A DNA stretch of 64,000 nt from Bradyrhizobium barranii subsp. barranii. GTDB taxonomy: Bacteria; Pseudomonadota; Alphaproteobacteria; Rhizobiales; Xanthobacteraceae. This document shows, in pieces, positions 1-64,000 of this stretch (positions are counted from its first letter, which is position 1; the number at the start of each line of letters is the position of its first letter). The notes below the pieces were generated by a model. The model made no database searches. It had not been told where the DNA came from and saw nothing but the letters and a program-made list of their open reading frames with translations. The DNA lies in the NCBI RefSeq assembly GCF_017565645.3, contig NZ_CP086136.1, forward strand, positions 3,083,501 through 3,147,500. Reading direction: 5' to 3'. The translations under genes and the position numbers were made by a program.

Positions 1-1
1 T

Positions 2-583
2 ACCAATTGCGACAAGGCGGGTCTCGCCGGACCGCGCGCAGGCGTCCTTGCCGGCCGCCCCAATCTTGTCACGGCGGCGTCAGCGAAGGGCGCTGAATTT
101 GGGATGGAGGCACGCGCACCGATCGCCGCTGGCGCCATGCGGTCTCTCCAGGCTTTTCGGCCTGACGACCTGCGGGAGGAAGCTCGCTCCGGACAGGCGC
201 TCGCCGTCGCACTCGCCGAGAAGCTCGGTCGCGACCTCGTGGTTGTCAGCGATCTCGGACCAATGGTCGACGAGCAAGATGTGCTCGCCGTTGTCCTGCG
301 GCGCGCCCGCCGTTCCGCCGAAGACCTCGGGCTCGTTCCGTGCGAGGTCTCCTCTGCGCTCGGCATGGTCCTCCTGCGCGACGATGGAATCCTCACGGTC
401 AACACCCACGGACAGCCTGGGGCTCGTGTGTCGCTGCGCCTGAAGCCGACACTCGACGCGATCGGGCGAGTTGGCGGCCAGGATGCCGTCGTCGCCGCCG
501 TCGATACTGCACTCGATCATCTCGCCTCGCGGATCGGCGATGTCTCCGCAATCTCACAGCTCGTTCTCGGAGAGCAGGCATGA
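2..583 (+). CDS. Hypothetical protein, C-terminal part, cut by the window start
   Basis: The frame is open from the first bases of the window, so the real start lies upstream. The visible 193 residues form a soluble alpha/beta-looking protein with no signal peptide or membrane segment. The stop codon overlaps the ATG of the next gene (ATGA at 580-583), so the two are translationally coupled. They probably act in one pathway with the DUF4392 protein and the amino-acid transporter downstream. I do not recognise the family. An internal ATG at 104 is possible but unlikely to be the true start, because coding continues upstream of it. Confidence 0.6.
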   Translation, partial: TNCDKAGLAGPRAGVLAGRPNLVTAASAKGAEFGMEARAPIAAGAMRSLQAFRPDDLREEARSGQALAVALAEKLGRDLVVVSDLGPMVDEQDVLAVVLRRARRSAEDLGLVPCEVSSALGMVLLRDDGILTVNTHGQPGARVSLRLKPTLDAIGRVGGQDAVVAAVDTALDHLASRIGDVSAISQLVLGEQA

Positions 584-1596
584 GCAACGCCAACACTACC
601 TTTGCGGGCATGGATGACCGGCTCGACCGACTGGTCAATCTCGATCTCGGGGGCCGAGGCGTCGAGCATCTTTACGAGGCGGCTCGCGCGCGGCAAGGCG
701 GTGCCCTGTGCGGCGCGGCCGCCGAGGCGCTCGCCGCTATCCCGGTGGGGGCGACGGTCGTGGTGACGACGGGCTCCGTCTCGCGGGCCTGGATTTCGCC
801 CACTATCGGCGAGAACGACGGGCCTGCCGGCGCCGCCGCGGTCGTGCGAGCGCTTGCCCTATCCAAGCGAGCGACCTGTGTCGTTGTCGCGGAGGAGACC
901 CTGCTCGACGGCACCGCCAAGATCCTTACCAGCGCCGGCCTGTCGGTGCTCCCCTACGAGCAGGCGCGGATTGCGAGCGGCGACGGAAGCCTCGCGGTCG
1001 CCAGCACGCGCTCCTTTCCCGTGACGGACACCGAGGCGAAGGCCGCCTCCGCCGCCTTGCTCGATGAATTCAAGCCTGCCTTGGTCTTCTCAACGGAGCG
1101 GGTCGGCCGTAACGCCGACGGCATCTATTGCTCGATGCGCGGCATCGACTACGGCATGGGGCGGGCCCGGATTGACTACTTGTTCGACGAGGCGCTCGCC
1201 CGTGGGATTCCTAGCGTCTGCGTGGGCGACGGGGGCAATGAGATAGGCATGGGGGTCGTCGCCGACGCCGTGCGGCGCCATGTGAAGTTCGGCGACGCGC
1301 GGCCGGAAGGCGGTGCCGGCATCGGAGCGGTGACTGGCACCGATGTGCTAGTCACCGCAGCCTGCTCGAACTGGGGTTGCTACGCCATCCTGGGGGCGCT
1401 TGCGGCCCGTCTGAAGAGGCCCGACCTCCTCCATGCGCCAAAAATGGAAGAACACCTGCTGCGTCGCGGTGTCGACATCGGCTTGATCAACTCGGTCGGC
1501 AACGTCGTCGATGCTGACGTCGATGGGATTCCTCTCCAGACGCATGTCGCGATGACCGACTTGATCTCCGCGGTCGTTCGACCAGCGTTGCGCTGA
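580..1596 (+). CDS. DUF4392 / D-glutamate-cyclase-like protein
   Basis: The 338-residue cytoplasmic protein resembles the DUF4392 domain, which forms the C-terminal half of mitochondrial D-glutamate cyclase. Family-typical stretches are visible: a TTGSVS turn near residue 65, the [10 protein letters not shown] segment near 78, the [11 protein letters not shown] segment near 174, and a [10 protein letters not shown] glycine-rich loop near 220. The start is the ATG overlapping the upstream stop, which is preferred over longer in-frame extensions that would run through the neighbouring gene. An ABC importer of the polar amino-acid type follows 17 bases later. This suggests a catabolic step on an imported acidic or D-amino acid; the substrate is inferred, not shown. 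Confidence 0.75.
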
Positions 1597-1613
1597 AAAC
1601 AGAGAGGCGCCCA

Positions 1614-2363
1614 GTGTCAACCGAACCGATTGCACCCTTCCTCGATCTGCGTGGCATACGCGTTTCGTACGGATCAAACGAGGTTCTGAAGGGCGTCGAT
1701 CTCTCGGTTCGTCAAGGCGAGGTCGTCGTCATCATTGGCCCGAGCGGCAGCGGCAAGAGCTCGCTCCTGCGAACGGTTAACATGCTTCAGCCGGTCGTCG
1801 GCGGTGAGATCGTGCTGGAAGGCCAGGACTTGCTCTCCGGCAAGCAGGACGTGAATAAGGTCCGCCAGCGCGTGGGAATGGTGTTCCAGCACTACAACCT
1901 GTTTCCGCATCTCACCGTTTTGAAGAATCTCACCTTGGTTCCGCGTCGCGTTTTGAAGGAGCCGACTGCGGAATCGGAAGCTCGCGCCCGAGAGTTGCTC
2001 GCGAAGGTCGGTTTGGCAGACAAGGAGAGCAGTTATCCCGACCAGCTTTCGGGAGGCCAGCAGCAGCGTGTCGCGATTGCCCGAGCCCTAATGATGCGTC
2101 CTCACGTGATGTTGTTCGATGAGGTCACATCGGCGCTCGATCCTCAGCTCGTACGCGAGGTCTTGAACGTCATGAAGGATCTCGCGCGCTCCGGCATGAC
2201 TATGCTCGTCGTGACGCACGAAATGAGTTTCGCGCGAGAGGTCGGCGACACACTCGTATTTATGGCCGACGGTGTGGTCGTTGAGAAAGGGCATCCGGCC
2301 GACGTCCTCGATCGACCAAGCCACGACCGCACGCGCCAGTTCCTGTCGCACACTGACGTCTGA
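1614..2363 (+). CDS. Amino-acid ABC transporter ATP-binding protein (GlnQ/HisP type)
   Basis: This is the 249-residue ATPase of a polar amino-acid importer. The Walker A motif GPSGSGKSS lies near residue 43, the signature LSGGQQQR near 144, and Walker B with the catalytic Glu ([13 protein letters not shown]) near 164. The switch His is in the [12 protein letters not shown] segment near 200. The start is GTG 1614 with a GAGAGG ribosome site six bases upstream. It belongs to an operon with the binding protein and two permeases that follow, and with the DUF4392 gene before it. Nothing suggests decay. Confidence 0.93.
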
Positions 2364-2407
2364 CCTACTTATTTCGCCATACCAAGATCAACAGGAAAGC
2401 GGAGATT

Positions 2408-3283
2408 ATGAACATGCTGAAATGCCTAGCCGCGATCGCGGCCCTGTCATTTTCGATAGTGGCGTTGCCGGCCATCGCGCAGTCGAAGGTGGACGTGCCG
2501 CTGCCCACGGACCTCGCCACGCCAAAGGTGCTGACGATCGGCATCAATTGCCAGTATCCGCCCGCCGGCTATGTCGGGCTCGATGGAAAGCCTGCCGGCT
2601 TTGAGTATGGGCTCGTCAAGCGCATCGCCGAGTTTGCCTTCGGCACCGAAGCCGGTCTCCAGACCCAATGTATGAACGACAGCAACCGTATCCCGTTCTT
2701 GCAGTCCAGCAAGGTCGACCTCGTGCTCGCCTCGCTTGCCAGAACTCCGGCGCGCGCCGAGCAAATCGACTTCTCGGATCCGATCTGGTTGAGCAATCTC
2801 CAGCTTGTTGTGAAGAAGGATTCTCCCATCAACAACTACGCCGACCTCGCCGGTCGCACGGTCGTGACGCCGACAGGGAGCACCTACCAGACCTGGTTAC
2901 AGAAGTGTCATCCGAAGGCGAACCTGATCACGGCCCAAAGCCCGGCCGATTCCTCCACGATGCTGATCCAGGGGCGTGCTGACGCCTTCGCCTATATCGA
3001 CGTCTACGACTACAACTTCGTGCAGAACAACAAAAAATTCAAAGTCGTTGGCGAACTCGCTTCACCTGCGATCCAGGGTATTGGCGTCAAGAAGGGCAAT
3101 GCGGCCATGCTTGCCTGGATCAACGCAGTGATCGCCAAGATGCGCGAAGAAGATGCCTTCTACAAAGCCTTCGCCGAAGAAGTCAGGGATCCGACGATGG
3201 TCGCGAAGTATCGCAATGTCGTCCCGGGACCGAAGGTCAAGCTCGACTATGCCGGCGTCGATCCCATGGAGTGCAAATCTTGA
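2408..3283 (+). CDS. Periplasmic amino-acid-binding protein (solute-binding family 3)
   Basis: This is a 291-residue exported binding protein of the HisJ/GlnH type. Residues 1-25 form a typical signal peptide (Met-Asn-Met-Leu-Lys, a hydrophobic core, then an Ala-Ile-Ala cleavage site before Gln-Ser). The mature part has the two-lobe layout, with the family motif FEYGLVKRIAEF near residue 64 and a FSDPIW segment near 123. It delivers substrate to the two downstream permeases. A possible alternative start is the Met two codons later. The ligand cannot be read from sequence; the neighbouring D-glutamate-cyclase-like gene hints at an acidic amino acid or derivative. Confidence 0.9.
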   Translation: MNMLKCLAAIAALSFSIVALPAIAQSKVDVPLPTDLATPKVLTIGINCQYPPAGYVGLDGKPAGFEYGLVKRIAEFAFGTEAGLQTQCMNDSNRIPFLQSSKVDLVLASLARTPARAEQIDFSDPIWLSNLQLVVKKDSPINNYADLAGRTVVTPTGSTYQTWLQKCHPKANLITAQSPADSSTMLIQGRADAFAYIDVYDYNFVQNNKKFKVVGELASPAIQGIGVKKGNAAMLAWINAVIAKMREEDAFYKAFAEEVRDPTMVAKYRNVVPGPKVKLDYAGVDPMECKS

Positions 3284-3336
3284 GGGTCCCGGCAGCGCGA
3301 TAGCGTCCCAATTCGGCTTGGGCGGAGGTGCGGATC

Positions 3337-3999
3337 GTGCAGAACGATCTCATGAAAGAGGTAACTGAGCTGCTGGCGGGCCTCGGCAACAGCCTCCTCA
3401 TCAGCGCGATCGGCATCGCGCTCGGAATTGGGATCGGGCTCGTGCTCGGGGCAATACGCTATGCACGGATTCCCATCACCAACATTGCAATCGTTGGATT
3501 CGTAAATGCATTCCGCTGCACGCCGCTCCTCGTACAGATATTCCTTCTGTTCTACGCGCTACCCGACATAGGCATCCGTCTGACGCCGTTCGAGACTTCC
3601 TGGCTAGCGCTCGCATTGTGGGGCGGTGCTTATCAAACGGAGGTCTTCAGGGCCGCATTCGAAGCTGTGCCGAAAGGCGAAGTGACGGCAGCTCGCGCTC
3701 TCGGCTTGCCGGCGTTCCAGACCTTTCTTGACATCACACTCCCGATCGCGTTGCGCGTCGCGATCACCGGAACAACAACCACGGCGATCACGCAGTTCAG
3801 GTCGTCCTCCTTCATGATCGTCGTCGGCTATCAGGAATTGACCTATGTCGCCAACCGGATCGTGTCAGATACGTTTAAAGTGTTTGAGACCTTCGGCATC
3901 GCTTGTCTCATGTACCTGCTGGTGTGCAGCATCCTAAGCGCTTTGTCTCGTACGTTCGAGCGCAGGCTCGCGATTCCGGGGCTGGGAGTAGTTAAATGA
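3337..3999 (+). CDS. Amino-acid ABC transporter permease
   Basis: This is an inner-membrane permease of the HisM/GlnP family, with about five hydrophobic segments and an EAA-type loop (RALGLPAFQTFLDITLP) near residue 125 that docks on the ATPase. I chose GTG 3337 because the GGAGG ribosome site at 3324-3328 sits eight bases before it. An upstream in-frame GTG at 3328 overlaps that site and is less likely. The stop overlaps the ATG of the second permease (ATGA, 3996-3999), which fits a heterodimeric channel. Confidence 0.9.
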   Translation: MQNDLMKEVTELLAGLGNSLLISAIGIALGIGIGLVLGAIRYARIPITNIAIVGFVNAFRCTPLLVQIFLLFYALPDIGIRLTPFETSWLALALWGGAYQTEVFRAAFEAVPKGEVTAARALGLPAFQTFLDITLPIALRVAITGTTTTAITQFRSSSFMIVVGYQELTYVANRIVSDTFKVFETFGIACLMYLLVCSILSALSRTFERRLAIPGLGVVK

Positions 4000-4658
4000 A
4001 CAACTGGGTTTGGCCTGTCACCCTTTACCTTGGTAAGGGCCTTTTGGTTACTTTGTGGATCTCGCTGCTCACCGTCATTTTGGCGACAATGCTTGGTCTC
4101 CTGATCGCGGCGCTGTCGCAAAGCACGCTCACGTTCGCGCGCTTTGTCGGACGGCTTTACGTTGAGTTGTTCCGCGGCGTGCCGTCGCTTATGATACTCC
4201 TCTTCGTGTTCTTTGCCCTTCCGCAAATTGGTCTCCGCACGGGCCCACTCACGGCCGCAATAATCGGATTGGGGCTCTGGGGCGGGGCGAACATCGGTGA
4301 GGTCTTTCGAGGCGCCTTGGATTCAATTCCACATCGCCAAGAGCAGGGCGCCCGAGCGCTTGGCTTGAGCGCAACGGAAGCGCTTGTGTTCGTCATTTTG
4401 CCACAAGCATTTCGGCGTGCGTTGCCGCCCTACGTCGGGCAGCTCACCGTTCTCGTCCAGGCGAGTGCACTGACGTCCGTTGTCGGCGTGTCGGATCTCT
4501 TGGGATCGGCGCGTCAAATGATAGAAAGACTAGCGTATGTCGGAACCGGAGACTCACACGCCATCGAGATCTATCTGGGCGTGCTGAGTATATTCTTTGT
4601 GATCTGCTACGCGTTGACCGGGCTGGCCAGTATGATCGAACGCCGTCTTCGAGTCTGA
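3996..4658 (+). CDS. Amino-acid ABC transporter permease, second subunit
   Basis: This is a 220-residue inner-membrane permease paralogous to the preceding gene, with five predicted membrane spans and the EAA-type loop GARALGLSATEALVFVILP near residue 115. It starts inside the stop of the first permease, so the pair is translationally coupled and presumably assembles one to one. It is the last intact gene of the operon. The DNA after it changes to conjugation-gene relics, so the operon end coincides with an island junction. Confidence 0.9.
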   Translation: MNNWVWPVTLYLGKGLLVTLWISLLTVILATMLGLLIAALSQSTLTFARFVGRLYVELFRGVPSLMILLFVFFALPQIGLRTGPLTAAIIGLGLWGGANIGEVFRGALDSIPHRQEQGARALGLSATEALVFVILPQAFRRALPPYVGQLTVLVQASALTSVVGVSDLLGSARQMIERLAYVGTGDSHAIEIYLGVLSIFFVICYALTGLASMIERRLRV

Positions 4659-4835
4659 AAACAATTCCTAGTCGATCGAAACCTTCGAGGGAAAGGCAAT
4701 TGCGCCGTTTGAGCGAACCCGCTCGACTCCATCGAGCGCTTTGCGCGGAGACATGTTCTAGTTCAAGCAAAGCCCAAACTGCACCGAGAGCGCGCCCACG
4801 CCAGTCAGATCATCGCCTGAAAAGCGGCCGTGCGG

Positions 4836-5225
4836 ACGGCCAGAGTCGAATCCTCTTGGTCTGGACTCGCATCATCATACCGGACGGCAACTCGATCGTG
4901 CTGGAGCGCCAGCCGGGCGCCGACACTGGTGGTTATGCCGGACTCGAGGACGATGTCGACAACCACTGGGGCATGCTATTCAAGGCCGCCGTTCTCTCGA
5001 CCATGCTCAGCGTCGGAGCGGAGGCGGCACGAGCCAAATGAGAACAACCTCGTTCAAGCGATTCGTAGCGGTGCGTCCAACAGCATCAGCCAGACCGGCC
5101 AATTGGTCGTGCAGCGTCAGCTCAACATCCAGCCGACGCTGACCATCCGGCCAGGTTTCCCGGTCCGCGTGATCGGCACGCGCGATTTGGTGCTGGCGCC
5201 CTACAGCAATGGAGGAACGCCATGA
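4836..5225 (+). pseudogene. trbI: trbI remnant (conjugal transfer), frameshifted
   Basis: Only the C-terminal third of a TrbI-like type IV secretion (mating-pair) protein is left. One frame reads ILLVWTRIIIPDG, VLERQPGADTGGYAG and LEDDVDNHWG. Near 5030 the reading shifts to a second frame carrying NENNLVQAIRSGASNSIS, TLTIRPGFPVRVI and TRDLVLAPY. These are characteristic TrbI blocks in the right order, so a small indel has broken the gene. The 5' two-thirds are missing. The stop overlaps the ATG of the DUF2274 gene, the order expected at the end of trb operons. Confidence 0.8.
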
Positions 5226-5512
5226 CGAAGCTCAAGCTTGGGCCGCTTGAAGACGACAAGCCAGTCAAGCTCACGATCGAGCTGCCGGCGGCGGTCTTTA
5301 GGGATCTCAGAAGCTACGCCGAGATCCTGACGCATAGCGTAGGTCTGATGACGCGGACCGAGCCTGCTAAACTGATTGCGCCGATGATCGAGCGTCGCAT
5401 GGCGACCGACCGCGCCTTCGCGAAAGCACGGCGAAATGCCACTCAGCTCGCACCTCGGTATAGCGTTCACGACGCAGGTCAAGAAACGGACGCAACGATG
5501 GATTGCCGTTAG
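5222..5512 (+). CDS. DUF2274 protein of a trb conjugation operon, altered C-terminus
   Basis: The first 70 or so residues (LKLGPLEDDKPVKLTIELP, EPAKLIAPMIERRMATDRAF) look like the DUF2274 family, a short protein normally encoded directly after trbI. Its ATG overlaps the trbI stop. After about residue 72 the sequence no longer looks like the family and the frame runs on to a stop at 5512. The natural end has therefore probably been replaced. It is likely non-functional, as no other conjugation gene survives beside it. Confidence 0.65.
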   Translation: MTKLKLGPLEDDKPVKLTIELPAAVFRDLRSYAEILTHSVGLMTRTEPAKLIAPMIERRMATDRAFAKARRNATQLAPRYSVHDAGQETDATMDCR

Positions 5513-5727
5513 CCTGCCGCCAGTAAGCGCGAAAGCTGAGCACCGGGTTTGCCGGTTCGGGAAGGCAAGGCGTCCAGCCATAAGATGTATTGGCCGAACA
5601 ATTCGGTCGTCAAATCGGCCGGCGCCTGAACCTGCCGCTATCGGCGAGAAAGCGGGCAAAGAACTTCAGTGCTTTCCAGCATTGGTGACGCGTGCTAGGT
5701 GACGACGCTGCATGATGCCCCCGGAAC
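5513..5727. other. No gene recognised
   Basis: This is the stretch between the DUF2274 remnant and the first IS6 copy. Frames on both strands show no recognisable product. Confidence 0.5.
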
Positions 5728-6540
5728 GGTACCGTCAAGTTAACGAATTGGAACGGCGGAGGGGGCAGACGAGCGGCCTGCGGACTGCCAAGGACCCTCT
5801 TTATCGCCGCCATCGCTTCTCGCCGGAAGTGATCAGCTATGCCGTTTGGTTGTATTTCCGGTTTCCCTTAAGCTTGCGCATGGTCGAGGAAATGCTGGCG
5901 GCGCGTGGCATTGGCGTGACCTATGAAACCGTGCGCCAGTGGGGACGGAAATTCGGCAAGCCGTTCTCCGATCGGATCCGCCAGCGCGCACCCGCTCGCG
6001 GTGACAAATGGCATCTGGACGAAGTCGTTATCTCGATCGCGGGCGAACAACATTGCTGTCGACCAGAATGGCTTCGTTCTCGACGTCTTGATCCAGCGCC
6101 GAAGAGACTCGCGCGCTGCCCAGCGGCTCATGAAGAAGCTCTTGAAATCCGCCGGCACGCCGCCGCGCGTGATGATCACGGACAAGCTCCGTTCGTACGG
6201 CGCTGCGAGCGCGAAGATGGGCTTTCACGTCGAACATCGCCAGCACAAAGCTCTCAACAATCGGGCCGAGAATTCTCATCAGCCGACGCGGCGACGCGAG
6301 CGGATCATGAAGCGTTTCAAATCGTCCCATCAGGCTCAACGGTTTCTGTCAGTTCACGATCAGGTCGCGAACCTTTTCCACATCACTATCCCGGAGCCGC
6401 CACCGCCGACTTCCGTCGTGCTTCGCGCGAGCGAGCCTTTGCGACTTGGCGCGAGATCTCCACAACAAGCGCCATCGCGAGCTCTCGAACCTTTGAGAAG
6501 CGCCTCCTTCGGCTCGGCGGTCGATTAAGTTGACGATGCC
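5728..6540 (+). mobile_element. IS6-family element, copy 1 (defective)
   Basis: The ends are a left terminus starting GGTACCGTCAAGTTAACG at 5728 and a right terminus whose complement starts GGCATCGTCAACTTAA at 6540, an imperfect inverted repeat of about 16 bases. Near-identical termini bound the second copy at 12591-13415. No 8-base target duplication is visible (flanks CCCGGAAC and GTCGCCAC), so the element now joins DNA that was not originally adjacent: trb relics on the left and a truncated ohyA on the right. Confidence 0.85.
5778..6533 (+). pseudogene. IS6-family transposase, frameshifted
   Basis: This matches the intact copy at 12641-13408 almost base for base, but the start codon is CTG instead of ATG. 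Eleven bases are also missing near 6054, where the intact copy encodes Trp-Leu-Trp-Arg-Ala after GEQH, and this shifts the frame. N-terminal and C-terminal halves therefore sit in different frames. This copy cannot make transposase itself but could still be mobilised in trans through its termini. Confidence 0.88.
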
Positions 6541-6690
6541 GTCGCCACGCATCTGCCCGTCGCGGATCAAGAAGGCCGCGCCGGAGAGCGCAGCCAACCC
6601 CGAACCAACGAACCAAGCTGTCTTGCTATCCACGCCGGCGGGTTTGCGGGGCCGAGCAAAAGCTTCGTAATTTCCACTGGTGTAATACAT
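6541..6690 (-). pseudogene. ohyA: Oleate hydratase, N-terminal stump cut by IS6
   Basis: The first 49 codons read [20 protein letters not shown] followed by [20 protein letters not shown], which is the N-terminal FAD-binding (GxGxxA) region of the oleate hydratase / myosin-cross-reactive-antigen family. Full members have about 550-650 residues. The coding sequence stops exactly at the right end of IS6 copy 1, so the remaining 90% was removed. It lies 45 bases downstream of the short-chain dehydrogenase on the same strand, suggesting a former two-gene unit. Assigned from the N-terminal motif alone. Confidence 0.75.
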
Positions 6691-6735
6691 CGCGACATTC
6701 CATCTCGTTTGATGTGACAATCCGTCCGCTGATAG

Positions 6736-7494
6736 TCAGAAGATGTTTTCGACCGCCTGACACTTTTGCGGGACGCCGATCGTCAGACCGCCATCGACGA
6801 CGATTTCGGAGCCCGTAAAATAAGAGGACTCGTCGCTAAGCAGGAACAAGACTGCCTGTGAAACTTCCTGCGGCTCGGCCGGCCGCCCGAGCGGAATTGG
6901 AAAACTGGAAAGATCGATGTTCTCTGTCATCCGAGTGTTGATGAAGCCCGGATGGATAGAGTTTATGCGAACGCCGGACGCGGCGGCCTCCAAGGCAGCG
7001 GACTTCGTTATGCCACGCACGCCGAACTTGGAAGCAACATAGGCGTGAAGCCCAGCACTACCCCTCAGCCCCTCGACCGACGAGATGTTGACGATCGACC
7101 CTCCGCCCGCGCGGCGCATGGCAGGTAGGGCAGTCTGCATTCCCAAGAACACACCAGTGAGATTGACAGCCAGGGTCTTCTCCCACTGCTCGAGCGGAAA
7201 CAGCTCGATGGGAGCCATGCTGGCTATGCCTGCATTGTTGACGAGGCCGTGCAGCGCGCCGAACTTGCTCTCAACAGCCGCGATCGCCTGGCACCATTCC
7301 TCTGGCTGAGCGACGTCTTGATGCACATACATCGCGGATGGGCCAAGTTCGGCCGCGAAAGTCGCTCCTTCATTGTCAAGAATATCGGTGATCACGACTT
7401 TCGCGCCCTCGGCTACCAGCAGGCGCGCATGAGCGGCCCCCATCCCTCGAGCCCCGCCGGTTACCAAAATGACTTTTTCGCTCACACGTCCCAT
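6736..7494 (-). CDS. Short-chain dehydrogenase/reductase (SDR)
   Basis: This is a 252-residue cytoplasmic NAD(P)-dependent oxidoreductase of the classical SDR family. The cofactor loop TGGARGMG is near residue 13, followed by LVNNAG near 86, the catalytic Ser in VNISS near 138 and the YVASK Tyr/Lys pair near 153. The layout resembles hydroxysteroid or glucose-1-dehydrogenase-like SDRs. The gene is intact. Its former downstream partner was an oleate hydratase, now truncated, so a role in hydroxy-fatty-acid oxidation is conceivable but only inferred. Confidence 0.9.
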   Translation of the reverse strand: MGRVSEKVILVTGGARGMGAAHARLLVAEGAKVVITDILDNEGATFAAELGPSAMYVHQDVAQPEEWCQAIAAVESKFGALHGLVNNAGIASMAPIELFPLEQWEKTLAVNLTGVFLGMQTALPAMRRAGGGSIVNISSVEGLRGSAGLHAYVASKFGVRGITKSAALEAAASGVRINSIHPGFINTRMTENIDLSSFPIPLGRPAEPQEVSQAVLFLLSDESSYFTGSEIVVDGGLTIGVPQKCQAVENIF

Positions 7495-8614
7495 AACTCT
7501 TGGTTCCCTCGATCAGTGGCGGTGCAGGGTTTTTCAGCATCAAAAAGGATGACGGGCATGTTGATCAAAATGGTTGAGAACGAGCGTTGAAAGTCGGGCA
7601 AGCCAAGAGTTGCGGTCTGCACCACGCCCCGGACTCTTGCCGATCTGCCCTCTGCTACGCATCATCTTTGATGCCCAAAGCCTGTGCGCAGTACCCGTGT
7701 AAATTGGCGCTAAAGCACTTCGATAACGATTTCACATCGCGAACGTGCTTCCGCCGCTCAGGCGTTAGCCATCCTTCGGATTGTTGCATTGGCTTTGCCG
7801 ACTACCCCACCTTCTAGACGCCGACAATTTGCGACCGAATTTCCTCCGGTTTCGGAGATAGGATCGGTACCCGCGAGCGGAGCGATACCGGTGCCGAACG
7901 GTGCTGAGCTCCTTGTGGATCGAAAAGTGGGGCGCAGAACGCATGAGGTTCTCCTAAGTCTTGCGAATTGGAGTATCCATTCCGTGCAATCGGCGCGCCG
8001 AGACTCTGATGGGAAGTCAGCCTCACGTGACTCTGCACAGGCGCTGGAGGTCTTCCGACTCTCTACCGAGACGGTGATGTCAGGGCCTGCGTTTTCTACC
8101 ATCCGCAGCGATAATGTTACGCTGATCTGGTTTAATCGAGACACAATGGCGATAGCCATGCTGTTGCGAAAACTCGTGAGAGAGCCTCATCAACTTTCTG
8201 TCCGGATACTTGATCATGTCGGGCTTTCGACATCGCGTCGTCAATCGGACAAGCGAGGAAGACAACAGAACAAGAGTCGAAAGTTGTCGGGTCACTCGTA
8301 CCCAATTTGACGTCAGCCGGTGAGCCGTATAAACCGCACGTGGTGCCTGGCATCGACGTTGCATAACGACTGATAGACAAATAGGAATCACCCACTCGCC
8401 TTGACGTCATCATCGGTGAGCACGCTCCGCCGGAATGGATGGACAATCAGGCGCATTCGGCAGCACAGGACAGCTGCCGGCTTCTAGAATGGAAAAGGTC
8501 AAGCGTGTTGGATGTTTTCGGATCGTTTAATCCGGCGGATTGAGGTGCAAGGCGCAGAAACGGCACTGCGGCCTCGCGTAGCGAAGATCGCTATCACCGG
8601 ATCGATGTGCCGTA
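7495..8614. other. Intergenic stretch, no gene recognised
   Basis: About 1.1 kb of lower-GC DNA lies between the SDR promoter region and the first IS256 copy. Frames of 100-170 codons exist on both strands but show no recognisable motif and no convincing ribosome site. Confidence 0.45.
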
Positions 8615-8623
8615 CGGACTACC

Positions 8624-10021
8624 GAGCTATGGCTGATTTTGGGTGACGCGGCCTGATCAGGCGGCGTGGCTTTCAGTGTTCGGAATGACTTCGATTCCGT
8701 CGATGAACTTTACACCGGCGATGACTTTCGGCAACTGGTTCGTGCTCTTCAATCGCCGCCAGGTCTTCGATGCGGCGTCGATGAGCTTGAACACCATCAG
8801 CTTCGCAGTTTGTTGCGACAGCGATCCCTTGGTCCGCACCGTTCGGTGGCGCACCGTGGCGAAGACGCTCTCGATCGGGTTCGAGCTGCGTAGGTGGATC
8901 CAGTGCTCAGCAGGGAAGTCGAAGAAGGCGAGCAGCGCATGGCGATCCTTGATCAGGCACTCCACCGCACGTCCGTATTTGACGTGGTATTTCTCGACGA
9001 AGACGTCGATCGCGGTTTCAGCTTCGGCCCGGTGTGGGGCCAGATAGATGTTCCGCAGGTCGTTCTTCATGGGGCCCTGCACGGATTTGGCGACCTTGTC
9101 GAGTACGTTGCTCACTTTATGGCACCAGCATCGTTGGTGCCGCGTGCCGGGAAAGGCCTCGTCCAGTGCCTTCCAGAAGCCGAGGGCGCCGTCGCCGATG
9201 GCGAGTTGCGGGGCAATCGTAACCCGCGTTGCCGCAGGTCGATCAGGAGTTCGCGCCAGCTCTGCGCGCTCTCGCGCACGCCGACCTGGAAGCCGATCAG
9301 CTCCTTCTTGCCTTCCGGCGTGGTGCCAATCAGCACCAGCATGCATTCGCTGTGATCTTCCATGCGGGCCTGCAGGTACACGCCATCGGCCCAGATGTAG
9401 ACATAGCGACGCGCCGACAGATCGCGTCTCTGCCAGCGTTCGTACTCGACCTGCCAATCGGCCTTCAGGCCGGCGATCACCGAAGGCGACAGGTTCGGCG
9501 CATCCTTGCCGAGCAGCGCCGAGAGCGCCTCCTGGAAGTCGCCGGTCGAGATGCCGCGCAAATAGAGGACCGGGATCAAGGCATCCAGGCTCTTCGTCCG
9601 CCGCGCCCATAGCGGCAGGATTGCCGAACTGAAGCGGAGGCGGTCGCCTGGCCCGCTCGCTCCGCGGTCGCGGACCTTGGGACGAGCGACCTCCACCGGA
9701 CCGATGCCGGTCGCAATCTCGCGCACCGGACCGTGCCCATGTCGGACCAGGCGCGCTCGACCGTCGGGCAGCGTCAGATTGGCCGTGCTGGCCAGAAACG
9801 CGCCAACCTCGATCTCGATCGCCCTGGCAAGCAGGTCCCGCGCGCCGGCACGAACGATATCGGTCAGTGGATCATCAACCGCGGACGGCTGACGGAAAGC
9901 AAGAACATTGGTAGTCTCGGTCATGGCGTATCGCTCTCCTCGAGAGGTTCTGGCAGGCTCGTCACCCGCCTCGATACGCCGCCTTCCTCACACCGTCATC
10001 ACCCAGATTCCGCCATAGCTC
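8624..10021 (-). mobile_element. IS256-family element, copy 1 with 9-bp target duplication
   Basis: The element starts GAGCTATGGCTGATTTTGG at 8624 and ends with the inverted terminus at 10021. It is flanked by the direct repeat CGGACTACC at 8615-8623 and 10022-10030, a 9-bp target duplication as usual for IS256. It lies in the same orientation as copy 2 and about 2.07 kb from it. With the element and one repeat removed, an open frame of roughly 60 codons crosses the site, but I do not recognise it. Confidence 0.93.
8657..9924 (-). pseudogene. IS256-family transposase with one-base deletion
   Basis: This is the same gene as the intact copy at 10729-11997, but one C is missing near 9227 (GGGGCAATCGTAACC here, GGGGCAATCCGTAACC in copy 2). 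The missing base shifts the frame after about residue 230, between the QRGLR stretch and the IAPQLAIGDGALGFWKALD block. The N-terminal 230 and C-terminal 190 residues are therefore in separate frames. Only the intact copy could supply transposase. Confidence 0.92.
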
Positions 10022-10155
10022 CGGACTACCGAACCCACATCGCTGCCAGCGCAGTACAGTCGCTTCAGGGGCGCTTCAACAACCGGAGAGGCGAGGTGAG
10101 ATGAATAGCTCAATCTCCAACCGCGCGAAATTGTTCTGAGATTGAGGAGGATGCG

Positions 10156-10695
10156 ATGCCCGACGTCAAAGGCATTCCGCTTGATGCGCCGCTTTACCAT
10201 GGGGGCAAAAATCGTGGCAGTGCGTTTCTCGGCTGCCAAGCCATAAACCTTATGTTCAGCGTGGGGCACGAGGCGAATTGTTTATTGCCGAAGGAGCTAG
10301 CACCTGCAGCAAACCCTGCAATCGCCATTGTGGGGGTCGCGAGCTATCGCTCAAGCACTGTCGGGCCATACTTGGAGTGCTATTCAGGAATTCAAGTTCG
10401 TGATCCCGACGGTGAGACTGGCTACTACATCCCTTACATTTACGTGACGGTAAATGATGCAGCTCTCGCCTCGGGACGAGAGGTTCTTGGTGCTCCAAAA
10501 AAGCTGGCGCACATTAGACTGATCAGAGAAGGCGGTCTAATTCAGGGTACGCTCGAGCGTCCGAAAGGCAAGCGCCTGCTGACCCTTACCGCTCAACCAG
10601 ACGAGCGCATGAGCTCGGATTCGCGACAGATATATTCTGCGCGGACGAATTTCTACTCGGTTCGGCAGCTGCCGCCCATTATTGAGTCCGGGAAG
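10156..10695 (+). pseudogene. Acetoacetate-decarboxylase-family gene, 5' part (split by IS256)
   Basis: The first 180 codons are followed directly by IS256 copy 2; the rest of the gene resumes at 12104. The segment REVLGAPKKLAHIRL near residue 110-125 carries the Pro-Lys-Lys that contains the Schiff-base lysine in acetoacetate decarboxylases. Start ATG 10156 has a GAGGAGG ribosome site at 10144-10150. The rejoined gene would be 768 bp (255 residues), the normal family size, and no other lesion is visible. The insertion therefore seems recent. IS256 copy 1 ends about 125 bases upstream of the start. Confidence 0.87.
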
Positions 10696-12094
10696 GAGCT
10701 ATGGCTGATTTTGGGTGACGCGGCCTGATCAGGCGGCGTGGCTTTCAGTGTTCGGAATGACTTCGATTCCGTCGATGAACTTTACACCGGCGATGACTTT
10801 CGGCAACTGGTTCGTGCTCTTCAATCGCCGCCAGGTCTTCGATGCGGCGTCGATGAGCTTGAACACCATCAGCTTCGCAGTTTGTTGCGACAGCGATCCC
10901 TTGGTCCGCACCGTTCGGTGGCGCACCGTGGCGAAGACGCTCTCGATCGGGTTCGAGCTGCGTAGGTGGATCCAGTGCTCAGCAGGGAAGTCGAAGAAGG
11001 CGAGCAGCGCATGGCGATCCTTGATCAGGCACTCCACCGCACGTCCGTATTTGACGTGGTATTTCTCGACGAAGACGTCGATCGCGGTTTCAGCTTCGGC
11101 CCGGTGTGGGGCCAGATAGATGTTCCGCAGGTCGTTCTTCATGGGGCCCTGCACGGATTTGGCGACCTTGTCGAGTACGTTGCTCACTTTATGGCACCAG
11201 CATCGTTGGTGCCGCGTGCCGGGAAAGGCCTCGTCCAGTGCCTTCCAGAAGCCGAGGGCGCCGTCGCCGATGGCGAGTTGCGGGGCAATCCGTAACCCGC
11301 GTTGCCGCAGGTCGATCAGGAGTTCGCGCCAGCTCTGCGCGCTCTCGCGCACGCCGACCTGGAAGCCGATCAGCTCCTTCTTGCCTTCCGGCGTGGTGCC
11401 AATCAGCACCAGCATGCATTCGCTGTGATCTTCCATGCGGGCCTGCAGGTACACGCCATCGGCCCAGATGTAGACATAGCGACGCGCCGACAGATCGCGT
11501 CTCTGCCAGCGTTCGTACTCGACCTGCCAATCGGCCTTCAGGCCGGCGATCACCGAAGGCGACAGGTTCGGCGCATCCTTGCCGAGCAGCGCCGAGAGCG
11601 CCTCCTGGAAGTCGCCGGTCGAGATGCCGCGCAAATAGAGGACCGGGATCAAGGCATCCAGGCTCTTCGTCCGCCGCGCCCATAGCGGCAGGATTGCCGA
11701 ACTGAAGCGGAGGCGGTCGCCTGGCCCGCTCGCTCCGCGGTCGCGGACCTTGGGACGAGCGACCTCCACCGGACCGATGCCGGTCGCAATCTCGCGCACC
11801 GGACCGTGCCCATGTCGGACCAGGCGCGCTCGACCGTCGGGCAGCGTCAGATTGGCCGTGCTGGCCAGAAACGCGCCAACCTCGATCTCGATCGCCCTGG
11901 CAAGCAGGTCCCGCGCGCCGGCACGAACGATATCGGTCAGTGGATCATCAACCGCGGACGGCTGACGGAAAGCAAGAACATTGGTAGTCTCGGTCATGGC
12001 GTATCGCTCTCCTCGAGAGGTTCTGGCAGGCTCGTCACCCGCCTCGATACGCCGCCTTCCTCACACCGTCATCACCCAGATTCCGCCATAGCTC
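10696..12094 (-). mobile_element. IS256-family element, copy 2 with 9-bp target duplication
   Basis: This 1.4-kb element starts GAGCTATGGC at 10696 and ends at 12094. It is flanked by direct repeats TCCGGGAAG at 10687-10695 and 12095-12103. It carries an intact transposase and interrupts a decarboxylase-family gene at codon 180 without loss of bases. Together with copy 1 in the same orientation it brackets 674 bp of host DNA, so recombination between the copies could delete that segment. Confidence 0.95.
10729..11997 (-). CDS. IS256-family transposase (intact)
   Basis: This is a 422-residue mutator-type DDE transposase. It has the family blocks RYVYIWADGVYLQAR near residue 175, LVLIGTTPEGKKELIGF near 200, IAIGDGAL-type acidic segment near 240, HQRCWCHKVSNVLDK near 260 and the C-terminal NPIESVFATVRHRT block near 360. 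It fills the element from 33 bases inside the left terminus to about 100 bases before the right one. It is probably the active source of copy 1. Confidence 0.95.
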   Translation of the reverse strand: MTETTNVLAFRQPSAVDDPLTDIVRAGARDLLARAIEIEVGAFLASTANLTLPDGRARLVRHGHGPVREIATGIGPVEVARPKVRDRGASGPGDRLRFSSAILPLWARRTKSLDALIPVLYLRGISTGDFQEALSALLGKDAPNLSPSVIAGLKADWQVEYERWQRRDLSARRYVYIWADGVYLQARMEDHSECMLVLIGTTPEGKKELIGFQVGVRESAQSWRELLIDLRQRGLRIAPQLAIGDGALGFWKALDEAFPGTRHQRCWCHKVSNVLDKVAKSVQGPMKNDLRNIYLAPHRAEAETAIDVFVEKYHVKYGRAVECLIKDRHALLAFFDFPAEHWIHLRSSNPIESVFATVRHRTVRTKGSLSQQTAKLMVFKLIDAASKTWRRLKSTNQLPKVIAGVKFIDGIEVIPNTESHAA

Positions 12095-12103
12095 TCCGGG
12101 AAG

Positions 12104-12331
12104 GGAGAGGTCACGCAACTCGTCAGATGGTGTACGGACCGAACGCTGCGACGCGACGAGCGTGGCGAAGAAGTTCTATTTACTGGACCAACCTCCCTAA
12201 CTTACGACTCCCCCTCGATTATCGATCCCGTGCACAACTTGACAGTTGGCCAAGCCCTGCTCGGCACAACGAGGAGTATGACGCAAGGCTCGAGGCCATT
12301 GATATCCTTTCGGAGGAATCAAACCCGGTAA
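12104..12331 (+). pseudogene. Acetoacetate-decarboxylase-family gene, 3' part
   Basis: These last 75 codons plus TAA continue in frame from base 10695 once IS256 copy 2 and one copy of its target repeat are removed (Glu-Ser-Gly-Lys joins Gly-Glu-Val-Thr-Gln-Leu-Val). The C-terminal residues include LTYDSPSIIDPVHNL. It has no start of its own and is not expected to be translated. Confidence 0.85.
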
Positions 12332-12590
12332 ATAGATGATCGACGAGCTTGAAGAATTCATCCAATCCTAAATTGCTGCCAGGGCTGTCGGTTTGCCGGC
12401 TCACGGGCGGTTATTGCAATGTGAGCTAAAGTCCTTGACTCACTGCATGACATCGCAAAGCAGGGACGACGCCTCGCCTGCCGCGTGTGCCATATGTAAC
12501 AGGCATGCTCGCACCAGGCGCCTGCATGATGAGTGGCCCATCCGGGGGTGGTGGTCGTATCGGCCATGATGGCTGGAGAATAACCACAGC

Positions 12591-13415
12591 GGTACCGTCA
12601 AGTTAACGAATTGGAGCGGCGGAGGGGGTAGACGAGCGGCATGCGGACTGCCAAGGACCCTCTTTATCGCCGCCATCGCTTCCCACCGGAAGTGATCAGC
12701 TATGCCGTTTGGTTGTATTTCCGGTTTCCCTTAAGCTTGCGCATGGTCGAGGAAATGCTGGCGGCGCGTGGCATTGGCGTGACCTATGAAACCGTGCGCC
12801 AGTGGGGACGGAAATTCGGCAAGCCGTTCTCCGATCGGATCCGCCAGCGTGCACCCGCTCGCGGTGACAAATGGCATCTGGACGAAGTCGTTATCTCGAT
12901 CGCGGGCGAACAACATTGGCTCTGGCGCGCTGTCGACCAGAATGGCTTCGTTCTCGACGTCTTGATCCAGCGCCGAAGAGACTCGCGCGCTGCCCAGCGG
13001 CTCATGAAGAAGCTCTTGAAATCCGCCGGCACGCCGCCGCGCGTGATGATCACGGACAAGCTCCGTTCGTACGGCGCTGCGAGGGCGAAGATGGGCTTTC
13101 ACGTCGAACATCGCCAGCACAAAGCTCTCAACAATCGGGCCGAGAATTCTCATCAGCCGACGCGGCGACGCGAGCGGATCATGAAGCGTTTCAAATCGTC
13201 CGATCAGGCTCAACGGTTTCTGTCAGTTCACGATCAGGTCGCGAACCTTTTCCACATCCCCTATCCCGGAGCCGTCACTGCCGACTTCCGTCGCGCTTCG
13301 CGCGAGCGAGCCTTTGCGACTTGGCGCGAAATCTCCACGACAAGCGCTATCGCCGAATCTCGAACCTTTGAGAATGGCCTCCTTCGGCTCGGCGGTCGAT
13401 TAAGTTGAAGATGCC
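12591..13415 (+). mobile_element. IS6-family element, copy 2
   Basis: This is an 825-bp element bounded by GGTACCGTCAAGTTAACG at 12591 and its imperfect inverted partner ending at 13415. It has the same orientation as copy 1 (5728-6540). The intervening 6 kb could form a translocatable unit. No 8-bp target duplication is evident (ACCACAGC and TTGTGCGA), as expected when IS6-family copies have recombined or formed cointegrates. Confidence 0.87.
12641..13408 (+). CDS. IS6-family transposase (intact)
   Basis: This is a 255-residue DDE transposase. It starts MRTAKDPLYRRHRFPPEVIS, with the IS6 hallmark WHLDEVVISIAGEQHWLWRA near residue 80 (first Asp), VMITDKLRSYGAA near 140 (second Asp) and the NNRAENSHQPTRRRER block near 170 (Glu). 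A helix-turn-helix segment (GIGVTYETVRQWGRKFG) lies near residue 45. It is the only complete one of three copies in this window. Confidence 0.93.
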   Translation: MRTAKDPLYRRHRFPPEVISYAVWLYFRFPLSLRMVEEMLAARGIGVTYETVRQWGRKFGKPFSDRIRQRAPARGDKWHLDEVVISIAGEQHWLWRAVDQNGFVLDVLIQRRRDSRAAQRLMKKLLKSAGTPPRVMITDKLRSYGAARAKMGFHVEHRQHKALNNRAENSHQPTRRRERIMKRFKSSDQAQRFLSVHDQVANLFHIPYPGAVTADFRRASRERAFATWREISTTSAIAESRTFENGLLRLGGRLS

Positions 13416-13522
13416 TTGTGCGATGATGTTTCGCAAATGCAGTCTCAGCGGCTGAGGCTGCACGCTCCAAGCTGTTATTTTTCTGCATGTCTTTCTCCTT
13501 CGAAACCAAGGGCGCCCGGCAA

Positions 13523-14134
13523 TTACGTCGACGATCGTGCCTTCACGATGGGACTGCGGCGTAGGCCGAAGCTGACTCCAATCCAGCTCGCGCCCGCCAC
13601 GAGTAGATCGACGCCGAGAAACAGGCCCAGAATATAAACACTGTTTATCGGCCAACGCGCTAAGATCAACGATCCAATCAGCAGAGTAATGACGCCGGAT
13701 ATCGCCAGCCAGGACCGGGGCGTTGCGCGTTTCATGCTGAACGCCAGGATCAGGCGCATGATACCGGCGGCGACCAGCGATGCGCCGAGCGCCAGCGTAA
13801 GCAGCACAGCGGCGAGCGTAGGATTATCAAATGTCAGAAGCCCCGCGACGATGTAGAGCGCACCCAAAAGAGCGCATAGCAAGAGCCTGCCCCAGGTCTT
13901 AACCTGGAAAGCATTGATCATTTCGGCAACGCCGGCGACGATCATCATCACGCCAACTAGCACCACACTCGCCACCGTCGCGAGCGCAACGCTACCAAGC
14001 GCCACGAAGCCAGTGATCAGATAAACTACGCCGAGGGCGAAAACCCAGCCCCACTTCGGCAGCGAAGCGGTGCCCGGACCAGCTCGAAGCCGCACGATAT
14101 CAGACAAACTTGTCATTGAGGTCTCCGGTGCCAA
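13523..14134 (-). CDS. HdeD-family membrane protein (DUF308)
   Basis: This 203-residue integral membrane protein has about six hydrophobic spans in three pairs, with small polar loops such as MINAFQVKTWGR and ILAFSMKRATPRSW, the pattern of HdeD/DUF308 proteins linked to acid stress in enterobacteria. An alternative start six codons in (MTSLSD) is possible. It stands alone between IS6 copy 2 and a decayed region. Its function here is not established beyond the family. Confidence 0.85.
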   Translation of the reverse strand: MAPETSMTSLSDIVRLRAGPGTASLPKWGWVFALGVVYLITGFVALGSVALATVASVVLVGVMMIVAGVAEMINAFQVKTWGRLLLCALLGALYIVAGLLTFDNPTLAAVLLTLALGASLVAAGIMRLILAFSMKRATPRSWLAISGVITLLIGSLILARWPINSVYILGLFLGVDLLVAGASWIGVSFGLRRSPIVKARSST

Positions 14135-14992
14135 AGCTGCGCCGCAGCATGGCGCGCCTAGCCATCGCTTTGTTGCGATTAGGGTTGAGCTTGCGGGTCG
14201 TTGCGAGCAGCCGACTCAGTGTGCCCATCAGGGAGGACCACATTACTAAGCCCGGGGAGGCGGTGTCGTAGGCCGAGCAATTGGCGTGCCACGCTTTGCG
14301 AGCCGCGCGTCGAGAGCGAAACTAGTTTCTTCGTGACGCGATCCTGAAATCGCGGCCGTTTGTGGCAGCTTGCCGCCAAACGTCTTAAGTCCGACGCGCA
14401 TAAACGCGACAACATGAACATCTTGCGCGTGGCGGCGATTGGCCTAACTGCATTCTCGAGGGGGGGTATGCGCCCCACATGACGGAGTTGGACATCCCAG
14501 AAAACCGCCGAGTTCTGGCTCGATGCCTTTCGATGGCCTTGACCAATTCACCAGACCGTCGGCGGCAATCGCAGGTGCCGCCGAGCTAGTCTAGAAAAGG
14601 ATACCTGCAACATTTCTCTGCACAGCAAGCATGACGAGTAGACCAACGACCAGAAATGGTCCGAACGGGTTCGACGTTCGTGCGGTGACGCCTTGCCCGA
14701 CAACATGGCGGCAGAGTACTGTGGATCGGCGCGGCTTTTTGACCCCCGACCGGGGCCCAACATTGACCCCGCCTAAAATGCGGTAAGCGCCCGGATGCAT
14801 TTCGAATTGGAGCAGTGAGCCGAGGTCAATGTTGGGAGCCGAAAGGGGTCAATATTCGGAGCCGCGTCACAAAGCAGGAGCACCGTGATCGCGGTCCGGC
14901 ACGGGATCGGGCGGCAATTGCGAGTTGGTTTCGTTCGTTGGCCCACCGGTCGCGCCGTCTCCGAATGGCTCGAAATCGAGTGAGATTGACGG
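14135..14992. other. Decayed intergenic stretch
   Basis: No gene is recognised. Around 14740-14870 the phrases CAACATTGACCCCGCC and GGTCAATGTTGGGAGCCG resemble terminal repeats of transposons of the type whose relic lies at 61.8 kb, so an old element end probably sits here. Confidence 0.4.
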
Positions 14993-15127
14993 CCTGCCGG
15001 CGATTCCCTGCTGAACGCATCCAGCAAGGGCTATTACGTCTGCGTCGTGCGGCAGCTCTCGGGCGCGCAGAGCAACGAGGCCGCCGCGGCGATCATGGCA
15101 GCGTGCCGCGCGTCCAATCCGCTTTGA
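14993..15127 (+). pseudogene. C-terminal fragment of an unknown protein
   Basis: About 44 codons ending GYYVCVVRQLSGAQSNEAAA and a short basic tail before TGA at 15125-15127. The composition looks like genuine coding DNA and the segment converges on the PLP-enzyme fragment that starts 10 bases later, but there is no start and the family is unknown. Confidence 0.35.
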
Positions 15128-15136
15128 TCCCCTCGC

Positions 15137-15400
15137 TCAAGCCGCGTTCAGCGCCTGCGCGAGGTCCGCGATCAGATCCGACGGGTTCTCGATCCCGATC
15201 GACAGCCGGATGGTGGAATCGAGCACGCCGATCTTTTGGCGAATGTCGGCGGGAACGCCGGAATGGGTCATGGTCGCGGGCAGGCTCGCAAGCGACTCGG
15301 TGCCGCCGAGGCTCACCGCCAGCTTGAGAATTTGCAGCGCATTGAGAAATTTCACCGCCGCCTCCTTGCCGCCGACAATGTCGAATGCGTGTTTCGGCAA
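15137..15400 (-). pseudogene. Cys/Met-metabolism PLP enzyme, C-terminal fragment
   Basis: About 87 codons encode the end of a cystathionine gamma-synthase / methionine gamma-lyase type enzyme: [20 protein letters not shown], then [19 protein letters not shown] and a closing [20 protein letters not shown]. These are the family's conserved SLGGxESL and RLSxGIE blocks. The N-terminal 300 residues, including the cofactor lysine, are absent; homology is lost near 15395. It is a non-functional relic. Confidence 0.82.
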
Positions 15401-15495
15401 TTACCGGACACGGATTCCGGTAATTCGCGGACAGCAATTTCAGTGTAAGCGCGAATTTCCCCGCACCTTTTGCGGTTGAGTGCTGTGATGCATGA

Positions 15496-15651
15496 GGTGT
15501 CCACCAAATTAGCCCGTCTTATTCGCGAGAGGGCGCCTGAGAGGCTGGCGAGCGTGGTGTAAAGCGCTGATGCGGCGTAGGATTCGGTTGCGAAGCCACC
15601 CCATCACCTTCAACCGCGAACGCCACGCCCGCCATGACCGATGATACGATT
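15496..15651 (+). repeat. Detached left-end copy of the IS1380-type element
   Basis: About 156 bases repeat the left end of the complete element that starts near 15859, including the run up to ATGACCGATGATACGATT, the first codons of its transposase. The downstream transposase is missing. Relative to this copy, the complete element lacks about 20 bases between the terminus and the start codon. It is a relic of an older copy. Confidence 0.8.
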
Positions 15652-15858
15652 TCAGACCACTATCGAGAAGCAAGAATTCAACACAAATAAAACCTCTGCC
15701 TCGCGCTCGATCTCTTCATGCTTGATAGTCTCGTTTCGGAGGCTGATCACCTACCGCGTCTAATAGGCCGCTCGCGCCGGTTTCTTTGGACGCGGCACGA
15801 CCGCGACTCCACGTTTCGGCACAGAAATGATCGGGAGTCACTCAATCTTTCTTCAACT

Positions 15859-17481
15859 TAACCCGTCTTATTCGTAAGAGTGCGCCTGAGGGGTAAAGCG
15901 CTGATGCGGCGTAGGATTCGGTTGCGAAGCCAACCCCATCACCTCCAACCGCGAACGCCACGCCCGCCATGACCGACGATACGATTCCGCCCTTCTCGTT
16001 TCCAGCCGTTCACGCCAAGAAAGTCACAGCTGCCTTCGATGGTGGGCGCCTAACCTCGAACGGGGGCGTGATGCTTCTGGCGATGGCCGAGCGGCGTCTC
16101 GGTTTGGCCAACAATCTGGCCCGGGTGTTCCCGGATCGGCGCGATCCGACGCGGGTCGTGCACAGCCTGGTCGATATGCTCCGCGCTCGCATGTTCGCGA
16201 TCTGCTGCGGCTACGAGGACGCCGACGACCTCGATCATCTGAGGTCCGATCCGGCATTCAAACTGGCCTGCGGACGGCTGCCGGACACGGGCCGGGATTT
16301 GTGTTCCCAGCCGACGCTGTCGCGGCTGGAGAATGCTCCGCGCCTGCGCGACGTGATCCGGCTGACCTACATTTTGGTCGACGCATGGATGGATAGCTAC
16401 CCGCGCGAGCCGGCATCCGTCACGCTCGACATCGATGATACCTGCGACGTCGTCCACGGCCATCAGCAGCTCTCGCTGTTCAACGCTCATTATGACGAAC
16501 GCTGCTTCCTGCCGATCCACGTCTACGACACGGAGAAGAGCCGGCCCGTGGCCGTCGTGCTGCGGCCCGGCAAGACGCCGGGCGGCGTCGAGGTGCGTGC
16601 CCATCTGCGCCGCCTGGTACGGCATATCCGGACGCGATGGCACAACACGCAAATTACGTTCCGTGGCGACGGGCACTATGCCCGGCCGGAGGCCATGGCG
16701 TGGTGCGAGACCAACGGCATCGACTACATCTTCGGTCTGTCCGGCACCAAGCCTCTCGCCAGAAAAGTCGACGAGGTCGCCGACGACATCCGCACGCGAC
16801 GCGCCATCGAGAACCTGCCGGTTCTGCGTGGCTATACCGAGACGCGCCACAAGGCAAAGTCCTGGGATCGCGAACGGCGCACTGTCGCCCGTATTGAGGC
16901 GACGATGCTCGGCCTCGACATCCGCTTCGTCGTCACCAGCCTCGATGTCGGCTCGGCCGAGTGGATCTACGACAGCCTGTATTGCGCGCGCGGCCAAGCC
17001 GAGAATCTGATCAAGCTGCATAAGACGCAGCTCGCCTCCGATCGCACCAGCTGCCGTTCGGCGCTCGCCAACCAGGTCCGTCTCGTGCTCCATACGGCCG
17101 CTTATTGGCTGATGCTGACCGTGCGCGACGCCATTCCCAAAGCCCGGGAATTGGCCGCTGCCGAGTTCGCGACGCTGCGTCTTCGGCTCTTGAAAATCGC
17201 CGCCCGTGTCGTCGAGACCACGAGCCGCATTCGCCTTGCGTTTGCCGCGGCATGTCCCGAAGCCGACCTGATCTGCGGCTTGCCCGGCGCGCTGCTGCCG
17301 CTCGGTCCTTGACCGGCGGGGCGTCCGCCCCCGTTCGCCCAACCCATCCCTCAAGCGCGTTGCAAAGTACCGGTCGTCAGGCGGCGAAAAGCCGAAGGCA
17401 ATCCTGTGCGCCTCGTCAGACAAGATGTGCGGCCGCATCAATCGGGCCCAAAAGCCGCACTCTCACGAATAGGACGGGTTA
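15859..17481 (+). mobile_element. IS1380-family element
   Basis: It is bounded by TAACCCGTCTTATTCGTAAG at 15859 and by its inverted partner, whose complement reads TAACCCGTCCTATTCGTGAG, ending at 17481. The right end abuts the start codon region of an IS66 tnpA, so the element has removed the left end of that IS66. No clear target duplication is seen. Confidence 0.8.
15969..17312 (+). CDS. IS1380-family transposase
   Basis: This is a 447-residue DDE transposase. It opens MTDDTIPPFSFPAVHAKKVT and shows the family blocks SNGGVMLLAMAERRLGLA near residue 30, TLDIDDTCDVVHGHQQLS near 150 (first catalytic Asp), ITFRGDGHYARPEAMAWC near 225 (second Asp) and YCARGQAENLIKLHK near 340 (Glu). It is full length, with no lesion. 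Confidence 0.93.
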   Translation: MTDDTIPPFSFPAVHAKKVTAAFDGGRLTSNGGVMLLAMAERRLGLANNLARVFPDRRDPTRVVHSLVDMLRARMFAICCGYEDADDLDHLRSDPAFKLACGRLPDTGRDLCSQPTLSRLENAPRLRDVIRLTYILVDAWMDSYPREPASVTLDIDDTCDVVHGHQQLSLFNAHYDERCFLPIHVYDTEKSRPVAVVLRPGKTPGGVEVRAHLRRLVRHIRTRWHNTQITFRGDGHYARPEAMAWCETNGIDYIFGLSGTKPLARKVDEVADDIRTRRAIENLPVLRGYTETRHKAKSWDRERRTVARIEATMLGLDIRFVVTSLDVGSAEWIYDSLYCARGQAENLIKLHKTQLASDRTSCRSALANQVRLVLHTAAYWLMLTVRDAIPKARELAAAEFATLRLRLLKIAARVVETTSRIRLAFAAACPEADLICGLPGALLPLGP

Positions 17482-17496
17482 GGTGGACACCTTGGG

Positions 17497-17970
17497 ATGG
17501 CAGACGATGATCAGAAACTGCGGGTCAGGCTTGTTGGCCGGAATGGGCGCCGGCGATACGACCCCGCATCGAAGGACCGTCTTGTCGCGGCCTGCCTTGA
17601 ACGTGGGGTTTCGGTATCGAGGCTTGCGCTCGAACATGGGGTCAATGCGAACCTTCTTCGGAAGTGGATCAAGAAGTGGACGGCGACCAGGTCGCTGCCG
17701 CCGTCTTCACCACCGGCGTTCATCCCGGTTCAGCTTGAGAGGACTGCCGATCGGGCCCTGTCGCGGCAGAGCAGCGTGGCGACGGTGGATTTGCCGGCTA
17801 CTTGCGATGAAGTGCGTGATTCGGAATCCAAAAGGACTGCAGTTTTTTGCTCTCCGGCCAAAGTGAGCGCGTCCCTGCCGAACGGCGTGAAGCTCGGGCT
17901 GGAATGCGGCGATGTAGATGCATTGACGGCGATCATCGGAGCACTGAGCCATGTTCAGGCTGGGCGGTGA
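17497..17970 (+). CDS. tnpA: IS66 TnpA (accessory protein)
   Basis: The 157-residue protein has an N-terminal helix-turn-helix (RRYDPASKDRLVAACLERGV, NANLLRKWIKKW) typical of IS66 OrfA. Its end overlaps tnpB by 20 bases, the usual arrangement. The left end of the IS66 is missing because the IS1380 right terminus lies only 15 bases upstream of this ATG, so no native promoter remains. Confidence 0.85.
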   Translation: MADDDQKLRVRLVGRNGRRRYDPASKDRLVAACLERGVSVSRLALEHGVNANLLRKWIKKWTATRSLPPSSPPAFIPVQLERTADRALSRQSSVATVDLPATCDEVRDSESKRTAVFCSPAKVSASLPNGVKLGLECGDVDALTAIIGALSHVQAGR

Positions 17971-18302
17971 CCTGCAGGTCTATCTGCACCGTGAGCCGAT
18001 CGACTTCCGGGCTGGCATCAACAGCCTTGCGGTCCTAGTCCAGGAGACGATGGCGCTCGATCCATTCACTCCGGCGGTTTTTGCGTTCTGCAATCGCCGT
18101 TGCGACCGGATGAAGTTGCTGTTCTTCGACCGGTCCGGCTGTGCTGGTCCTGAAGCGGCTGACCGAGGACAAGTTCCGATGGCCGCGCCGCCAGGAGGCG
18201 GGCGTCACGCTGACGACCGAGCAATTGCACTGGATCCTTGACGGCATCGATATCGATGCGATGGTCCGCCATCCGGTGCGGCAATATCAGGTTGCCGGCT
18301 GA
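17951..18302 (+). pseudogene. tnpB: IS66 TnpB, frameshifted
   Basis: The N-terminal part reads LQVYLHREPIDFRAGINSLA and NRRCDRMKLLFFDRSG, typical of IS66 TnpB. Just after the FFDRSG segment, near 18140, bases are missing and the frame changes. The second frame carries VLVLKRLTEDKFRWPRRQEA and TTEQLHWILDGIDIDAM, ending at TGA 18300-18302. Together these would make a normal TnpB of about 116 residues. Confidence 0.85.
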
Positions 18303-18354
18303 GCTCTCGAGTTGAGCGGTTGACGCGTCGGTACGGTTCAGATTCAAGAATCCG

Positions 18355-18480
18355 ATGAATCGAACCGGCGATCCGAGTGTTGAAGTGCTGTTGGCGCGCA
18401 TTGCTGCGCTGCAGGCGGAGAACCATCAACTCGCCGACCGCGTCGTCAAACTCGAGGAAGAACTGGCGCTGGCACGCCTG
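18355..18480 (+). pseudogene. tnpC: IS66 TnpC, N-terminal stump
   Basis: About 42 codons start MNRTGDPSVEVLLARIAALQ and continue as the coiled-coil that begins IS66 transposases. Coding stops at the left end of the IS3 element at 18481. The catalytic region is absent from the window. Confidence 0.8.
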
Positions 18481-18626
18481 AGAGCTGGCCCCGGTTGTTT
18501 GGACAGCGCCCCGCTGGATTTAAGTGGATTCCTGCCGGGTTATGCTGAACGCGGGGCTTTACGGTTTTGTCGTTGCGTCGGGAGGGCGTAGCCCGACCAG
18601 AGGGACGACAAAACCGTCGGCGACGG

Positions 18627-19454
18627 TCATGCGGCCATCACCATAGCTTGCGTGCCGAAGTAAGCCTCGTCGGGCGTGCGCCCGTCAAGGCTCGAGTGAG
18701 GGCGTCCCTGATTGTAGAAGGCCAGATACTTGGCAATTGACGCTCGCGCCTCGGACACGCTGTCGTAGGCGCGGAGATAAGCTTCTTCGTATTTGACCGT
18801 GCGCCAGAGCCGCTCGACAAACACGTTGTCGCGCCAGGCGCCCTTGCCGTCCATGCTGATGGCGATCTTCGCGTCCAGCAGCACATCGGTGAACTCGAGG
18901 CTGGTGAACTGGCTGCCCTGATCCGTGTTGAAAATCTCGGGCCTGCCGTGCTTCGCCAACGCCTCCTGGACCGCTTCGACGCAGAAGGCCGCCTCCATTG
19001 TGATCGAGACGCGATGGGCCAGGACCCGTCGGCTGAACACATCGACGACCGCCGCGAGATAGACGAAGCCACGCCGCATCGGAATGTAGGTGATGTCCAT
19101 TGCCCACGCATGGTCGGGCCGCTCGATCTTCAATCCGCGCAACAGGTACGGGTAGATCTTGTGACCCGGAGCCGGCTTGCTCGTGTTCGGGCGACGATAG
19201 ACCGCCTCGATCCCCATGCGCTTCATCAGCGTCGCGATGTGGCGGCGACCGGCGTATACGCCCTCCCGCCGCAGCAACGATCGCAGCATACGCGCTCCCG
19301 CGAAGGGATAATCGAGATGCAGCTCATCGAGCCGACGCATCAAGGCAAGGTCCTCGGCCGAAACTGGCCGAGGTTCATAGTAGACCGTGCTGCGAGCCAG
19401 CTTCAGGACCTTCGCCTGGCGCACGATAGAAAGATCATGATCGCGGTCGATCAT
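18627..19454 (-). CDS. IS3-family transposase OrfB
   Basis: This is a 275-residue integrase-core (DDE) protein. It has an HTH_21-like N-terminus (LMRRLDELHLDYPFAGARML), then AMDITYIPMRRGFVYLAAVV near residue 118 (first Asp), [16 protein letters not shown] near 178 (second Asp) and WRDNVFVERLWRTVKYEE near 207 (Glu). It differs from the copy at 37322-38149 by a single visible residue (EEAY here, EEVY there). It starts within the OrfA stop. Confidence 0.94.
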   Translation of the reverse strand: MIDRDHDLSIVRQAKVLKLARSTVYYEPRPVSAEDLALMRRLDELHLDYPFAGARMLRSLLRREGVYAGRRHIATLMKRMGIEAVYRRPNTSKPAPGHKIYPYLLRGLKIERPDHAWAMDITYIPMRRGFVYLAAVVDVFSRRVLAHRVSITMEAAFCVEAVQEALAKHGRPEIFNTDQGSQFTSLEFTDVLLDAKIAISMDGKGAWRDNVFVERLWRTVKYEEAYLRAYDSVSEARASIAKYLAFYNQGRPHSSLDGRTPDEAYFGTQAMVMAA

Positions 19455-19756
19455 CGCTTTGCGCTCAGCAGGCCCGCCTTGGTGAGCGCGCCGGACAAAA
19501 AATCGTTTTCCAACGCCAGCTCGCCGATCTTGGCATGTAACGCCTTCAAATCGACCGGCGTCTCGGCCGATGTCTTGTCATGCCCAAACACGCCGGCGGC
19601 GCCTTCCAGGAGCTGGTTTTTCCAGATCGTGATCTGGTTCGGATGAACATCAAACAGTTGCGCCAGCTCCGCCAGTGTCTTGTCGCCTTTGACCGCAGCC
19701 AAAGCAACCTTCGCCTTGAATGCCGGAGAATGCGTCCGGCGGCTCTTCTTCGTCAT
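19451..19756 (-). CDS. IS3-family transposase OrfA
   Basis: This is a DNA-binding subunit of about 101 residues. It starts MTKKSRRTHSPAFKAKVALA and carries a helix-turn-helix (TLAELAQLFDVHPNQITIWK) and a leucine-zipper-like tail (LHAKIGELALENDFL). I chose the Met at 19756 because it has an AGGAGCG ribosome site; an upstream Met 18 codons earlier lies near the IS terminus. It overlaps OrfB by four bases. Confidence 0.92.
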   Translation of the reverse strand: MTKKSRRTHSPAFKAKVALAAVKGDKTLAELAQLFDVHPNQITIWKNQLLEGAAGVFGHDKTSAETPVDLKALHAKIGELALENDFLSGALTKAGLLSAKR

Positions 19757-19844
19757 CTTCGCTCCTGATTCGCAGCAAGAATCCTCGCCGCTGTCAGGCA
19801 GAAAATCCACTCAAGCTACTGTCCGAATTTGCGGGGCCAGCTCT

Positions 19845-19864
19845 AGGCTCCGCATCTCACCTAA
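19845..19864 (+). pseudogene. Probable detached C-terminal tail of the 38-40 kb membrane protein
   Basis: Joining the minus-strand gene that ends at 38296 to this sequence through one shared AGG/CCT gives an in-frame Ala-Glu-Lys-Ala-Pro-His-Leu-Thr and a TAA stop at 19862-19864. This is the basis for proposing an inversion between the two IS3 type-1 copies. It is an inference from a 3-bp match plus frame continuity. Confidence 0.45.
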
Positions 19865-20046
19865 GCGACGCACGTGAGCGTGTGCTCACCAGGTGCCCGC
19901 TTGACAAGCGTATCCTTCGGCTGGAATGGTCCGCGCGCCTGAGCTTCCCTAAGGACCTCAAGGCGGTGAGCTTTGCGTGGTCGCATCCGCAACGATGATG
20001 GGCGCCATGTCCGACGCCGCTGAATAGCTGGATCAGAAGGTTTTCG

Positions 20047-20080
20047 AGAAGGCCGCGCCGGCAAAGTGCGGCCTTCTTGC
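20047..20080. terminator. Rho-independent-like hairpin
   Basis: A perfect 10-bp stem, AGAAGGCCGC / GCGGCCTTCT, with an 11-base loop is followed by TGCGTT. The T-tract is weak. It would sit about 180 bases after the reconstructed stop of the membrane-protein gene. Confidence 0.5.
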
Positions 20081-20133
20081 GTTGCAGGCATTTTCTAGCG
20101 GAAGCCAACGAGGGCGCGATTTAGCTCGTGCGC

Positions 20134-21256
20134 TAGTACCCACTTTTCTTGGAACGTGAGTCGTGATTCAAGGTCGGGATGATACCCGAAGCAAGAGAAG
20201 TCCACCTTTCGAGGAAAGATCGCAAGGTGCTTGAGGCGTGCTGTCGCTCACCGGTGACGTTGCAGCGCGATTTGAAGCGGGCGCGGATAGTTCTGTTGGC
20301 GGCGGATGGGCGCAGCACCCGGTCGATCGCCAAGGAAGTTGGGGTCCAGCCGCGGATTGTCAGCCTTTGGCGGCATCGCTATGCCGACCATGGCCTTGAA
20401 GGGCTGCAAGACAAGCCGCGGCCTGGCAAGCAGCCGATCTATACGAAGACGACCGACAAGCGGATTCTGAAGCTGCTGGATAAGCCGCCACCGCAAGGGT
20501 TTGCGCGCTGGACCGGCCCCCTGCTGGCCGAGGCGCTGGGCGATGTCGATGTCCAATATGTCTGGCGGTTCCTGCGCAGCCACAAGATTGACCTGGTGGC
20601 TCGCAAGTCCTGGTGCGAGAGCAACGACCCGAACTTTACGGCCAAAGCCGCCGATGTTGTCGGCCTCTATGTCGCGCCGCCGGCGAAGGCCATTGTGCTG
20701 TGCGTGGACGAGAAGCCCTCGATCCAGGCTTTGGAGCGAGCGCAGGGTTATCTGAAGTTGCCCAATGGCCGCGCCTTGACCGGCCAAAGCCACGATTACA
20801 AGCGGCATGGCACCACAACATTGTTTGCGGCGCTCGAAGTCGCCACCGGAAAGATCATCGCGACCCATTCAAAACGCCGGCGCCGCGTCGAGTTTCTCGA
20901 TTTCATGAACAGCGTCACCGCGGCTTTTCCGAACCGCAAGCTTCACGTCATCCTCGACAACCTCAACACCCATAAAAAGAACGAGGACTGGCTCAAGGCC
21001 CACCCCAACGTGCAATTTCATTTCACGCCGACAAGTGCGTCATGGCTCAATCAGGTCGAAGTATGGTTTTCCATCTTGCAGGGGCAGTCGCTCAGCGGCA
21101 CCTCCTTCACGAGCCTCAAGCAGCTTCAGGAACACATCGATGCCTACGTCAACGCATACAACGACAGAGCCGAACCCTTCGTCTGGACCAAGAAAAAGGT
21201 CCGTCAACGCCGTTTCAAAGGCCGCCGTATCACTCAGCTCTGATTCCGGGTACTAG
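20134..21256 (+). mobile_element. IS630-family element 1
   Basis: The termini GTACCC and GGGTAC are each flanked by CTAG/TA, the target preference of IS630/mariner elements. The transposase starts about 45 bases inside. The element is complete. Confidence 0.82.
20179..21243 (+). CDS. IS630-family transposase
   Basis: This is a 354-residue transposase with an N-terminal helix-turn-helix region (RSIAKEVGVQPRIVSLWRHR near residue 50) and a DDE catalytic core: VLCVDEKPSIQAL near 172, LHVILDNLNTHKK near 255 and ASWLNQVEVWFSILQ near 288. It is full length and intact, and unrelated at sequence level to the IS630 member at 60.5 kb. Confidence 0.93.
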   Translation: MIPEAREVHLSRKDRKVLEACCRSPVTLQRDLKRARIVLLAADGRSTRSIAKEVGVQPRIVSLWRHRYADHGLEGLQDKPRPGKQPIYTKTTDKRILKLLDKPPPQGFARWTGPLLAEALGDVDVQYVWRFLRSHKIDLVARKSWCESNDPNFTAKAADVVGLYVAPPAKAIVLCVDEKPSIQALERAQGYLKLPNGRALTGQSHDYKRHGTTTLFAALEVATGKIIATHSKRRRRVEFLDFMNSVTAAFPNRKLHVILDNLNTHKKNEDWLKAHPNVQFHFTPTSASWLNQVEVWFSILQGQSLSGTSFTSLKQLQEHIDAYVNAYNDRAEPFVWTKKKVRQRRFKGRRITQL

Positions 21257-21690
21257 TATGGCAGTCTGTAGCGTATCCGCCCGGCGTAGCCGCAGACGAA
21301 GTGGTTAGCGCTTAAGCAGTCGAGGGTTTTCCTTGGGGGATGTCCGCTCGATGTTGAAGCTGGCAGAGCCGAAGTTCCCGATAATACCACGGAGGGCGGT
21401 CTCCGTGCGAGCTATAAAGAGGAGCTGATCGACTCCCCCTACCAATTACAGCGTCATGCGGGCGTGGGCCTGATTCGGCATGCAAGAGAACGATGGGGCG
21501 AAGGCACGGTCTGCGATAGCGGCAGGCCGACCACGTTTAGCGAACGAACAGGCTGGGCGGTGCGAGTGCCGCTCAGCTACGGGGCCGCGGCCTCGTCAGC
21601 TTCTCGAAAGCAGGTGAAACCAGCAATGGACTGCAGGGCAGGGGTAGCGCGTGCATAAGGCCGAAAAGCCTCGAAAGGACCAATGATATA
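21257..21690. other. No gene recognised
   Basis: About 430 bases lie between IS630 and IS21. Both strands were read. There is a structured, purine-rich run around 21405-21440 but no assignable product. Confidence 0.4.
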
Positions 21691-21806
21691 GCGCGACAAT
21701 CAGGATGAGAGCGGCGCGTCAATCAAGATGAGACGAGGCGGCCGAGTCAGGAGATAATTGACGCTGGCCGTCGACTTGGCAAGCGTTGATTGACGCTGCG
21801 CGACAA

Positions 21807-24349
<2,543 letters not shown>

Positions 24350-24365
24350 TCACCCTGATCGCCGC

Positions 24366-25198
24366 CGCGCACAATGATGTCGATTAGGGTATTTGGTGTG
24401 ATTGATCGCCACTTTCGGAAAACTCCTTTCGCTCCGCCCAGTATGTTCGCGGTTCGCGATCGGCGAATAACTGGAACCCGACGCCGGCCAAGCGTCAGCC
24501 GTTAGATCAGGGCGAAGCCCTCGCTACCCACAAACGGAATGACCGCAGATTGCTCTGCGGCCCACCGGATCAAAATATGCTTGTCGGTACTGAAATGGGC
24601 AGACCGGCTCTGCCCGCCAGCATTAGCACCGAAGTGGCCCTTCTTCTCCCCGGGCAATTACGGATGGTCACGGGAGGCTCCGTGTCCGGAAAGACATTCG
24701 CTGGAGAGAAATTCCTTTCCGATGCTAACGGCAAACCGCGAGCGGCGGCGGGATAGCTCTCCCGGTAGTGCGAAGCGCTCGCACCCAAGGCGGCCGAAGC
24801 ACAAGAACCAGCAACCCGAACGGCCGGCGGAGTGAGGAGGTCTGGCTTTTCCAGGGCGAAGGCCTCGCTATCCATGCGGCAGGAAATGCTCTTTTGCGGA
24901 CCGCGGCGCTCGGCTGAACCTCCGCGAAAGACCTTTGTTATCGCACTCGGGTGCGACCTCCAGCACGCCGGTCGATTGGTCTATTCGGACGGCCTGGACC
25001 TCAGTAACCCCGCTGCGGTGACTCCGATCGGAGACGGCTGCCGGATCTGCTAACGACCTGCCTGCGCAGCGGGCATTCCCCTCAGCCGGACGTGCCCTGC
25101 AGGTTGACGAAAACCGCAGCGCCTGCGCCATACGCTGTGAGTTGACCGCAGCAATGTGCCGCGGGAGACTGTGAACGTCTCCGGAAGCCTTTGTTACA
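24366..25198. other. No gene recognised
   Basis: About 830 bases after the IS21 terminus. Several short frames exist on both strands, none with a recognisable family. Probably eroded DNA. Confidence 0.4.
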
Positions 25199-25681
25199 AT
25201 GACGTCGAGCGATTCCAATCCGTATAGCCGCTATCTCGCAGTTTTGCATTCTTCAAACGGCGTCTCATTGACGTTCGGGCCCACGGCAGAGCTGACCCTC
25301 GGATCGCGGCGAAGAGCGATCGAGGCGCGGTGGCGTGTGGCCGGTTTGCTTCGGCGCCGCCGGTTCAAGACGTCGACCCAAGGCGAAGCGATCTGCACGA
25401 CCATCGCGCCGCAGGACATCGACGAGCTTTCCGATCTTCTTGCGGTCGATGCTGCGCTCGATGCCTTTCGACAGGAACGGCTGCGTCCGCGTGTCGTTGA
25501 AGAAATCCTTGGGATTACATCGCGAGAGCGCCGCCGCTGGACCAAGGACGGACGGCTTCCTCAATCCGGGTCCGGATCGTTTCGCCGTGGCCGGCGCTCC
25601 ATCCGGCCACAAAAATCGCGGCGCTGGCTAGGCAGCCCGAGACAATCGACGCGTGCCGCAACGAAGACGAGAACCCATGAC
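25199..25681 (+). pseudogene. Hypothetical protein with helix-turn-helix-like segment, frameshifted
   Basis: The frame from ATG 25199 encodes a basic protein with the segment RPRVVEEILGITSRERRRW and then TKDGRLPQSGSGSFRRG, reminiscent of a DNA-binding motif in small rhizobial hypothetical proteins. After about residue 135 the natural continuation lies in another frame (PATKIAALARQPETIDA, ending TGA near 25681), so a small indel around 25595 has broken the gene. Its function is unknown. It sits just upstream of the riboswitch. Confidence 0.5.
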
Positions 25682-25769
25682 AGGCTCTATACTTCCGCTG
25701 CAATAAACTACCTGTTGACACAGTATCGAATACGGCGGCTAGATGTAGTTGTCACGGTCTCTCGAATCA

Positions 25770-25935
25770 CAAGATAGAGAGCTAAGAGGGAAGCCGGTAC
25801 GGCCGAAAGCCAAAGCCGGCGCTGCCCCCGCAACTGTAAGCGGCGAGCCGCTGTCGATAGGGTCACTGGCGCAAAATCTCCGCGTCGGGAAGGCCAGACA
25901 GCGGCAATAACCCGCGAGCCAGGAGACCTGCCGCG
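25770..25935 (+). promoter_or_regulatory. Cobalamin (B12) riboswitch
   Basis: The order of conserved pieces fits the cobalamin aptamer: GGGAAGCCGGT near 25792, then GCCCCCGCAACTGTAAGCGG around 25825-25845, GGTCACTGGC at 25861-25870, GGGAAGGCC near 25888, AACCCGCGAGCC, and the B12 box AGCCAGGAGACCTGCCG at 25917-25933. It lies on the plus strand, 115 bases before the likely nrdD start. Known biology: such aptamers repress genes when adenosyl- or other cobalamin is abundant. Here that would favour the B12-independent anaerobic reductase when B12 is short. Confidence 0.9.
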
Positions 25936-25948
25936 ACAACAACAGAGT

Positions 25949-26010
25949 CCTCGGGCGGGGTGTCCCGGTGGTCGCTTGCCGGCAGTCGGCCGCCGAGGGC
26001 GGCTCGTTTT
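25949..26010 (+). terminator. Putative riboswitch expression platform (antiterminator / terminator)
   Basis: GCCGCC-GAG-GGCGGC followed by TCGTTTT at 25989-26010 can form an intrinsic terminator. The segment CCTCGGGCGG at 25949-25958 is complementary, with one bulge, to CCGCCGAGG at 25990-25998, so it could act as an antiterminator. Both lie between the B12 box and the reductase start. Seen in sequence; mutual exclusivity is inferred. Confidence 0.6.
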
Positions 26011-26050
26011 CCGCATGCGCCTACCTCGGCCTTGCCCCAACCCATATGGG

Positions 26051-28093
26051 ATGCCGATGTCTGGTCTGGGTCAAAGCAATTCTTTGCAAGCCGCATTGCC
26101 GCGCTCGATCGTCAAACGCGATGGCGGCACGGTTGTGTTCGATGCCGGCAAGATCCGTTCTGCGATCGCCCGCGCGGGACGGGCGACCGGCGAGTTCGAC
26201 GACGAGGCGGCCGGCAGGCTCGCGGGAGAGACTATCAAGGTCATCGCGCACCGCTTCGCCGGCGCAACGCCGCAAATTGAAGAGGTGCAGGATATTGTCG
26301 AGCAGGTGCTGATCGCGGCCGACTATTTCGCCACTGCGCGAGCCTATATCGTCTATCGCGAGAAACGCGGACAGGCGCGCCAGGACCACAAGGCGATGGT
26401 TGATGTCGCCGCTTCCATCAACGAGTATCTCGAACGTACCGACTGGCGCGTGAATGCCAACGCCAACCAGGGCTATTCGCTGGGCGGCCTTATCCTGAAC
26501 CTCTCGGGCAAGGTCGTCGCCAACTACTGGCTGTCGCACATCTACCCGCCGGAGATCGGCCGCGCCCATCGTGAAGGCGACATCCATATCCATGACCTCG
26601 ACATGCTCGCCGGTTATTGCGCCGGCTGGTCGCTGCGCACGCTCTTGACCGAGGGACTGAACGGCGTGCCCGGCAAGGTCGAGGCCGGCCCGCCGAAGCA
26701 TCTGTCGAGTGCGGTCGGGCAGATCGTCAATTTCCTCGGCACGTTGCAGAACGAGTGGGCGGGCGCGCAAGCCTTCAGTTCGTTCGACACCTACATGGCG
26801 CCGTTCATCCGGAGGGACGGCTTGAGCTACGGCGACGTACTGCAATCGATCCAGGAGCTCATCTACAACCTCAATGTCCCCTCGCGCTGGGGTACGCAGA
26901 CGCCTTTCACCAATCTCACCTTCGACTGGACCTGCCCGGAGGACCTGCGCGATCAGGTGCCGGTGATCGGCGGAGAGGAGATGGATTTCACCTATGGCGA
27001 CCTGCAGTCCGAAATGGACATGATCAACCGCGCCTATATGGAGGTGATGACGAAAGGTGACGCCAAGGGCCGTGTATTCACCTTTCCAATCCCGACCTAC
27101 AACATCGCTGCGGATTTCCCGTGGGAGAGCGAGAACGCTGATCGCCTGTTCGAGATGACGGCGAAATACGGCCTGCCCTACTTCCAGAACTTCATCAATT
27201 CCGAGCTCAAGCCGAACATGATCCGCTCGATGTGCTGCCGGCTACAGCTCGATCTCACCGAGCTGCTCAAGCGCGGTAACGGCCTGTTCGGCAGCGCTGA
27301 GCAGACCGGCTCTATCGGTGTGGTTACCATTAATTGCGCTCGCCTCGGCTATCTGCATCGCGGCGACGAAGCGGGCCTATTCCATCGCCTCGATGCGCTG
27401 CTGGAAATCGGTCGCAACAGCCTGGAAATCAAGCGCAAGGTCGTGCAACGCTACATGGACGACGGACTTTTTCCCTATAGCAAGCGCTATCTCGGCACGC
27501 TGCGCAACCATTTCTCTACGCTCGGCGTCAATGGCGTCAACGAGATGATCCGCAACCTCACCGCCGATTGCGAGAACATCAGCACACCCTGGGGCCATGC
27601 CTTTGCGGTACGGCTGCTCGACCACGTGCGCGCGCGCATCGCCGCGTTCCAGACCGAAACCGGCATCCTGTTCAACCTCGAAGCCACGCCCGCGGAGGGC
27701 ACGACCTACCGCTTCGCGAAGGAAGACCGCAAGCGCTACCCCGGAATCTTGCAGGCCGGCACCGACGATCTCCCCTATTACACCAATTCGAGCCAGCTTC
27801 CGGTCGGCCTCACCGACGATCCGTTCGAGGCCCTTGAGCGCCAAGACGAGCTGCAACGCAAATACACTGGCGGTACGGTGCTCCATCTCTACATGGGCTC
27901 ACGCTTGTCCTCGGGCGCAGCGTGCAAGAAGCTCGTGCGGCGGGCGCTCTCAAATTTCCGCCTGCCCTACGTCACCGTCACGCCGACATTCTCGATCTGT
28001 CCGACGCATGGCTATCTCGAAGGCGAGCATGCCTTCTGCCCGAAATGCGACGCCGAACGGCTCGCAGCCAAGCGGCATGCCGCCGCGCACTGA
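26051..28093 (+). CDS. nrdD: Anaerobic (class III) ribonucleoside-triphosphate reductase, main chain
   Basis: This is a 680-residue cytoplasmic enzyme reducing NTPs to dNTPs without oxygen or B12. It has an N-terminal ATP-cone (about residues 17-105), then DIHIHDLDMLAGYCAGWSL with the active-site Cys, RSMCCRLQLDL with the thiyl-radical Cys, and a C-terminal zinc site (CPTHG, then CPKC). Strikingly it ends there: the glycyl-radical loop that normally follows is missing and is encoded by the next small gene. I chose ATG 26051 (or 26057) rather than an upstream in-frame ATG at 25976, which lies inside the riboswitch terminator. The operon is nrdD, small nrdD, nrdG. Confidence 0.92.
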   Translation: MPMSGLGQSNSLQAALPRSIVKRDGGTVVFDAGKIRSAIARAGRATGEFDDEAAGRLAGETIKVIAHRFAGATPQIEEVQDIVEQVLIAADYFATARAYIVYREKRGQARQDHKAMVDVAASINEYLERTDWRVNANANQGYSLGGLILNLSGKVVANYWLSHIYPPEIGRAHREGDIHIHDLDMLAGYCAGWSLRTLLTEGLNGVPGKVEAGPPKHLSSAVGQIVNFLGTLQNEWAGAQAFSSFDTYMAPFIRRDGLSYGDVLQSIQELIYNLNVPSRWGTQTPFTNLTFDWTCPEDLRDQVPVIGGEEMDFTYGDLQSEMDMINRAYMEVMTKGDAKGRVFTFPIPTYNIAADFPWESENADRLFEMTAKYGLPYFQNFINSELKPNMIRSMCCRLQLDLTELLKRGNGLFGSAEQTGSIGVVTINCARLGYLHRGDEAGLFHRLDALLEIGRNSLEIKRKVVQRYMDDGLFPYSKRYLGTLRNHFSTLGVNGVNEMIRNLTADCENISTPWGHAFAVRLLDHVRARIAAFQTETGILFNLEATPAEGTTYRFAKEDRKRYPGILQAGTDDLPYYTNSSQLPVGLTDDPFEALERQDELQRKYTGGTVLHLYMGSRLSSGAACKKLVRRALSNFRLPYVTVTPTFSICPTHGYLEGEHAFCPKCDAERLAAKRHAAAH

Positions 28094-28106
28094 AAGGAGA
28101 CCACAG

Positions 28107-28298
28107 ATGAACGAATCCACTGCCCGTGCGACCAGCACCGATTCCGCGGTGACGCTCAGCGACGACGAGCGCCAGCCCTGTGAGGTCTGGACCCGCGTGA
28201 TGGGTTATCACCGGCCGGTGTCGTCGTTCAATCGCGGCAAGAAAGGCGAGCACAATGAGCGCAGGTTCTTCGCTGAAGCGCGCGTCGCGCTCGGCTGA
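28107..28298 (+). CDS. Separate glycyl-radical-domain subunit of anaerobic ribonucleotide reductase
   Basis: The 63-residue protein contains CEVWTRVMGYHRPVSSFNRG followed by KKGEHNERRFF, which is the C-terminal glycyl-radical segment of NrdD; the radical glycine would be Gly33. It has its own ribosome site (AAAGGAG, seven bases before ATG) 13 bases after the nrdD stop, so this is a genuine separate gene and not a sequencing frameshift. It overlaps nrdG by 44 bases. It presumably binds NrdD and is activated by NrdG, much as the spare-part protein YfiD/GrcA does for pyruvate formate-lyase; that parallel is my inference. Confidence 0.88.
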   Translation: MNESTARATSTDSAVTLSDDERQPCEVWTRVMGYHRPVSSFNRGKKGEHNERRFFAEARVALG

Positions 28299-28908
28299 AT
28301 TGCGGATTGGCGGGCTCGCCCGGCTGTCCACCTGCGACTGGCCGGGCGAGCTCGTGGCAACGGTGTTCTGCCAGGGCTGCCCTTGGTCGTGCGGCTATTG
28401 CCACAACCCGCATCTGATTCCGCCGAGGGGAGAGTCGGAAATCGCGTGGCCGGACGTGCTGTCTTTTCTCGACAGCCGTCGCAGCCTGCTCGACGGCGTG
28501 GTGTTCTCTGGCGGCGAACCCACCCTCCAGGCGGCGCTGCCGGACGCGATGCGTGCTGTGCGACGCGAACTCGGCTTCCGCGTCGGATTGCACACCGCAG
28601 GGCCCTATCCCACACGGCTGTCCGCCGTACTGCCGCTCGTCGACTGGATTGGCTTCGACGTCAAGGCTGCGTTCGATGATTACGCGCGGATCACTGGCGT
28701 CATTGGGAGCGGCATTAAGGCCAAGGCCAGCCTCGTGCGTCTGCTCGAAAGCGGCGTCGCGTGCGACATCCGCACGACGGTTCATGATGCCTTGCTGGAT
28801 CGCTCCGACCTGGCGCGTCTGGCGTCCGACCTTGTCGCGCTTGGCGTTCCTGCCCATCGGCTTCAGCCGTTCCGCGCGGCCGGATGCACGACCGCGAGCC
28901 TGCTTTAG
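28255..28908 (+). CDS. nrdG: Anaerobic ribonucleotide reductase activating protein (radical SAM)
   Basis: This is a 217-residue radical-SAM activase that generates the glycyl radical. The cluster motif CQGCPWSCGYCHN (CxxxCxxC: Cys at the fourth, eighth and eleventh positions of the segment) lies near residue 40, and the SAM-binding GGEPTLQ segment near 86. LSTCDWPGELVATVFCQGC matches the usual approach to the cluster. The start lies inside the small glycyl-radical gene, which implies tight coupling. The C-terminus (HRLQPFRAAGC) is typical. No lesion. Confidence 0.93.
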   Translation: MSAGSSLKRASRSAELRIGGLARLSTCDWPGELVATVFCQGCPWSCGYCHNPHLIPPRGESEIAWPDVLSFLDSRRSLLDGVVFSGGEPTLQAALPDAMRAVRRELGFRVGLHTAGPYPTRLSAVLPLVDWIGFDVKAAFDDYARITGVIGSGIKAKASLVRLLESGVACDIRTTVHDALLDRSDLARLASDLVALGVPAHRLQPFRAAGCTTASLL

Positions 28909-28967
28909 TCCCCGTGAGCCGCTGCAGTCCGGGGTGCCGGCTGCAGCACCTATCCTTCCGCACTCAT

Positions 28968-29072
28968 TCCACCCGAGTTGCGGTCCGCCAGACACCAGGC
29001 CATTTGCGATTCCCGGACCGAAGATACCGAGACCCAACAACGAGAGCGCTGCGAGTACTAGCACTACTTTGG
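28968..29072 (-). pseudogene. trbL: trbL scrap beside the group II intron
   Basis: About 35 codons read KVVLVLAALSLLGLGIFGPG and IANGLVSGGPQLG, a hydrophobic block found in the conjugation membrane protein TrbL. It is lost on the left after PQLG and stops on the right exactly at the 5' end of the group II intron. No continuation is present on the far side of the intron. Identification from one block only. Confidence 0.55.
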
Positions 29073-29435
29073 GTGCGCCGGGAGACCGGCAAGGAATAGA
29101 TGGTGGAAGTCCATTGCGATGAAGGTGTAGCGAACCACATCGGCCCCGAGCCGTGCGCAGGCGTCCGCGAGGGTGTCGGCGAAGCGTCGGTAGGGGAGCA
29201 TGCAGGCCAGCCATTGAGCCGCGAAACAGTGTTATCTCGGGAGCCGACGCTGTCCAAAGAGCGGAAGGCAATATGGGCGAGTGCGCAAACGCGAGCACCC
29301 GTCCAACCCGGCGTGGTCGTAGACCCTGGCATGTATGGAAGCTCCTTGTACGGGAACCGGGATATCTCCGGGTCGGCCATCTTCCTTCTCGGAGGAGATG
29401 GTCCGCAGCGGGAAGGCGAGGAGCTGTAGCCGCTG

Positions 29436-30911
29436 ATGCACGACACGGAGAAGTCTGACTCTGGCATAGTAGCTGAGAAGCCAACGAACAAAGCCGGATT
29501 ACTGGCGGCGGAGTGGGCGGAGCCAAGGCCGGGGACCAAGGGAAACGCGGAACAGCAGCGCATGCACCGGACACAGGGCCGGGCTCGCATGACTCAGTCG
29601 CTGGACCGCGTACGGACAGCCGCAAGGCTGAGGAAGAAGGACCGGTTCACCGCGCTCTTTCACCACATCAATGTCGATACACTGCGGGCGGCGTTCTTTG
29701 CGCTCAGGCGTAAGGCTGCTCCCGGAGTGGATGGCATGACGTGGGAGGACTACGAGGAAGATCTCGAGCCCCGGCTCGCCGATCTGCACAAACGGGTCCA
29801 ACGAGGAGCGTATCGCCCGCAACCGTCTCGCCGGACGTACATACCAAAGGCAGACGGCAAGCAGCGCCCGTTAGCGATCGCGGCTCTCGAAGACAAAATC
29901 GTCCAGGGCGCCACCGTCATCGTGCTCAACGCCATCTACGAAGGAGACTTCTGTGGCTTTTCCTACGGGTTTCGGCCCGGCAGAGGACCACATGATGCGT
30001 TGGACGCGCTCTGCACAGCGATCGAGACGCGGAACGTGAACTGGATCATTGACGCCGACATCCAAAACTTCTTTGGCGCAGTCAGTCAACCTTGGCTGGT
30101 TCGCTTCTTGGAACATAGGATCGGCGACAAGCGCATCATCCGCCTCATTCAGAAATGGCTGAAGGCGGGTGTTCTCGAAGACGGCGTCGTAGCCGCTGAT
30201 GACAGGGGAACGGGTCAAGGTTCGGTGATTTCACCGCTTCTCGGCAACATCTACCTGCACTACGCTCTCGACCTGTGGGCCAAACGCTGGCGACAGCGCG
30301 AGGTCTCCGGCGGCATGATCATCGTGCGTTACGCGGACGATGTAGTAGTCGGCTTTGAGCGCGAGGATGACGCACGTCGTTTCCTTGACGCGATGCGCGC
30401 GAGACTGGAGGAGTTCGAGCTGACGCTCCACCCGGCCAAGACCCGCCTGATTGAGTTTGGTCGCCATGCGGCGGCTCAACGCAAGCAGCGCGGACTCGGA
30501 AAGCCGGAAACCTTTGCGTTCATGGGGTTCACGTTTATCTGCGGCAAATCACGCCAAGGGCGCTTCCAGCTTCAACGGAAGACCCGTAGCGACCGCTTGC
30601 GAACCAAACTCCGCGAAATCAAGGAGGAGCTAAGGCGCCGAATGCACTGGCCGATCCCTGCACAAGGGAAATGGCTGAGGCAGGTCTTGACCGGCCACTT
30701 TGCGTACTTTGCTGTCCCGACGAATGGCCGAGCGCTCAATGCGTTTCGGTTCTATCTGACCGATCTCTGGAGGCGGACGCTTCGGCGGCGCAGTCAGCGG
30801 ACCTGTCTGACCTGGGATCGCATAACGCAGATCACCGATGACTGGCTCCCCAAGGCTCGCATCCTTCATCCATGGCCGAAGCTGCGCTTCGCCGTCAAAC
30901 ACCCGAGGTAG
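29436..30911 (+). CDS. ltrA: Group II intron reverse transcriptase/maturase
   Basis: The 491-residue protein has reverse-transcriptase blocks: RRKAAPGVDGMTWEDYEE near residue 90, YRPQPSRRTYIPKADGKQRP near 125, GFSYGFRPGRGPHDAL near 172, DADIQNFFGAV near 205, GTGQGSVISPLLGNIYL near 255 and the catalytic RYADDVVVGF near 300. A maturase-like X region follows (KLREIKEELRRRMH). No HNH endonuclease domain is visible at the C-terminus. A start at the later Met (MTQSLDRV) is also possible. Confidence 0.92.
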   Translation: MHDTEKSDSGIVAEKPTNKAGLLAAEWAEPRPGTKGNAEQQRMHRTQGRARMTQSLDRVRTAARLRKKDRFTALFHHINVDTLRAAFFALRRKAAPGVDGMTWEDYEEDLEPRLADLHKRVQRGAYRPQPSRRTYIPKADGKQRPLAIAALEDKIVQGATVIVLNAIYEGDFCGFSYGFRPGRGPHDALDALCTAIETRNVNWIIDADIQNFFGAVSQPWLVRFLEHRIGDKRIIRLIQKWLKAGVLEDGVVAADDRGTGQGSVISPLLGNIYLHYALDLWAKRWRQREVSGGMIIVRYADDVVVGFEREDDARRFLDAMRARLEEFELTLHPAKTRLIEFGRHAAAQRKQRGLGKPETFAFMGFTFICGKSRQGRFQLQRKTRSDRLRTKLREIKEELRRRMHWPIPAQGKWLRQVLTGHFAYFAVPTNGRALNAFRFYLTDLWRRTLRRRSQRTCLTWDRITQITDDWLPKARILHPWPKLRFAVKHPR

Positions 30912-30944
30912 GAGCCCGGTGCCTTAATTGGGCTCGCCGGGATC
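30912..30944 (+). ncRNA. Group II intron domain V
   Basis: GAGCCCGG at 30912 pairs with CCGGGATC ending at 30944. It begins with the GAGC of the catalytic triad region and is followed by a domain-VI-like stem. One non-canonical pair replaces the usual G-U near the base. Confidence 0.7.
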
Positions 30945-30989
30945 TGCGCGGGGGGCGCCCAGTGATGGGTGTCCCTACCGCGAACAGAT

Positions 30990-31440
30990 TTATTCACGCC
31001 GCTGCTGTTCGCCGATTTGTTTTCTGCAGTGCGGATATCGCTGACGTGGTAGCCGAAGAATCAGAGCGACGATGGCGTTGCGCACGGCCGGCAGGCTTGG
31101 CTGAGGTGGAGGCCCGTTGATTCGTTTTTTCCGTCCCGCTTTGGCGATGCGGCGGTGCTGTAGGAAGGCGTAAGCAATCATCGTCATGAGGGTGTGACGG
31201 TGAAGCCCGTGCCAGGACCGCCCCTCGAAGTGATCGAGACCGAGCTCCTCTTTTAGCTGCTGATGCGCTTGCTCGCAGATCCATCGTGCCTTGACGGTTG
31301 CAGCCAACTGTCGCAGGTCCATCTTGGCTGGCAGATTTGCCAGATAATACTTCTTCTCCCCCGAGCTGCGGTGTTCGCCGATCAGCCACGCCTCCTCGCC
31401 GGGAAGATGCTGTTGACCCTTGTCCTTGATCCGTTGCGGG
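30990..31440 (-). pseudogene. IS701-type transposase, C-terminal fragment
   Basis: About 150 codons: WLIGEHRSSGEKKYYLANLP, KARWICEQAHQQLKEELGLD and HFEGRSWHGLHRHTLMTMI are typical of IS701-family transposases. The N-terminal two-thirds are replaced at about 31440 by the left end of an IS3 element. The stop codon (30990-30992) lies immediately beside the 3' end of the group II intron. Confidence 0.8.
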
Positions 31441-31510
31441 GTGAATGGACCCCGATTTTGGGACCACGTGCTTAGTTGGAAGGGGCTGCTCCGTTTGATA
31501 GACGGAGCGC

Positions 31511-31804
31511 ATGATGACGACGAAGACGAGACGCAAGATCGACGCGGCACTGAAGGCAAAGAGAGCGCTGGAAGCCGTGCGGGAGCAGGCGACGGTGGCC
31601 GATCTGGCCCAGCGCTACGAGGTTCACCCGAACCAGATCTATGCCTGGAAGAAGCAACTGCTGGACCAGGCGGCCCGCGCCTTTGACGCGGGTGTCGGGC
31701 GGGAGAGCGAGGACGCTCGCGAACGCGAGATCGAGAAGCTGCACGCCAAGATTGGACAACTGACAGTCGAGCGCGATTTTTTAGCGCGGAGGTCCGGAAG
31801 ATGA
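31511..31804 (+). CDS. IS3-family OrfA (type 2)
   Basis: The 97-residue DNA-binding subunit carries [20 protein letters not shown] as its helix-turn-helix and a leucine-zipper-like end ([20 protein letters not shown]). It is almost identical to 38826-39116. The OrfB partner that overlaps its stop is truncated, so this copy is inactive. Confidence 0.85.
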
Positions 31805-32012
31805 GCACGCCGGACCGTCGAGGAATGCTCGATCGCGCCGACCAGGCGCTGTCGATCCGCCGGCAATGCATGTTGCTTGGTATGGCGCGCTCTGGGGTCT
31901 ACCGGCCGCCACGGCCGGCCACGACAACGACCTTGCCCTGATGCGGCGCCTCGACGAGCTGTTCACCGCCTGTGCCGTTCCTGGGCTCGCGGCGAATGAC
32001 CGCGATGCTGAA
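31801..32012 (+). pseudogene. IS3-family OrfB (type 2), 5' fragment
   Basis: It starts [20 protein letters not shown] as in the complete copy at 39113, but a frameshift appears after the VYRPPRPA segment. DNA similarity ends near 32012, where IS256-type sequence begins. A second frame through the same region joins the two fragments into one open frame (31866-32687) by chance. Confidence 0.8.
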
Positions 32013-32718
32013 GTCGGCGCGACGCCGGAAGGCAAGAAGGAACTCATCGGCTTCCAGGTCGGCGTGCGCGAGAGCGCGCAGAGCTGGCACGAACTGCTCG
32101 TCGAGGCGAAAACCCGTGGGCTGAAGATCGCCCCGGAAATCGCCGTCGGTGACGGCGCGCTCGGCTTCTGGAAGGCGCTCGACGAGGTCTTTCCCGCCAC
32201 GCGACATCAGCGCTGCTGGGTGCACAAAACCGCGAATATCTTGAACAAAGTCGCGGTGTCGGTGCAGGCCAGCATGAAGAAGGATCTGCGCGAGGTCTAT
32301 TTGGCGCCCAACCGAGCTTCGGCCGAAGTGGCGATCGAGGTCTTTGCTGAGAAATACGGAGCGAAGTACGACAAGGCGATCGAGTGCCTGACGAAAGATC
32401 GCGACGCAATGCTTGCGTTTTACGACTTTCCCGCCGAGCATTGGGACCACTTGCGGACGACGAATCCCACCGAAAGCGTGTTCGCGACGGTCCGGCACAG
32501 AACGGTGCGCACGAAAGGTTCGTTATCGTCAACGACTGCCAAGTTGATGGTGTTCAAGCTGCTCTGCGCCGCATCAAAGACCTGGCGGCGGCTGAAAGGC
32601 ACAAATCAGTTGCCGAAGCTCATCGCAGGTGTCAGTTTCGAAAACGGCATCCAGGTCATCCAACTGCCGGCAAACCACGCCGCCTGATCGCCTCGTCACC
32701 CAAAATCCCGCATAGCTC
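32013..32718 (+). pseudogene. IS256-family transposase, C-terminal fragment (second type)
   Basis: It begins at ATPEGKKELIGFQVGVRESA and runs to the stop at 32687, with GDGALGFWKALDEVFPATRH, HQRCWVHKTANILNKVA and NPTESVFATVRHRTVRTKGS. It is clearly diverged from the 9-12 kb copies, so it is another member of the family. The right terminus (CCCGCATAGCTC) ends at 32718. The N-terminal half is missing. Confidence 0.88.
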
Positions 32719-32760
32719 TCAGCATGAACGTGTCCGGCGCAACGCCAAAAAATACCTCAC

Positions 32761-33144
32761 TCAGCACGCGGCAAGCCCAGGCGTTCCGCGCACCTCCACT
32801 CGTGCACCCAGGAACTCAACCGTAACAATGGCGGCTTCCGGCGATCCAGAGCGCTCCCCAGCCGCCGGTAGCGACGATTCCGATACCAAAGGCACGAATG
32901 ATTGTGTGTCCGCCGAAGCCGGCAGCATCAATTGACCTAATCGCGCCCGGCGCCGCCAGTCATGCACCTGCTGGGGCCGGCAGCCATGGCGACGTGCGAT
33001 ATCTGTTACAATCGCGCCTGGCTCCAGGCTTTCAGCGACAATCTGGGCCTTCAAATCATCCGGCCACTGCTTTCGGCCTACTCCAGCATACACTTCGATA
33101 CGCGGAGACAGCGGTCGTCTTATGTCGTCCGAATGGTCGTCCAT
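32761..33144 (-). pseudogene. IS66-family TnpA, C-terminus lost
   Basis: From Met 33144 it reads MDDHSDDIRRPLSPRIEVYA, then a helix-turn-helix (AIVTDIARRHGCRPQQVHDW) and a TVEFLGARVEVRGTPGLAA ending. After GLAA the frame is shifted, so the last dozen residues are wrong. No tnpB or tnpC follows; the IS256-type fragment begins about 40 bases beyond. It is a relic of an IS66 unrelated to the one at 17.5 kb. Confidence 0.8.
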
Positions 33145-33179
33145 TGTGAGCACCCTTGCAGAAGATGACTCTTCTAGCG

Positions 33180-33420
33180 GCACTCACAAGACTGCGCACA
33201 AACAATCTGAAGGGCCTCAGCACCACGCTTACGGTGAACCGAAGGCGGGCTGACGCGGAAATACTCCTGCATGTCGGTTTCGGCCGGGGGCTTGCGATGC
33301 AGCCGGGTTGGATAAAAGCGAGATACTGCCCCTGCGTGGGTGTGAAGGGTTTTGTCGAAGGACTCACGCCGGCCACGCGCAGCGACATCGGCGAAGTTCG
33401 TCCAGTTCAACGCGCAGACG
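33180..33420 (-). pseudogene. Degraded helix-turn-helix protein
   Basis: The pieces TPTQGQYLAFI (one frame) and KPPAETDMQEYFRVSPPSVH (another frame) belong to a short winged-helix protein also seen as a fragment at 52.7 kb (GRPPAETDMQRHFGVSPPSV). Several frameshifts are present and the C-terminal half is absent. Confidence 0.6.
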
Positions 33421-33436
33421 GCGCAGCTCGGCTTCG

Positions 33437-33610
33437 CTATCGAGCGAGGTTTCGAGCATTGGCGAGCATGGCATCATAGCTGGCGTCAGAGGCCGGCGAC
33501 AGACCGGCGGCCGCCATCGCGGTCGTCAGTCGCTCGGCAGCGGCCGCCGCGTCGCTCTCAGCGGCACGAATATCCCGTTCGGCGGTCAGGGTCCTTTCCT
33601 CCGCCGGCAT
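33437..33610 (-). CDS. Small hypothetical ORF (57 codons)
   Basis: It reads MPAEERTLTAERDIRAAESD, continues through an alanine-rich helix and ends ANARNLAR before TAG. Its composition looks coding and helical, but the ribosome site is weak and it lies among IS relics. It may be the start of a longer lost protein. The family is not recognised. Confidence 0.3.
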   Translation of the reverse strand: MPAEERTLTAERDIRAAESDAAAAAERLTTAMAAAGLSPASDASYDAMLANARNLAR

Positions 33611-33619
33611 TACCCGGCT

Positions 33620-34042
33620 TCAACGGTCGTACGACCCTGTCCGACTCCCGCACGGTCCGCTGCCAGGAGCAGCGTCGAAGCCGCGACCTCCGACCGGGCG
33701 GGTCTCCCCCGATTACGCGCATCACCCTTCCAACGTGCCGTGTCCATTACCCCGGTGGACCGGACAGGTGCATGTGTCGATTGCTTCCCGCGCGGCCTTC
33801 CCCAAATTTGGGGTGGGTCTGCATCCACATTACTTCTTTCGAGGCCTGCTTAGACTTTACTCGCGTTACGGCCCACTGGATCGCTCAACCGTCCAAAGAC
33901 GGCCTTTGTCACGAGGCTCCGATCGTCAGTTGCCCTCCGAACCGCTCGTCAGCTACCAGATCAATCGACAACTCTCTGGGTGGAATCTCCCTCCACTGAT
34001 AATGTTCCCCTTCGGGGCGCACCCCCGTTTCCCGCATAGCTC
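33620..34042. repeat. Dispersed ~420-bp repeat, copy A
   Basis: This segment recurs, inverted and about 93-97% alike by eye, at 46721-47142. One end starts at GGTCGTACGACCCTGTCCG and the other finishes in CCCGCATAGCTC, the terminus shared with the IS256-type elements here. Short frames in it look non-coding. It may be the non-coding part of a non-autonomous element. Confidence 0.75.
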
Positions 34043-34114
34043 AGGTCACCGCACACAGTCCGACTGGTGTCGGGCGAGAGCGGCTCCAGCCAACTCTATC
34101 CGCCCACGGCGACA

Positions 34115-36931
34115 TCATCCCCTGAGTCGGCTTTGCAGTGCCTGCCGATCGACGACGAGCTGGTCCAGGTGGACTGTCTGCCCTCCTTGCTCCAATTGCC
34201 TAACCAGCGCCCGCGTCCCGTCCACGACAAAGACGCCGCAATCATAACTATTCCGCTGCTGGGCCATGCCGGCTGGCTCCAGGCGGAGGTCCAGCCTACC
34301 TGCGAGATGTTCTGCATCCTTGTTGTTGAGTCCGTAGGAATCGTAGTGATAGGCGACCGGCCGCCCCCGGTCGCTGCGATCAACGAACAGCAGCGACCAA
34401 TGGTTGCCGAGGCTATTAGGATCTTCAGGATCGGCATTAATCACGGGCAGGAACAGGAAGTCGGCTGTATCATTACCATTATCATCATGGACGATGCGCT
34501 GGAATTCGGTTAGCACGACGCCATCGTCGTTAGAGCGCAGATAATTTAGGACGATGAGGGGATTCACGAACCGCGTCCGGGCGGCGAGATTTGGATAGTA
34601 CCTCTGCAAATCCTGCTCCTGGAGCCGGTAATCCCTGTCAATATGCTCGTCGCCCAGCCATTCCGTGTCCTCGAGCACCAGCCCATGGCCGTGAGACGAG
34701 ACTGTCGGATCTAAAGCCCCGATCTGAGCATTAGCGGAGGTGCTCTGAAACGGCCGTACAGAATTAGCATCGTCGCGTGATTCGGACGACGTGGGCGCAG
34801 TCAGATCAACCAATGGAAAACCGCGGTAGGTGCCTGAGCGAGCCCCGGCAGCGGGCGCCGGCGCAAAGTGAGCATCGTCGCGCAATTCGGACGGCGTGGG
34901 CGCATCCAGATGCACCAATGACTCAAGACCGCCGTAGATGTCTGACGGAGCCCTGCCGGTTGATGGTGAGGCCGGTTCTTGCATCTGCCGCCGCGCCAGC
35001 TCCTCGCGCAACCACGCCAAAGCTTCATCATCCGAGAAGGCTGGCGCCGGAGAAAGCCCCTGCGGCGAGCCGGGCTGTCGAGCGCCCTGATACCCCGGTA
35101 CCGGCCCGGCAAACAGCGGCGGAAAGTCAGGCGCCGGGGCCCAAGCATTGTCACGCAACTCAAATGGTGTGGGCGGATTCGGATTAACCGCTGCCTCAAG
35201 ACCGGCGTAGGTGTCTGAGCGAGCCCTGGCAGGATGCGCTGGCGCAAAATGAGCATCGTCGCGCAACTCGGACGGCGTCGGCGCATTCAGATCAACAAAT
35301 GGCTCAAGACCAGCGTAGGTGTCTGAACGAGCCCTGGCAGGATGCGCTGGCGCAAAATCAGCATCGTCGCGCAATTCGGACGGTGTCGGCGCATTCAGAT
35401 CAACAAATGGCTCAAGACCAGCGTAGGTGTCTGAACGAGCCCTGGCAGGATGCGCTGGCGCAAAATCAGCATCGTCGCGCAACTCGGACGGCGTCGGCGC
35501 ATTCAGATCAACAAAAGACTCTAGGCCGCTGTAGGTGCCTGAACGAGCCCTGGCAGGATGCGCTGGCGCAAAATGAGCATCGTCGCGCAACTCGGACGAC
35601 GTCGGCGCATTCAGATCAACAAATGGCTCAAGACCAGCGTAGGTGTCTGAACGAGCTCCGGCAGGGAGCGCTGGCGCAAAATTAGCATCGTCGCGCAACT
35701 CGGACGGCGTCGGCGCGTTCAGGTCAACAAAGGGCTCAAGACCGGCGTAGGTGTCTGAGCGAACCCCGGCAGGATGCGCTGGCGCAAAGTGAGCATCGTC
35801 GCGCAATTCGGACGGCGTCGGCGCATTCAGATCGACAAATGGCTCGAGACCAGCGTAGGTGTCTGAATGAGCCCTGGCAGGATGCGCTGGCGCAAAGTGA
35901 GTATCGTCGCGCAATTCGGATCGCGTCGGCGCAATCAGATCAACAGATGGCTCAAGCCTGCCCTTAGCATGTGACGGGGGCCTGGACGGTGATGCTGGTT
36001 CTTGCAGCTGTTCACCCAACCAAACCCAAGCTCCGGCGCTCGGGCTGGCCGGCGTTGAGGGAAGATCCTGCGCCGAGCCGGAATGCCGATCGCGCTGCGC
36101 GGCCGGCGAGCTCGGCTGCTCAGGGCCTTGCAGCCCCAGCTCTCGGTTCGCCTCGATGAGTTTCAAGTAGCTGCGAAGATGCGACAAATCGGGACCGTAT
36201 ACTCTGCCTCCAGTCCGTTGGAATGCTACCACGTCATTGTCGAGCGATAACTGCTCCCTGCTGGAGCCGTCTAGTCGCCCGATGATGCTCCCTTTGCGAT
36301 CCCCTCTAAGCCACGCACTCAGCGCACGAAGACGTGTCGCCCGCTTTTGCGCAGACCCCTTCTGCTTTGCAGTTTTAAGATTTTTCAGAGCTTGGCTCAG
36401 CGCGCCCTCGATGAGGGGCGCATCTTCTAGATGAGGAACCAGGCGACGTGGGGCACCGAGGACGCGGGGTTCGGGAGCTTCGGCTTCTTCACCCCCACGC
36501 AAGAGCCGCCGGAGAACATCCAGAGCCGATGTAATGCGGTGCTGGGGGTCACGGCCCAAGCTCCGGTACGCCGCAATTTCCTCATCCAGCGGTGCACCTT
36601 TTCGTAGCCGAGAAGCTACGGACCCCCCATGACTTGCGTTGACCCAGCGAACAAATGTCCCAAGTCCGGAAACACTGTTCTTGATGGACCCTGGGGTGAG
36701 CTTGCGCCGCTCGGCGTCAACACGAAACCTCGCCAAGAGCTCCGCGTCTTCGGCCGAAAGCTGCTCGCCGATCAGCTCGTCCGGCGGCGGCATCGGAGCT
36801 TGCCTCTGCGATGGTGACGCCGCCAGTTGATGGGATGGCGTCTGCATCAGCTGCCGCTCAACGGCGACGCCCTGCGGATTGCTTAGCGTCTTCTGCCTCT
36901 TCGCTGATCTCAACTCCCCTATATCATGCTC
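34115..36931 (-). pseudogene. Ulp1-family (C48) protease effector, NopD/Bel2-5-like, N-terminus lost
   Basis: The remaining 938 codons match the architecture of rhizobial type III effectors of the NopD/Bel2-5 group. There is a variable region, a run of 36-residue repeats with FVDLNAPTPSELRDD cores, and a C-terminal SUMO-protease-like domain. Catalytic residues are all present: His in GNHWSLLFVD, Asp in YHYDSYG, Gln in AQQRNSYD and Cys in SYDCGVFV (residues 899, 919, 947 and 953 of the frame that opens at 37096). An LDLRL stretch resembles an EAR motif. The native start, secretion signal and promoter are missing, because IS3 type-1 copy 2 joins at 36931. The first 55 residues of the open frame are antisense IS3 DNA. 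The protease fold may still be encoded, but the gene is probably not expressed or secreted. Confidence 0.82.
35201..35956 (-). repeat. Seven tandem 108-bp (36-residue) repeats in the effector
   Basis: The period is exactly 108 bp, each unit encoding a variant of LEPFVDLNAPTPSELRDD followed by AHFAPAHPARARSDTYAG. Units 2-7 are nearly identical and unit 1 is slightly diverged. Three degenerate units continue to about 34790. Changes cluster at a few positions, as expected for recent expansion by unequal crossing-over. Confidence 0.92.
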
Positions 36932-37019
36932 AGAGCTGGCCCCGCAAATTCGGACAGTAGCTTGAGTGGATTTTCTGCCTGACAGCGGCGAGGATTCTTG
37001 CTGCGAATCAGGAGCGAAG

Positions 37020-37325
37020 ATGACGAAGAAGAGCCGCCGGACGCATTCTCCGGCATTCAAGGCGAAGGTTGCTTTGGCTGCGGTCAAAGGCGACAAGACA
37101 CTGGCGGAGCTGGCGCAACTGTTTGATGTTCATCCGAACCAGATCACGATCTGGAAAAACCAGCTCCTGGAAGGCGCCGCCGGCGTGTTTGGGCATGACA
37201 AGACATCGGCCGAGACGCCGGTCGATTTGAAGGCGTTACATGCCAAGATCGGCGAGCTGGCGTTGGAAAACGATTTTTTGTCCGGCGCGCTCACCAAGGC
37301 GGGCCTGCTGAGCGCAAAGCGATGA
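37020..37325 (+). CDS. IS3-family transposase OrfA (type 1, copy 2)
   Basis: It encodes the same protein as 19451-19756: MTKKSRRTHSPAFKAKVALA, a helix-turn-helix and a zipper. The start at 37020 is supported by AGGAGCG a few bases upstream. It overlaps OrfB by four bases (37322-37325). Confidence 0.92.
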   Translation: MTKKSRRTHSPAFKAKVALAAVKGDKTLAELAQLFDVHPNQITIWKNQLLEGAAGVFGHDKTSAETPVDLKALHAKIGELALENDFLSGALTKAGLLSAKR

Positions 37326-38149
37326 TCGACCGCGATCATGATCTTTCTATCGTGCGCCAGGCGAAGGTCCTGAAGCTGGCTCGCAGCACGGTCTACTATG
37401 AACCTCGGCCAGTTTCGGCCGAGGACCTTGCCTTGATGCGTCGGCTCGATGAGCTGCATCTCGATTATCCCTTCGCGGGAGCGCGTATGCTGCGATCGTT
37501 GCTGCGGCGGGAGGGCGTATACGCCGGTCGCCGCCACATCGCGACGCTGATGAAGCGCATGGGGATCGAGGCGGTCTATCGTCGCCCGAACACGAGCAAG
37601 CCGGCTCCGGGTCACAAGATCTACCCGTACCTGTTGCGCGGATTGAAGATCGAGCGGCCCGACCATGCGTGGGCAATGGACATCACCTACATTCCGATGC
37701 GGCGTGGCTTCGTCTATCTCGCGGCGGTCGTCGATGTGTTCAGCCGACGGGTCCTGGCCCATCGCGTCTCGATCACAATGGAGGCGGCCTTCTGCGTCGA
37801 AGCGGTCCAGGAGGCGTTGGCGAAGCACGGCAGGCCCGAGATTTTCAACACGGATCAGGGCAGCCAGTTCACCAGCCTCGAGTTCACCGATGTGCTGCTG
37901 GACGCGAAGATCGCCATCAGCATGGACGGCAAGGGCGCCTGGCGCGACAACGTGTTTGTCGAGCGGCTCTGGCGCACGGTCAAATACGAAGAAGTATATC
38001 TCCGCGCCTACGACAGCGTGTCCGAGGCGCGAGCGTCAATTGCCAAGTATCTGGCCTTCTACAATCAGGGACGCCCTCACTCGAGCCTTGACGGGCGCAC
38101 GCCCGACGAGGCTTACTTCGGCACGCAAGCTATGGTGATGGCCGCATGA
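37322..38149 (+). CDS. IS3-family transposase OrfB (type 1, copy 2)
   Basis: This 275-residue DDE transposase is essentially identical to 18627-19454 (one visible difference, Val for Ala in KYEEVYLRAYD). The catalytic blocks [20 protein letters not shown] and DNVFVERLWRTVKYEE are intact. The pair of identical inverted copies is a substrate for homologous recombination. Confidence 0.93.
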   Translation: MIDRDHDLSIVRQAKVLKLARSTVYYEPRPVSAEDLALMRRLDELHLDYPFAGARMLRSLLRREGVYAGRRHIATLMKRMGIEAVYRRPNTSKPAPGHKIYPYLLRGLKIERPDHAWAMDITYIPMRRGFVYLAAVVDVFSRRVLAHRVSITMEAAFCVEAVQEALAKHGRPEIFNTDQGSQFTSLEFTDVLLDAKIAISMDGKGAWRDNVFVERLWRTVKYEEVYLRAYDSVSEARASIAKYLAFYNQGRPHSSLDGRTPDEAYFGTQAMVMAA

Positions 38150-38295
38150 CCGTCGCCGACGGTTTTGTCGTCGCTCTGGTCGGGCTACGCCCTCCCGACG
38201 CAACGACAAAACCGTAAAGCCCCGCGTTCAGCATAACCCGGCAGGAATCCACTTAAATCCAGCGGGGCGCTGTCCAAACAACCGGGGCCAGCTCT

Positions 38296-38751
38296 CCTTT
38301 TCGGCCTCGTCACCGCCCCAGCCGGCGTCCGCGACCGATGTGTCCATCAGCTCGCCGCGCAACAGCGCGAGCGGCGATTTGTAGTACAGCGCGACGTTGT
38401 GGAGGGGATCCGTCAGGACTTTGAAGACCCATACCAGCCCGGTCTGGCCGTCACGGGTGACGAAGAGCTGGATCATCCGAAAGAGGCCGCCGCCAATGCC
38501 TATAACGAGCCATACCGTGCCGACTTGCCGGATGAAGTCAAGCCGCCCGACAGGCGGATCGAACATGCCAAACAGCGGGAAGACGTACAGTGCGAACGGC
38601 GCCAGGCCCCAGATTATCAAGAGCACAATCTTGCGCGTCTGGTTGTAGCCGACCTTGACCGCCTCCTTGTACTCGTTGCTGACTTTGTTCACGTTATCGT
38701 AGCCGTTCGGCTCGAAGAAGAAATGTCCGGTCTGCCGCGTCAGCATCGCAA
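38296..38751 (-). pseudogene. Membrane protein, central and C-terminal part (split by IS3)
   Basis: About 150 codons: MLTRQTGHFFFEPNGYDNVN, a cytosolic stretch, then hydrophobic spans around VLLIIWGLAPFALYVFPLFG and VGTVWLVIGIGGGLF. It continues in frame from the piece at 40115-40283 once the IS3 type-2 element and one CAA are removed (GLVGWL joins AMLTRQ). Its 3' end is cut at 38296 by IS3 type 1; the missing last residues probably lie at 19845-19864. The family is uncertain. The GHFFFEP and HQSRINQMLH motifs recall Mpo1-like (DUF962) proteins, which I cannot confirm. Confidence 0.7.
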
Positions 38752-38825
38752 TGAAATGGACCCCGGTTTTGGGACCAGAGGCTAAGTTGGAAAAGGGCCG
38801 CTCCGTTTGATAGACGGAGGGCATG

Positions 38826-39116
38826 ATGACGAAGAAGACACGACGGAAGATCGACGCGGCGTTGAAGGCAAAGATCGCGCTGGAAGCGGTGCGGGAGCAG
38901 GCGACGGTGGCCGATCTGGCCCAGCGCTATGAGGTTCACCCGAACCAGATCTATGCCTGGAAGAAGCAGCTGCTGGACCAGGCGGCCCGGGCTTTTGACG
39001 CGGGTGTCGGGCGCGAGAGCGAGGAAACGCGCGAACGCGAGATCGAGAAGCTGCACGCCAAGATTGGACAACTGACAGTCGAGCGCGATTTTTTAGCGCG
39101 GAGGTCCGGAAGATGA
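38826..39116 (+). CDS. IS3-family transposase OrfA (type 2)
   Basis: The 96-residue DNA-binding subunit opens [20 protein letters not shown], with the helix-turn-helix [21 protein letters not shown] Met one codon upstream (38823) is equally possible. Four-base overlap with orfB. Confidence 0.92.
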
Positions 39117-40039
39117 GCACGCCGGACCGTCGAGGAATGCTCGATCGCGCCGACCAGGCGCTGTCGATCCGCCGGCAATGCATGTTGCTTGGCATCGCCC
39201 GTTCTGGGGTCTACCGGCCGCCACAGCCGGCCAACGACAACGACCTTGCCCTGATGCAGCGGATCGACGAGCTGTTCACCGCCTGGCCATTCCTGGGCTC
39301 GCGGCGAATGACCGCGATGCTGAAGGCTGAGGGGCTTCAGGTCAATCGCAAGCGCGTGCAGCGGTTGATGCGCAAGATGGGCATCGCGGCGCTGGGACCG
39401 AAGCCGAACACGACAAAGCCGGCGCCGGGCCACAAGATCTATCCCTATCTGCTGCGCAACATGACGATCGACCGGCCGAACCAGGTGTGGGCGGCCGACA
39501 TCACGTATCTGCCCATCGGCCGCGGCTTTCTCTATCTCGTCGCCATCATCGACTGGGCGAGCCGTGCGGTTCTGGCGTGGCGGTTGTCGAATACGATGGA
39601 CGTCTCGTTCTGCGTGGCGGCTCTGGAAGAGGCGCTGGCGACCTACGGCACGCCGGAGATTTTCAACACCGACCAGGGCAGCCAGTTCACCAGCGCGGCC
39701 TTCACCGGCGCGTTGGTGGGCGCAGGGATCAAGATCTCCATGGATGGCCGCGGTCGTTGGATGGACAATGTCTTCATCGAGCGGCTGTGGCGGTCGCTCA
39801 AGCATGAGGACATCTATCTCAAGGGCTATGCCGACGGCCGCGAGGCCAAGGCAGGGATCGCGAGCTGGATCGCCTTCTACAACGATCGTCGCCTTCATCA
39901 GTCCCTCGGCTATCGCACGCCGATGGCGGTCTGGCGCGAACGGATGCAGGCCGCGCAGGCTGTGGACATGGTGGACAACGCTGACGCGTTGACCACATGC
40001 CCACAGCAACTCCAGCAGACAGAGTCTCTGGCTGCGTGA
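39113..40039 (+). CDS. IS3-family transposase OrfB (type 2)
   Basis: This 308-residue integrase-core transposase has [20 protein letters not shown] (first Asp), [16 protein letters not shown] (second Asp) and [18 protein letters not shown] (Glu). It has the usual C-terminal [15 protein letters not shown] motif and a short glutamine-rich tail. Intact, and probably the source of the truncated copy at 31.4 kb. Confidence 0.94.
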
Positions 40040-40114
40040 TAGAAAGGGATCAGGAGCGATCCGTTTCCAACTAACAAACCGGTTCAACCGGTCCCGCTCC
40101 GCGGGTCCATTTCA

Positions 40115-40283
40115 CAAGCCAGCCAACGAGGCCGGCCATTGCCGGGTCCTTGAACAAGAGCGCATAACAACCGAGGAAGATGAAAGCGCTGATCAAATGC
40201 AGCATCTGATTAATTCTGCTCTGGTGATAGTAACGGTAGTCATCCCACCGCAGGCTTCGCAGCATGTCTGACAAAGGGCTCAT
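40115..40283 (-). pseudogene. Membrane protein, N-terminal part (split by IS3)
   Basis: From Met 40283: MSPLSDMLRSLRWDDYRYYH, then QSRINQMLHLISAFIFLGCY and a second span ending GLVGWL, at which IS3 type 2 is inserted. It continues at 38751. An in-frame Met two codons upstream (40289) is an alternative start. The reconstructed protein would have about 210 residues and four membrane spans. Confidence 0.7.
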
Positions 40284-40510
40284 GATCAATCCTCGATCAT
40301 TTGACAGTGTTGAAGCATAGGTTGCGTCCGTGACAGATGCGTGAATGCATTATGATGTCGCATTGCAGGTTAATGAGGTGGCAAAGCCGAGCGCCAGACG
40401 CACGCGAAAAGTCGGATGTTCGCTTTTCGGCTTGATATTGGTGACCAGGGCAGCCCAGTCGACCACGATCTCCTTTAACCGAATCAGCCCCCCTTGCAGA
40501 CGGGGCGGGG

Positions 40511-40859
40511 CCATACGTTTTTTGAGCAGACGGTTCTCCAGGGTCAGATCGGCTACGGCCTCCTTCAGGGCGGCGGCCTCCCGGCGGAGATCCTTCACCT
40601 CGCCGGAGGTCGCAGCTCGCGCCGTCTCGCCCGCCAGGCGGCGCTTGCCGGCCTCGAGGAACTCCTTGGACCAGCCGTAATACATCGAGGCGGCAATGCC
40701 CTCGCGCCGGCAGAGCTCGGAGATATTCTCCTCGCCCCGCAGTCCTTCCAGCACGATACGGATCTTCTCTTCCGCCGAATACTGCCGGCGCGTCTGGCGC
40801 CGAATGTCCTTTAGCACTTGTTCTGCCGGCGCTTTGCCCGGTCCGGATTTCTGCTTCAT
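40511..40859 (-). pseudogene. IS3-family OrfA fragment (third type)
   Basis: 116 codons starting MKQKSGPGKAPAEQVLKDIR, with RRQYSAEEKIRIVLEGLRGE and SELCRREGIAASMYYGWSKE, a distinct IS3-group OrfA. Similarity stops after TLENRLLKKRM; the frame then runs through unrelated DNA to 40350. The OrfB partner is absent. Its upstream end lies next to the YecA-like stump. Confidence 0.82.
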
Positions 40860-40921
40860 CTGCGCTCCTGGTGGCTACGATGAACCAGAATTCCTCCCTC
40901 CGCAAAATCCTTCAATTTGTC

Positions 40922-41146
40922 TCACATGCGCTGACGGCGAACAGTATGGTCGAGATTCTCGAAGACCGGCTGGTCCGTGCTGTCCTCATGCCACACGACT
41001 GGAAGCCAATCGCTGGGCGTGATCTGCTCCGGGCAGGCCAGCAAACCGGCGATAAAGCCGTCAAGCTCTTCGAGCAGCATCGTTTCCTCGCCGAGGGCGA
41101 GCAATTCCTCGTCAAGCTGCTTGAGTCGGCGCGACAGACCGGACAT
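40922..41146 (-). pseudogene. UPF0149/YecA-family protein, N-terminal fragment
   Basis: About 74 codons: MSGLSRRLKQLDEELLALGE, then LLEELDGFIAGLLACPEQIT and SDWLPVVWHED, the conserved start of YecA-type UPF0149 proteins (Leu-Asp-Gly-Phe and Pro-Ser-Asp-Trp-Leu-Pro). After NLDH the sequence is frameshifted and then cut by the IS3 fragment. The C-terminal two-thirds, including any SEC-C zinc motif, are gone. Confidence 0.72.
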
Positions 41147-41553
41147 GGGCACTCCAATTCCATGGCAGCACGGCCTTGCCAAAGCCCATTGCCTTCCAAC
41201 GCCTCGCATGAGACTCGACAGATGATATCGAAATTCCGCCCAGACCAACAAGGGTCGCCTTCTCATGCTTAGCGCAAAAGGCGGCTTCCTGCTGCGCAAC
41301 GTACTGTCGTTGCTCATAGCGCGATTGTCAGCTTTGAGACCAACGTCCCCAAGTTAACGCTGACACAAAGTAGCAAGCGACAGGAGAACCTCCAATTTTC
41401 AAGCGGCACGCTGCTTGCTTCGTTCGGGGCACCAGCGGGCGCGGTTCCCCGCATATCCGCTCTTCGAGACCAAATGCACATATTCCGTCTGCTTCCGCCC
41501 ACCTCGCAAGACGCGGCGAGCCCGGCCCGCCGACCCAGTCCAGGACAACTCCC
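41147..41553. other. Upstream region of the peptidase gene, no gene recognised
   Basis: About 400 bases between the YecA fragment and the peptidase ATG. No clear -35/-10 or tts box was recognised. Frames on both strands lack known motifs. Confidence 0.4.
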
Positions 41554-43677
41554 ATGAAAAAGTCGCTGCTCCTCGCCGCGTCGCTCTCCATGACCTGTTT
41601 GATGTCCGCGGCACTGCCCCAGAAGCTGCCGGCTGCGATGCAGGCGGCCGATCCTTTCCTTTGGCTCGAGGAGATCGAAGGGCCGCGCGCATTGGCTTGG
41701 GCTCGCGCCGAGAACGACAAGACGCTCGGCGCGCTCCAATCGGATCCCCGCTATCAGCGCTTCTATCAAGAGGCGCTCACCATCCTCCAGGCCAAGGATC
41801 GGATTCCGTACGTTTCCTTCGGACGGCGCGGTCTCGACAATTTCTGGCAGGACGAGAATCACGTGCGCGGCGTCTGGCGACGTACCACGTTTGAGAGCTA
41901 TCGCGCCCAGGACCCGCGATGGGACACCATCCTCGACTTGGACGCGCTGGCCGCTGCGGAGAAGAAGAACTGGGTCTTTGAAGGGGGTAGCTGCCTGCCG
42001 CCCGAAGAGCGCCTGTGCCTGCTCAAATTTTCCGAGGGCGGCAAGGACGCCGTGTTCGTGCGCGAGTTCGACGCGGACGCCCAAGCCTTCGTCACGACCG
42101 GCTTCGACCTTCCGGAGGGAAAGCAGGGCGTCAGCTGGATCGACGGCGACACGATCCTGATTGCACGCGATTGGGGCGAAGGGACCACGACGCAGGCCGG
42201 CTACCCTTTCGTCGTGAAGGAGCTCAAGCGCGCTCAGCCGCTCGTTGAAGCGCGCGAGGTCTTTCGCGGCGAACCGACCGATGACGGGACGGTCCCATTC
42301 GCGCTGCGCGACAGTGAAGGCACGGTCCATGCGACCGGCGCGGTGCGCACTATCAGCACGTTCGAGTATGAGTATGTGCTCTTCGGGCCCAAGGGGCCGA
42401 TCAAGCTCAACCTGCCAAAGAAGGCGACCATCGGCGGCATCGCCAGTGGCCGCCTGCTCGTGACGCTCGACGAGGAGTGGACGCCGTCCGGCGGCACCCG
42501 GTTCGCAGCCGGCTCGATCATCTCGTATGACCTGGCCGAATGGAAGCAGGATCCGCTGCGTGCCAGACCGTCGCTCGTCTTCCAGCCCGGGCCTCGGCAG
42601 GCGCTCAGCGGGTTCAGCGCCACCAGGAACTTGTTGATCCTGACGACCCTCGACAAGGTTCAGAGCAAGGCGTTCGTCTACAAGTATGATCAGGGCGCCT
42701 GGCGGGCCACGCCGATCCCGCTTCCGGAGAATGCGAGTGTCGGTCTACCTGCCGCATCGAATGAAACGGACGAGGTGATGTTCACCGTCTCCAGCTTTCT
42801 CAGGCCGACGTCGCTCTGGTACTTCGACGCCGCGACCGAACGCCTCGAGATACTGAAGTCGGTACCTCCTAGGTTCAATGCGTCTAGACTTGTCGTGGAG
42901 CAGTTCGAGGCAACTTCGCGAGACGGCACCCGCATTCCTTACTTTGTGGTGCGGCCCAAGAGCGCGAGGTTTGACGGATCGACTCCAACCATTCTTTATG
43001 GCTATGGCGGGTTTCAGATTCCGCTCCTGCCGTCTTATGCGGGGGTTATGGGACGGCTCTGGCTCGAGCAGGGCAATGCATATGTCGTGGCGAACCTGCG
43101 CGGCGGCGGCGAGTACGGGCCGCGATGGCACGAGGCCGCCCAGGGGGCAACAAAGCAGCGCACATGGGATGATTTTATCGCCGTTGCGGAGGACCTGATC
43201 CGACGGAAGATCACCTCTCCGCGCCGCCTGGGCGTAGCCGGCGGCAGCCAAGGAGGCCTGCTGGTGGGGACCGCATTCACCCAACGACCCGACCTCTTCA
43301 ATGCCGCCATGGTGGAGGTGCCGCTGTTCGACATGGTTCGGTTCACCAAGCTGGCCGCCGGGGCCTCTTGGACCGGCGAGTATGGCGATCCCGCCATTCC
43401 CGAACAGCGCGAGTGGCTCGAGGCCTACTCGCCCTATCAGAAGTTGGTGCCGGCCAAGACCTACCCGACTCCCTTCATTCTCACCTCCACCAAGGACGAC
43501 CGCGTGCATCCGGCCCACGGCCGTAAGGCAGCCGCAAGGCTCGCTGAGCTAGGCCAGCCCTATTTTTACTATGAGAACCTCGACGGGGGACATAGTGCCG
43601 CCGCCAATCTCATTGAAGATGCACGCCGGGTGGCCCTCGAATATACCTATGCATCCCGGCGGCTTGTCGATGAGTGA
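41554..43677 (+). CDS. Secreted prolyl-oligopeptidase-family serine peptidase (S9A)
   Basis: The 707-residue protein begins with a signal peptide (Met-Lys-Lys-Ser, hydrophobic core to about residue 25), then an N-terminal domain starting DPFLWLEEIEGPRALAWA, a beta-propeller region, and an alpha/beta-hydrolase domain. The catalytic triad is visible: Ser565 in GVAGGSQGGLL, Asp648/649 in TSTKDDRVHPAHG and His680 in NLDGGHSAA. It also has LRGGGEYGPRWHEA, typical of prolyl oligopeptidases. It would cleave short proline-containing peptides outside the cytoplasm. The gene stands alone and is intact, unlike its neighbours. Confidence 0.92.
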   Translation: MKKSLLLAASLSMTCLMSAALPQKLPAAMQAADPFLWLEEIEGPRALAWARAENDKTLGALQSDPRYQRFYQEALTILQAKDRIPYVSFGRRGLDNFWQDENHVRGVWRRTTFESYRAQDPRWDTILDLDALAAAEKKNWVFEGGSCLPPEERLCLLKFSEGGKDAVFVREFDADAQAFVTTGFDLPEGKQGVSWIDGDTILIARDWGEGTTTQAGYPFVVKELKRAQPLVEAREVFRGEPTDDGTVPFALRDSEGTVHATGAVRTISTFEYEYVLFGPKGPIKLNLPKKATIGGIASGRLLVTLDEEWTPSGGTRFAAGSIISYDLAEWKQDPLRARPSLVFQPGPRQALSGFSATRNLLILTTLDKVQSKAFVYKYDQGAWRATPIPLPENASVGLPAASNETDEVMFTVSSFLRPTSLWYFDAATERLEILKSVPPRFNASRLVVEQFEATSRDGTRIPYFVVRPKSARFDGSTPTILYGYGGFQIPLLPSYAGVMGRLWLEQGNAYVVANLRGGGEYGPRWHEAAQGATKQRTWDDFIAVAEDLIRRKITSPRRLGVAGGSQGGLLVGTAFTQRPDLFNAAMVEVPLFDMVRFTKLAAGASWTGEYGDPAIPEQREWLEAYSPYQKLVPAKTYPTPFILTSTKDDRVHPAHGRKAAARLAELGQPYFYYENLDGGHSAAANLIEDARRVALEYTYASRRLVDE

Positions 43678-44001
43678 TGTCGAGAAAACAAAATCTCACT
43701 TCACATGATCGACCTTGGCGGCGACGTCATCGGCAGCGGCGTCAGCAAGCTCGTGTTTACTATATTCTCCGCAGACCGTGGTATCGCCCCGGATTAGAGC
43801 GGCAGGGTAGCGCTGTCGGTCATCATCACGGGCTTACTTGAAGCTGCCGGCGGCAGGGACATGGACGTTCTCGACCTGCCGCTATCTCGCGCGGGTCGTT
43901 CGATGCACCCGACTATCCGATGTGGGTAAGATAGCCTTGAACTTTCGCGGAATGAGGCGGACTGTGCCGTCGTTTTTGCGGCCGCCTGTGATGTGAGAAG
44001 A
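43678..44001. other. No gene recognised
   Basis: This 324-base gap lies between convergent genes. It contains no recognisable frame and no clear terminator with a T-tract. Confidence 0.4.
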
Positions 44002-44514
44002 TCAATCGGCTAGCGACGCTGTGGGGTGCGACGCGGGAACAGCAGAGGCCTGCAGATTCACGCTGAAGGTCCAGTGAATCTCGACGGTGGGGGTATGGGC
44101 ACCGCCGATAAACGGATCTGTGAAATGAGCATCGACACGAATATCGGCGCGGCGGCGATGCAGCAATAGAGTGAGAAAGTCTCTGCCCCATCTTGCCTCG
44201 ATGCGGCCGGTTGCGGTAATTGAAGCGAAGAACAGGGCCAGATTGCCGTTCTGGATGCCGAGCTTCGTCCAGCCCAATTCTGCCCAATAGTCGGTCGGAG
44301 CTGGAAGCTCGGGGAGCTCGATGAAGAGTGTTTCGATCTGGGCGGTGTCATAGGCGAAGGGCCGCCCTCCCTTCTTGCGCCACGCGATCAGCACATGGTT
44401 CGTCCCAGGCTCCAGAGCGAGCGCCGCTCGTTCAGACGGATCGACCGGATTGAGGCGGAAACCGGAGTACAAGTCGGATCGAATGTTGCCGCCGGCTTTC
44501 CAGAGCAGGCTCAT
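44002..44514 (-). CDS. Hypothetical partner protein of the metallopeptidase-like gene
   Basis: This 170-residue protein has no signal peptide or membrane segment and a predicted beta-rich body (NHVLIAWRKK, IETLFIELPEL, VEIHWTFSVNLQ). Its ATG overlaps the stop of the preceding gene by one base (TGATG), so the two are translationally coupled. I do not recognise the family. Possible roles are an immunity or regulatory protein, a chaperone, or a second subunit. This is inference from coupling only. Confidence 0.6.
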   Translation of the reverse strand: MSLLWKAGGNIRSDLYSGFRLNPVDPSERAALALEPGTNHVLIAWRKKGGRPFAYDTAQIETLFIELPELPAPTDYWAELGWTKLGIQNGNLALFFASITATGRIEARWGRDFLTLLLHRRRADIRVDAHFTDPFIGGAHTPTVEIHWTFSVNLQASAVPASHPTASLAD

Positions 44515-46049
44515 CAGCGGCTGACCACTTCAGCGAACTGGCTGTAACTATCGGCGTTTGTCATGTGTTGGGTTGTCGATAGGCGATCGAATCTTGGCTC
44601 GTGCTTATAGGCATGGTCGTCAGTGCCCAAAACCAGATGTGTTGCCTCATGCACGACGGTTGAGGACCGGAAGCGGTCGGCGTAGGCGAAGTGCCATTCA
44701 CGCAGATTGATCCCGCTCTCCGAAGTCAAGCGCCGGAGCTGATTCACCCCATAGGACCCGCCGACCACTCCCACGGCAAGTACGCCGAACAACAGCGCGC
44801 CTAGCGCCACGGCATGCTCTACGCGCCGTTCCTCAACTAACTCACCGCTCATGAGCGTCACGCCATCCCTGTAGGCCGTCGCTCCCGCCAGAAACAGGCC
44901 CAAACCCGACCATCCCGAGCTGACCGGACGGGACCGCAGTGACCTCGGAACGATACGCCAGTCTGGCCAGGATGCGGGGCCGCCCCTGACGTAAGCAAGT
45001 GCGCGGTCATTCGATCTCGGCCGGATTCGGTACAGAGGAACGTCGACGAACCACGTTCTAAAGCGCTGCCCTCGCGTTACTGGCTCGTCGCGATTGAGAT
45101 AGGTGGCCACCTTTCGGTAGTTCGCGAGGATTTCCCGGATGTCGGCGAGGTCCTGCTTGCGAGTGCCCGCGATACCAAAATATTGGCTCAAGGCCGGTGT
45201 CACCTGTTGCTCGACGTCTGCTCGCATGCGGGGATCCAGGCAGGCTTTCAGCTTCTGGATTGTGACGCGGACGAAGCCCTTCGCCCGTTCATGGTCTCTT
45301 GCTACAATGGCTTCGTAGTTGTGCAATTGTCGATGCGTGCCGAGTACCTCGACCCTGTTGGCGCCCGAGGGATCGATCCGCGAAGACGGATAATCATTGA
45401 CATAGCTCGGGTCGATGATGTGGGCGTCGTCGGGATAAGGATGCATTTTCCGGCGCCCCATCAGGCGGGGCCCGGGGCCAACCGTTTGGAGTTCCTGCCC
45501 ATCAGACGTTAGCCTCCGGAGATGAGGCAGTGCCGGCTTGAGAGTGTCATGAGCGTCCCCGCCGAGTGCAATGTACTCCTCCATGTGATGGGCCTGTGAC
45601 CCTTGGGCACCGTTAGACAGCTGGGTAGCCATCGGATCCCTGTTCTCTGCTGGGAGCCAACGATCACGTCCGCTAAGAACCCCGAAATTTGCGTCACGTT
45701 CGGTTGGGCGGACAATGATGTCGTCTGGCCTGCCTATTAGCCGGAAGGCCGTGTAGTTGACGTGGCCGATCCTGAAACTAGTTTCTGGCTGAGACGCATT
45801 CGGCAGTACTCCATTGGAGAGCATTGCTGCCCGGAGTTCGGGTGTCGCGAGTTGGTCGCCGTGCTGCCAACCTCGAACGTACATTGCTAGATTCGGAGCC
45901 GCAGACGCGTATACACTTTGCTCGGGCCAATAGGTGGGCCACGGCCTCCCCCGGAGAGGGCTGCGTATGTTGCCTGGCAGCTGGCTGACTAGGTCCACTC
46001 CCAACCGAAACTCCGTCGAAAGCGGCAACGTCGCGGGTTCATCAGCCAC
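44514..46049 (-). CDS. Large protein with C-terminal HExxH/GTxD metallopeptidase-like motif and two membrane spans
   Basis: From GTG 46049 (GAGGAG ribosome site eight bases upstream; a TTG two codons earlier is possible) the protein has 511 residues. The N-terminal 370 residues resemble nothing I know. Two hydrophobic segments follow (GLGLFLAGATAY near 390 and VALGALLFGVLAVGVVGGSY near 425). The end carries STVVHEATHLVLGTDDHAY (467-481) and TNADSYSQFAEVV (497-509). HExxH plus GTxDxxY plus NADSY is the Asp-zincin (M35-like, lysine-specific endopeptidase) signature, with His467, His471 and the GTDD Asp as metal ligands and Glu468 as base. It could be a toxin or effector protease; the family call rests on motifs only. 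Confidence 0.65.
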   Translation of the reverse strand: MADEPATLPLSTEFRLGVDLVSQLPGNIRSPLRGRPWPTYWPEQSVYASAAPNLAMYVRGWQHGDQLATPELRAAMLSNGVLPNASQPETSFRIGHVNYTAFRLIGRPDDIIVRPTERDANFGVLSGRDRWLPAENRDPMATQLSNGAQGSQAHHMEEYIALGGDAHDTLKPALPHLRRLTSDGQELQTVGPGPRLMGRRKMHPYPDDAHIIDPSYVNDYPSSRIDPSGANRVEVLGTHRQLHNYEAIVARDHERAKGFVRVTIQKLKACLDPRMRADVEQQVTPALSQYFGIAGTRKQDLADIREILANYRKVATYLNRDEPVTRGQRFRTWFVDVPLYRIRPRSNDRALAYVRGGPASWPDWRIVPRSLRSRPVSSGWSGLGLFLAGATAYRDGVTLMSGELVEERRVEHAVALGALLFGVLAVGVVGGSYGVNQLRRLTSESGINLREWHFAYADRFRSSTVVHEATHLVLGTDDHAYKHEPRFDRLSTTQHMTNADSYSQFAEVVSR

Positions 46050-46055
46050 TCCCAA

Positions 46056-46720
46056 AACTCCTCTTCCTGTCGCCGGCCTCGACGCCTGAGATCGAAGCCA
46101 ACCTCACGACATGAACGAACCGTATCAAACCCGTTCATTGTCCGTGCGTCCTGCGACCGCAATGGTTCGGCGCGAGCCGCGCAAGGACGCATCATCGAGT
46201 GAAGCAAGCGCTATGCCAAGGGACCCGGGATGATCCGCGGATTTGCGAAGACCCTGAGCATAATTGTCGAGGATCCATGTGCCGGAATTACTGAAATCCC
46301 TGTCCCCGAATTCCGAAATGCGCACGCGGCGTTGAAGCTCTCGCAATCAAGAATGCCGCCCTGCGCTGACGACGCCCGGTCGAATGGACCTCCGCGATGG
46401 GCCAGTTTGCCGTCCGGTTCGCCGAGCGTTTTTCTGGAACGACGCGATCAACGATCATGATGGCTCGGCACGCCCCTTCGCCGTCAAGTCCCGCGCCTGC
46501 GGCGCGCCGCTCCGCGGCTTCGGGACTTGACCGCTCGGTGCGGCCAAGCAAACTCGTCCACCATGCCGCTGATGCCTTGTTCTTCAGCCGGGAAATTCAA
46601 CCCGCACAGAAACCCATAACTTCTGACAATCCCCGGTGGTTTGCTGTGCGGCTTTGCTAGCCAGTGTGTGAAATTGGCGCTCACCCTCAAGGGCGAGAGC
46701 CTGTGCAAGGCCGCCGCCAA
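46056..46720. other. Upstream region of the metallopeptidase-like gene
   Basis: No convincing gene. On the minus strand a short frame (46125-46346) and a basic one (45989-46207) exist without known motifs. No tts box could be recognised. A strong palindrome lies at 46483-46531. Confidence 0.4.
46483..46531. repeat. 49-bp palindrome
   Basis: The arms GTCAAGTCCCG and CGGGACTTGAC are perfect 11-mers around a GC-rich 27-base centre that can itself pair. There is no T-tract. It may be an element terminus or a recombination site. Confidence 0.6.
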
Positions 46721-47142
46721 GAGCTATGCGGGATTTTGGGGTGCGCCCCGAAGGCGCGTATCAACAGTGGAGGAAGATTCCACCCAGAGAGTTGTCGATT
46801 GATCTGGTAGTTGACGAGCGGTTCGGAGGGCAACTGACGGATCGGAGCCTCGTGACAAAAGTCGTCTTTGGACGGCTGAGCGATCCAACGGGCCGTAACG
46901 CGAGTAAAGTCTGAGCAGGCCTCGAAAGAAGCGATGTGTGGATGCCGACCCACCCCCAATTTGGGGAAGGCCGCGCGGACAGGGAAGCAATCGACACATG
47001 CACCTGTCCGGTTCACCGGGGTAATGGACACAGCACGTTGGAAGGGTGATGCGTGTAATCGGGGGAGACCCGCTCGGTCGGAGGTCGCGGCTTCGACGCT
47101 GCTCCTGGCAGTGGACCGTGCGGGAGTCGGACAGGGTCGTAC
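46721..47142. repeat. Dispersed ~420-bp repeat, copy B
   Basis: This is an inverted counterpart of 33620-34042. It starts GAGCTATGCGGGATTTTGGG, like an IS256 terminus, and ends inside CGTACG, where it joins an IS6 fragment. The joint hexamer is present in both partners. Confidence 0.75.
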
Positions 47143-47615
47143 GAACGGAGCTTGTCCGTGATCATCACGCGCGGCGGCGTGCCGGCGGATTTCAAGAGCT
47201 TCTTCATGAGCCGCTGGGCAGCGCGCGAGTCTCTTCGGCGCTGGATCAAGACGTCGAGAACGAAGCCATTCTGGTCGACAGCGCGCCAGAGCCAATGTTG
47301 TTCGCCCGCGATCAAGATAACGACTCGTCCAGATGCCATTTGTCACCGCGAGCGGGTGCGCGCTGGCGGATCCGATCGGAGAACGGCTTGCCGAATTTCC
47401 GTCCCCACTGGCGCACGGTTTCATAGGTCACGCCAATGCCACGCGCCGCCAGCATTTCCTCGACCATGCGCAAGCTTAAGGGAACCCGGAAATACAACCA
47501 AACGGCATAGCTGATCACTTCCGGTGGGAAGCGATAGCGGAGATAAAGAGCCGGGCGGTCGGCATGCCGGTCGTCTACCCCATCGGCCGCTCCAATTCGT
47601 TAACTTGACGGTACC
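47137..47615 (-). mobile_element. IS6-family element, copy 3 (fragment)
   Basis: It contains the left terminus (ending GGTACC at 47615 on the minus strand) and the first 150 or so codons of the transposase, reading MISYAVWLYFRVPLSLRMVE. It also reads LIAGEQHWLWRAVDQNGFVL. A small deletion near 47325 shifts the frame and the C-terminal third is missing. The left terminus abuts hupV at 47616. Confidence 0.88.
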
Positions 47616-47616
47616 G

Positions 47617-47793
47617 TACCAGATCATAGCACCGACGACCTGGAATTTCTCGCCGCGCGATTCCTTCAATGTCGGTGGCCCGCTGGAGCGGGCGCTGGTC
47701 GGCACCGACGTGGGCGCCGCCGGCGCCCACGCCGTTGCTATCCAGCACATCGTGCGCTCCTTTGACCCCTGCATGGTCTGCACCGCGCATTAG
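47617..47793 (+). pseudogene. hupV: hupV (hydrogen-sensor large subunit), C-terminal fragment
   Basis: 59 codons: YQIIAPTTWNFSPRDSFNVG, then ERALVGTDVGAAGAHAVAIQ and HIVRSFDPCMVCTAH before TAG. The DPCMVC motif carries the last two nickel-iron ligands. The protein ends right after CTAH, as regulatory hydrogenase large subunits do, whereas uptake-type subunits have a cleaved tail. The IS6 terminus replaces everything upstream, including hupU. The position upstream of hupS matches the order hupUV-hupSL known in Bradyrhizobium. Confidence 0.88.
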
Positions 47794-47952
47794 GCAAGAT
47801 AGTTCCGACAGTGATGGCCGGAAACCTCGTTGCCGCCTGCGAATCGAATTGTTTCCGCTTTCCGCTTGTCCAGCCCTGTCGCGCGCTGCCAGCTGAGCGA
47901 TTCAAATTCGCAAGAGATTGGAATCCTTCCACTTTCAAAAAATGCGAACTGT

Positions 47953-47967
47953 TGGCCTGCTTCTTGC
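47953..47967 (+). promoter_or_regulatory. Sigma-54-type -24/-12 promoter of hupSLCDF
   Basis: TGGCCT-GCTTC-TTGC has the -24 GG and -12 GC elements at the correct spacing, about 52 bases before the hupS start. Known biology: hupSL of Bradyrhizobium depends on RpoN. An activator site was not identified. Confidence 0.7.
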
Positions 47968-48018
47968 TGTCCTTGGCCCATCGATAACTCAAAGCGATAA
48001 ATCTGGATGGGAGGGCTC

Positions 48019-49110
48019 ATGGGCGCGGCGACGGAAACTTTCTACAGCGTGATCAGGCGTCAGGGCATCACGCGTCGAAGCTTTCACAAATTCTGCAGCC
48101 TGACCGCGACGAGTCTCGGGCTCGGGCCGCTGGCAGCAAGCCGCATTGCAAATGCGCTCGAGACCAAGCCGCGCGTGCCGGTGATCTGGATGCACGGGCT
48201 CGAATGCACCTGCTGCTCGGAGAGCTTCATCCGCTCCGCGCATCCCTTGGTGAAGGATGCGGTGCTGTCGATGATCTCGCTCGACTATGACGACACCATC
48301 ATGGCGGCCGCGGGACATCAGGCGGAAGCGATCCTCGAAGAGACCCGCACCAAGTACAAGGGCCAGTACATTCTCGCGGTCGAAGGCAATCCGCCGCTGA
48401 ACGAGGGCGGCATGTTCTGCATCGATGGCGGTAAGCCGTTCGTCGAGAAGCTCAAGATGATGGCCGAGGACGCAATGGCGATCATCGCCTGGGGTGCCTG
48501 CGCGTCCTGGGGCTGCGTGCAGGCGGCCAAGCCCAATGCGACGCAGGCCACTCCGATCGACAAGGTCATCACCAACAAGCCGATCATCAAGGTGCCGGGC
48601 TGCCCGCCGATCGCAGAAGTGATGACGGGCGTCGTCACCTTTATCACCACTTTCGGCAAGCTGCCCGAGCTCGACCGGCAGGGCCGGCCAAAGATGTTCT
48701 ATTCACAGCGCATCCACGACAAATGCTACCGGCGTCCGCATTTTGATGCCGGCCAGTTCGTCGAGGAGTGGGACGACGAGGCGGCGCGCAAGGGTTATTG
48801 CCTCTACAAGATGGGCTGTAAGGGCCCGACCACCTACAACGCCTGCTCGACGGTGCGCTGGAACGGCGGCGTCTCCTTCCCCATCCAGTCGGGCCATGGC
48901 TGCATCGGCTGCTCGGAGGACGGCTTCTGGGACAAGGGCTCGTTCTACGACCGCCTCACCAACATCAAGCAGTTCGGCATCGAGAAGAACGCCGACCAGA
49001 TCGGCATGGCGGCAGCCGGTGCCGTTGGAGCTGCGGTGGCGGCGCATGCGGCGGTGACGGCGGTGAAGCGCCTCGCCAGCAAGCGCGACGACGCCAAGCA
49101 AGATCACTAA
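48019..49110 (+). CDS. hupS: Uptake [NiFe]-hydrogenase small subunit
   Basis: This 363-residue subunit carries the iron-sulfur relay that takes electrons from hydrogen oxidation at the periplasmic face. It has a long twin-arginine signal ([18 protein letters not shown] near residue 20). The proximal cluster cysteines are in [14 protein letters not shown] and PGCPPIA; the medial and distal sites lie in [25 protein letters not shown] and [16 protein letters not shown]-terminal hydrophobic helix ([19 protein letters not shown]) anchors it. I chose ATG 48019, with GGGAGG just before it; an upstream Met at 48007 would overlap that site. First gene of the operon. Confidence 0.95.
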
Positions 49111-49131
49111 TCGGTTTCAGGGAAGGTAGCG

Positions 49132-50922
49132 ATGGGCATCCAGACACCCAATGGGTTCAAGCTCGACAACTCCGGCAAGCGCATCGTCGTCGATCCGCTG
49201 ACCCGGATCGAAGGTCACATGCGGGTCGAGGTCAACGTCGACGCCGACAATGTGATCCGCAACGCGGTCTCCACCGGCACGATGTGGCGGGGCATCGAAA
49301 CCATCCTGAAGGGCCGCGATCCGCGCGATGCCTGGGCTTTCACCGAGCGGATATGCGGCGTCTGCACCGGTACGCACGCGCTCACCTCGGTGCGCGCTGT
49401 GGAGAATGCACTCGGCATCGCCATCCCCGACAATGCCAACTCGATCCGCAACATCATGCAGCTCTGCCTGCAGGTGCACGACCACCTCGTGCATTTCTAT
49501 CACCTGCACGCGCTCGACTGGGTTGACATCGTCTCGGCATTGAAGGCCGATCCCAAGGCAACCTCTGCGCTCGCGCAATCGGTGTCGTCTTGGCCATTGT
49601 CCTCGCCGGGCTATTTCAAGGACCTGCAGATTCGGCTGACGAAGTTCGTCGGGTCCGGTCAGCTTGGTCCGTTCAAGAACGGCTATTGGGGTCATACTGC
49701 CTACAAGCTGCCGCCTGAAGCAAACCTCATGGCGGTCGCGCATTACCTCGAGGCGCTCGATTTCCAGAAGGACATCGTCAAGATCCACACCATCTACGGT
49801 GGCAAGAATCCGCATCCGAACTGGCTAGTCGGCGGCGTGCCCTGCGCCATCAATGTCGACGGTACCGGGGCGGTTGGCGCCATCAACATGGAGCGGCTCA
49901 ACCTCGTTTCCTCGATCATCGACCGCTGCATCGAGTTCACCGAAAAGGTCTATCTGCCCGACATCATCGCGATCGGCTCGTTCTACAAGGACTGGCTCTA
50001 TGGCGGCGGCCTCTCAGGCAAGAGCGTGATGTCCTACGGCGACATCCCGGAGAATGCCAACGATTATTCCGCCAGGAACCTGAAGCTGCCGCGCGGCGTG
50101 ATCATCAACGGCAACCTCAACGAGGTGCTGCCGATCGACCATGCGGATCCCGAGCAGATCCAGGAATTCGTCACCCATTCCTGGTACAAGTACGCCGACG
50201 AGTCCAAGGGACTGCATCCCTGGGACGGTGTCACGGAGCCGAACTACGTGCTCGGTCCGAATGCCAAGGGCACCAAAACCGACATCAAGGAACTCGACGA
50301 GGGCGGCAAGTATTCCTGGATCAAGGCGCCGCGCTGGCGCGGCAATGCCGTCGAGGTCGGGCCGCTCGCCCGCTACATCGTCGGCTACGCGCAGAACAAG
50401 CCCGAGTTCAAGGAGCCGACCGAGAAGCTGCTCAAGACTCTCGGTCTCCCGGTGTCTGCGTTGTTCTCCACGCTCGGCCGCACTGCCGCACGCGCGCTGG
50501 AATGCGAATGGGCGGCAAACCAGATGCGCTACTTCCAGGACAAGCTGGTCGCGCGCATCAAGGCCGGTGGCTCCTCGACCGCCAATGTCGAGAAGTGGAA
50601 GCCGGAAAGCTGGCCGAAGGAAGCCAAGGGCTTTGGCTTCACCGAGGCGCCGCGCGGCGCGCTCGCGCACTGGATCAAGATCAGGGACACCAAGATCGAC
50701 AACTACCAGTGCGTGGTGCCGACCACCTGGAACGGGTCGCCGCGGGATCCCAAGGGCAACATCGGCGCCTTTGAAGCGTCGCTAATGGATACGCCGATGG
50801 CGAACCCGGAACAGCCCCTGGAGATTCTGCGGACCATCCACTCCTTCGATCCCTGCCTGGCCTGTTCGACCCACGTGATGTCGCCGGACGGCCAGGAGAT
50901 GGCGACCGTCAAGGTCAGGTAG
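49132..50922 (+). CDS. hupL: Uptake [NiFe]-hydrogenase large subunit
   Basis: This 596-residue catalytic subunit holds the Ni-Fe centre. The N-terminal ligand motif [15 protein letters not shown] is near residue 74 and the C-terminal one, DPCLACSTH, lies near 580. The tail after that His (about 15 residues, [15 protein letters not shown]) is the extension removed by the HupD protease on maturation. It has no signal of its own and is carried out by HupS. Intact and 21 bases downstream of hupS. Confidence 0.96.
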
Positions 50923-50937
50923 AAGAGGGGAAACACC

Positions 50938-51681
50938 ATGATGGACGCAATTGCACCCCCGGCGGAAGTCAAGCCGGGCCTTGCCGCGATCGCGGCCGAT
51001 GCCGCCGGCGAACATGCCGTCGGCCGTCCGACCGTCTACGTCTATGAAGCGCCGGTGCGGATCTGCCACTGGGTAAACGCGTTCTCGGTCGTCGTGCTGA
51101 TGGTGACCGGCTACCTGATCGGGACGCCGCTGCCGACGGTCGCAGGCGAGGCGTCCGACAATTTCGTAATGGGCTATATCCGCTTTACCCATTTCGCAGC
51201 GGGGCAGGTGCTCGCGGTGTTCTTCCTCGCGCGCATCCTGTGGGCCTTCGTCGGCAACCACCACTCCCGGCAGATCTTCTATCTGCCGGTGCATCGCAAG
51301 CAGTTCTGGAAGGAAGTGCTGCATGAAATCCGCTGGTACGCGTTCCTGGAGCGCGAGCCGAAGATGTATGTCGGCCACAATCCCTTGGCACAGACCGCGA
51401 TGTTCACGGGCTTCACGCTGTTCGTGGCCTTCATGATCGTCACCGGCTTCGCGCTCTATTCGGAGGGCACCGGCATCGATAGCTGGCAGCACAAGCTGTT
51501 CGGCTGGGTGTTCGCGATCTGGCCGAACGGCCAGGATGTGCACACCTGGCATCATCTCGGCATGTGGGCGCTGGTGACGTTCGTCATGGTGCACATCTAC
51601 GCCGCGATCCGCGAAGACATCATGTCGCGTCAGAGCATCATCTCCTCGATGGTCTCCGGCGAACGGCAGTTCCGCGACTGA
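50938..51681 (+). CDS. hupC: Hydrogenase b-type cytochrome subunit
   Basis: This 247-residue inner-membrane cytochrome b passes electrons from HupSL to quinone. It has four main hydrophobic spans. Candidate haem-ligating histidines lie in VRICHWVNAFSVV, YIRFTHFAAGQVLAVFF, and HTWHHLGMWALVTFVMVHIY. The start is ATG-ATG at 50938/50941, directly after hupL. The length and order match rhizobial HupC. Confidence 0.94.
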   Translation: MMDAIAPPAEVKPGLAAIAADAAGEHAVGRPTVYVYEAPVRICHWVNAFSVVVLMVTGYLIGTPLPTVAGEASDNFVMGYIRFTHFAAGQVLAVFFLARILWAFVGNHHSRQIFYLPVHRKQFWKEVLHEIRWYAFLEREPKMYVGHNPLAQTAMFTGFTLFVAFMIVTGFALYSEGTGIDSWQHKLFGWVFAIWPNGQDVHTWHHLGMWALVTFVMVHIYAAIREDIMSRQSIISSMVSGERQFRD

Positions 51682-51697
51682 CATTGGGACGAAGACG

Positions 51698-52282
51698 ATG
51701 CCGACATCCTCGCAAGCAAACCGCGTCCTGGTGCTCGGCATCGGCAATATCCTGTGGGCCGACGAAGGCTTTGGCGTGCGCGCGGTGGAGGAATTCCACC
51801 GCCGCTACGTTGTGCCCGACAATGTCACCATCCTCGACGGGGGTACGCAGGGGCTCTATCTCGTGAACTATCTGGAAGACGCCGATTGCCTGATCGTGTT
51901 CGACGCGATCGACTACGGACTGACGCCGGGTCAGTTGAAGCTCGTGCGCGACGACGAAGTGCCGCGCTTCACCGGCGCCAAGAAGATGAGCCTGCACCAG
52001 ACCGGATTCCAGGAGGTGATCAGCGCGGCCGACCTGCTCGGCCGCTGCCCGAAACATCTCGTGCTGATCGGTTGCCAGCCGCTCGATCTCGAAGACTGGG
52101 GCGGACCGCTTACGCAGCCGGTGCGCGATCAGATCGCGCCGGCTATCAAGCTCGCCTGTGAGATCCTGGCCGAGTGGGGCGCGAGCGCGAGCTCGCGCAC
52201 GACGCCGTTAGCGGAATCCGAGCGGCTGCTGGCCAACGATATCGATCACCTTCACTACGAGATGGGGGCGCGGCCGGCCTGA
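51698..52282 (+). CDS. hupD: Hydrogenase maturation protease
   Basis: The 194-residue endopeptidase trims the HupL C-terminus after nickel insertion. It opens with VLVLGIGNILWADEGFGVRA. Nickel-binding residues are seen in ADEGFG (Glu), VFDAIDYG (Asp) and SLHQTGFQE (His). It is slightly longer than the E. coli HybD type because of a C-terminal extension. Lies 16 bases after hupC. Confidence 0.94.
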   Translation: MPTSSQANRVLVLGIGNILWADEGFGVRAVEEFHRRYVVPDNVTILDGGTQGLYLVNYLEDADCLIVFDAIDYGLTPGQLKLVRDDEVPRFTGAKKMSLHQTGFQEVISAADLLGRCPKHLVLIGCQPLDLEDWGGPLTQPVRDQIAPAIKLACEILAEWGASASSRTTPLAESERLLANDIDHLHYEMGARPA

Positions 52283-52310
52283 CCGGCGCGCGGATGCTGA
52301 GGGAAGCGGG

Positions 52311-52607
52311 ATGTGCCTTGGCCTGCCGATGACGATCGTCGAGACCGACGGGATCTCTGCGCTCTGCGAGTTTCACGGCGAACAACGGCGGGTATCCATG
52401 CTGCTGCTGTCCAATCCGCCGGTCGGCGCCAAGGTGCTGGTCTCTATCGACAGCGCGATCCGGCTTCTCGACGATGATGAGGCGCGTCTGATCGGGGATG
52501 CAATCCTGGGCTTGGGCGCAGCGCTCAACGGCGAGGATTGCAATCGCTTCTTCGCCGACCTGATTGATCGCGAGCGGCAACTGCCCGAGCATCTCCGGCT
52601 CGACTAG
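52311..52607 (+). CDS. hupF: HypC/HupF-family hydrogenase maturation chaperone
   Basis: This 98-residue chaperone begins MCLGLPMTIVETDG, with the obligatory Cys2 that carries or contacts the Fe(CN)2CO precursor in HypC-type proteins. The following LCEFHGEQRRVSMLLL stretch and the acidic C-terminus fit HupF. It is the last hup gene in the window. About 75 bases later the DNA is IS-derived, so hupGHIJK and hyp genes are not adjacent. Confidence 0.92.
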   Translation: MCLGLPMTIVETDGISALCEFHGEQRRVSMLLLSNPPVGAKVLVSIDSAIRLLDDDEARLIGDAILGLGAALNGEDCNRFFADLIDRERQLPEHLRLD

Positions 52608-52682
52608 ACCGCCCAGCGACTTCCAGCGTTGTGAGCTTTACTGCACCGCGGGTTGCATCGGCCCTGCGGGAACCCACGCTCT

Positions 52683-52710
52683 ACTAGTAGCTCGTCACAG
52701 TGATTTTGAC
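52683..52710 (-). repeat. Solitary IS630-type terminus
   Basis: These 28 bases are the exact inverted copy of the right end of the IS630 element at 61621-61648, including the CTAG target. Hence the 9 kb between are bracketed by inverted IS630 ends. Confidence 0.8.
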
Positions 52711-52925
52711 GGTTTGATACAGAGCCAGCTTAGGATCGGCAAGTTTTCTGGCGGTACGAGGATTTCGATGCTTCTGGCGGCGCCGGCTTGACGGCGAATG
52801 AGGCCGTTACGTTCGAGCGTGACGATCATCTGATGGACTGAGGGCGGGCTGACGCCGAAGTGGCGCTGCATGTCGGTTTCGGCGGGGGGCCGTCCGAACA
52901 TGTGCGAGTAGGTAGTTGTCCGTGA
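52695..52925 (-). pseudogene. Winged-helix DNA-binding protein fragment
   Basis: The fragment contains GRPPAETDMQRHFGVSPPSV, then HQMIVTLERNGLIRRQAGAA and RSIEILVPPENLPIL, a small MarR/LexA-like winged-helix protein. The N-terminal 20 residues are missing at 52925. The last residues (KPSKSL) come from the IS630 terminus. Its family also appears degraded at 33.2 kb. Confidence 0.65.
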
Positions 52926-52981
52926 AGAAGCTGTAAGGCCCTGAGCGGGGTTCGAGTTTTCAGGTGAAGGCGGTTTTGAGA

Positions 52982-53031
52982 TTGCAAGGTTCCGGGGCCG
53001 AAAGCCCCGGAAGCTTGCAATTTCGTTTTTT
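52982..53031 (+). terminator. Strong hairpin with T-tract
   Basis: Long stem: TTGCAAG(g)TTCCGGGGC pairs with GCCCCGGAA(g)CTTGCAA around a CGAAA loop, followed by TTTCGTTTTTT. It is a textbook intrinsic terminator by shape. It may equally be the hairpin end of the IS91-like element that starts here. Confidence 0.7.
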
Positions 53032-53149
53032 GGATTTGGATTGAACGAAGCCGCTGCCGCGGCGTGAGAGGCAAGGTGGCGTAGATCGCCTCCTGGCTGA
53101 GAGGATGTGGGTGTTGGAGCCCATCCCCCCCTCAGACAGGAGTATCGAG

Positions 53150-54010
53150 ATGGCCGATTTGAGCCCTCTTCGCCGCCGCATGATCGAAGACATGACCGTC
53201 CGCAACCTGTCGCCGGCGACGCAACGATCCTACATCAGCGCGGTTTCGAAGTTCAGCCGCTATTTTGGCCGATCGCCTGACCGGTTAGAGCTGGAAGACG
53301 TCCGCGCCTTCCAGGTGCATCTGGTCTCGACCGGCATCTCATGGCCGGCGCTGAACCAGATCGTCTGTGCGCTACGGTTTTTCTACGGCGTCACGCTCGG
53401 CGAGGCACTCATCCCGGAGCGCATTCCCTATGCGCGAGAACCGCGCAAGCTGCCGGTCGTTCTCAGCGCCGACGAAGTGGTTCAGTTCCTCGAGGCCGTG
53501 TCCAGCCTGAAGAGCCGCGCCGCGCTCACCACGGCCTATGCGGCCGGACTCAGGGCCTCCGAAGTCGCGGGACTGCGGATCGAAGACATCGACAGCGCCC
53601 GCGGCGTCATCCAGGTGCGCCACGGCAAGGGCGCGAAGGATCGCAACGTGATGCTGTCGCCCCAGCTGCTGGGCATCCTGCGCACCTACTGGCGGCTCGC
53701 CCGGCCGCGGCTTTATCTGTTCCCTGGTCGTGACGAAGATCATCCGATCGATCAGACCGTGTTGCACGCCGCCTGTCGGTCGGCGGTGAAGGCTGCGGGC
53801 CTGACCAAGCGCGTCACGCTCCACACGCTGCGCCACAGCTTCGCGACGCATCTTCTCGAGAACGGAACCGATATCCGGATCATCCAGGTCTTGCTCGGGC
53901 ACAATAATTTGTCGTCGACAGCGCGCTACACGCAGGTCGCCACCGATACGATCCGGGCGACGCAGAGCCCGCTCGATCGCCTGTCGCTGGAGGTGACGCC
54001 ACCTAGATGA
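53150..54010 (+). CDS. Tyrosine recombinase associated with the IS91-like element
   Basis: This 286-residue XerC/D-type site-specific recombinase starts MADLSPLRRRMIEDMTVRNL, with an N-terminal SAM-like DNA-binding domain. The catalytic pocket shows Arg in AAGLRASEVAGL, the HTLRHSFATHLLENG block (His-x-x-Arg), LLGHNNLSSTARYTQ (His and the nucleophile Tyr). The stop overlaps the ATG of the IS91 transposase (54007-54010), an arrangement found in some IS91-like elements. Intact. Confidence 0.9.
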   Translation: MADLSPLRRRMIEDMTVRNLSPATQRSYISAVSKFSRYFGRSPDRLELEDVRAFQVHLVSTGISWPALNQIVCALRFFYGVTLGEALIPERIPYAREPRKLPVVLSADEVVQFLEAVSSLKSRAALTTAYAAGLRASEVAGLRIEDIDSARGVIQVRHGKGAKDRNVMLSPQLLGILRTYWRLARPRLYLFPGRDEDHPIDQTVLHAACRSAVKAAGLTKRVTLHTLRHSFATHLLENGTDIRIIQVLLGHNNLSSTARYTQVATDTIRATQSPLDRLSLEVTPPR

Positions 54011-54249
54011 TCCGCGGCGGGATGCGGGTGATGATCCGCCCCGACAGCCGCGGCAACAGGCCCGCCATCGAGATTGCCGATATTCTGCGCCGGCATGGCG
54101 ACGCCTATCGCCGTGTACATGCCGGTCATCTGGGGCGGGTCGAGCGGCGCGTGATGAGCGCGATCGTTGCGTGCCGGACCGAGGCGCTCGGCGGCCACAT
54201 GGAGGCTTGCGACGACTGCGGCACGACACGCGTTGCCTATAATTCCTGC
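54007..54249 (+). pseudogene. IS91-family transposase, 5' part (split by RIT element)
   Basis: 81 codons up to HMEACDDCGTTRVAYNSC, the first half of the zinc-binding domain of IS91 Y2-type transposases. Coding resumes exactly at 57627 (RNRHCPKCQ), after the RIT element. The rejoined gene has 1251 bp (416 residues) with no other defect. Confidence 0.9.
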
Positions 54250-54395
54250 CGTATGGGCAAAGCCAGTAATGGGGAGCTGCCAATCGCGATCACCGTATTT
54301 TCTTGTGGATTGCCGCTCTCGAGCTCTCCATTACAAGTCGCTCGTGCGGCCCCGTTGGGTCGGCCACTGATGGCCGGTCACATACGGAGACGGAC

Positions 54396-55625
54396 ATGTT
54401 GGAGACGTACTTCTCGGCAGCGAAGATGCTGGGGCATCTGCGCAGTGGGCCGAGCGGGCCTTACCTTGACGGGTTTGCAGCGGCGCTGGAGCGGCAGGGC
54501 TATGGCCCCGAGACAGCGGTACGCTATTTGCGAGCGGCGGCTCACATCGGTCATGTTATGGCCGAGCAAGGCGCGGGCCTGACGGACGTTGATCTCGCCG
54601 CGTTCGGCGAGCACCTGCGCACTTGCCGGTGTCCACGCGCCAAAGGCGGCCGGCGCAACCACCACACCATCTACGGTGCCAGGCTCTTTCGTCGGCACCT
54701 CGTCGAGCTCGGCCTTTGCCGGTCCGCGGTGGCGGCAGCACCCGCCGAGCCGCAGCTGGTCGCCGACTTCAAAACGTGGCTGCGCAAGCATCGCGGCGCA
54801 TCCGATGCCACCATCAGGCTCTACGCCCGCGACGCCGCGGGCCTGATGATGCATCTTCGATCTGACCCGGACGGCTGGAGGCCGAACGATGTCCGCAGTT
54901 ACTTCCTGGAGCGGGCGAGCAATAGCGGGAGTGGCACGATCGAGAAGATGACAACGAGCCTGCGGGCCTTCCTGCGGTATCTCGCAGTCGCAGGCCGTTG
55001 TCAGGCAGGTCTCGACGGCGCCGTTCCAGCCTACGCTCATTGGCAGCTTGCCGACATGCCCCGGTATCTGTCGACCGAGCAGGTCGACCGGCTGATCGCT
55101 GTCTGTGACGGCGACGTCGGTGGGCGCCGGCGTGATCGTGCGATCGTACTTTTGTTGGTGCGCCTCGGCCTGCGGGCCGGTGACGTGGCGCAACTGCGTC
55201 TCGCGGATATTGAGTGGCAAACGGGATCGCTACGGGTCTGCGGCAAGTCGCGCTACGAGGTCCGGCTGCCGCTACCGCAAGACGTCGGGGATGCGATCGC
55301 CGCCTACCTCGAATGCCGGCCGTCTACCGGCCGGAACGATGTCTTGTTCCTGCGCACGATCGCGCCGAGCCGGCCATTCCGACGAGGCGACGGCATCTCG
55401 TCGGTGGTCAAGCGTATCATGAAGCGGGCCGACATTGTGGCGCCGGTCAAAGGGGCCCACACTCTGCGGCACACCGCGGCGACCGAGATGCTGCGCCATG
55501 GCGTGCCGCTCGACAAGATCGGCCTCGTCCTTCGGCATCGCGGCATCGACACGACGGCCTATTACGCAAAGGCCGACGTCGCGCTGCTGAAGCAGGTTGC
55601 TCAGCCTTGGCCGGAGGCGCTCTGA
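54396..55625 (+). CDS. RIT tyrosine recombinase A
   Basis: This 409-residue recombinase starts at MLETYFSAAKMLGHLRSGPS. The catalytic domain is C-terminal: LVRLGLRAGDVAQL (Arg), GAHTLRHTAATEMLRHGVPL (His-x-x-Arg), VLRHRGIDTTAYYAK (His and Tyr nucleophile). It has a long N-terminal DNA-binding region. It overlaps recombinase B by one base (TGATG). Confidence 0.92.
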   Translation: MLETYFSAAKMLGHLRSGPSGPYLDGFAAALERQGYGPETAVRYLRAAAHIGHVMAEQGAGLTDVDLAAFGEHLRTCRCPRAKGGRRNHHTIYGARLFRRHLVELGLCRSAVAAAPAEPQLVADFKTWLRKHRGASDATIRLYARDAAGLMMHLRSDPDGWRPNDVRSYFLERASNSGSGTIEKMTTSLRAFLRYLAVAGRCQAGLDGAVPAYAHWQLADMPRYLSTEQVDRLIAVCDGDVGGRRRDRAIVLLLVRLGLRAGDVAQLRLADIEWQTGSLRVCGKSRYEVRLPLPQDVGDAIAAYLECRPSTGRNDVLFLRTIAPSRPFRRGDGISSVVKRIMKRADIVAPVKGAHTLRHTAATEMLRHGVPLDKIGLVLRHRGIDTTAYYAKADVALLKQVAQPWPEAL

Positions 55626-56530
55626 TGCTCGACGCCATCGAGACCTATCTCGCGCTCCGCCGCACCACGGGCTTCGCGATGTCGACCGCGGAGCACCTGC
55701 TGAAGAGCTTTGCCGCCTTCGCGGCCGAGCGCGGACAAACGTACGTCGAGACAAAAACAGCGATCGACTGGGCCGCGCTCGGACCATCCGTCGCGCAACG
55801 CGATGCACGGCTCAGAGCCGTCTGTCGCTTCGTACGCCATGTCCGGGTGGAGGAAGTCGGGCACGAGCTGCCGCCGGCAAATCACTTCGGCGCCCGCAAG
55901 AAGCGTCGCACGCCGCACATCTACACGACAGACGAGATTAGTCGGCTGGTCGAAGCTGCGCTGCGGCTTCGGCCAACGCGCGGCTTGCGCCCGCACACGC
56001 AAGCGACCTTGATCGCGCTGCTCTCATCCACCGGGCTCAGGATCTCCGAAGCCCTGAAGCTGACGATCGCGGACGTGACCCGCGACGGTCTGCTGATCCG
56101 CGAGACCAAGTTCCGCAAGACCCGACTGGTGCCGCTGCACGACACGGCGGTTGCCGGCTTGCAGCGATACCTGGCACGTCGCGGGCTCGGCTCAGACGAT
56201 GATCCGGTCTTCATCGACAAGCCCGGTCGGCCGCTACGCTACATTGCCGTCAAGGAGACCTTCGACAGGCTGGTCGACAAGGTTGGCATCAGATCGACGT
56301 CGGCTCGCCGTCCTCGCCTGCACGATCTACGGCACACGTTTGCGGTGCGCGCGCTGCAAGGCAGCCCTACCGGCCGGGGCCGGTGCGGGGCGCACATGGC
56401 GGCACTCGCGACCTACATGGGTCACGTCAACATCTATGCGACCTACTGGTATCTCGAGGCCACGCCCGACCTCTTGCGCGATGTCGCCATGGCCGGCGAA
56501 GCGTTCATCTCCGAAGGGAGGTCAGCATGA
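55625..56530 (+). CDS. RIT tyrosine recombinase B
   Basis: This 301-residue recombinase starts MLDAIETYLALRRTTGFAMS. Active-site blocks: LLSSTGLRISEALKL (Arg), RLHDLRHTFAVRALQ (His-x-x-Arg), MGHVNIYATYWYLEATPD (His and Tyr). It starts inside the stop of recombinase A and its own stop overlaps the start of C, so all three are made as one unit. Confidence 0.92.
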   Translation: MLDAIETYLALRRTTGFAMSTAEHLLKSFAAFAAERGQTYVETKTAIDWAALGPSVAQRDARLRAVCRFVRHVRVEEVGHELPPANHFGARKKRRTPHIYTTDEISRLVEAALRLRPTRGLRPHTQATLIALLSSTGLRISEALKLTIADVTRDGLLIRETKFRKTRLVPLHDTAVAGLQRYLARRGLGSDDDPVFIDKPGRPLRYIAVKETFDRLVDKVGIRSTSARRPRLHDLRHTFAVRALQGSPTGRGRCGAHMAALATYMGHVNIYATYWYLEATPDLLRDVAMAGEAFISEGRSA

Positions 56531-57516
56531 CGCCGATCGCTCCCCTCATCGAGACGTTCCTGCGCGACACACTCGCTTGCCAGCGGGGCGCCAGCCAGCA
56601 CACGAGGGACTCCTATGCCTCGAGCTTCCAGCTGCTGTTCGTGTTCGCCGCCGACCGGCTCAAGGTCAAACCTTCGGCGCTGACGCTCGAACAGATCGAT
56701 GCCGGGCTCGTCAGCGCCTTCCTTGAGCATCTTGAGGACGAGCGCAAAAACGCGGCCGTGACGCGCAACGTTCGCCTGGCGGCGATCAAGTCGTTCTTCC
56801 GCTTCCTCGAGTACCGGCAGCCGGCGGCGCTCGAGCAGATCCGCCGTGTACTGGCGATCCCGTTCAAGAAAACTGACACGCGCCTGGTACCCTACCTTCT
56901 GCGCGAAGAGCTCAAAGCCGTGCTCGACGCTCCCGATCCGGCGACACGCGATGGCATCCGCGATCGCGCAATGCTGCACGTGGCCGTCTGCGCAGGGCTG
57001 CGCGTCTCCGAACTGACGGGCCTCAAGGTCGATGACATCGACCTGCCTTCGATGAGCATCTGCGTGCTCGGCAAGGGACGCCGGGAGCGGACGCTGCCGT
57101 TGTGGAAGCCGGCGGCTGCTGCACTGCGTGCCTGGCTGGCCATCCGCGGGCAGGTCGCGACACCCGAGGTGTTCGTCAACGCCCGTGGTGAGCCGCTGAG
57201 CCGATGGGGCTTTGCCTATCTGCTCAGGCAGCACGCCGCGACTGCGGCTCGCAAGCAGCCCGGTCTCGCCAAGAAACGCGTCTCGCCCCACGTGCTCAGG
57301 CACACCTGCGCGATGGTCGTTCTGCAAGCGACCCGGGACATCCGGAAGGTGTCGCTGTGGCTGGGCCACGCTACGCTGACGACCACCGAGGTCTACACGC
57401 GCGGCGATCCAACCGAGAAGCTCGATGCGATGGAGGCGATCGTGCCGCCCCACCTGCGGCGCGGCGTCTTCCAGCCCACCGACCAGCTGATCGAACTCCT
57501 CAGGCGTACCTCGTAA
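56527..57516 (+). CDS. RIT tyrosine recombinase C
   Basis: This 329-residue recombinase starts MTPIAPLIETFLRDTLACQR. The catalytic pocket: AGLRVSELTGLKVDDID (Arg), GKGRRERTLPL (Lys), SPHVLRHTCAMVVLQ (His-x-x-Arg) and LGHATLTTTEVYTRGD (His and Tyr). It ends about 50 bases before the right inverted repeat. All catalytic residues of the three recombinases appear present, so the element may be active. Confidence 0.92.
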   Translation: MTPIAPLIETFLRDTLACQRGASQHTRDSYASSFQLLFVFAADRLKVKPSALTLEQIDAGLVSAFLEHLEDERKNAAVTRNVRLAAIKSFFRFLEYRQPAALEQIRRVLAIPFKKTDTRLVPYLLREELKAVLDAPDPATRDGIRDRAMLHVAVCAGLRVSELTGLKVDDIDLPSMSICVLGKGRRERTLPLWKPAAAALRAWLAIRGQVATPEVFVNARGEPLSRWGFAYLLRQHAATAARKQPGLAKKRVSPHVLRHTCAMVVLQATRDIRKVSLWLGHATLTTTEVYTRGDPTEKLDAMEAIVPPHLRRGVFQPTDQLIELLRRTS

Positions 57517-57626
57517 TGGAGAGCGGGGTTGGCGGTGATTGGTGCAGGAGCGCGATCAAATTGCCGCCAGCTCCCCATTACTGGCTTTGCCCATAAGGCA
57601 GGTAATGGGCATCACCCATTACCTGC

Positions 57627-58634
57627 CGCAACCGGCACTGTCCGAAGTGTCAGGGGAGAGCCCGAGCCGCGTGGCTCGCCGCGCGTCAAGCTGACCTGCT
57701 TCCGGTTCCCTATTTCCACGTCGTCTTTACACTTCCCGCTCCGATCGCCGCGATCGCCTTTCAGAACAAGGCCATCGTTTATGCGATCCTGTTCAATGCC
57801 GCCGCCGAGGCAATGTCGACGCTCGCCGCCAATCCACGCCGGCTCGGCGCCGGGATCGGCGTCGTCGCCGTCCTCCACACCTGGGGGCAGGCGCTGACGC
57901 ACCATCCCCACGTCCACTGCGTCGTGCCGGGCGGCGGCCTCTCGCCCGATAGCGCGCACTGGATCGCCAGCCGACCAAACTTCTTCCTGGCCGTCAAACC
58001 GCTCGCCCGGCTGTTCAGACGCCTGTTCCTCGAACGTCTGACCGCCGCCTTCGACGCCGGCACCCTGAACTTCTTCGGCGATCTCGCATCCCTGGCCGAG
58101 CCTGCTGCCTTCGCAGCTCACCTCGTCGCTATGCGGCGCATTAGCTGGGTCGTCTACGCCAAACGGCCGTTCGGCGGCCCCGCGCAGGTGCTGGCCTATC
58201 TCGGCCGCTATACCCATCGCGTTGCAATCGCCAACAGCCGGCTCGTAGCCCTCGACGAGGATCACGTCGCCTTTACCTGGAAGGACTACCGCCAGAACGG
58301 CGCGACAAAGATCATGAAGCTCGAGGCCGACGAGTTCATCCGCCGCTTCCTTCTTCACACGCTGCCCGATGGCTTCCATCGCATCCGCCACTTCGGCTTC
58401 ATGGCCAACGGCCATCGCGCTGCCAAACTCGCCCTTTGCCGCAAACTTCTCGATCGTGAGCGGACACCGCCAAACGATGGCAAGCCGTCGCCTGTGGATT
58501 CGGACGCTCTGACGTGGGCCAAGGTTCCCGCCTGTCCTGATTGTGGTGGCGTCATGCGCATCATCGAGCGCTTTCGACACAGCTTCAGTCGTTCCGGCGC
58601 TCCAACCCAATCGTTCCGGTGCGACACATCGTGA
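57627..58634 (+). pseudogene. IS91-family transposase, 3' part
   Basis: 335 codons from RNRHCPKCQGRARAAWLAAR through PVPYFHVVFTLPAPIAAIAF, GQALTHHPHVHCVVPGGGLS and VLAYLGRYTHRVAIANSRL, the HUH and tyrosine-bearing core of IS91 transposases. It ends with a CPDCGG zinc motif. It is in frame with 54249 if the RIT is removed. An internal Met at 57813 could only give a truncated protein. Confidence 0.9.
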
Positions 58635-59043
58635 GCCAATTCATGCCGTGCACGAAGATCGTCATTCGTCATTATGATCCCATCGTCTCGATCATCGCAG
58701 ACGCTGCCGAATCCGTGCGGCCAAACAGCGCGCCGGAAACTATTCGATGCAGCGGGCCATCGATCGCTACAGCCGGTAAAATGCTCTCTGTCTCAAGTTG
58801 CCGCCATTGCGCAACCAAAACGTCGCCGCGTCAGCTCCGCAGTCTGCCGATAGCAACCCGCGATCTCAAACTATCCCCATAGCCGCACCACCGTGCATAT
58901 TCTCCCGCGCCTTCGTTCAATCCGGCTTCAATGAGGTCGCGTTATAAGCGCTTGCCGCGCCCTCGCGTGAGCGCGACCTCACAGAACCCTCCAGATTCCG
59001 TCGAATCGCCAGTCATGATTCCGTCGTCGCATCGGAGGTAGCG
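58635..59043. other. Likely IS91-like right end and spacer; no gene
   Basis: About 410 bases between the IS91-like stop and the IS5 start, without a recognised frame. IS91-type elements lack inverted repeats, so the precise end cannot be placed. Confidence 0.4.
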
Positions 59044-60390
59044 ATGCGACCGAAGAAGCACAGGACGACGGGATCTGGCGATCTGTTCCGGGCCAGGCTG
59101 GACCAGATCATCAATATGAAGCACGAACTGGTTCAGCTCGCCGGCAAGGTCGATTGGGACTGGATCGACGGCGAGATCGCGCCGCTTTATAGCGAGAACG
59201 GTCGACCGGGGATTGCGACCCGCTTCATGATCGGGCTGCTGCTGCTCAAGCACATTTACGGGCTGTCCGATGAGGGGGTGTGCGAGCGTTGGGTCCACGA
59301 CCCGTATTTCCAGTTCTTCACCGGCGAAGAGTTCTTCCAGCACGTCTTCCCGCACGAGCGCTCGGACCTGAGCCATTGGCGCAAGCGGCTCGGCGACAAG
59401 CTGGACCTGCTGCTGGCCGAGAGCCTGCGGGTGGCACACGAGGCCGGTGCGTTACGTGGCCAGGACCTCAAGCGGGTCACGGTCGACACCACGGTGCAGC
59501 CAAAGGCCATCAGCTTTCCGACCGACGCCAAGCTGCTGCATGCGGCCATCAAGGGGCTCAACCGCCTGGCGCGGAAGCACAGCGTCAGGCTGCGGCAATC
59601 CTATGCGCGCGTGGCCAAGGCCGCGGCGATGATGGCCGGCCGCTACGCCCATGCCAAACAGTTCAAGCGGCATCAGCGGCAGTTGCGCATCCTGCGCTCC
59701 AGGCTGGGCCGGATCATCCGCGTCATCGGCCGCAAGATCGAAGGTCAGGCCGCGCTCGAGGAGGCGTTCGCCCTCCCGCTGAGCCGAGCCACCCAGATCC
59801 GCTCGCAGCAGCAGCGCCAACGCGGCTGGAAGCTTTATTCCTTCCATGCCCCAGAGGTGGAGTGCATCGGCAAGGGCAAGGCCAGCGCACCTTACGAGTT
59901 CGGCGTGAAGGCCTCCATCGTCACCAACAATCGCCGGGCTCCCGGTGGCCTGTTCGTGCTGCACGCCAGGGCGCTACCCGATAACCCGTACGATGGTCAC
60001 ACCTTGCGCGATGTCATCGCGGGCACCGAGACGCTCACCGGCTGTTCGATCGAGCGGGCCTATGTCGACAAGGGATACCGCGGCCACGACGCACCAAATC
60101 CCCGTCGCGTCTTCATTTCCGGCCAGAAGCGCGGTGTCTTCGGTGTCATCAAGCGCGAGCTGCGCCGCCGCTCCGCCATCGAACCCATCATCGGACACCT
60201 GAAGATCGATGGTCACCTCGGCCGTTGCTACCTCAAAGGCCGCGCAGGAGACGCCGCAAACGTCGTCCTCTCAGCCGTCGGCCACAACTTCCGCCGCATC
60301 CTCGCCTGGCTGAGGATCTGGTTGCGCTTAATCCTGGCCGCCTTGTGGGCCCCGTTCGCACTCCAAATGGCGATCAAATCGGCTTCTTAA
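59044..60390 (+). CDS. IS5-family transposase
   Basis: This 448-residue DDE transposase opens with RTTGSGDLFRARLDQIINMK. It carries TRFMIGLLLLKHIYGLSDE and YFQFFTGEEFFQHVFPHERS, then VTVDTTVQPKAISFPTDAKL (first Asp), RAYVDKGYRGHDAP (second Asp) and RRRSAIEPIIGHLKIDGHLG (Glu). A basic C-terminus follows. Intact; the start is ATG 59044 with GGAGGT upstream. Confidence 0.92.
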   Translation: MRPKKHRTTGSGDLFRARLDQIINMKHELVQLAGKVDWDWIDGEIAPLYSENGRPGIATRFMIGLLLLKHIYGLSDEGVCERWVHDPYFQFFTGEEFFQHVFPHERSDLSHWRKRLGDKLDLLLAESLRVAHEAGALRGQDLKRVTVDTTVQPKAISFPTDAKLLHAAIKGLNRLARKHSVRLRQSYARVAKAAAMMAGRYAHAKQFKRHQRQLRILRSRLGRIIRVIGRKIEGQAALEEAFALPLSRATQIRSQQQRQRGWKLYSFHAPEVECIGKGKASAPYEFGVKASIVTNNRRAPGGLFVLHARALPDNPYDGHTLRDVIAGTETLTGCSIERAYVDKGYRGHDAPNPRRVFISGQKRGVFGVIKRELRRRSAIEPIIGHLKIDGHLGRCYLKGRAGDAANVVLSAVGHNFRRILAWLRIWLRLILAALWAPFALQMAIKSAS

Positions 60391-60505
60391 CGGACGACTA
60401 GGTATAGATGAAAGCCAGATAGTGGCCCTGCTTCTCGGTGAAGCGCGCGCCTGATTTTTGACTCATGGATCGATTCGTCCGGAGCCTCCGACAGGGAGGC
60501 GAACG

Positions 60506-61636
60506 ATGAATGTACGGTACCGGGTCGAATTGAGCCAAGCCGAGCGAGAGGAACTAACGGCGATGCTGCGCGGCGGCAAGCATGCCGCTCGCAAACTCAA
60601 GCGGGCCCAGATTTTGCTGGCGGCCGATATCGGCAGCCGCGACGAGGAGATTGCCCGGACCGTCAGAGTAAGCACCTCCACCATCTATCGGACCAAACGC
60701 CGCTTCGTGGAGGGCAATCTCGATCGGGCCTTGAGTGAGGAGCTGCGTCCCGGTGCAGAGCGCAAGCTGACCGGCAAGGAAGAAGCCCTGCTGGTGGCGA
60801 CTGCATGTGCCAAGCCGCCTGCCGGCCGGAGGCGCTGGACGCTGGCGCTGCTGGCCGACGCGATGGTCAAGCTCACCGATCATGACAGCTTGTCGGGCGA
60901 GACTGTGCGCCGCCGGCTGGCCGATAATGATCTCAAGCCGTGGCGCAGGGACATGTGGTGCATTCCCCATGTCGATGGCGAATACGTCGCCCGCATGGAA
61001 GATGTGCTCGATCTCTACGCTGAAGCGCCCGATCCCGAGCGACCGCTGGTCTGCTTCGACGAAACCCCCGTCCAGCTCATCGGCGAGGTGCGCCAGCCGA
61101 TCCCGTCCGAGCCGGGAAAGCGCGAGCGCTACGATTACGAGTACCGTCGCAACGGCACCGTCAATCTCTTCGTCGCCCTCGACCCGCATCGGGCCTGGCG
61201 CAAGGTCAAAGTCACCGAACGGCGCACCGCCGTGGACTATGCTCACTGCATGCGCGAACTCGTCGATGTCCATTACCCCAAGGCCGCCTGCATCCGTGTT
61301 GTTCAGGACAACCTGTCGATCCATGCCCCCGGCGCCCTCTACCAGGCCTTTGCCCCTACCGAGGCCCGCCGCATCCTGCGCCGCCTCGAGTTCCACTACA
61401 CCCCGAAACACGCCAGTTGGCTCAACATGGTCGAGATCGAGATCGGCGTCCTCCAAGGGCAGTGTCTCGGCCGCCGGATCGACGATCCAAAATGCCTTAA
61501 AAATGAGATCGCAGCATGGGAGCGGCAGCGAAACAAAGCTCGCGCCCGGATCAACTGGATGTTCACAACAAACAAAGCACGCGCCAAACTTGGCCGCGCC
61601 TATCCAGGCACCCCCAAAGAGTCAAAATCACTGTGA
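60506..61636 (+). CDS. IS630-family transposase (element 2)
   Basis: From MNVRYRVELSQAEREELTAM it has 376 residues, with a helix-turn-helix (EEIARTVRVSTSTIYRTKRR) and a DDE core: PLVCFDETPVQLIGEV, RVVQDNLSIHAPGAL and ASWLNMVEIEIGVLQGQC. The right terminus at 61621-61648 includes the stop codon. The left terminus next to the gene is not recognisable; an inverted copy of the terminus lies at 52683. A Met 16 codons upstream (60458) is less likely. Confidence 0.9.
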   Translation: MNVRYRVELSQAEREELTAMLRGGKHAARKLKRAQILLAADIGSRDEEIARTVRVSTSTIYRTKRRFVEGNLDRALSEELRPGAERKLTGKEEALLVATACAKPPAGRRRWTLALLADAMVKLTDHDSLSGETVRRRLADNDLKPWRRDMWCIPHVDGEYVARMEDVLDLYAEAPDPERPLVCFDETPVQLIGEVRQPIPSEPGKRERYDYEYRRNGTVNLFVALDPHRAWRKVKVTERRTAVDYAHCMRELVDVHYPKAACIRVVQDNLSIHAPGALYQAFAPTEARRILRRLEFHYTPKHASWLNMVEIEIGVLQGQCLGRRIDDPKCLKNEIAAWERQRNKARARINWMFTTNKARAKLGRAYPGTPKESKSL

Positions 61637-61646
61637 CGAGCTACTA

Positions 61647-61754
61647 GTCTCGTTCATGGCGTATCGCTCTCCTTGAGAGGTTCTGGCAGGCTCGACACCC
61701 GCCTCGATACGCCGCCTATCTCAGTCCGTCATCACCCAGCTTCCCGCATAGCTC
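61647..61754 (-). repeat. IS256-type terminus fragment
   Basis: This 108-bp stretch repeats the region from the transposase start to the terminus of the IS256 elements at 9.9-10.0 and 12.0-12.1 kb with a few differences, and ends GCATAGCTC. No transposase is attached. Confidence 0.8.
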
Positions 61755-61788
61755 TTGTGAATCGACGCTGAACATTGACCCCGCACGC

Positions 61789-62090
61789 GCGAAGTCAGTC
61801 AAGCACTTGCGACGCCGATCGGCGTCCGGACCCCACGCAGATCACACTGGTGGCGCTATGGGAGGCCTCGGATCGGATCTGCGGCAAGCGGCTCAGGGTA
61901 ATGATTCCGACGTTGCTGCCTTCGCTGGAGCGGCATGGCCGGCTCAAGCTCGGACCAGGCCGATCGAGCACTGGTGCTCGGCGTCAGCGCAGCCACGATT
62001 GATCGGCTGCTGGTCGAGACCAAGATTGCCGCGGCCGGCGGTAAGCGCAAAGCGAAATCACGACTGGCTGGTCTCCTTTACAGTTCGATT
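61789..62090 (+). pseudogene. Integrase-type transposase fragment, frameshifted
   Basis: One frame reads DPTQITLVALWEASDRICGK and RLRVMIPTLLPSLERHGRLK. A second frame, after about 61940, reads ALVLGVSAATIDRLLVETKI and AAAGGKRKAKS. These blocks belong to the N-terminal part of an integrase-core transposase. The preceding CTGAACATTGACCCCGC resembles element ends near 14.75 kb. The catalytic domain is absent. Confidence 0.65.
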
Positions 62091-62303
62091 CTTGCACCGC
62101 ACGGCGGCTACCGACACATATCGCCGGACGCCCATTGATCGGCCATGCAGTCACGCTATGCATGCCAACTCGGTGGGCTCCGAAGGGGGGTGACCACCGT
62201 GGTGGCTTGCCAACGACGATCCAACTGAGCAAATTGGGTTCGGGGAAGAGAGCTGTCCGCAAATGGTGCTCTCGGCGACGGAACAGATGATGCGACGATC
62301 CGC

Positions 62304-64000
62304 ATGAAACCGCAGCCGGAACCATCAAGTCGGGAAGTTCTTGCTGGCCTTGTTGAGCGCGTCACATACCACAACGACGGGAATGGCTACTGCGTTTTGC
62401 GGATCAAGGCGCGCGGCCACCGCGAACTGGTCACTGTAGTCGGGCACGCAGCGGTGATCTCCGCTGGCGAGTGGATTACCGCATCGGGCGAATGGGTCAA
62501 TGACCGCACCCATGGCCAACAGTACAGAGCGAAGTTCTTAAAGACCTCGGAACCGACATCACTCGATGGCATCGAGAAATACCTCGGCTCCGGGATGATC
62601 CGCGGCATCGGGCCAGTCTATGCCAAGAAGCTGGTGCGCGCCTTCGGTGAGAAGGTGTTCGATACCATCGAGGCGGAGCCCGAACGCCTGCGCGAGGTAA
62701 CGGGCATCGGCCCGGTTCGGGCCAACCGGATCACGGCCGCCTGGGCCGAACAGAAGATCGTTCGCGAAATCATGGTCTTCCTGCACAGCAATGGCGTCGG
62801 CACAGCGCGGGCGGTGCGCATCTATAAGACCTATGGCGCGGACGCCGTACAGGTCATGACCGAGAACCCCTACCGCCTCGCGCGTGACATTCGCGGCATC
62901 GGCTTCAAGACTGCCGACGCAATCGCGATGAAACTCGGCATCGAAAAGACCGCAATGATCCGGGTTCGGGCCGGGATCTCCTATGGGCTGACCGAGGCGA
63001 TGGACGAAGGGCACTGCGGTTTGCCGACGGATGAACTGGTGCCGCTTGCCGAGAAGCTGCTTGAGGTCCCGGTGGAACTGGTGCGCATTGCGCTTGATCT
63101 CGAACGGACAGCAGGCACAGTCATCGCGGACAGCGTAGGCGAAACGTCATGCGTATTTCTGGCGGGCCTGCATCGGGCGGAGCGTTCGATTGCCGAGCGA
63201 CTGATCCGGCTTGCGAATGGCACACTGCCCTGGCCATGGATCAATCCAGACAAGGCACTGCCTTGGGTCGAGCAACGGATCGGGCTTACCCTTGCCGAAA
63301 GCCAGGTCGCTGCGATCCGGCTCGCATTGATGTCCAAAGCGTTGGTCATGACCGGCGGTCCTGGTGTCGGCAAGACCACCATCGTCAAAGGTATTCTCCG
63401 CATTCTCGCAGCAAAGGGCGTGAGGCTCCTGCTATGCGCGCCGACCGGCCGCGCCGCCAAGCGCATGACCGAGGCGACCGGTTTTGAGGCTAGGACGATC
63501 CACCGGCTGCTGGAGGTTGACCCCAAGGGCGGCGGCTTCAAGCGCGGCGAAGACAATCCGCTCGACTGCGACCTGCTTGTTGTCGACGAAGCCTCAATGG
63601 TAGACGTCATGCTGATGCAGTCACTCATCAAGGCCGTGCCAGACAAGTCTGCCCTTTTGATCGTCGGCGACATCGACCAGCTTCCTTCGGTTGGGCCAGG
63701 CCAAGTGCTGGCCGACGTCATCTCATCCGGTGCTGTGCCGGTGGTGCGTCTCACCGAGGTGTTCCGGCAGGCCGCGCAAAGCCGCATCATCATCAGCGCA
63801 CATCGCATCAATCAGGGGGCCATCCCCGATCTCAGCCTGCCCGGCACGGATAGCGATTTCTACTTCGTGCAAGCGAGCGATCCAGAAACCGCCGTACAGC
63901 GTATCATCGAGTTGGTGAAGACACGGATCCCCAATCGCTTCGGCCTCGACCCAATTCGGGACATTCAGGTTCTGTGTCCAATGAACCGGGGCGGCGTCGG
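62304..64000 (+). CDS. RecD2-like SF1 DNA helicase (3' end outside window)
   Basis: At least 565 residues from ATG 62304 with no stop before the window end. An N-terminal OB-like region is followed by tandem helix-hairpin-helix motifs (MIRGIGPVYAKKLVRAFGEK, VTGIGPVRANRITAAW, DIRGIGFKTADAIAMKLGI). The motor has Walker A TGGPGVGKTTIVKG near residue 350, LLCAPTGRAAKRMTEATGF, Walker B DLLVVDEASMVDVMLM near 428, and GDIDQLPSVGPGQVLADV. This is the layout of RecD2-type 5'-3' helicases. On mobile islands such helicases are common, but a housekeeping copy is also possible. Confidence 0.9.
   Translation, partial: MKPQPEPSSREVLAGLVERVTYHNDGNGYCVLRIKARGHRELVTVVGHAAVISAGEWITASGEWVNDRTHGQQYRAKFLKTSEPTSLDGIEKYLGSGMIRGIGPVYAKKLVRAFGEKVFDTIEAEPERLREVTGIGPVRANRITAAWAEQKIVREIMVFLHSNGVGTARAVRIYKTYGADAVQVMTENPYRLARDIRGIGFKTADAIAMKLGIEKTAMIRVRAGISYGLTEAMDEGHCGLPTDELVPLAEKLLEVPVELVRIALDLERTAGTVIADSVGETSCVFLAGLHRAERSIAERLIRLANGTLPWPWINPDKALPWVEQRIGLTLAESQVAAIRLALMSKALVMTGGPGVGKTTIVKGILRILAAKGVRLLLCAPTGRAAKRMTEATGFEARTIHRLLEVDPKGGGFKRGEDNPLDCDLLVVDEASMVDVMLMQSLIKAVPDKSALLIVGDIDQLPSVGPGQVLADVISSGAVPVVRLTEVFRQAAQSRIIISAHRINQGAIPDLSLPGTDSDFYFVQASDPETAVQRIIELVKTRIPNRFGLDPIRDIQVLCPMNRGGV

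Follow-up and report, generated by a model that had tools for sequence, protein, structure and literature searches.

Comparison with described systems and layout of the locus

The closest described system is the class III ribonucleotide reductase consisting of a one-chain NrdD and its activase NrdG, which has the same ATP-cone, NRDD barrel, zinc site, glycyl-radical loop and radical-SAM activase as the system reported here, and the available parts of reviews and structure papers place the glycyl radical in NrdD itself. Small stand-alone glycyl-radical proteins have been described for pyruvate formate-lyase, namely YfiD (GrcA) and the Y06I protein of phage T4, which are expected to act in trans; the accessible part of this work states that such spare parts have been demonstrated only for pyruvate formate-lyase but may exist for other enzymes (PMC8683613). 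The T4-like phage ORF vs.6 is likewise stand-alone with a glycyl-radical match, but belongs to the Gly_radical family, and in the accessible part of the paper its authors guessed at a role in nucleotide metabolism (PMC1524935). One reductase made from two consecutive genes is also represented by NrdJa/NrdJb of Pseudomonas aeruginosa, whose genes lie 16 bp apart; as far as the available text goes, it differs in being a B12-dependent class II enzyme without a glycyl radical and with another break point (PMC4009431). The open-access literature searched contained no description of an NrdD with its radical on a chain of its own, or of such chains in phages, and older papers may mention the split. 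What is new here is the occurrence of the radical gene at sites unlinked to nrdD, in multiple copies, and in phages.

The window analysed here is a stretch of 64,000 nucleotides from Bradyrhizobium barranii subsp. barranii. It contains an operon on the plus strand in the order cobalamin riboswitch (25738–25949), nrdD main chain (26057–28093), a small gene (28107–28298) and nrdG (28255–28908). The main chain starts at 26057 (678 aa) or 26051 (680 aa), ends with a TGA codon at 28091–28093 and contains the NRDD catalytic domain, as matches above cut-off were obtained with PF13597 (577.8 bits), NF006126 (1125 bits) and TIGR02487. Its ATP-cone domain covers residues 17–105 (26105–26371; PF03477, E = 5.7e-22), and a CPTH...CPKC motif, which we take to be zinc-binding as in the NrdD family, is located at residues 648–664 at the end of the chain (27998–28048). 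This motif is of the C-H-C-C type rather than four cysteines, and its residues are invariant in an alignment of 24 relatives (A3). The small gene is preceded by a ribosome-binding site (AAGGAG, 28094–28099) 7 nt before its ATG at 28107, starts 13 nt after the nrdD stop codon in a different reading frame and ends with a stop codon at 28296–28298. It codes for a stand-alone protein of 63 aa with a glycyl loop (RVMGY), and its Gly33 (codon 28203–28205, within WTRVMGYHRP) is the presumed radical site. The following nrdG gene overlaps the small gene by 44 nt and codes for an activase of the NrdG2 type (TIGR02495, E = 9.8e-57; PF04055).

The loop expected in a class III NrdD is found only when both genes are taken together. 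Of the 562 positions of PF13597, the main chain covers 2–530 and therefore lacks the loop, and the small protein covers 530–562 (32.7 bits), both above the curated cut-off, so that the two proteins tile one family model. The window thus matches the same Pfam and NCBIfam models as the one-chain systems, but with the glycyl loop on a chain of its own. A first-pass annotation made from the sequence alone had already proposed this division of NrdD, with a main chain that retains the ATP-cone and ends just past the zinc site, a loop gene 13 nt downstream with its own ribosome site and an overlapping nrdG, and in all these points it was borne out. Its further claim that the catalytic cysteines remain in the main chain holds for one of them: C188 aligns with C125 of the Thermotoga maritima enzyme (4coi) and is invariant in alignment A3, as is C427. 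A candidate site of the radical cysteine is the SMCCRL motif (C393, C394), which resembles the T. maritima SCCR motif, yet is aligned several columns off. No other NRDD match was found in the 11.4 Mb of the own genome, in which two additional genes carry PF02867, the large-subunit domain of classes I and II, in full-length frames.

The 63-aa protein matched PF13597 only, with no match to the Gly_radical family at E values up to 1, and nine other stand-alone loops gave the same picture (PF13597 above cut-off, no Gly_radical match at E up to 0.01). Unlike YfiD/GrcA, it therefore belongs to the NRDD family, and because the main chain in the window lacks a loop of its own, the small part should be required rather than spare. 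The annotation had also suspected short NrdD-like entries in databases, and we indeed recovered 5642 matching small proteins (90% identity clusters, E ≤ 0.001); these homologues and the occurrence of the arrangement in many genomes argue against a chance split. RefSeq-derived plasmid records label such proteins of 63 and 66 aa as 'nrdD', as if they were the enzyme, which may mislead surveys of ribonucleotide reductases.

Distribution of the divided NrdD

Scanning GTDB with the small protein resulted in at least 585 pattern matches, at least 545 of which were confirmed, and the best 80 loci were analysed. At 75 of these best 80 of at least 545 loci, the loop has a small ORF to itself downstream of a truncated NrdD, which argues against a local frameshift in the window. 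The loop lies within the NrdD ORF at two of the best 80 loci, namely in a natural one-chain form from a Simkaniaceae genome (L054) and at a Massilia locus (L073), where it is in frame with the end of an NrdD broken into pieces and which was left out of the spacing and dN/dS calculations. At three of the best 80 loci (L008, L013, L034), no NrdD was found in the DNA around the loop. The gap between nrdD and the first ATG of the small gene ranges from −4 to 415 nt at 73 measurable loci, with a median of 34 nt and frame offsets distributed 29/21/23, and such variable gaps in all three frames argue against recoding.

Using the small protein as its query biases the GTDB scan towards split forms; samples free of this bias, which share a few genomes, were drawn with the Pfam family. 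In the Pseudomonadota sample, NrdD was present in 35 of 249 genomes, 11 with the split and 24 with the one-chain form (G181 and G241 were settled on DNA). The Alphaproteobacteria sample contained NrdD in 35 of 289 genomes, 26 of them split and nine one-chain (the nine include G294, which is partial, and G343; G389 was judged by coordinates only), and the Gammaproteobacteria sample, including the former Betaproteobacteria, in 37 of 369 genomes, with 27 split, seven one-chain and three partial or weak cases (G799, G947 and G970 judged by coordinates only). The split is therefore the commoner state in the samples of Alphaproteobacteria (26/35) and Gammaproteobacteria (27/34), whereas the one-chain form is commoner across the phylum (24/35). 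The prevalence of the split in these two class samples and at the best 80 GTDB loci excludes the local frameshift named in the first-pass annotation as a possible refutation. The co-occurrence check proposed there was run as well: in the Gammaproteobacteria, an adjacent radical gene accompanies 27 of 27 truncated NrdDs and none of the seven one-chain NrdDs. A radical gene is likewise present in all 26 alphaproteobacterial genomes with a truncated NrdD, and is adjacent in 24.

Unlinked and multiple copies in bacteria

In two Alphaproteobacteria (G340, G499), the radical gene is not next to the truncated NrdD but on another contig; in G499, it lies directly before nrdG and away from nrdD. Genome G250 carries four radical genes, one adjacent to nrdD and three on other contigs, and in the order of G310, seven of 12 genomes contain an adjacent copy and at least one unlinked copy. 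An eighth genome of that order (G1030; L215–L218) has four radical-loop genes on four contigs, with no NrdD match in the draft genome. Among the genomes that carry unlinked copies, many are draft assemblies made up of tens to hundreds of contigs. A loop match of another type on a separate 4.8-kb contig of G419 was excluded from the count of extra copies. A 4.3-kb contig of G307 contains a divergent loop-like ORF (L155:1815–2069; KYSRIMGYFQTISAANIGKRAEF) with a weak match below the family cut-off.

The surroundings were listed for 35 unlinked bacterial copies, and ten neighbours from nine phage-like loci were compared with PHROGs. Phage families of named function were recovered at eight of these nine loci, covering endolysin, helicase, Sak4-like annealing protein, primase and tail fibre, and the ninth (L278) showed phage families of unknown function. 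Other unlinked copies lie beside what we take to be ordinary chromosomal genes.

Phage copies

Scanning IMG/VR with the small protein of the window gave 184 pattern matches, 148 of which were confirmed, and the best 80 were analysed. Using tblastn with the NrdD of the window, we found no NrdD at 79 of these best 80 of 148 loci, the exception being L309, and tblastn with the NrdG of the window, a search that a distant NrdG could escape, found none at any of the 80. Among 50 whole IMG/VR records (8.7 to 183 kb) searched with the Pfam family, 49 contained the loop only, without NrdD, although the loop scores below the family cut-off in three of these 49, and most viral records may be fragments. 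Since nrdD or nrdG would often be expected beside the loop gene in misplaced host DNA, their absence argues against this origin. For 20 viral contigs, one ORF or a few, lying no more than 6 kb from the loop gene, were compared with PHROGs, yielding head, packaging, tail or lysis families in ten, replication, reverse transcriptase or transposase families in five, and none or unknown families in the other five. Phage-type reverse transcriptase genes (phrog_1423) occur within 6 kb of the loop gene on virus contigs L308 and L316.

The Gly-Tyr pair is kept in 79 of 79 viral loops, which is partly circular because the scan itself used this motif; selection is therefore the better evidence. Over a 40-codon core, with pairs that are not independent, dN/dS was 0.34 in the viral copies (194 pairs among 55 distinct sequences). 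Adjacent copies gave 0.22 and unlinked ones 0.24, and the value for unlinked type C copies was 0.055 (6 pairs; for type C, see below). In an annotated phage collection, only two records match: ANMV-1, where the matching stretch is annotated as an anaerobic reductase, and a record without annotation. The only PHROG match of the 63-aa protein is phrog_4132, a group of small phage proteins filed as of unknown function, for which a likely role can now be named. Phage versions thus exist of the NrdD loop and, according to the accessible literature, of the spare part of pyruvate formate-lyase (Y06I). We take this Y06I protein to be identical with ORF vs.6.

The unlinked copies, the presence of several copies and the phage copies without NrdD together point to a radical subunit that would work in trans. 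That it would also be exchangeable, as the first-pass annotation had put it, is supported only indirectly by the same three observations. Many alphaproteobacterial (L138–L141, L142, L143, L212–L214) and phage loop proteins (L302, L308, L310, L314, L316) have in common a C-terminal tail that lies outside the family model and ends in AAE.

Other lineages and evolutionary history

In Verrucomicrobiota, NrdD was present in 81 of 115 genomes, 28 of these 81 with a stand-alone loop gene by match coordinates, in a sample whose centre genome had been picked for being split and of which only part was checked on DNA. The check on DNA identified four loci of a type B and eleven of a type C (L261, L264, L270, L271, L275, L277, L279, L281, L282, L287, L288). 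In type C, the break falls within the zinc ribbon: the main chain stops there (..SICPVHGYIPGEHTECPLEA), and the small protein starts with MAKCGEKTEVYS, so that the last zinc-ribbon cysteine lies on the small chain; because the ribbon is divided between the chains, the zinc site would possibly be shared by the two subunits. Two genomes (G1079, G1106) contain stand-alone loops although their sole NrdD is a one-chain form. An extra C-terminal stretch (..QAPTLVV..) of thioredoxin-like look was noticed in the one-chain NrdDs of Verrucomicrobiota loci L243–L250, L256, L266, L290 and L291. A Chlamydiae MAG (P0130) codes for a one-chain NrdD with two tandem glycyl-loop motifs, which may be an assembly duplication.

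In a fourth type (D, L223), the divided enzyme is an E. coli-like NrdD that shares only 23% identity with that of the window. Its main chain ends at 4053 and is followed by a loop gene at 4069–4251 (60 aa; RRITGYLVGTLDRFNNAKRAEE), which overlaps nrdG. L223 represents an independent split in a deep second lineage of NrdD.

A tree of 93 barrel sequences, built without the loop and the zinc region, requires eight changes of the split state, or seven without one doubtful row. A single origin of all splits was rejected (AU test, p = 8e-55), but a common origin of types A (that of the window), B and C (both from Verrucomicrobiota), with later re-fusion allowed, was not rejected (p = 0.47), so that three origins of the split are no more than likely. 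A wider quick tree of 119 rows with added one-chain relatives required at least 19 changes of form, nine of them forced by well-supported branches. The loop is carried in the chain by 116 of the 120 best matches of a one-chain relative, and the linker from PTFSIC to W.R..GY measures 28 to 72 residues in the first 45 one-chain relatives listed. We initially considered the one-chain forms in the group of the window as rare re-fusions, but dropped this view in the face of many one-chain relatives and frequent switching. From these trees, splitting and joining of NrdD is a recurrent process. The abundance of close one-chain relatives and the one-chain majority in the phylum sample indicate that the enzyme can function without the separation, which could be neutral.

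Proposed function and alternative explanations

We propose that the window codes for a two-chain class III ribonucleotide reductase with the 63-aa protein as radical subunit, for which any copy could serve, and assign a probability of about 0.85 to this reading of the sequences. In the proposed mechanism, the 678-aa NrdD would supply regulation, substrate binding and the catalytic barrel, and NrdG would put the radical on Gly33 of the small protein, as expected from the family. The small protein should form a complex with NrdD, in which its loop would enter the barrel and hand the radical to an active-site cysteine. As the radical chain is not covalently joined, any linked, unlinked or phage-encoded copy could serve. 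Oxygen would then cut the 63-aa instead of the 678-aa chain, and the damaged small protein could be replaced without remaking NrdD. Such an exchange would follow if the complex is reversible, and fits the trans and phage copies; we give it slightly less than even odds. The wider reading is that of a modular class III reductase with a shared, replaceable radical subunit, which was separated independently in several lineages, is dispersed in extra copies in some, and travels alone with many phages and prophages, unrelated among themselves, as a means of recharging (or controlling) the host reductase in anaerobic infection, as a nucleotide-synthesis counterpart of YfiD/Y06I. We regard this wider reading, including the purpose presumed for the phage copies, as an even bet.

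Trivial explanations of the two frames carry little weight. The chance that a one-chain nrdD was misread in sequencing or has recently decayed is practically negligible, because the same split recurs at 75 of the best 80 GTDB loci and on plasmids in seven other Bradyrhizobium records (95.5–98.2% identity). Programmed frameshifting or readthrough joining both frames into one chain would suit the short gap of 13 nt in the window, but is very improbable: the gap varies from −4 to 415 nt between loci and falls in every frame, the small gene of the window has its own ribosome site, and in G340 and G499 the two genes sit on separate contigs. On these grounds, we rejected a local frameshift, a sequencing error and recoding alike.

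A more serious competitor is neutral gene fission, by which the two proteins would form a tight permanent complex acting like the one-chain enzyme, with a radical subunit that is not exchanged. The frequent switching of form in the 119-row tree, by which the link may not matter, and the mostly adjacent genes (24/26 in Alphaproteobacteria, 27/27 in Gammaproteobacteria) speak for it, and we consider it a real possibility, although somewhat doubtful, because the unlinked and multiple copies, the pairing of the radical gene with nrdG in G499 and the phage copies fit only trans action. The unlinked and phage copies might alternatively serve for control by occupying the host NrdD or activase, thereby lowering or redirecting its activity. 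Phages often manipulate the nucleotide synthesis of their host, and the copies retain the loop on which NrdG would act; a blocker would need no glycine, however, and the kept glycine and purifying selection on the core make this role unlikely. If the two-chain reading is true, an enzyme central to DNA synthesis can have its radical carrier as a protein of its own, and evolution made and unmade this split of NrdD repeatedly. The split systems represent natural material for testing the spare-part idea, and spare-part-like glycyl-radical proteins beyond pyruvate formate-lyase would be a sequence-level answer to the question left open in the accessible part of PMC8683613.

Probable link to vitamin B12 and likely origin of the window copy

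The riboswitch upstream of nrdD (25738–25949, plus strand) was identified by Rfam model RF00174 with 125.9 bits (E = 3e-32) and probably lowers the expression of the operon in the presence of B12. The class III reductase is thus apparently under B12 control, which is consistent with labour being divided between it and a B12-dependent class II enzyme. Plasmid pHG1 of Cupriavidus necator H16 carries the split form, consisting of an NrdD of 676 aa and a small protein of 66 aa. According to the accessible part of PMC2864759, which cites Siedow 1999, C. necator cannot denitrify completely without nrdDG, and the defect of a strain lacking pHG1 is countered by B12; the same source gives nrdDG of C. 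metallidurans as Rmet_5137 and Rmet_5139. The locus number between these two probably belongs to the small gene.

NrdD was found in only one of 146 genomes sampled from the genus of the window, namely its own. Seven Bradyrhizobium plasmid records carry the region with 95.5–98.2% identity over at least 80% of the query, one of them typed as conjugative and with transposases nearby, and a group II intron was identified by Rfam downstream of nrdG (29106–29326). The rarity within the genus, the plasmid relatives and the intron suggest that the window copy was recently acquired on mobile DNA. A long ORF after the intron (29436–30911) reads like its reverse transcriptase, and two long ORFs on the minus strand (21807–24316) have the look of what is presumably an IstA/IstB transposase pair.
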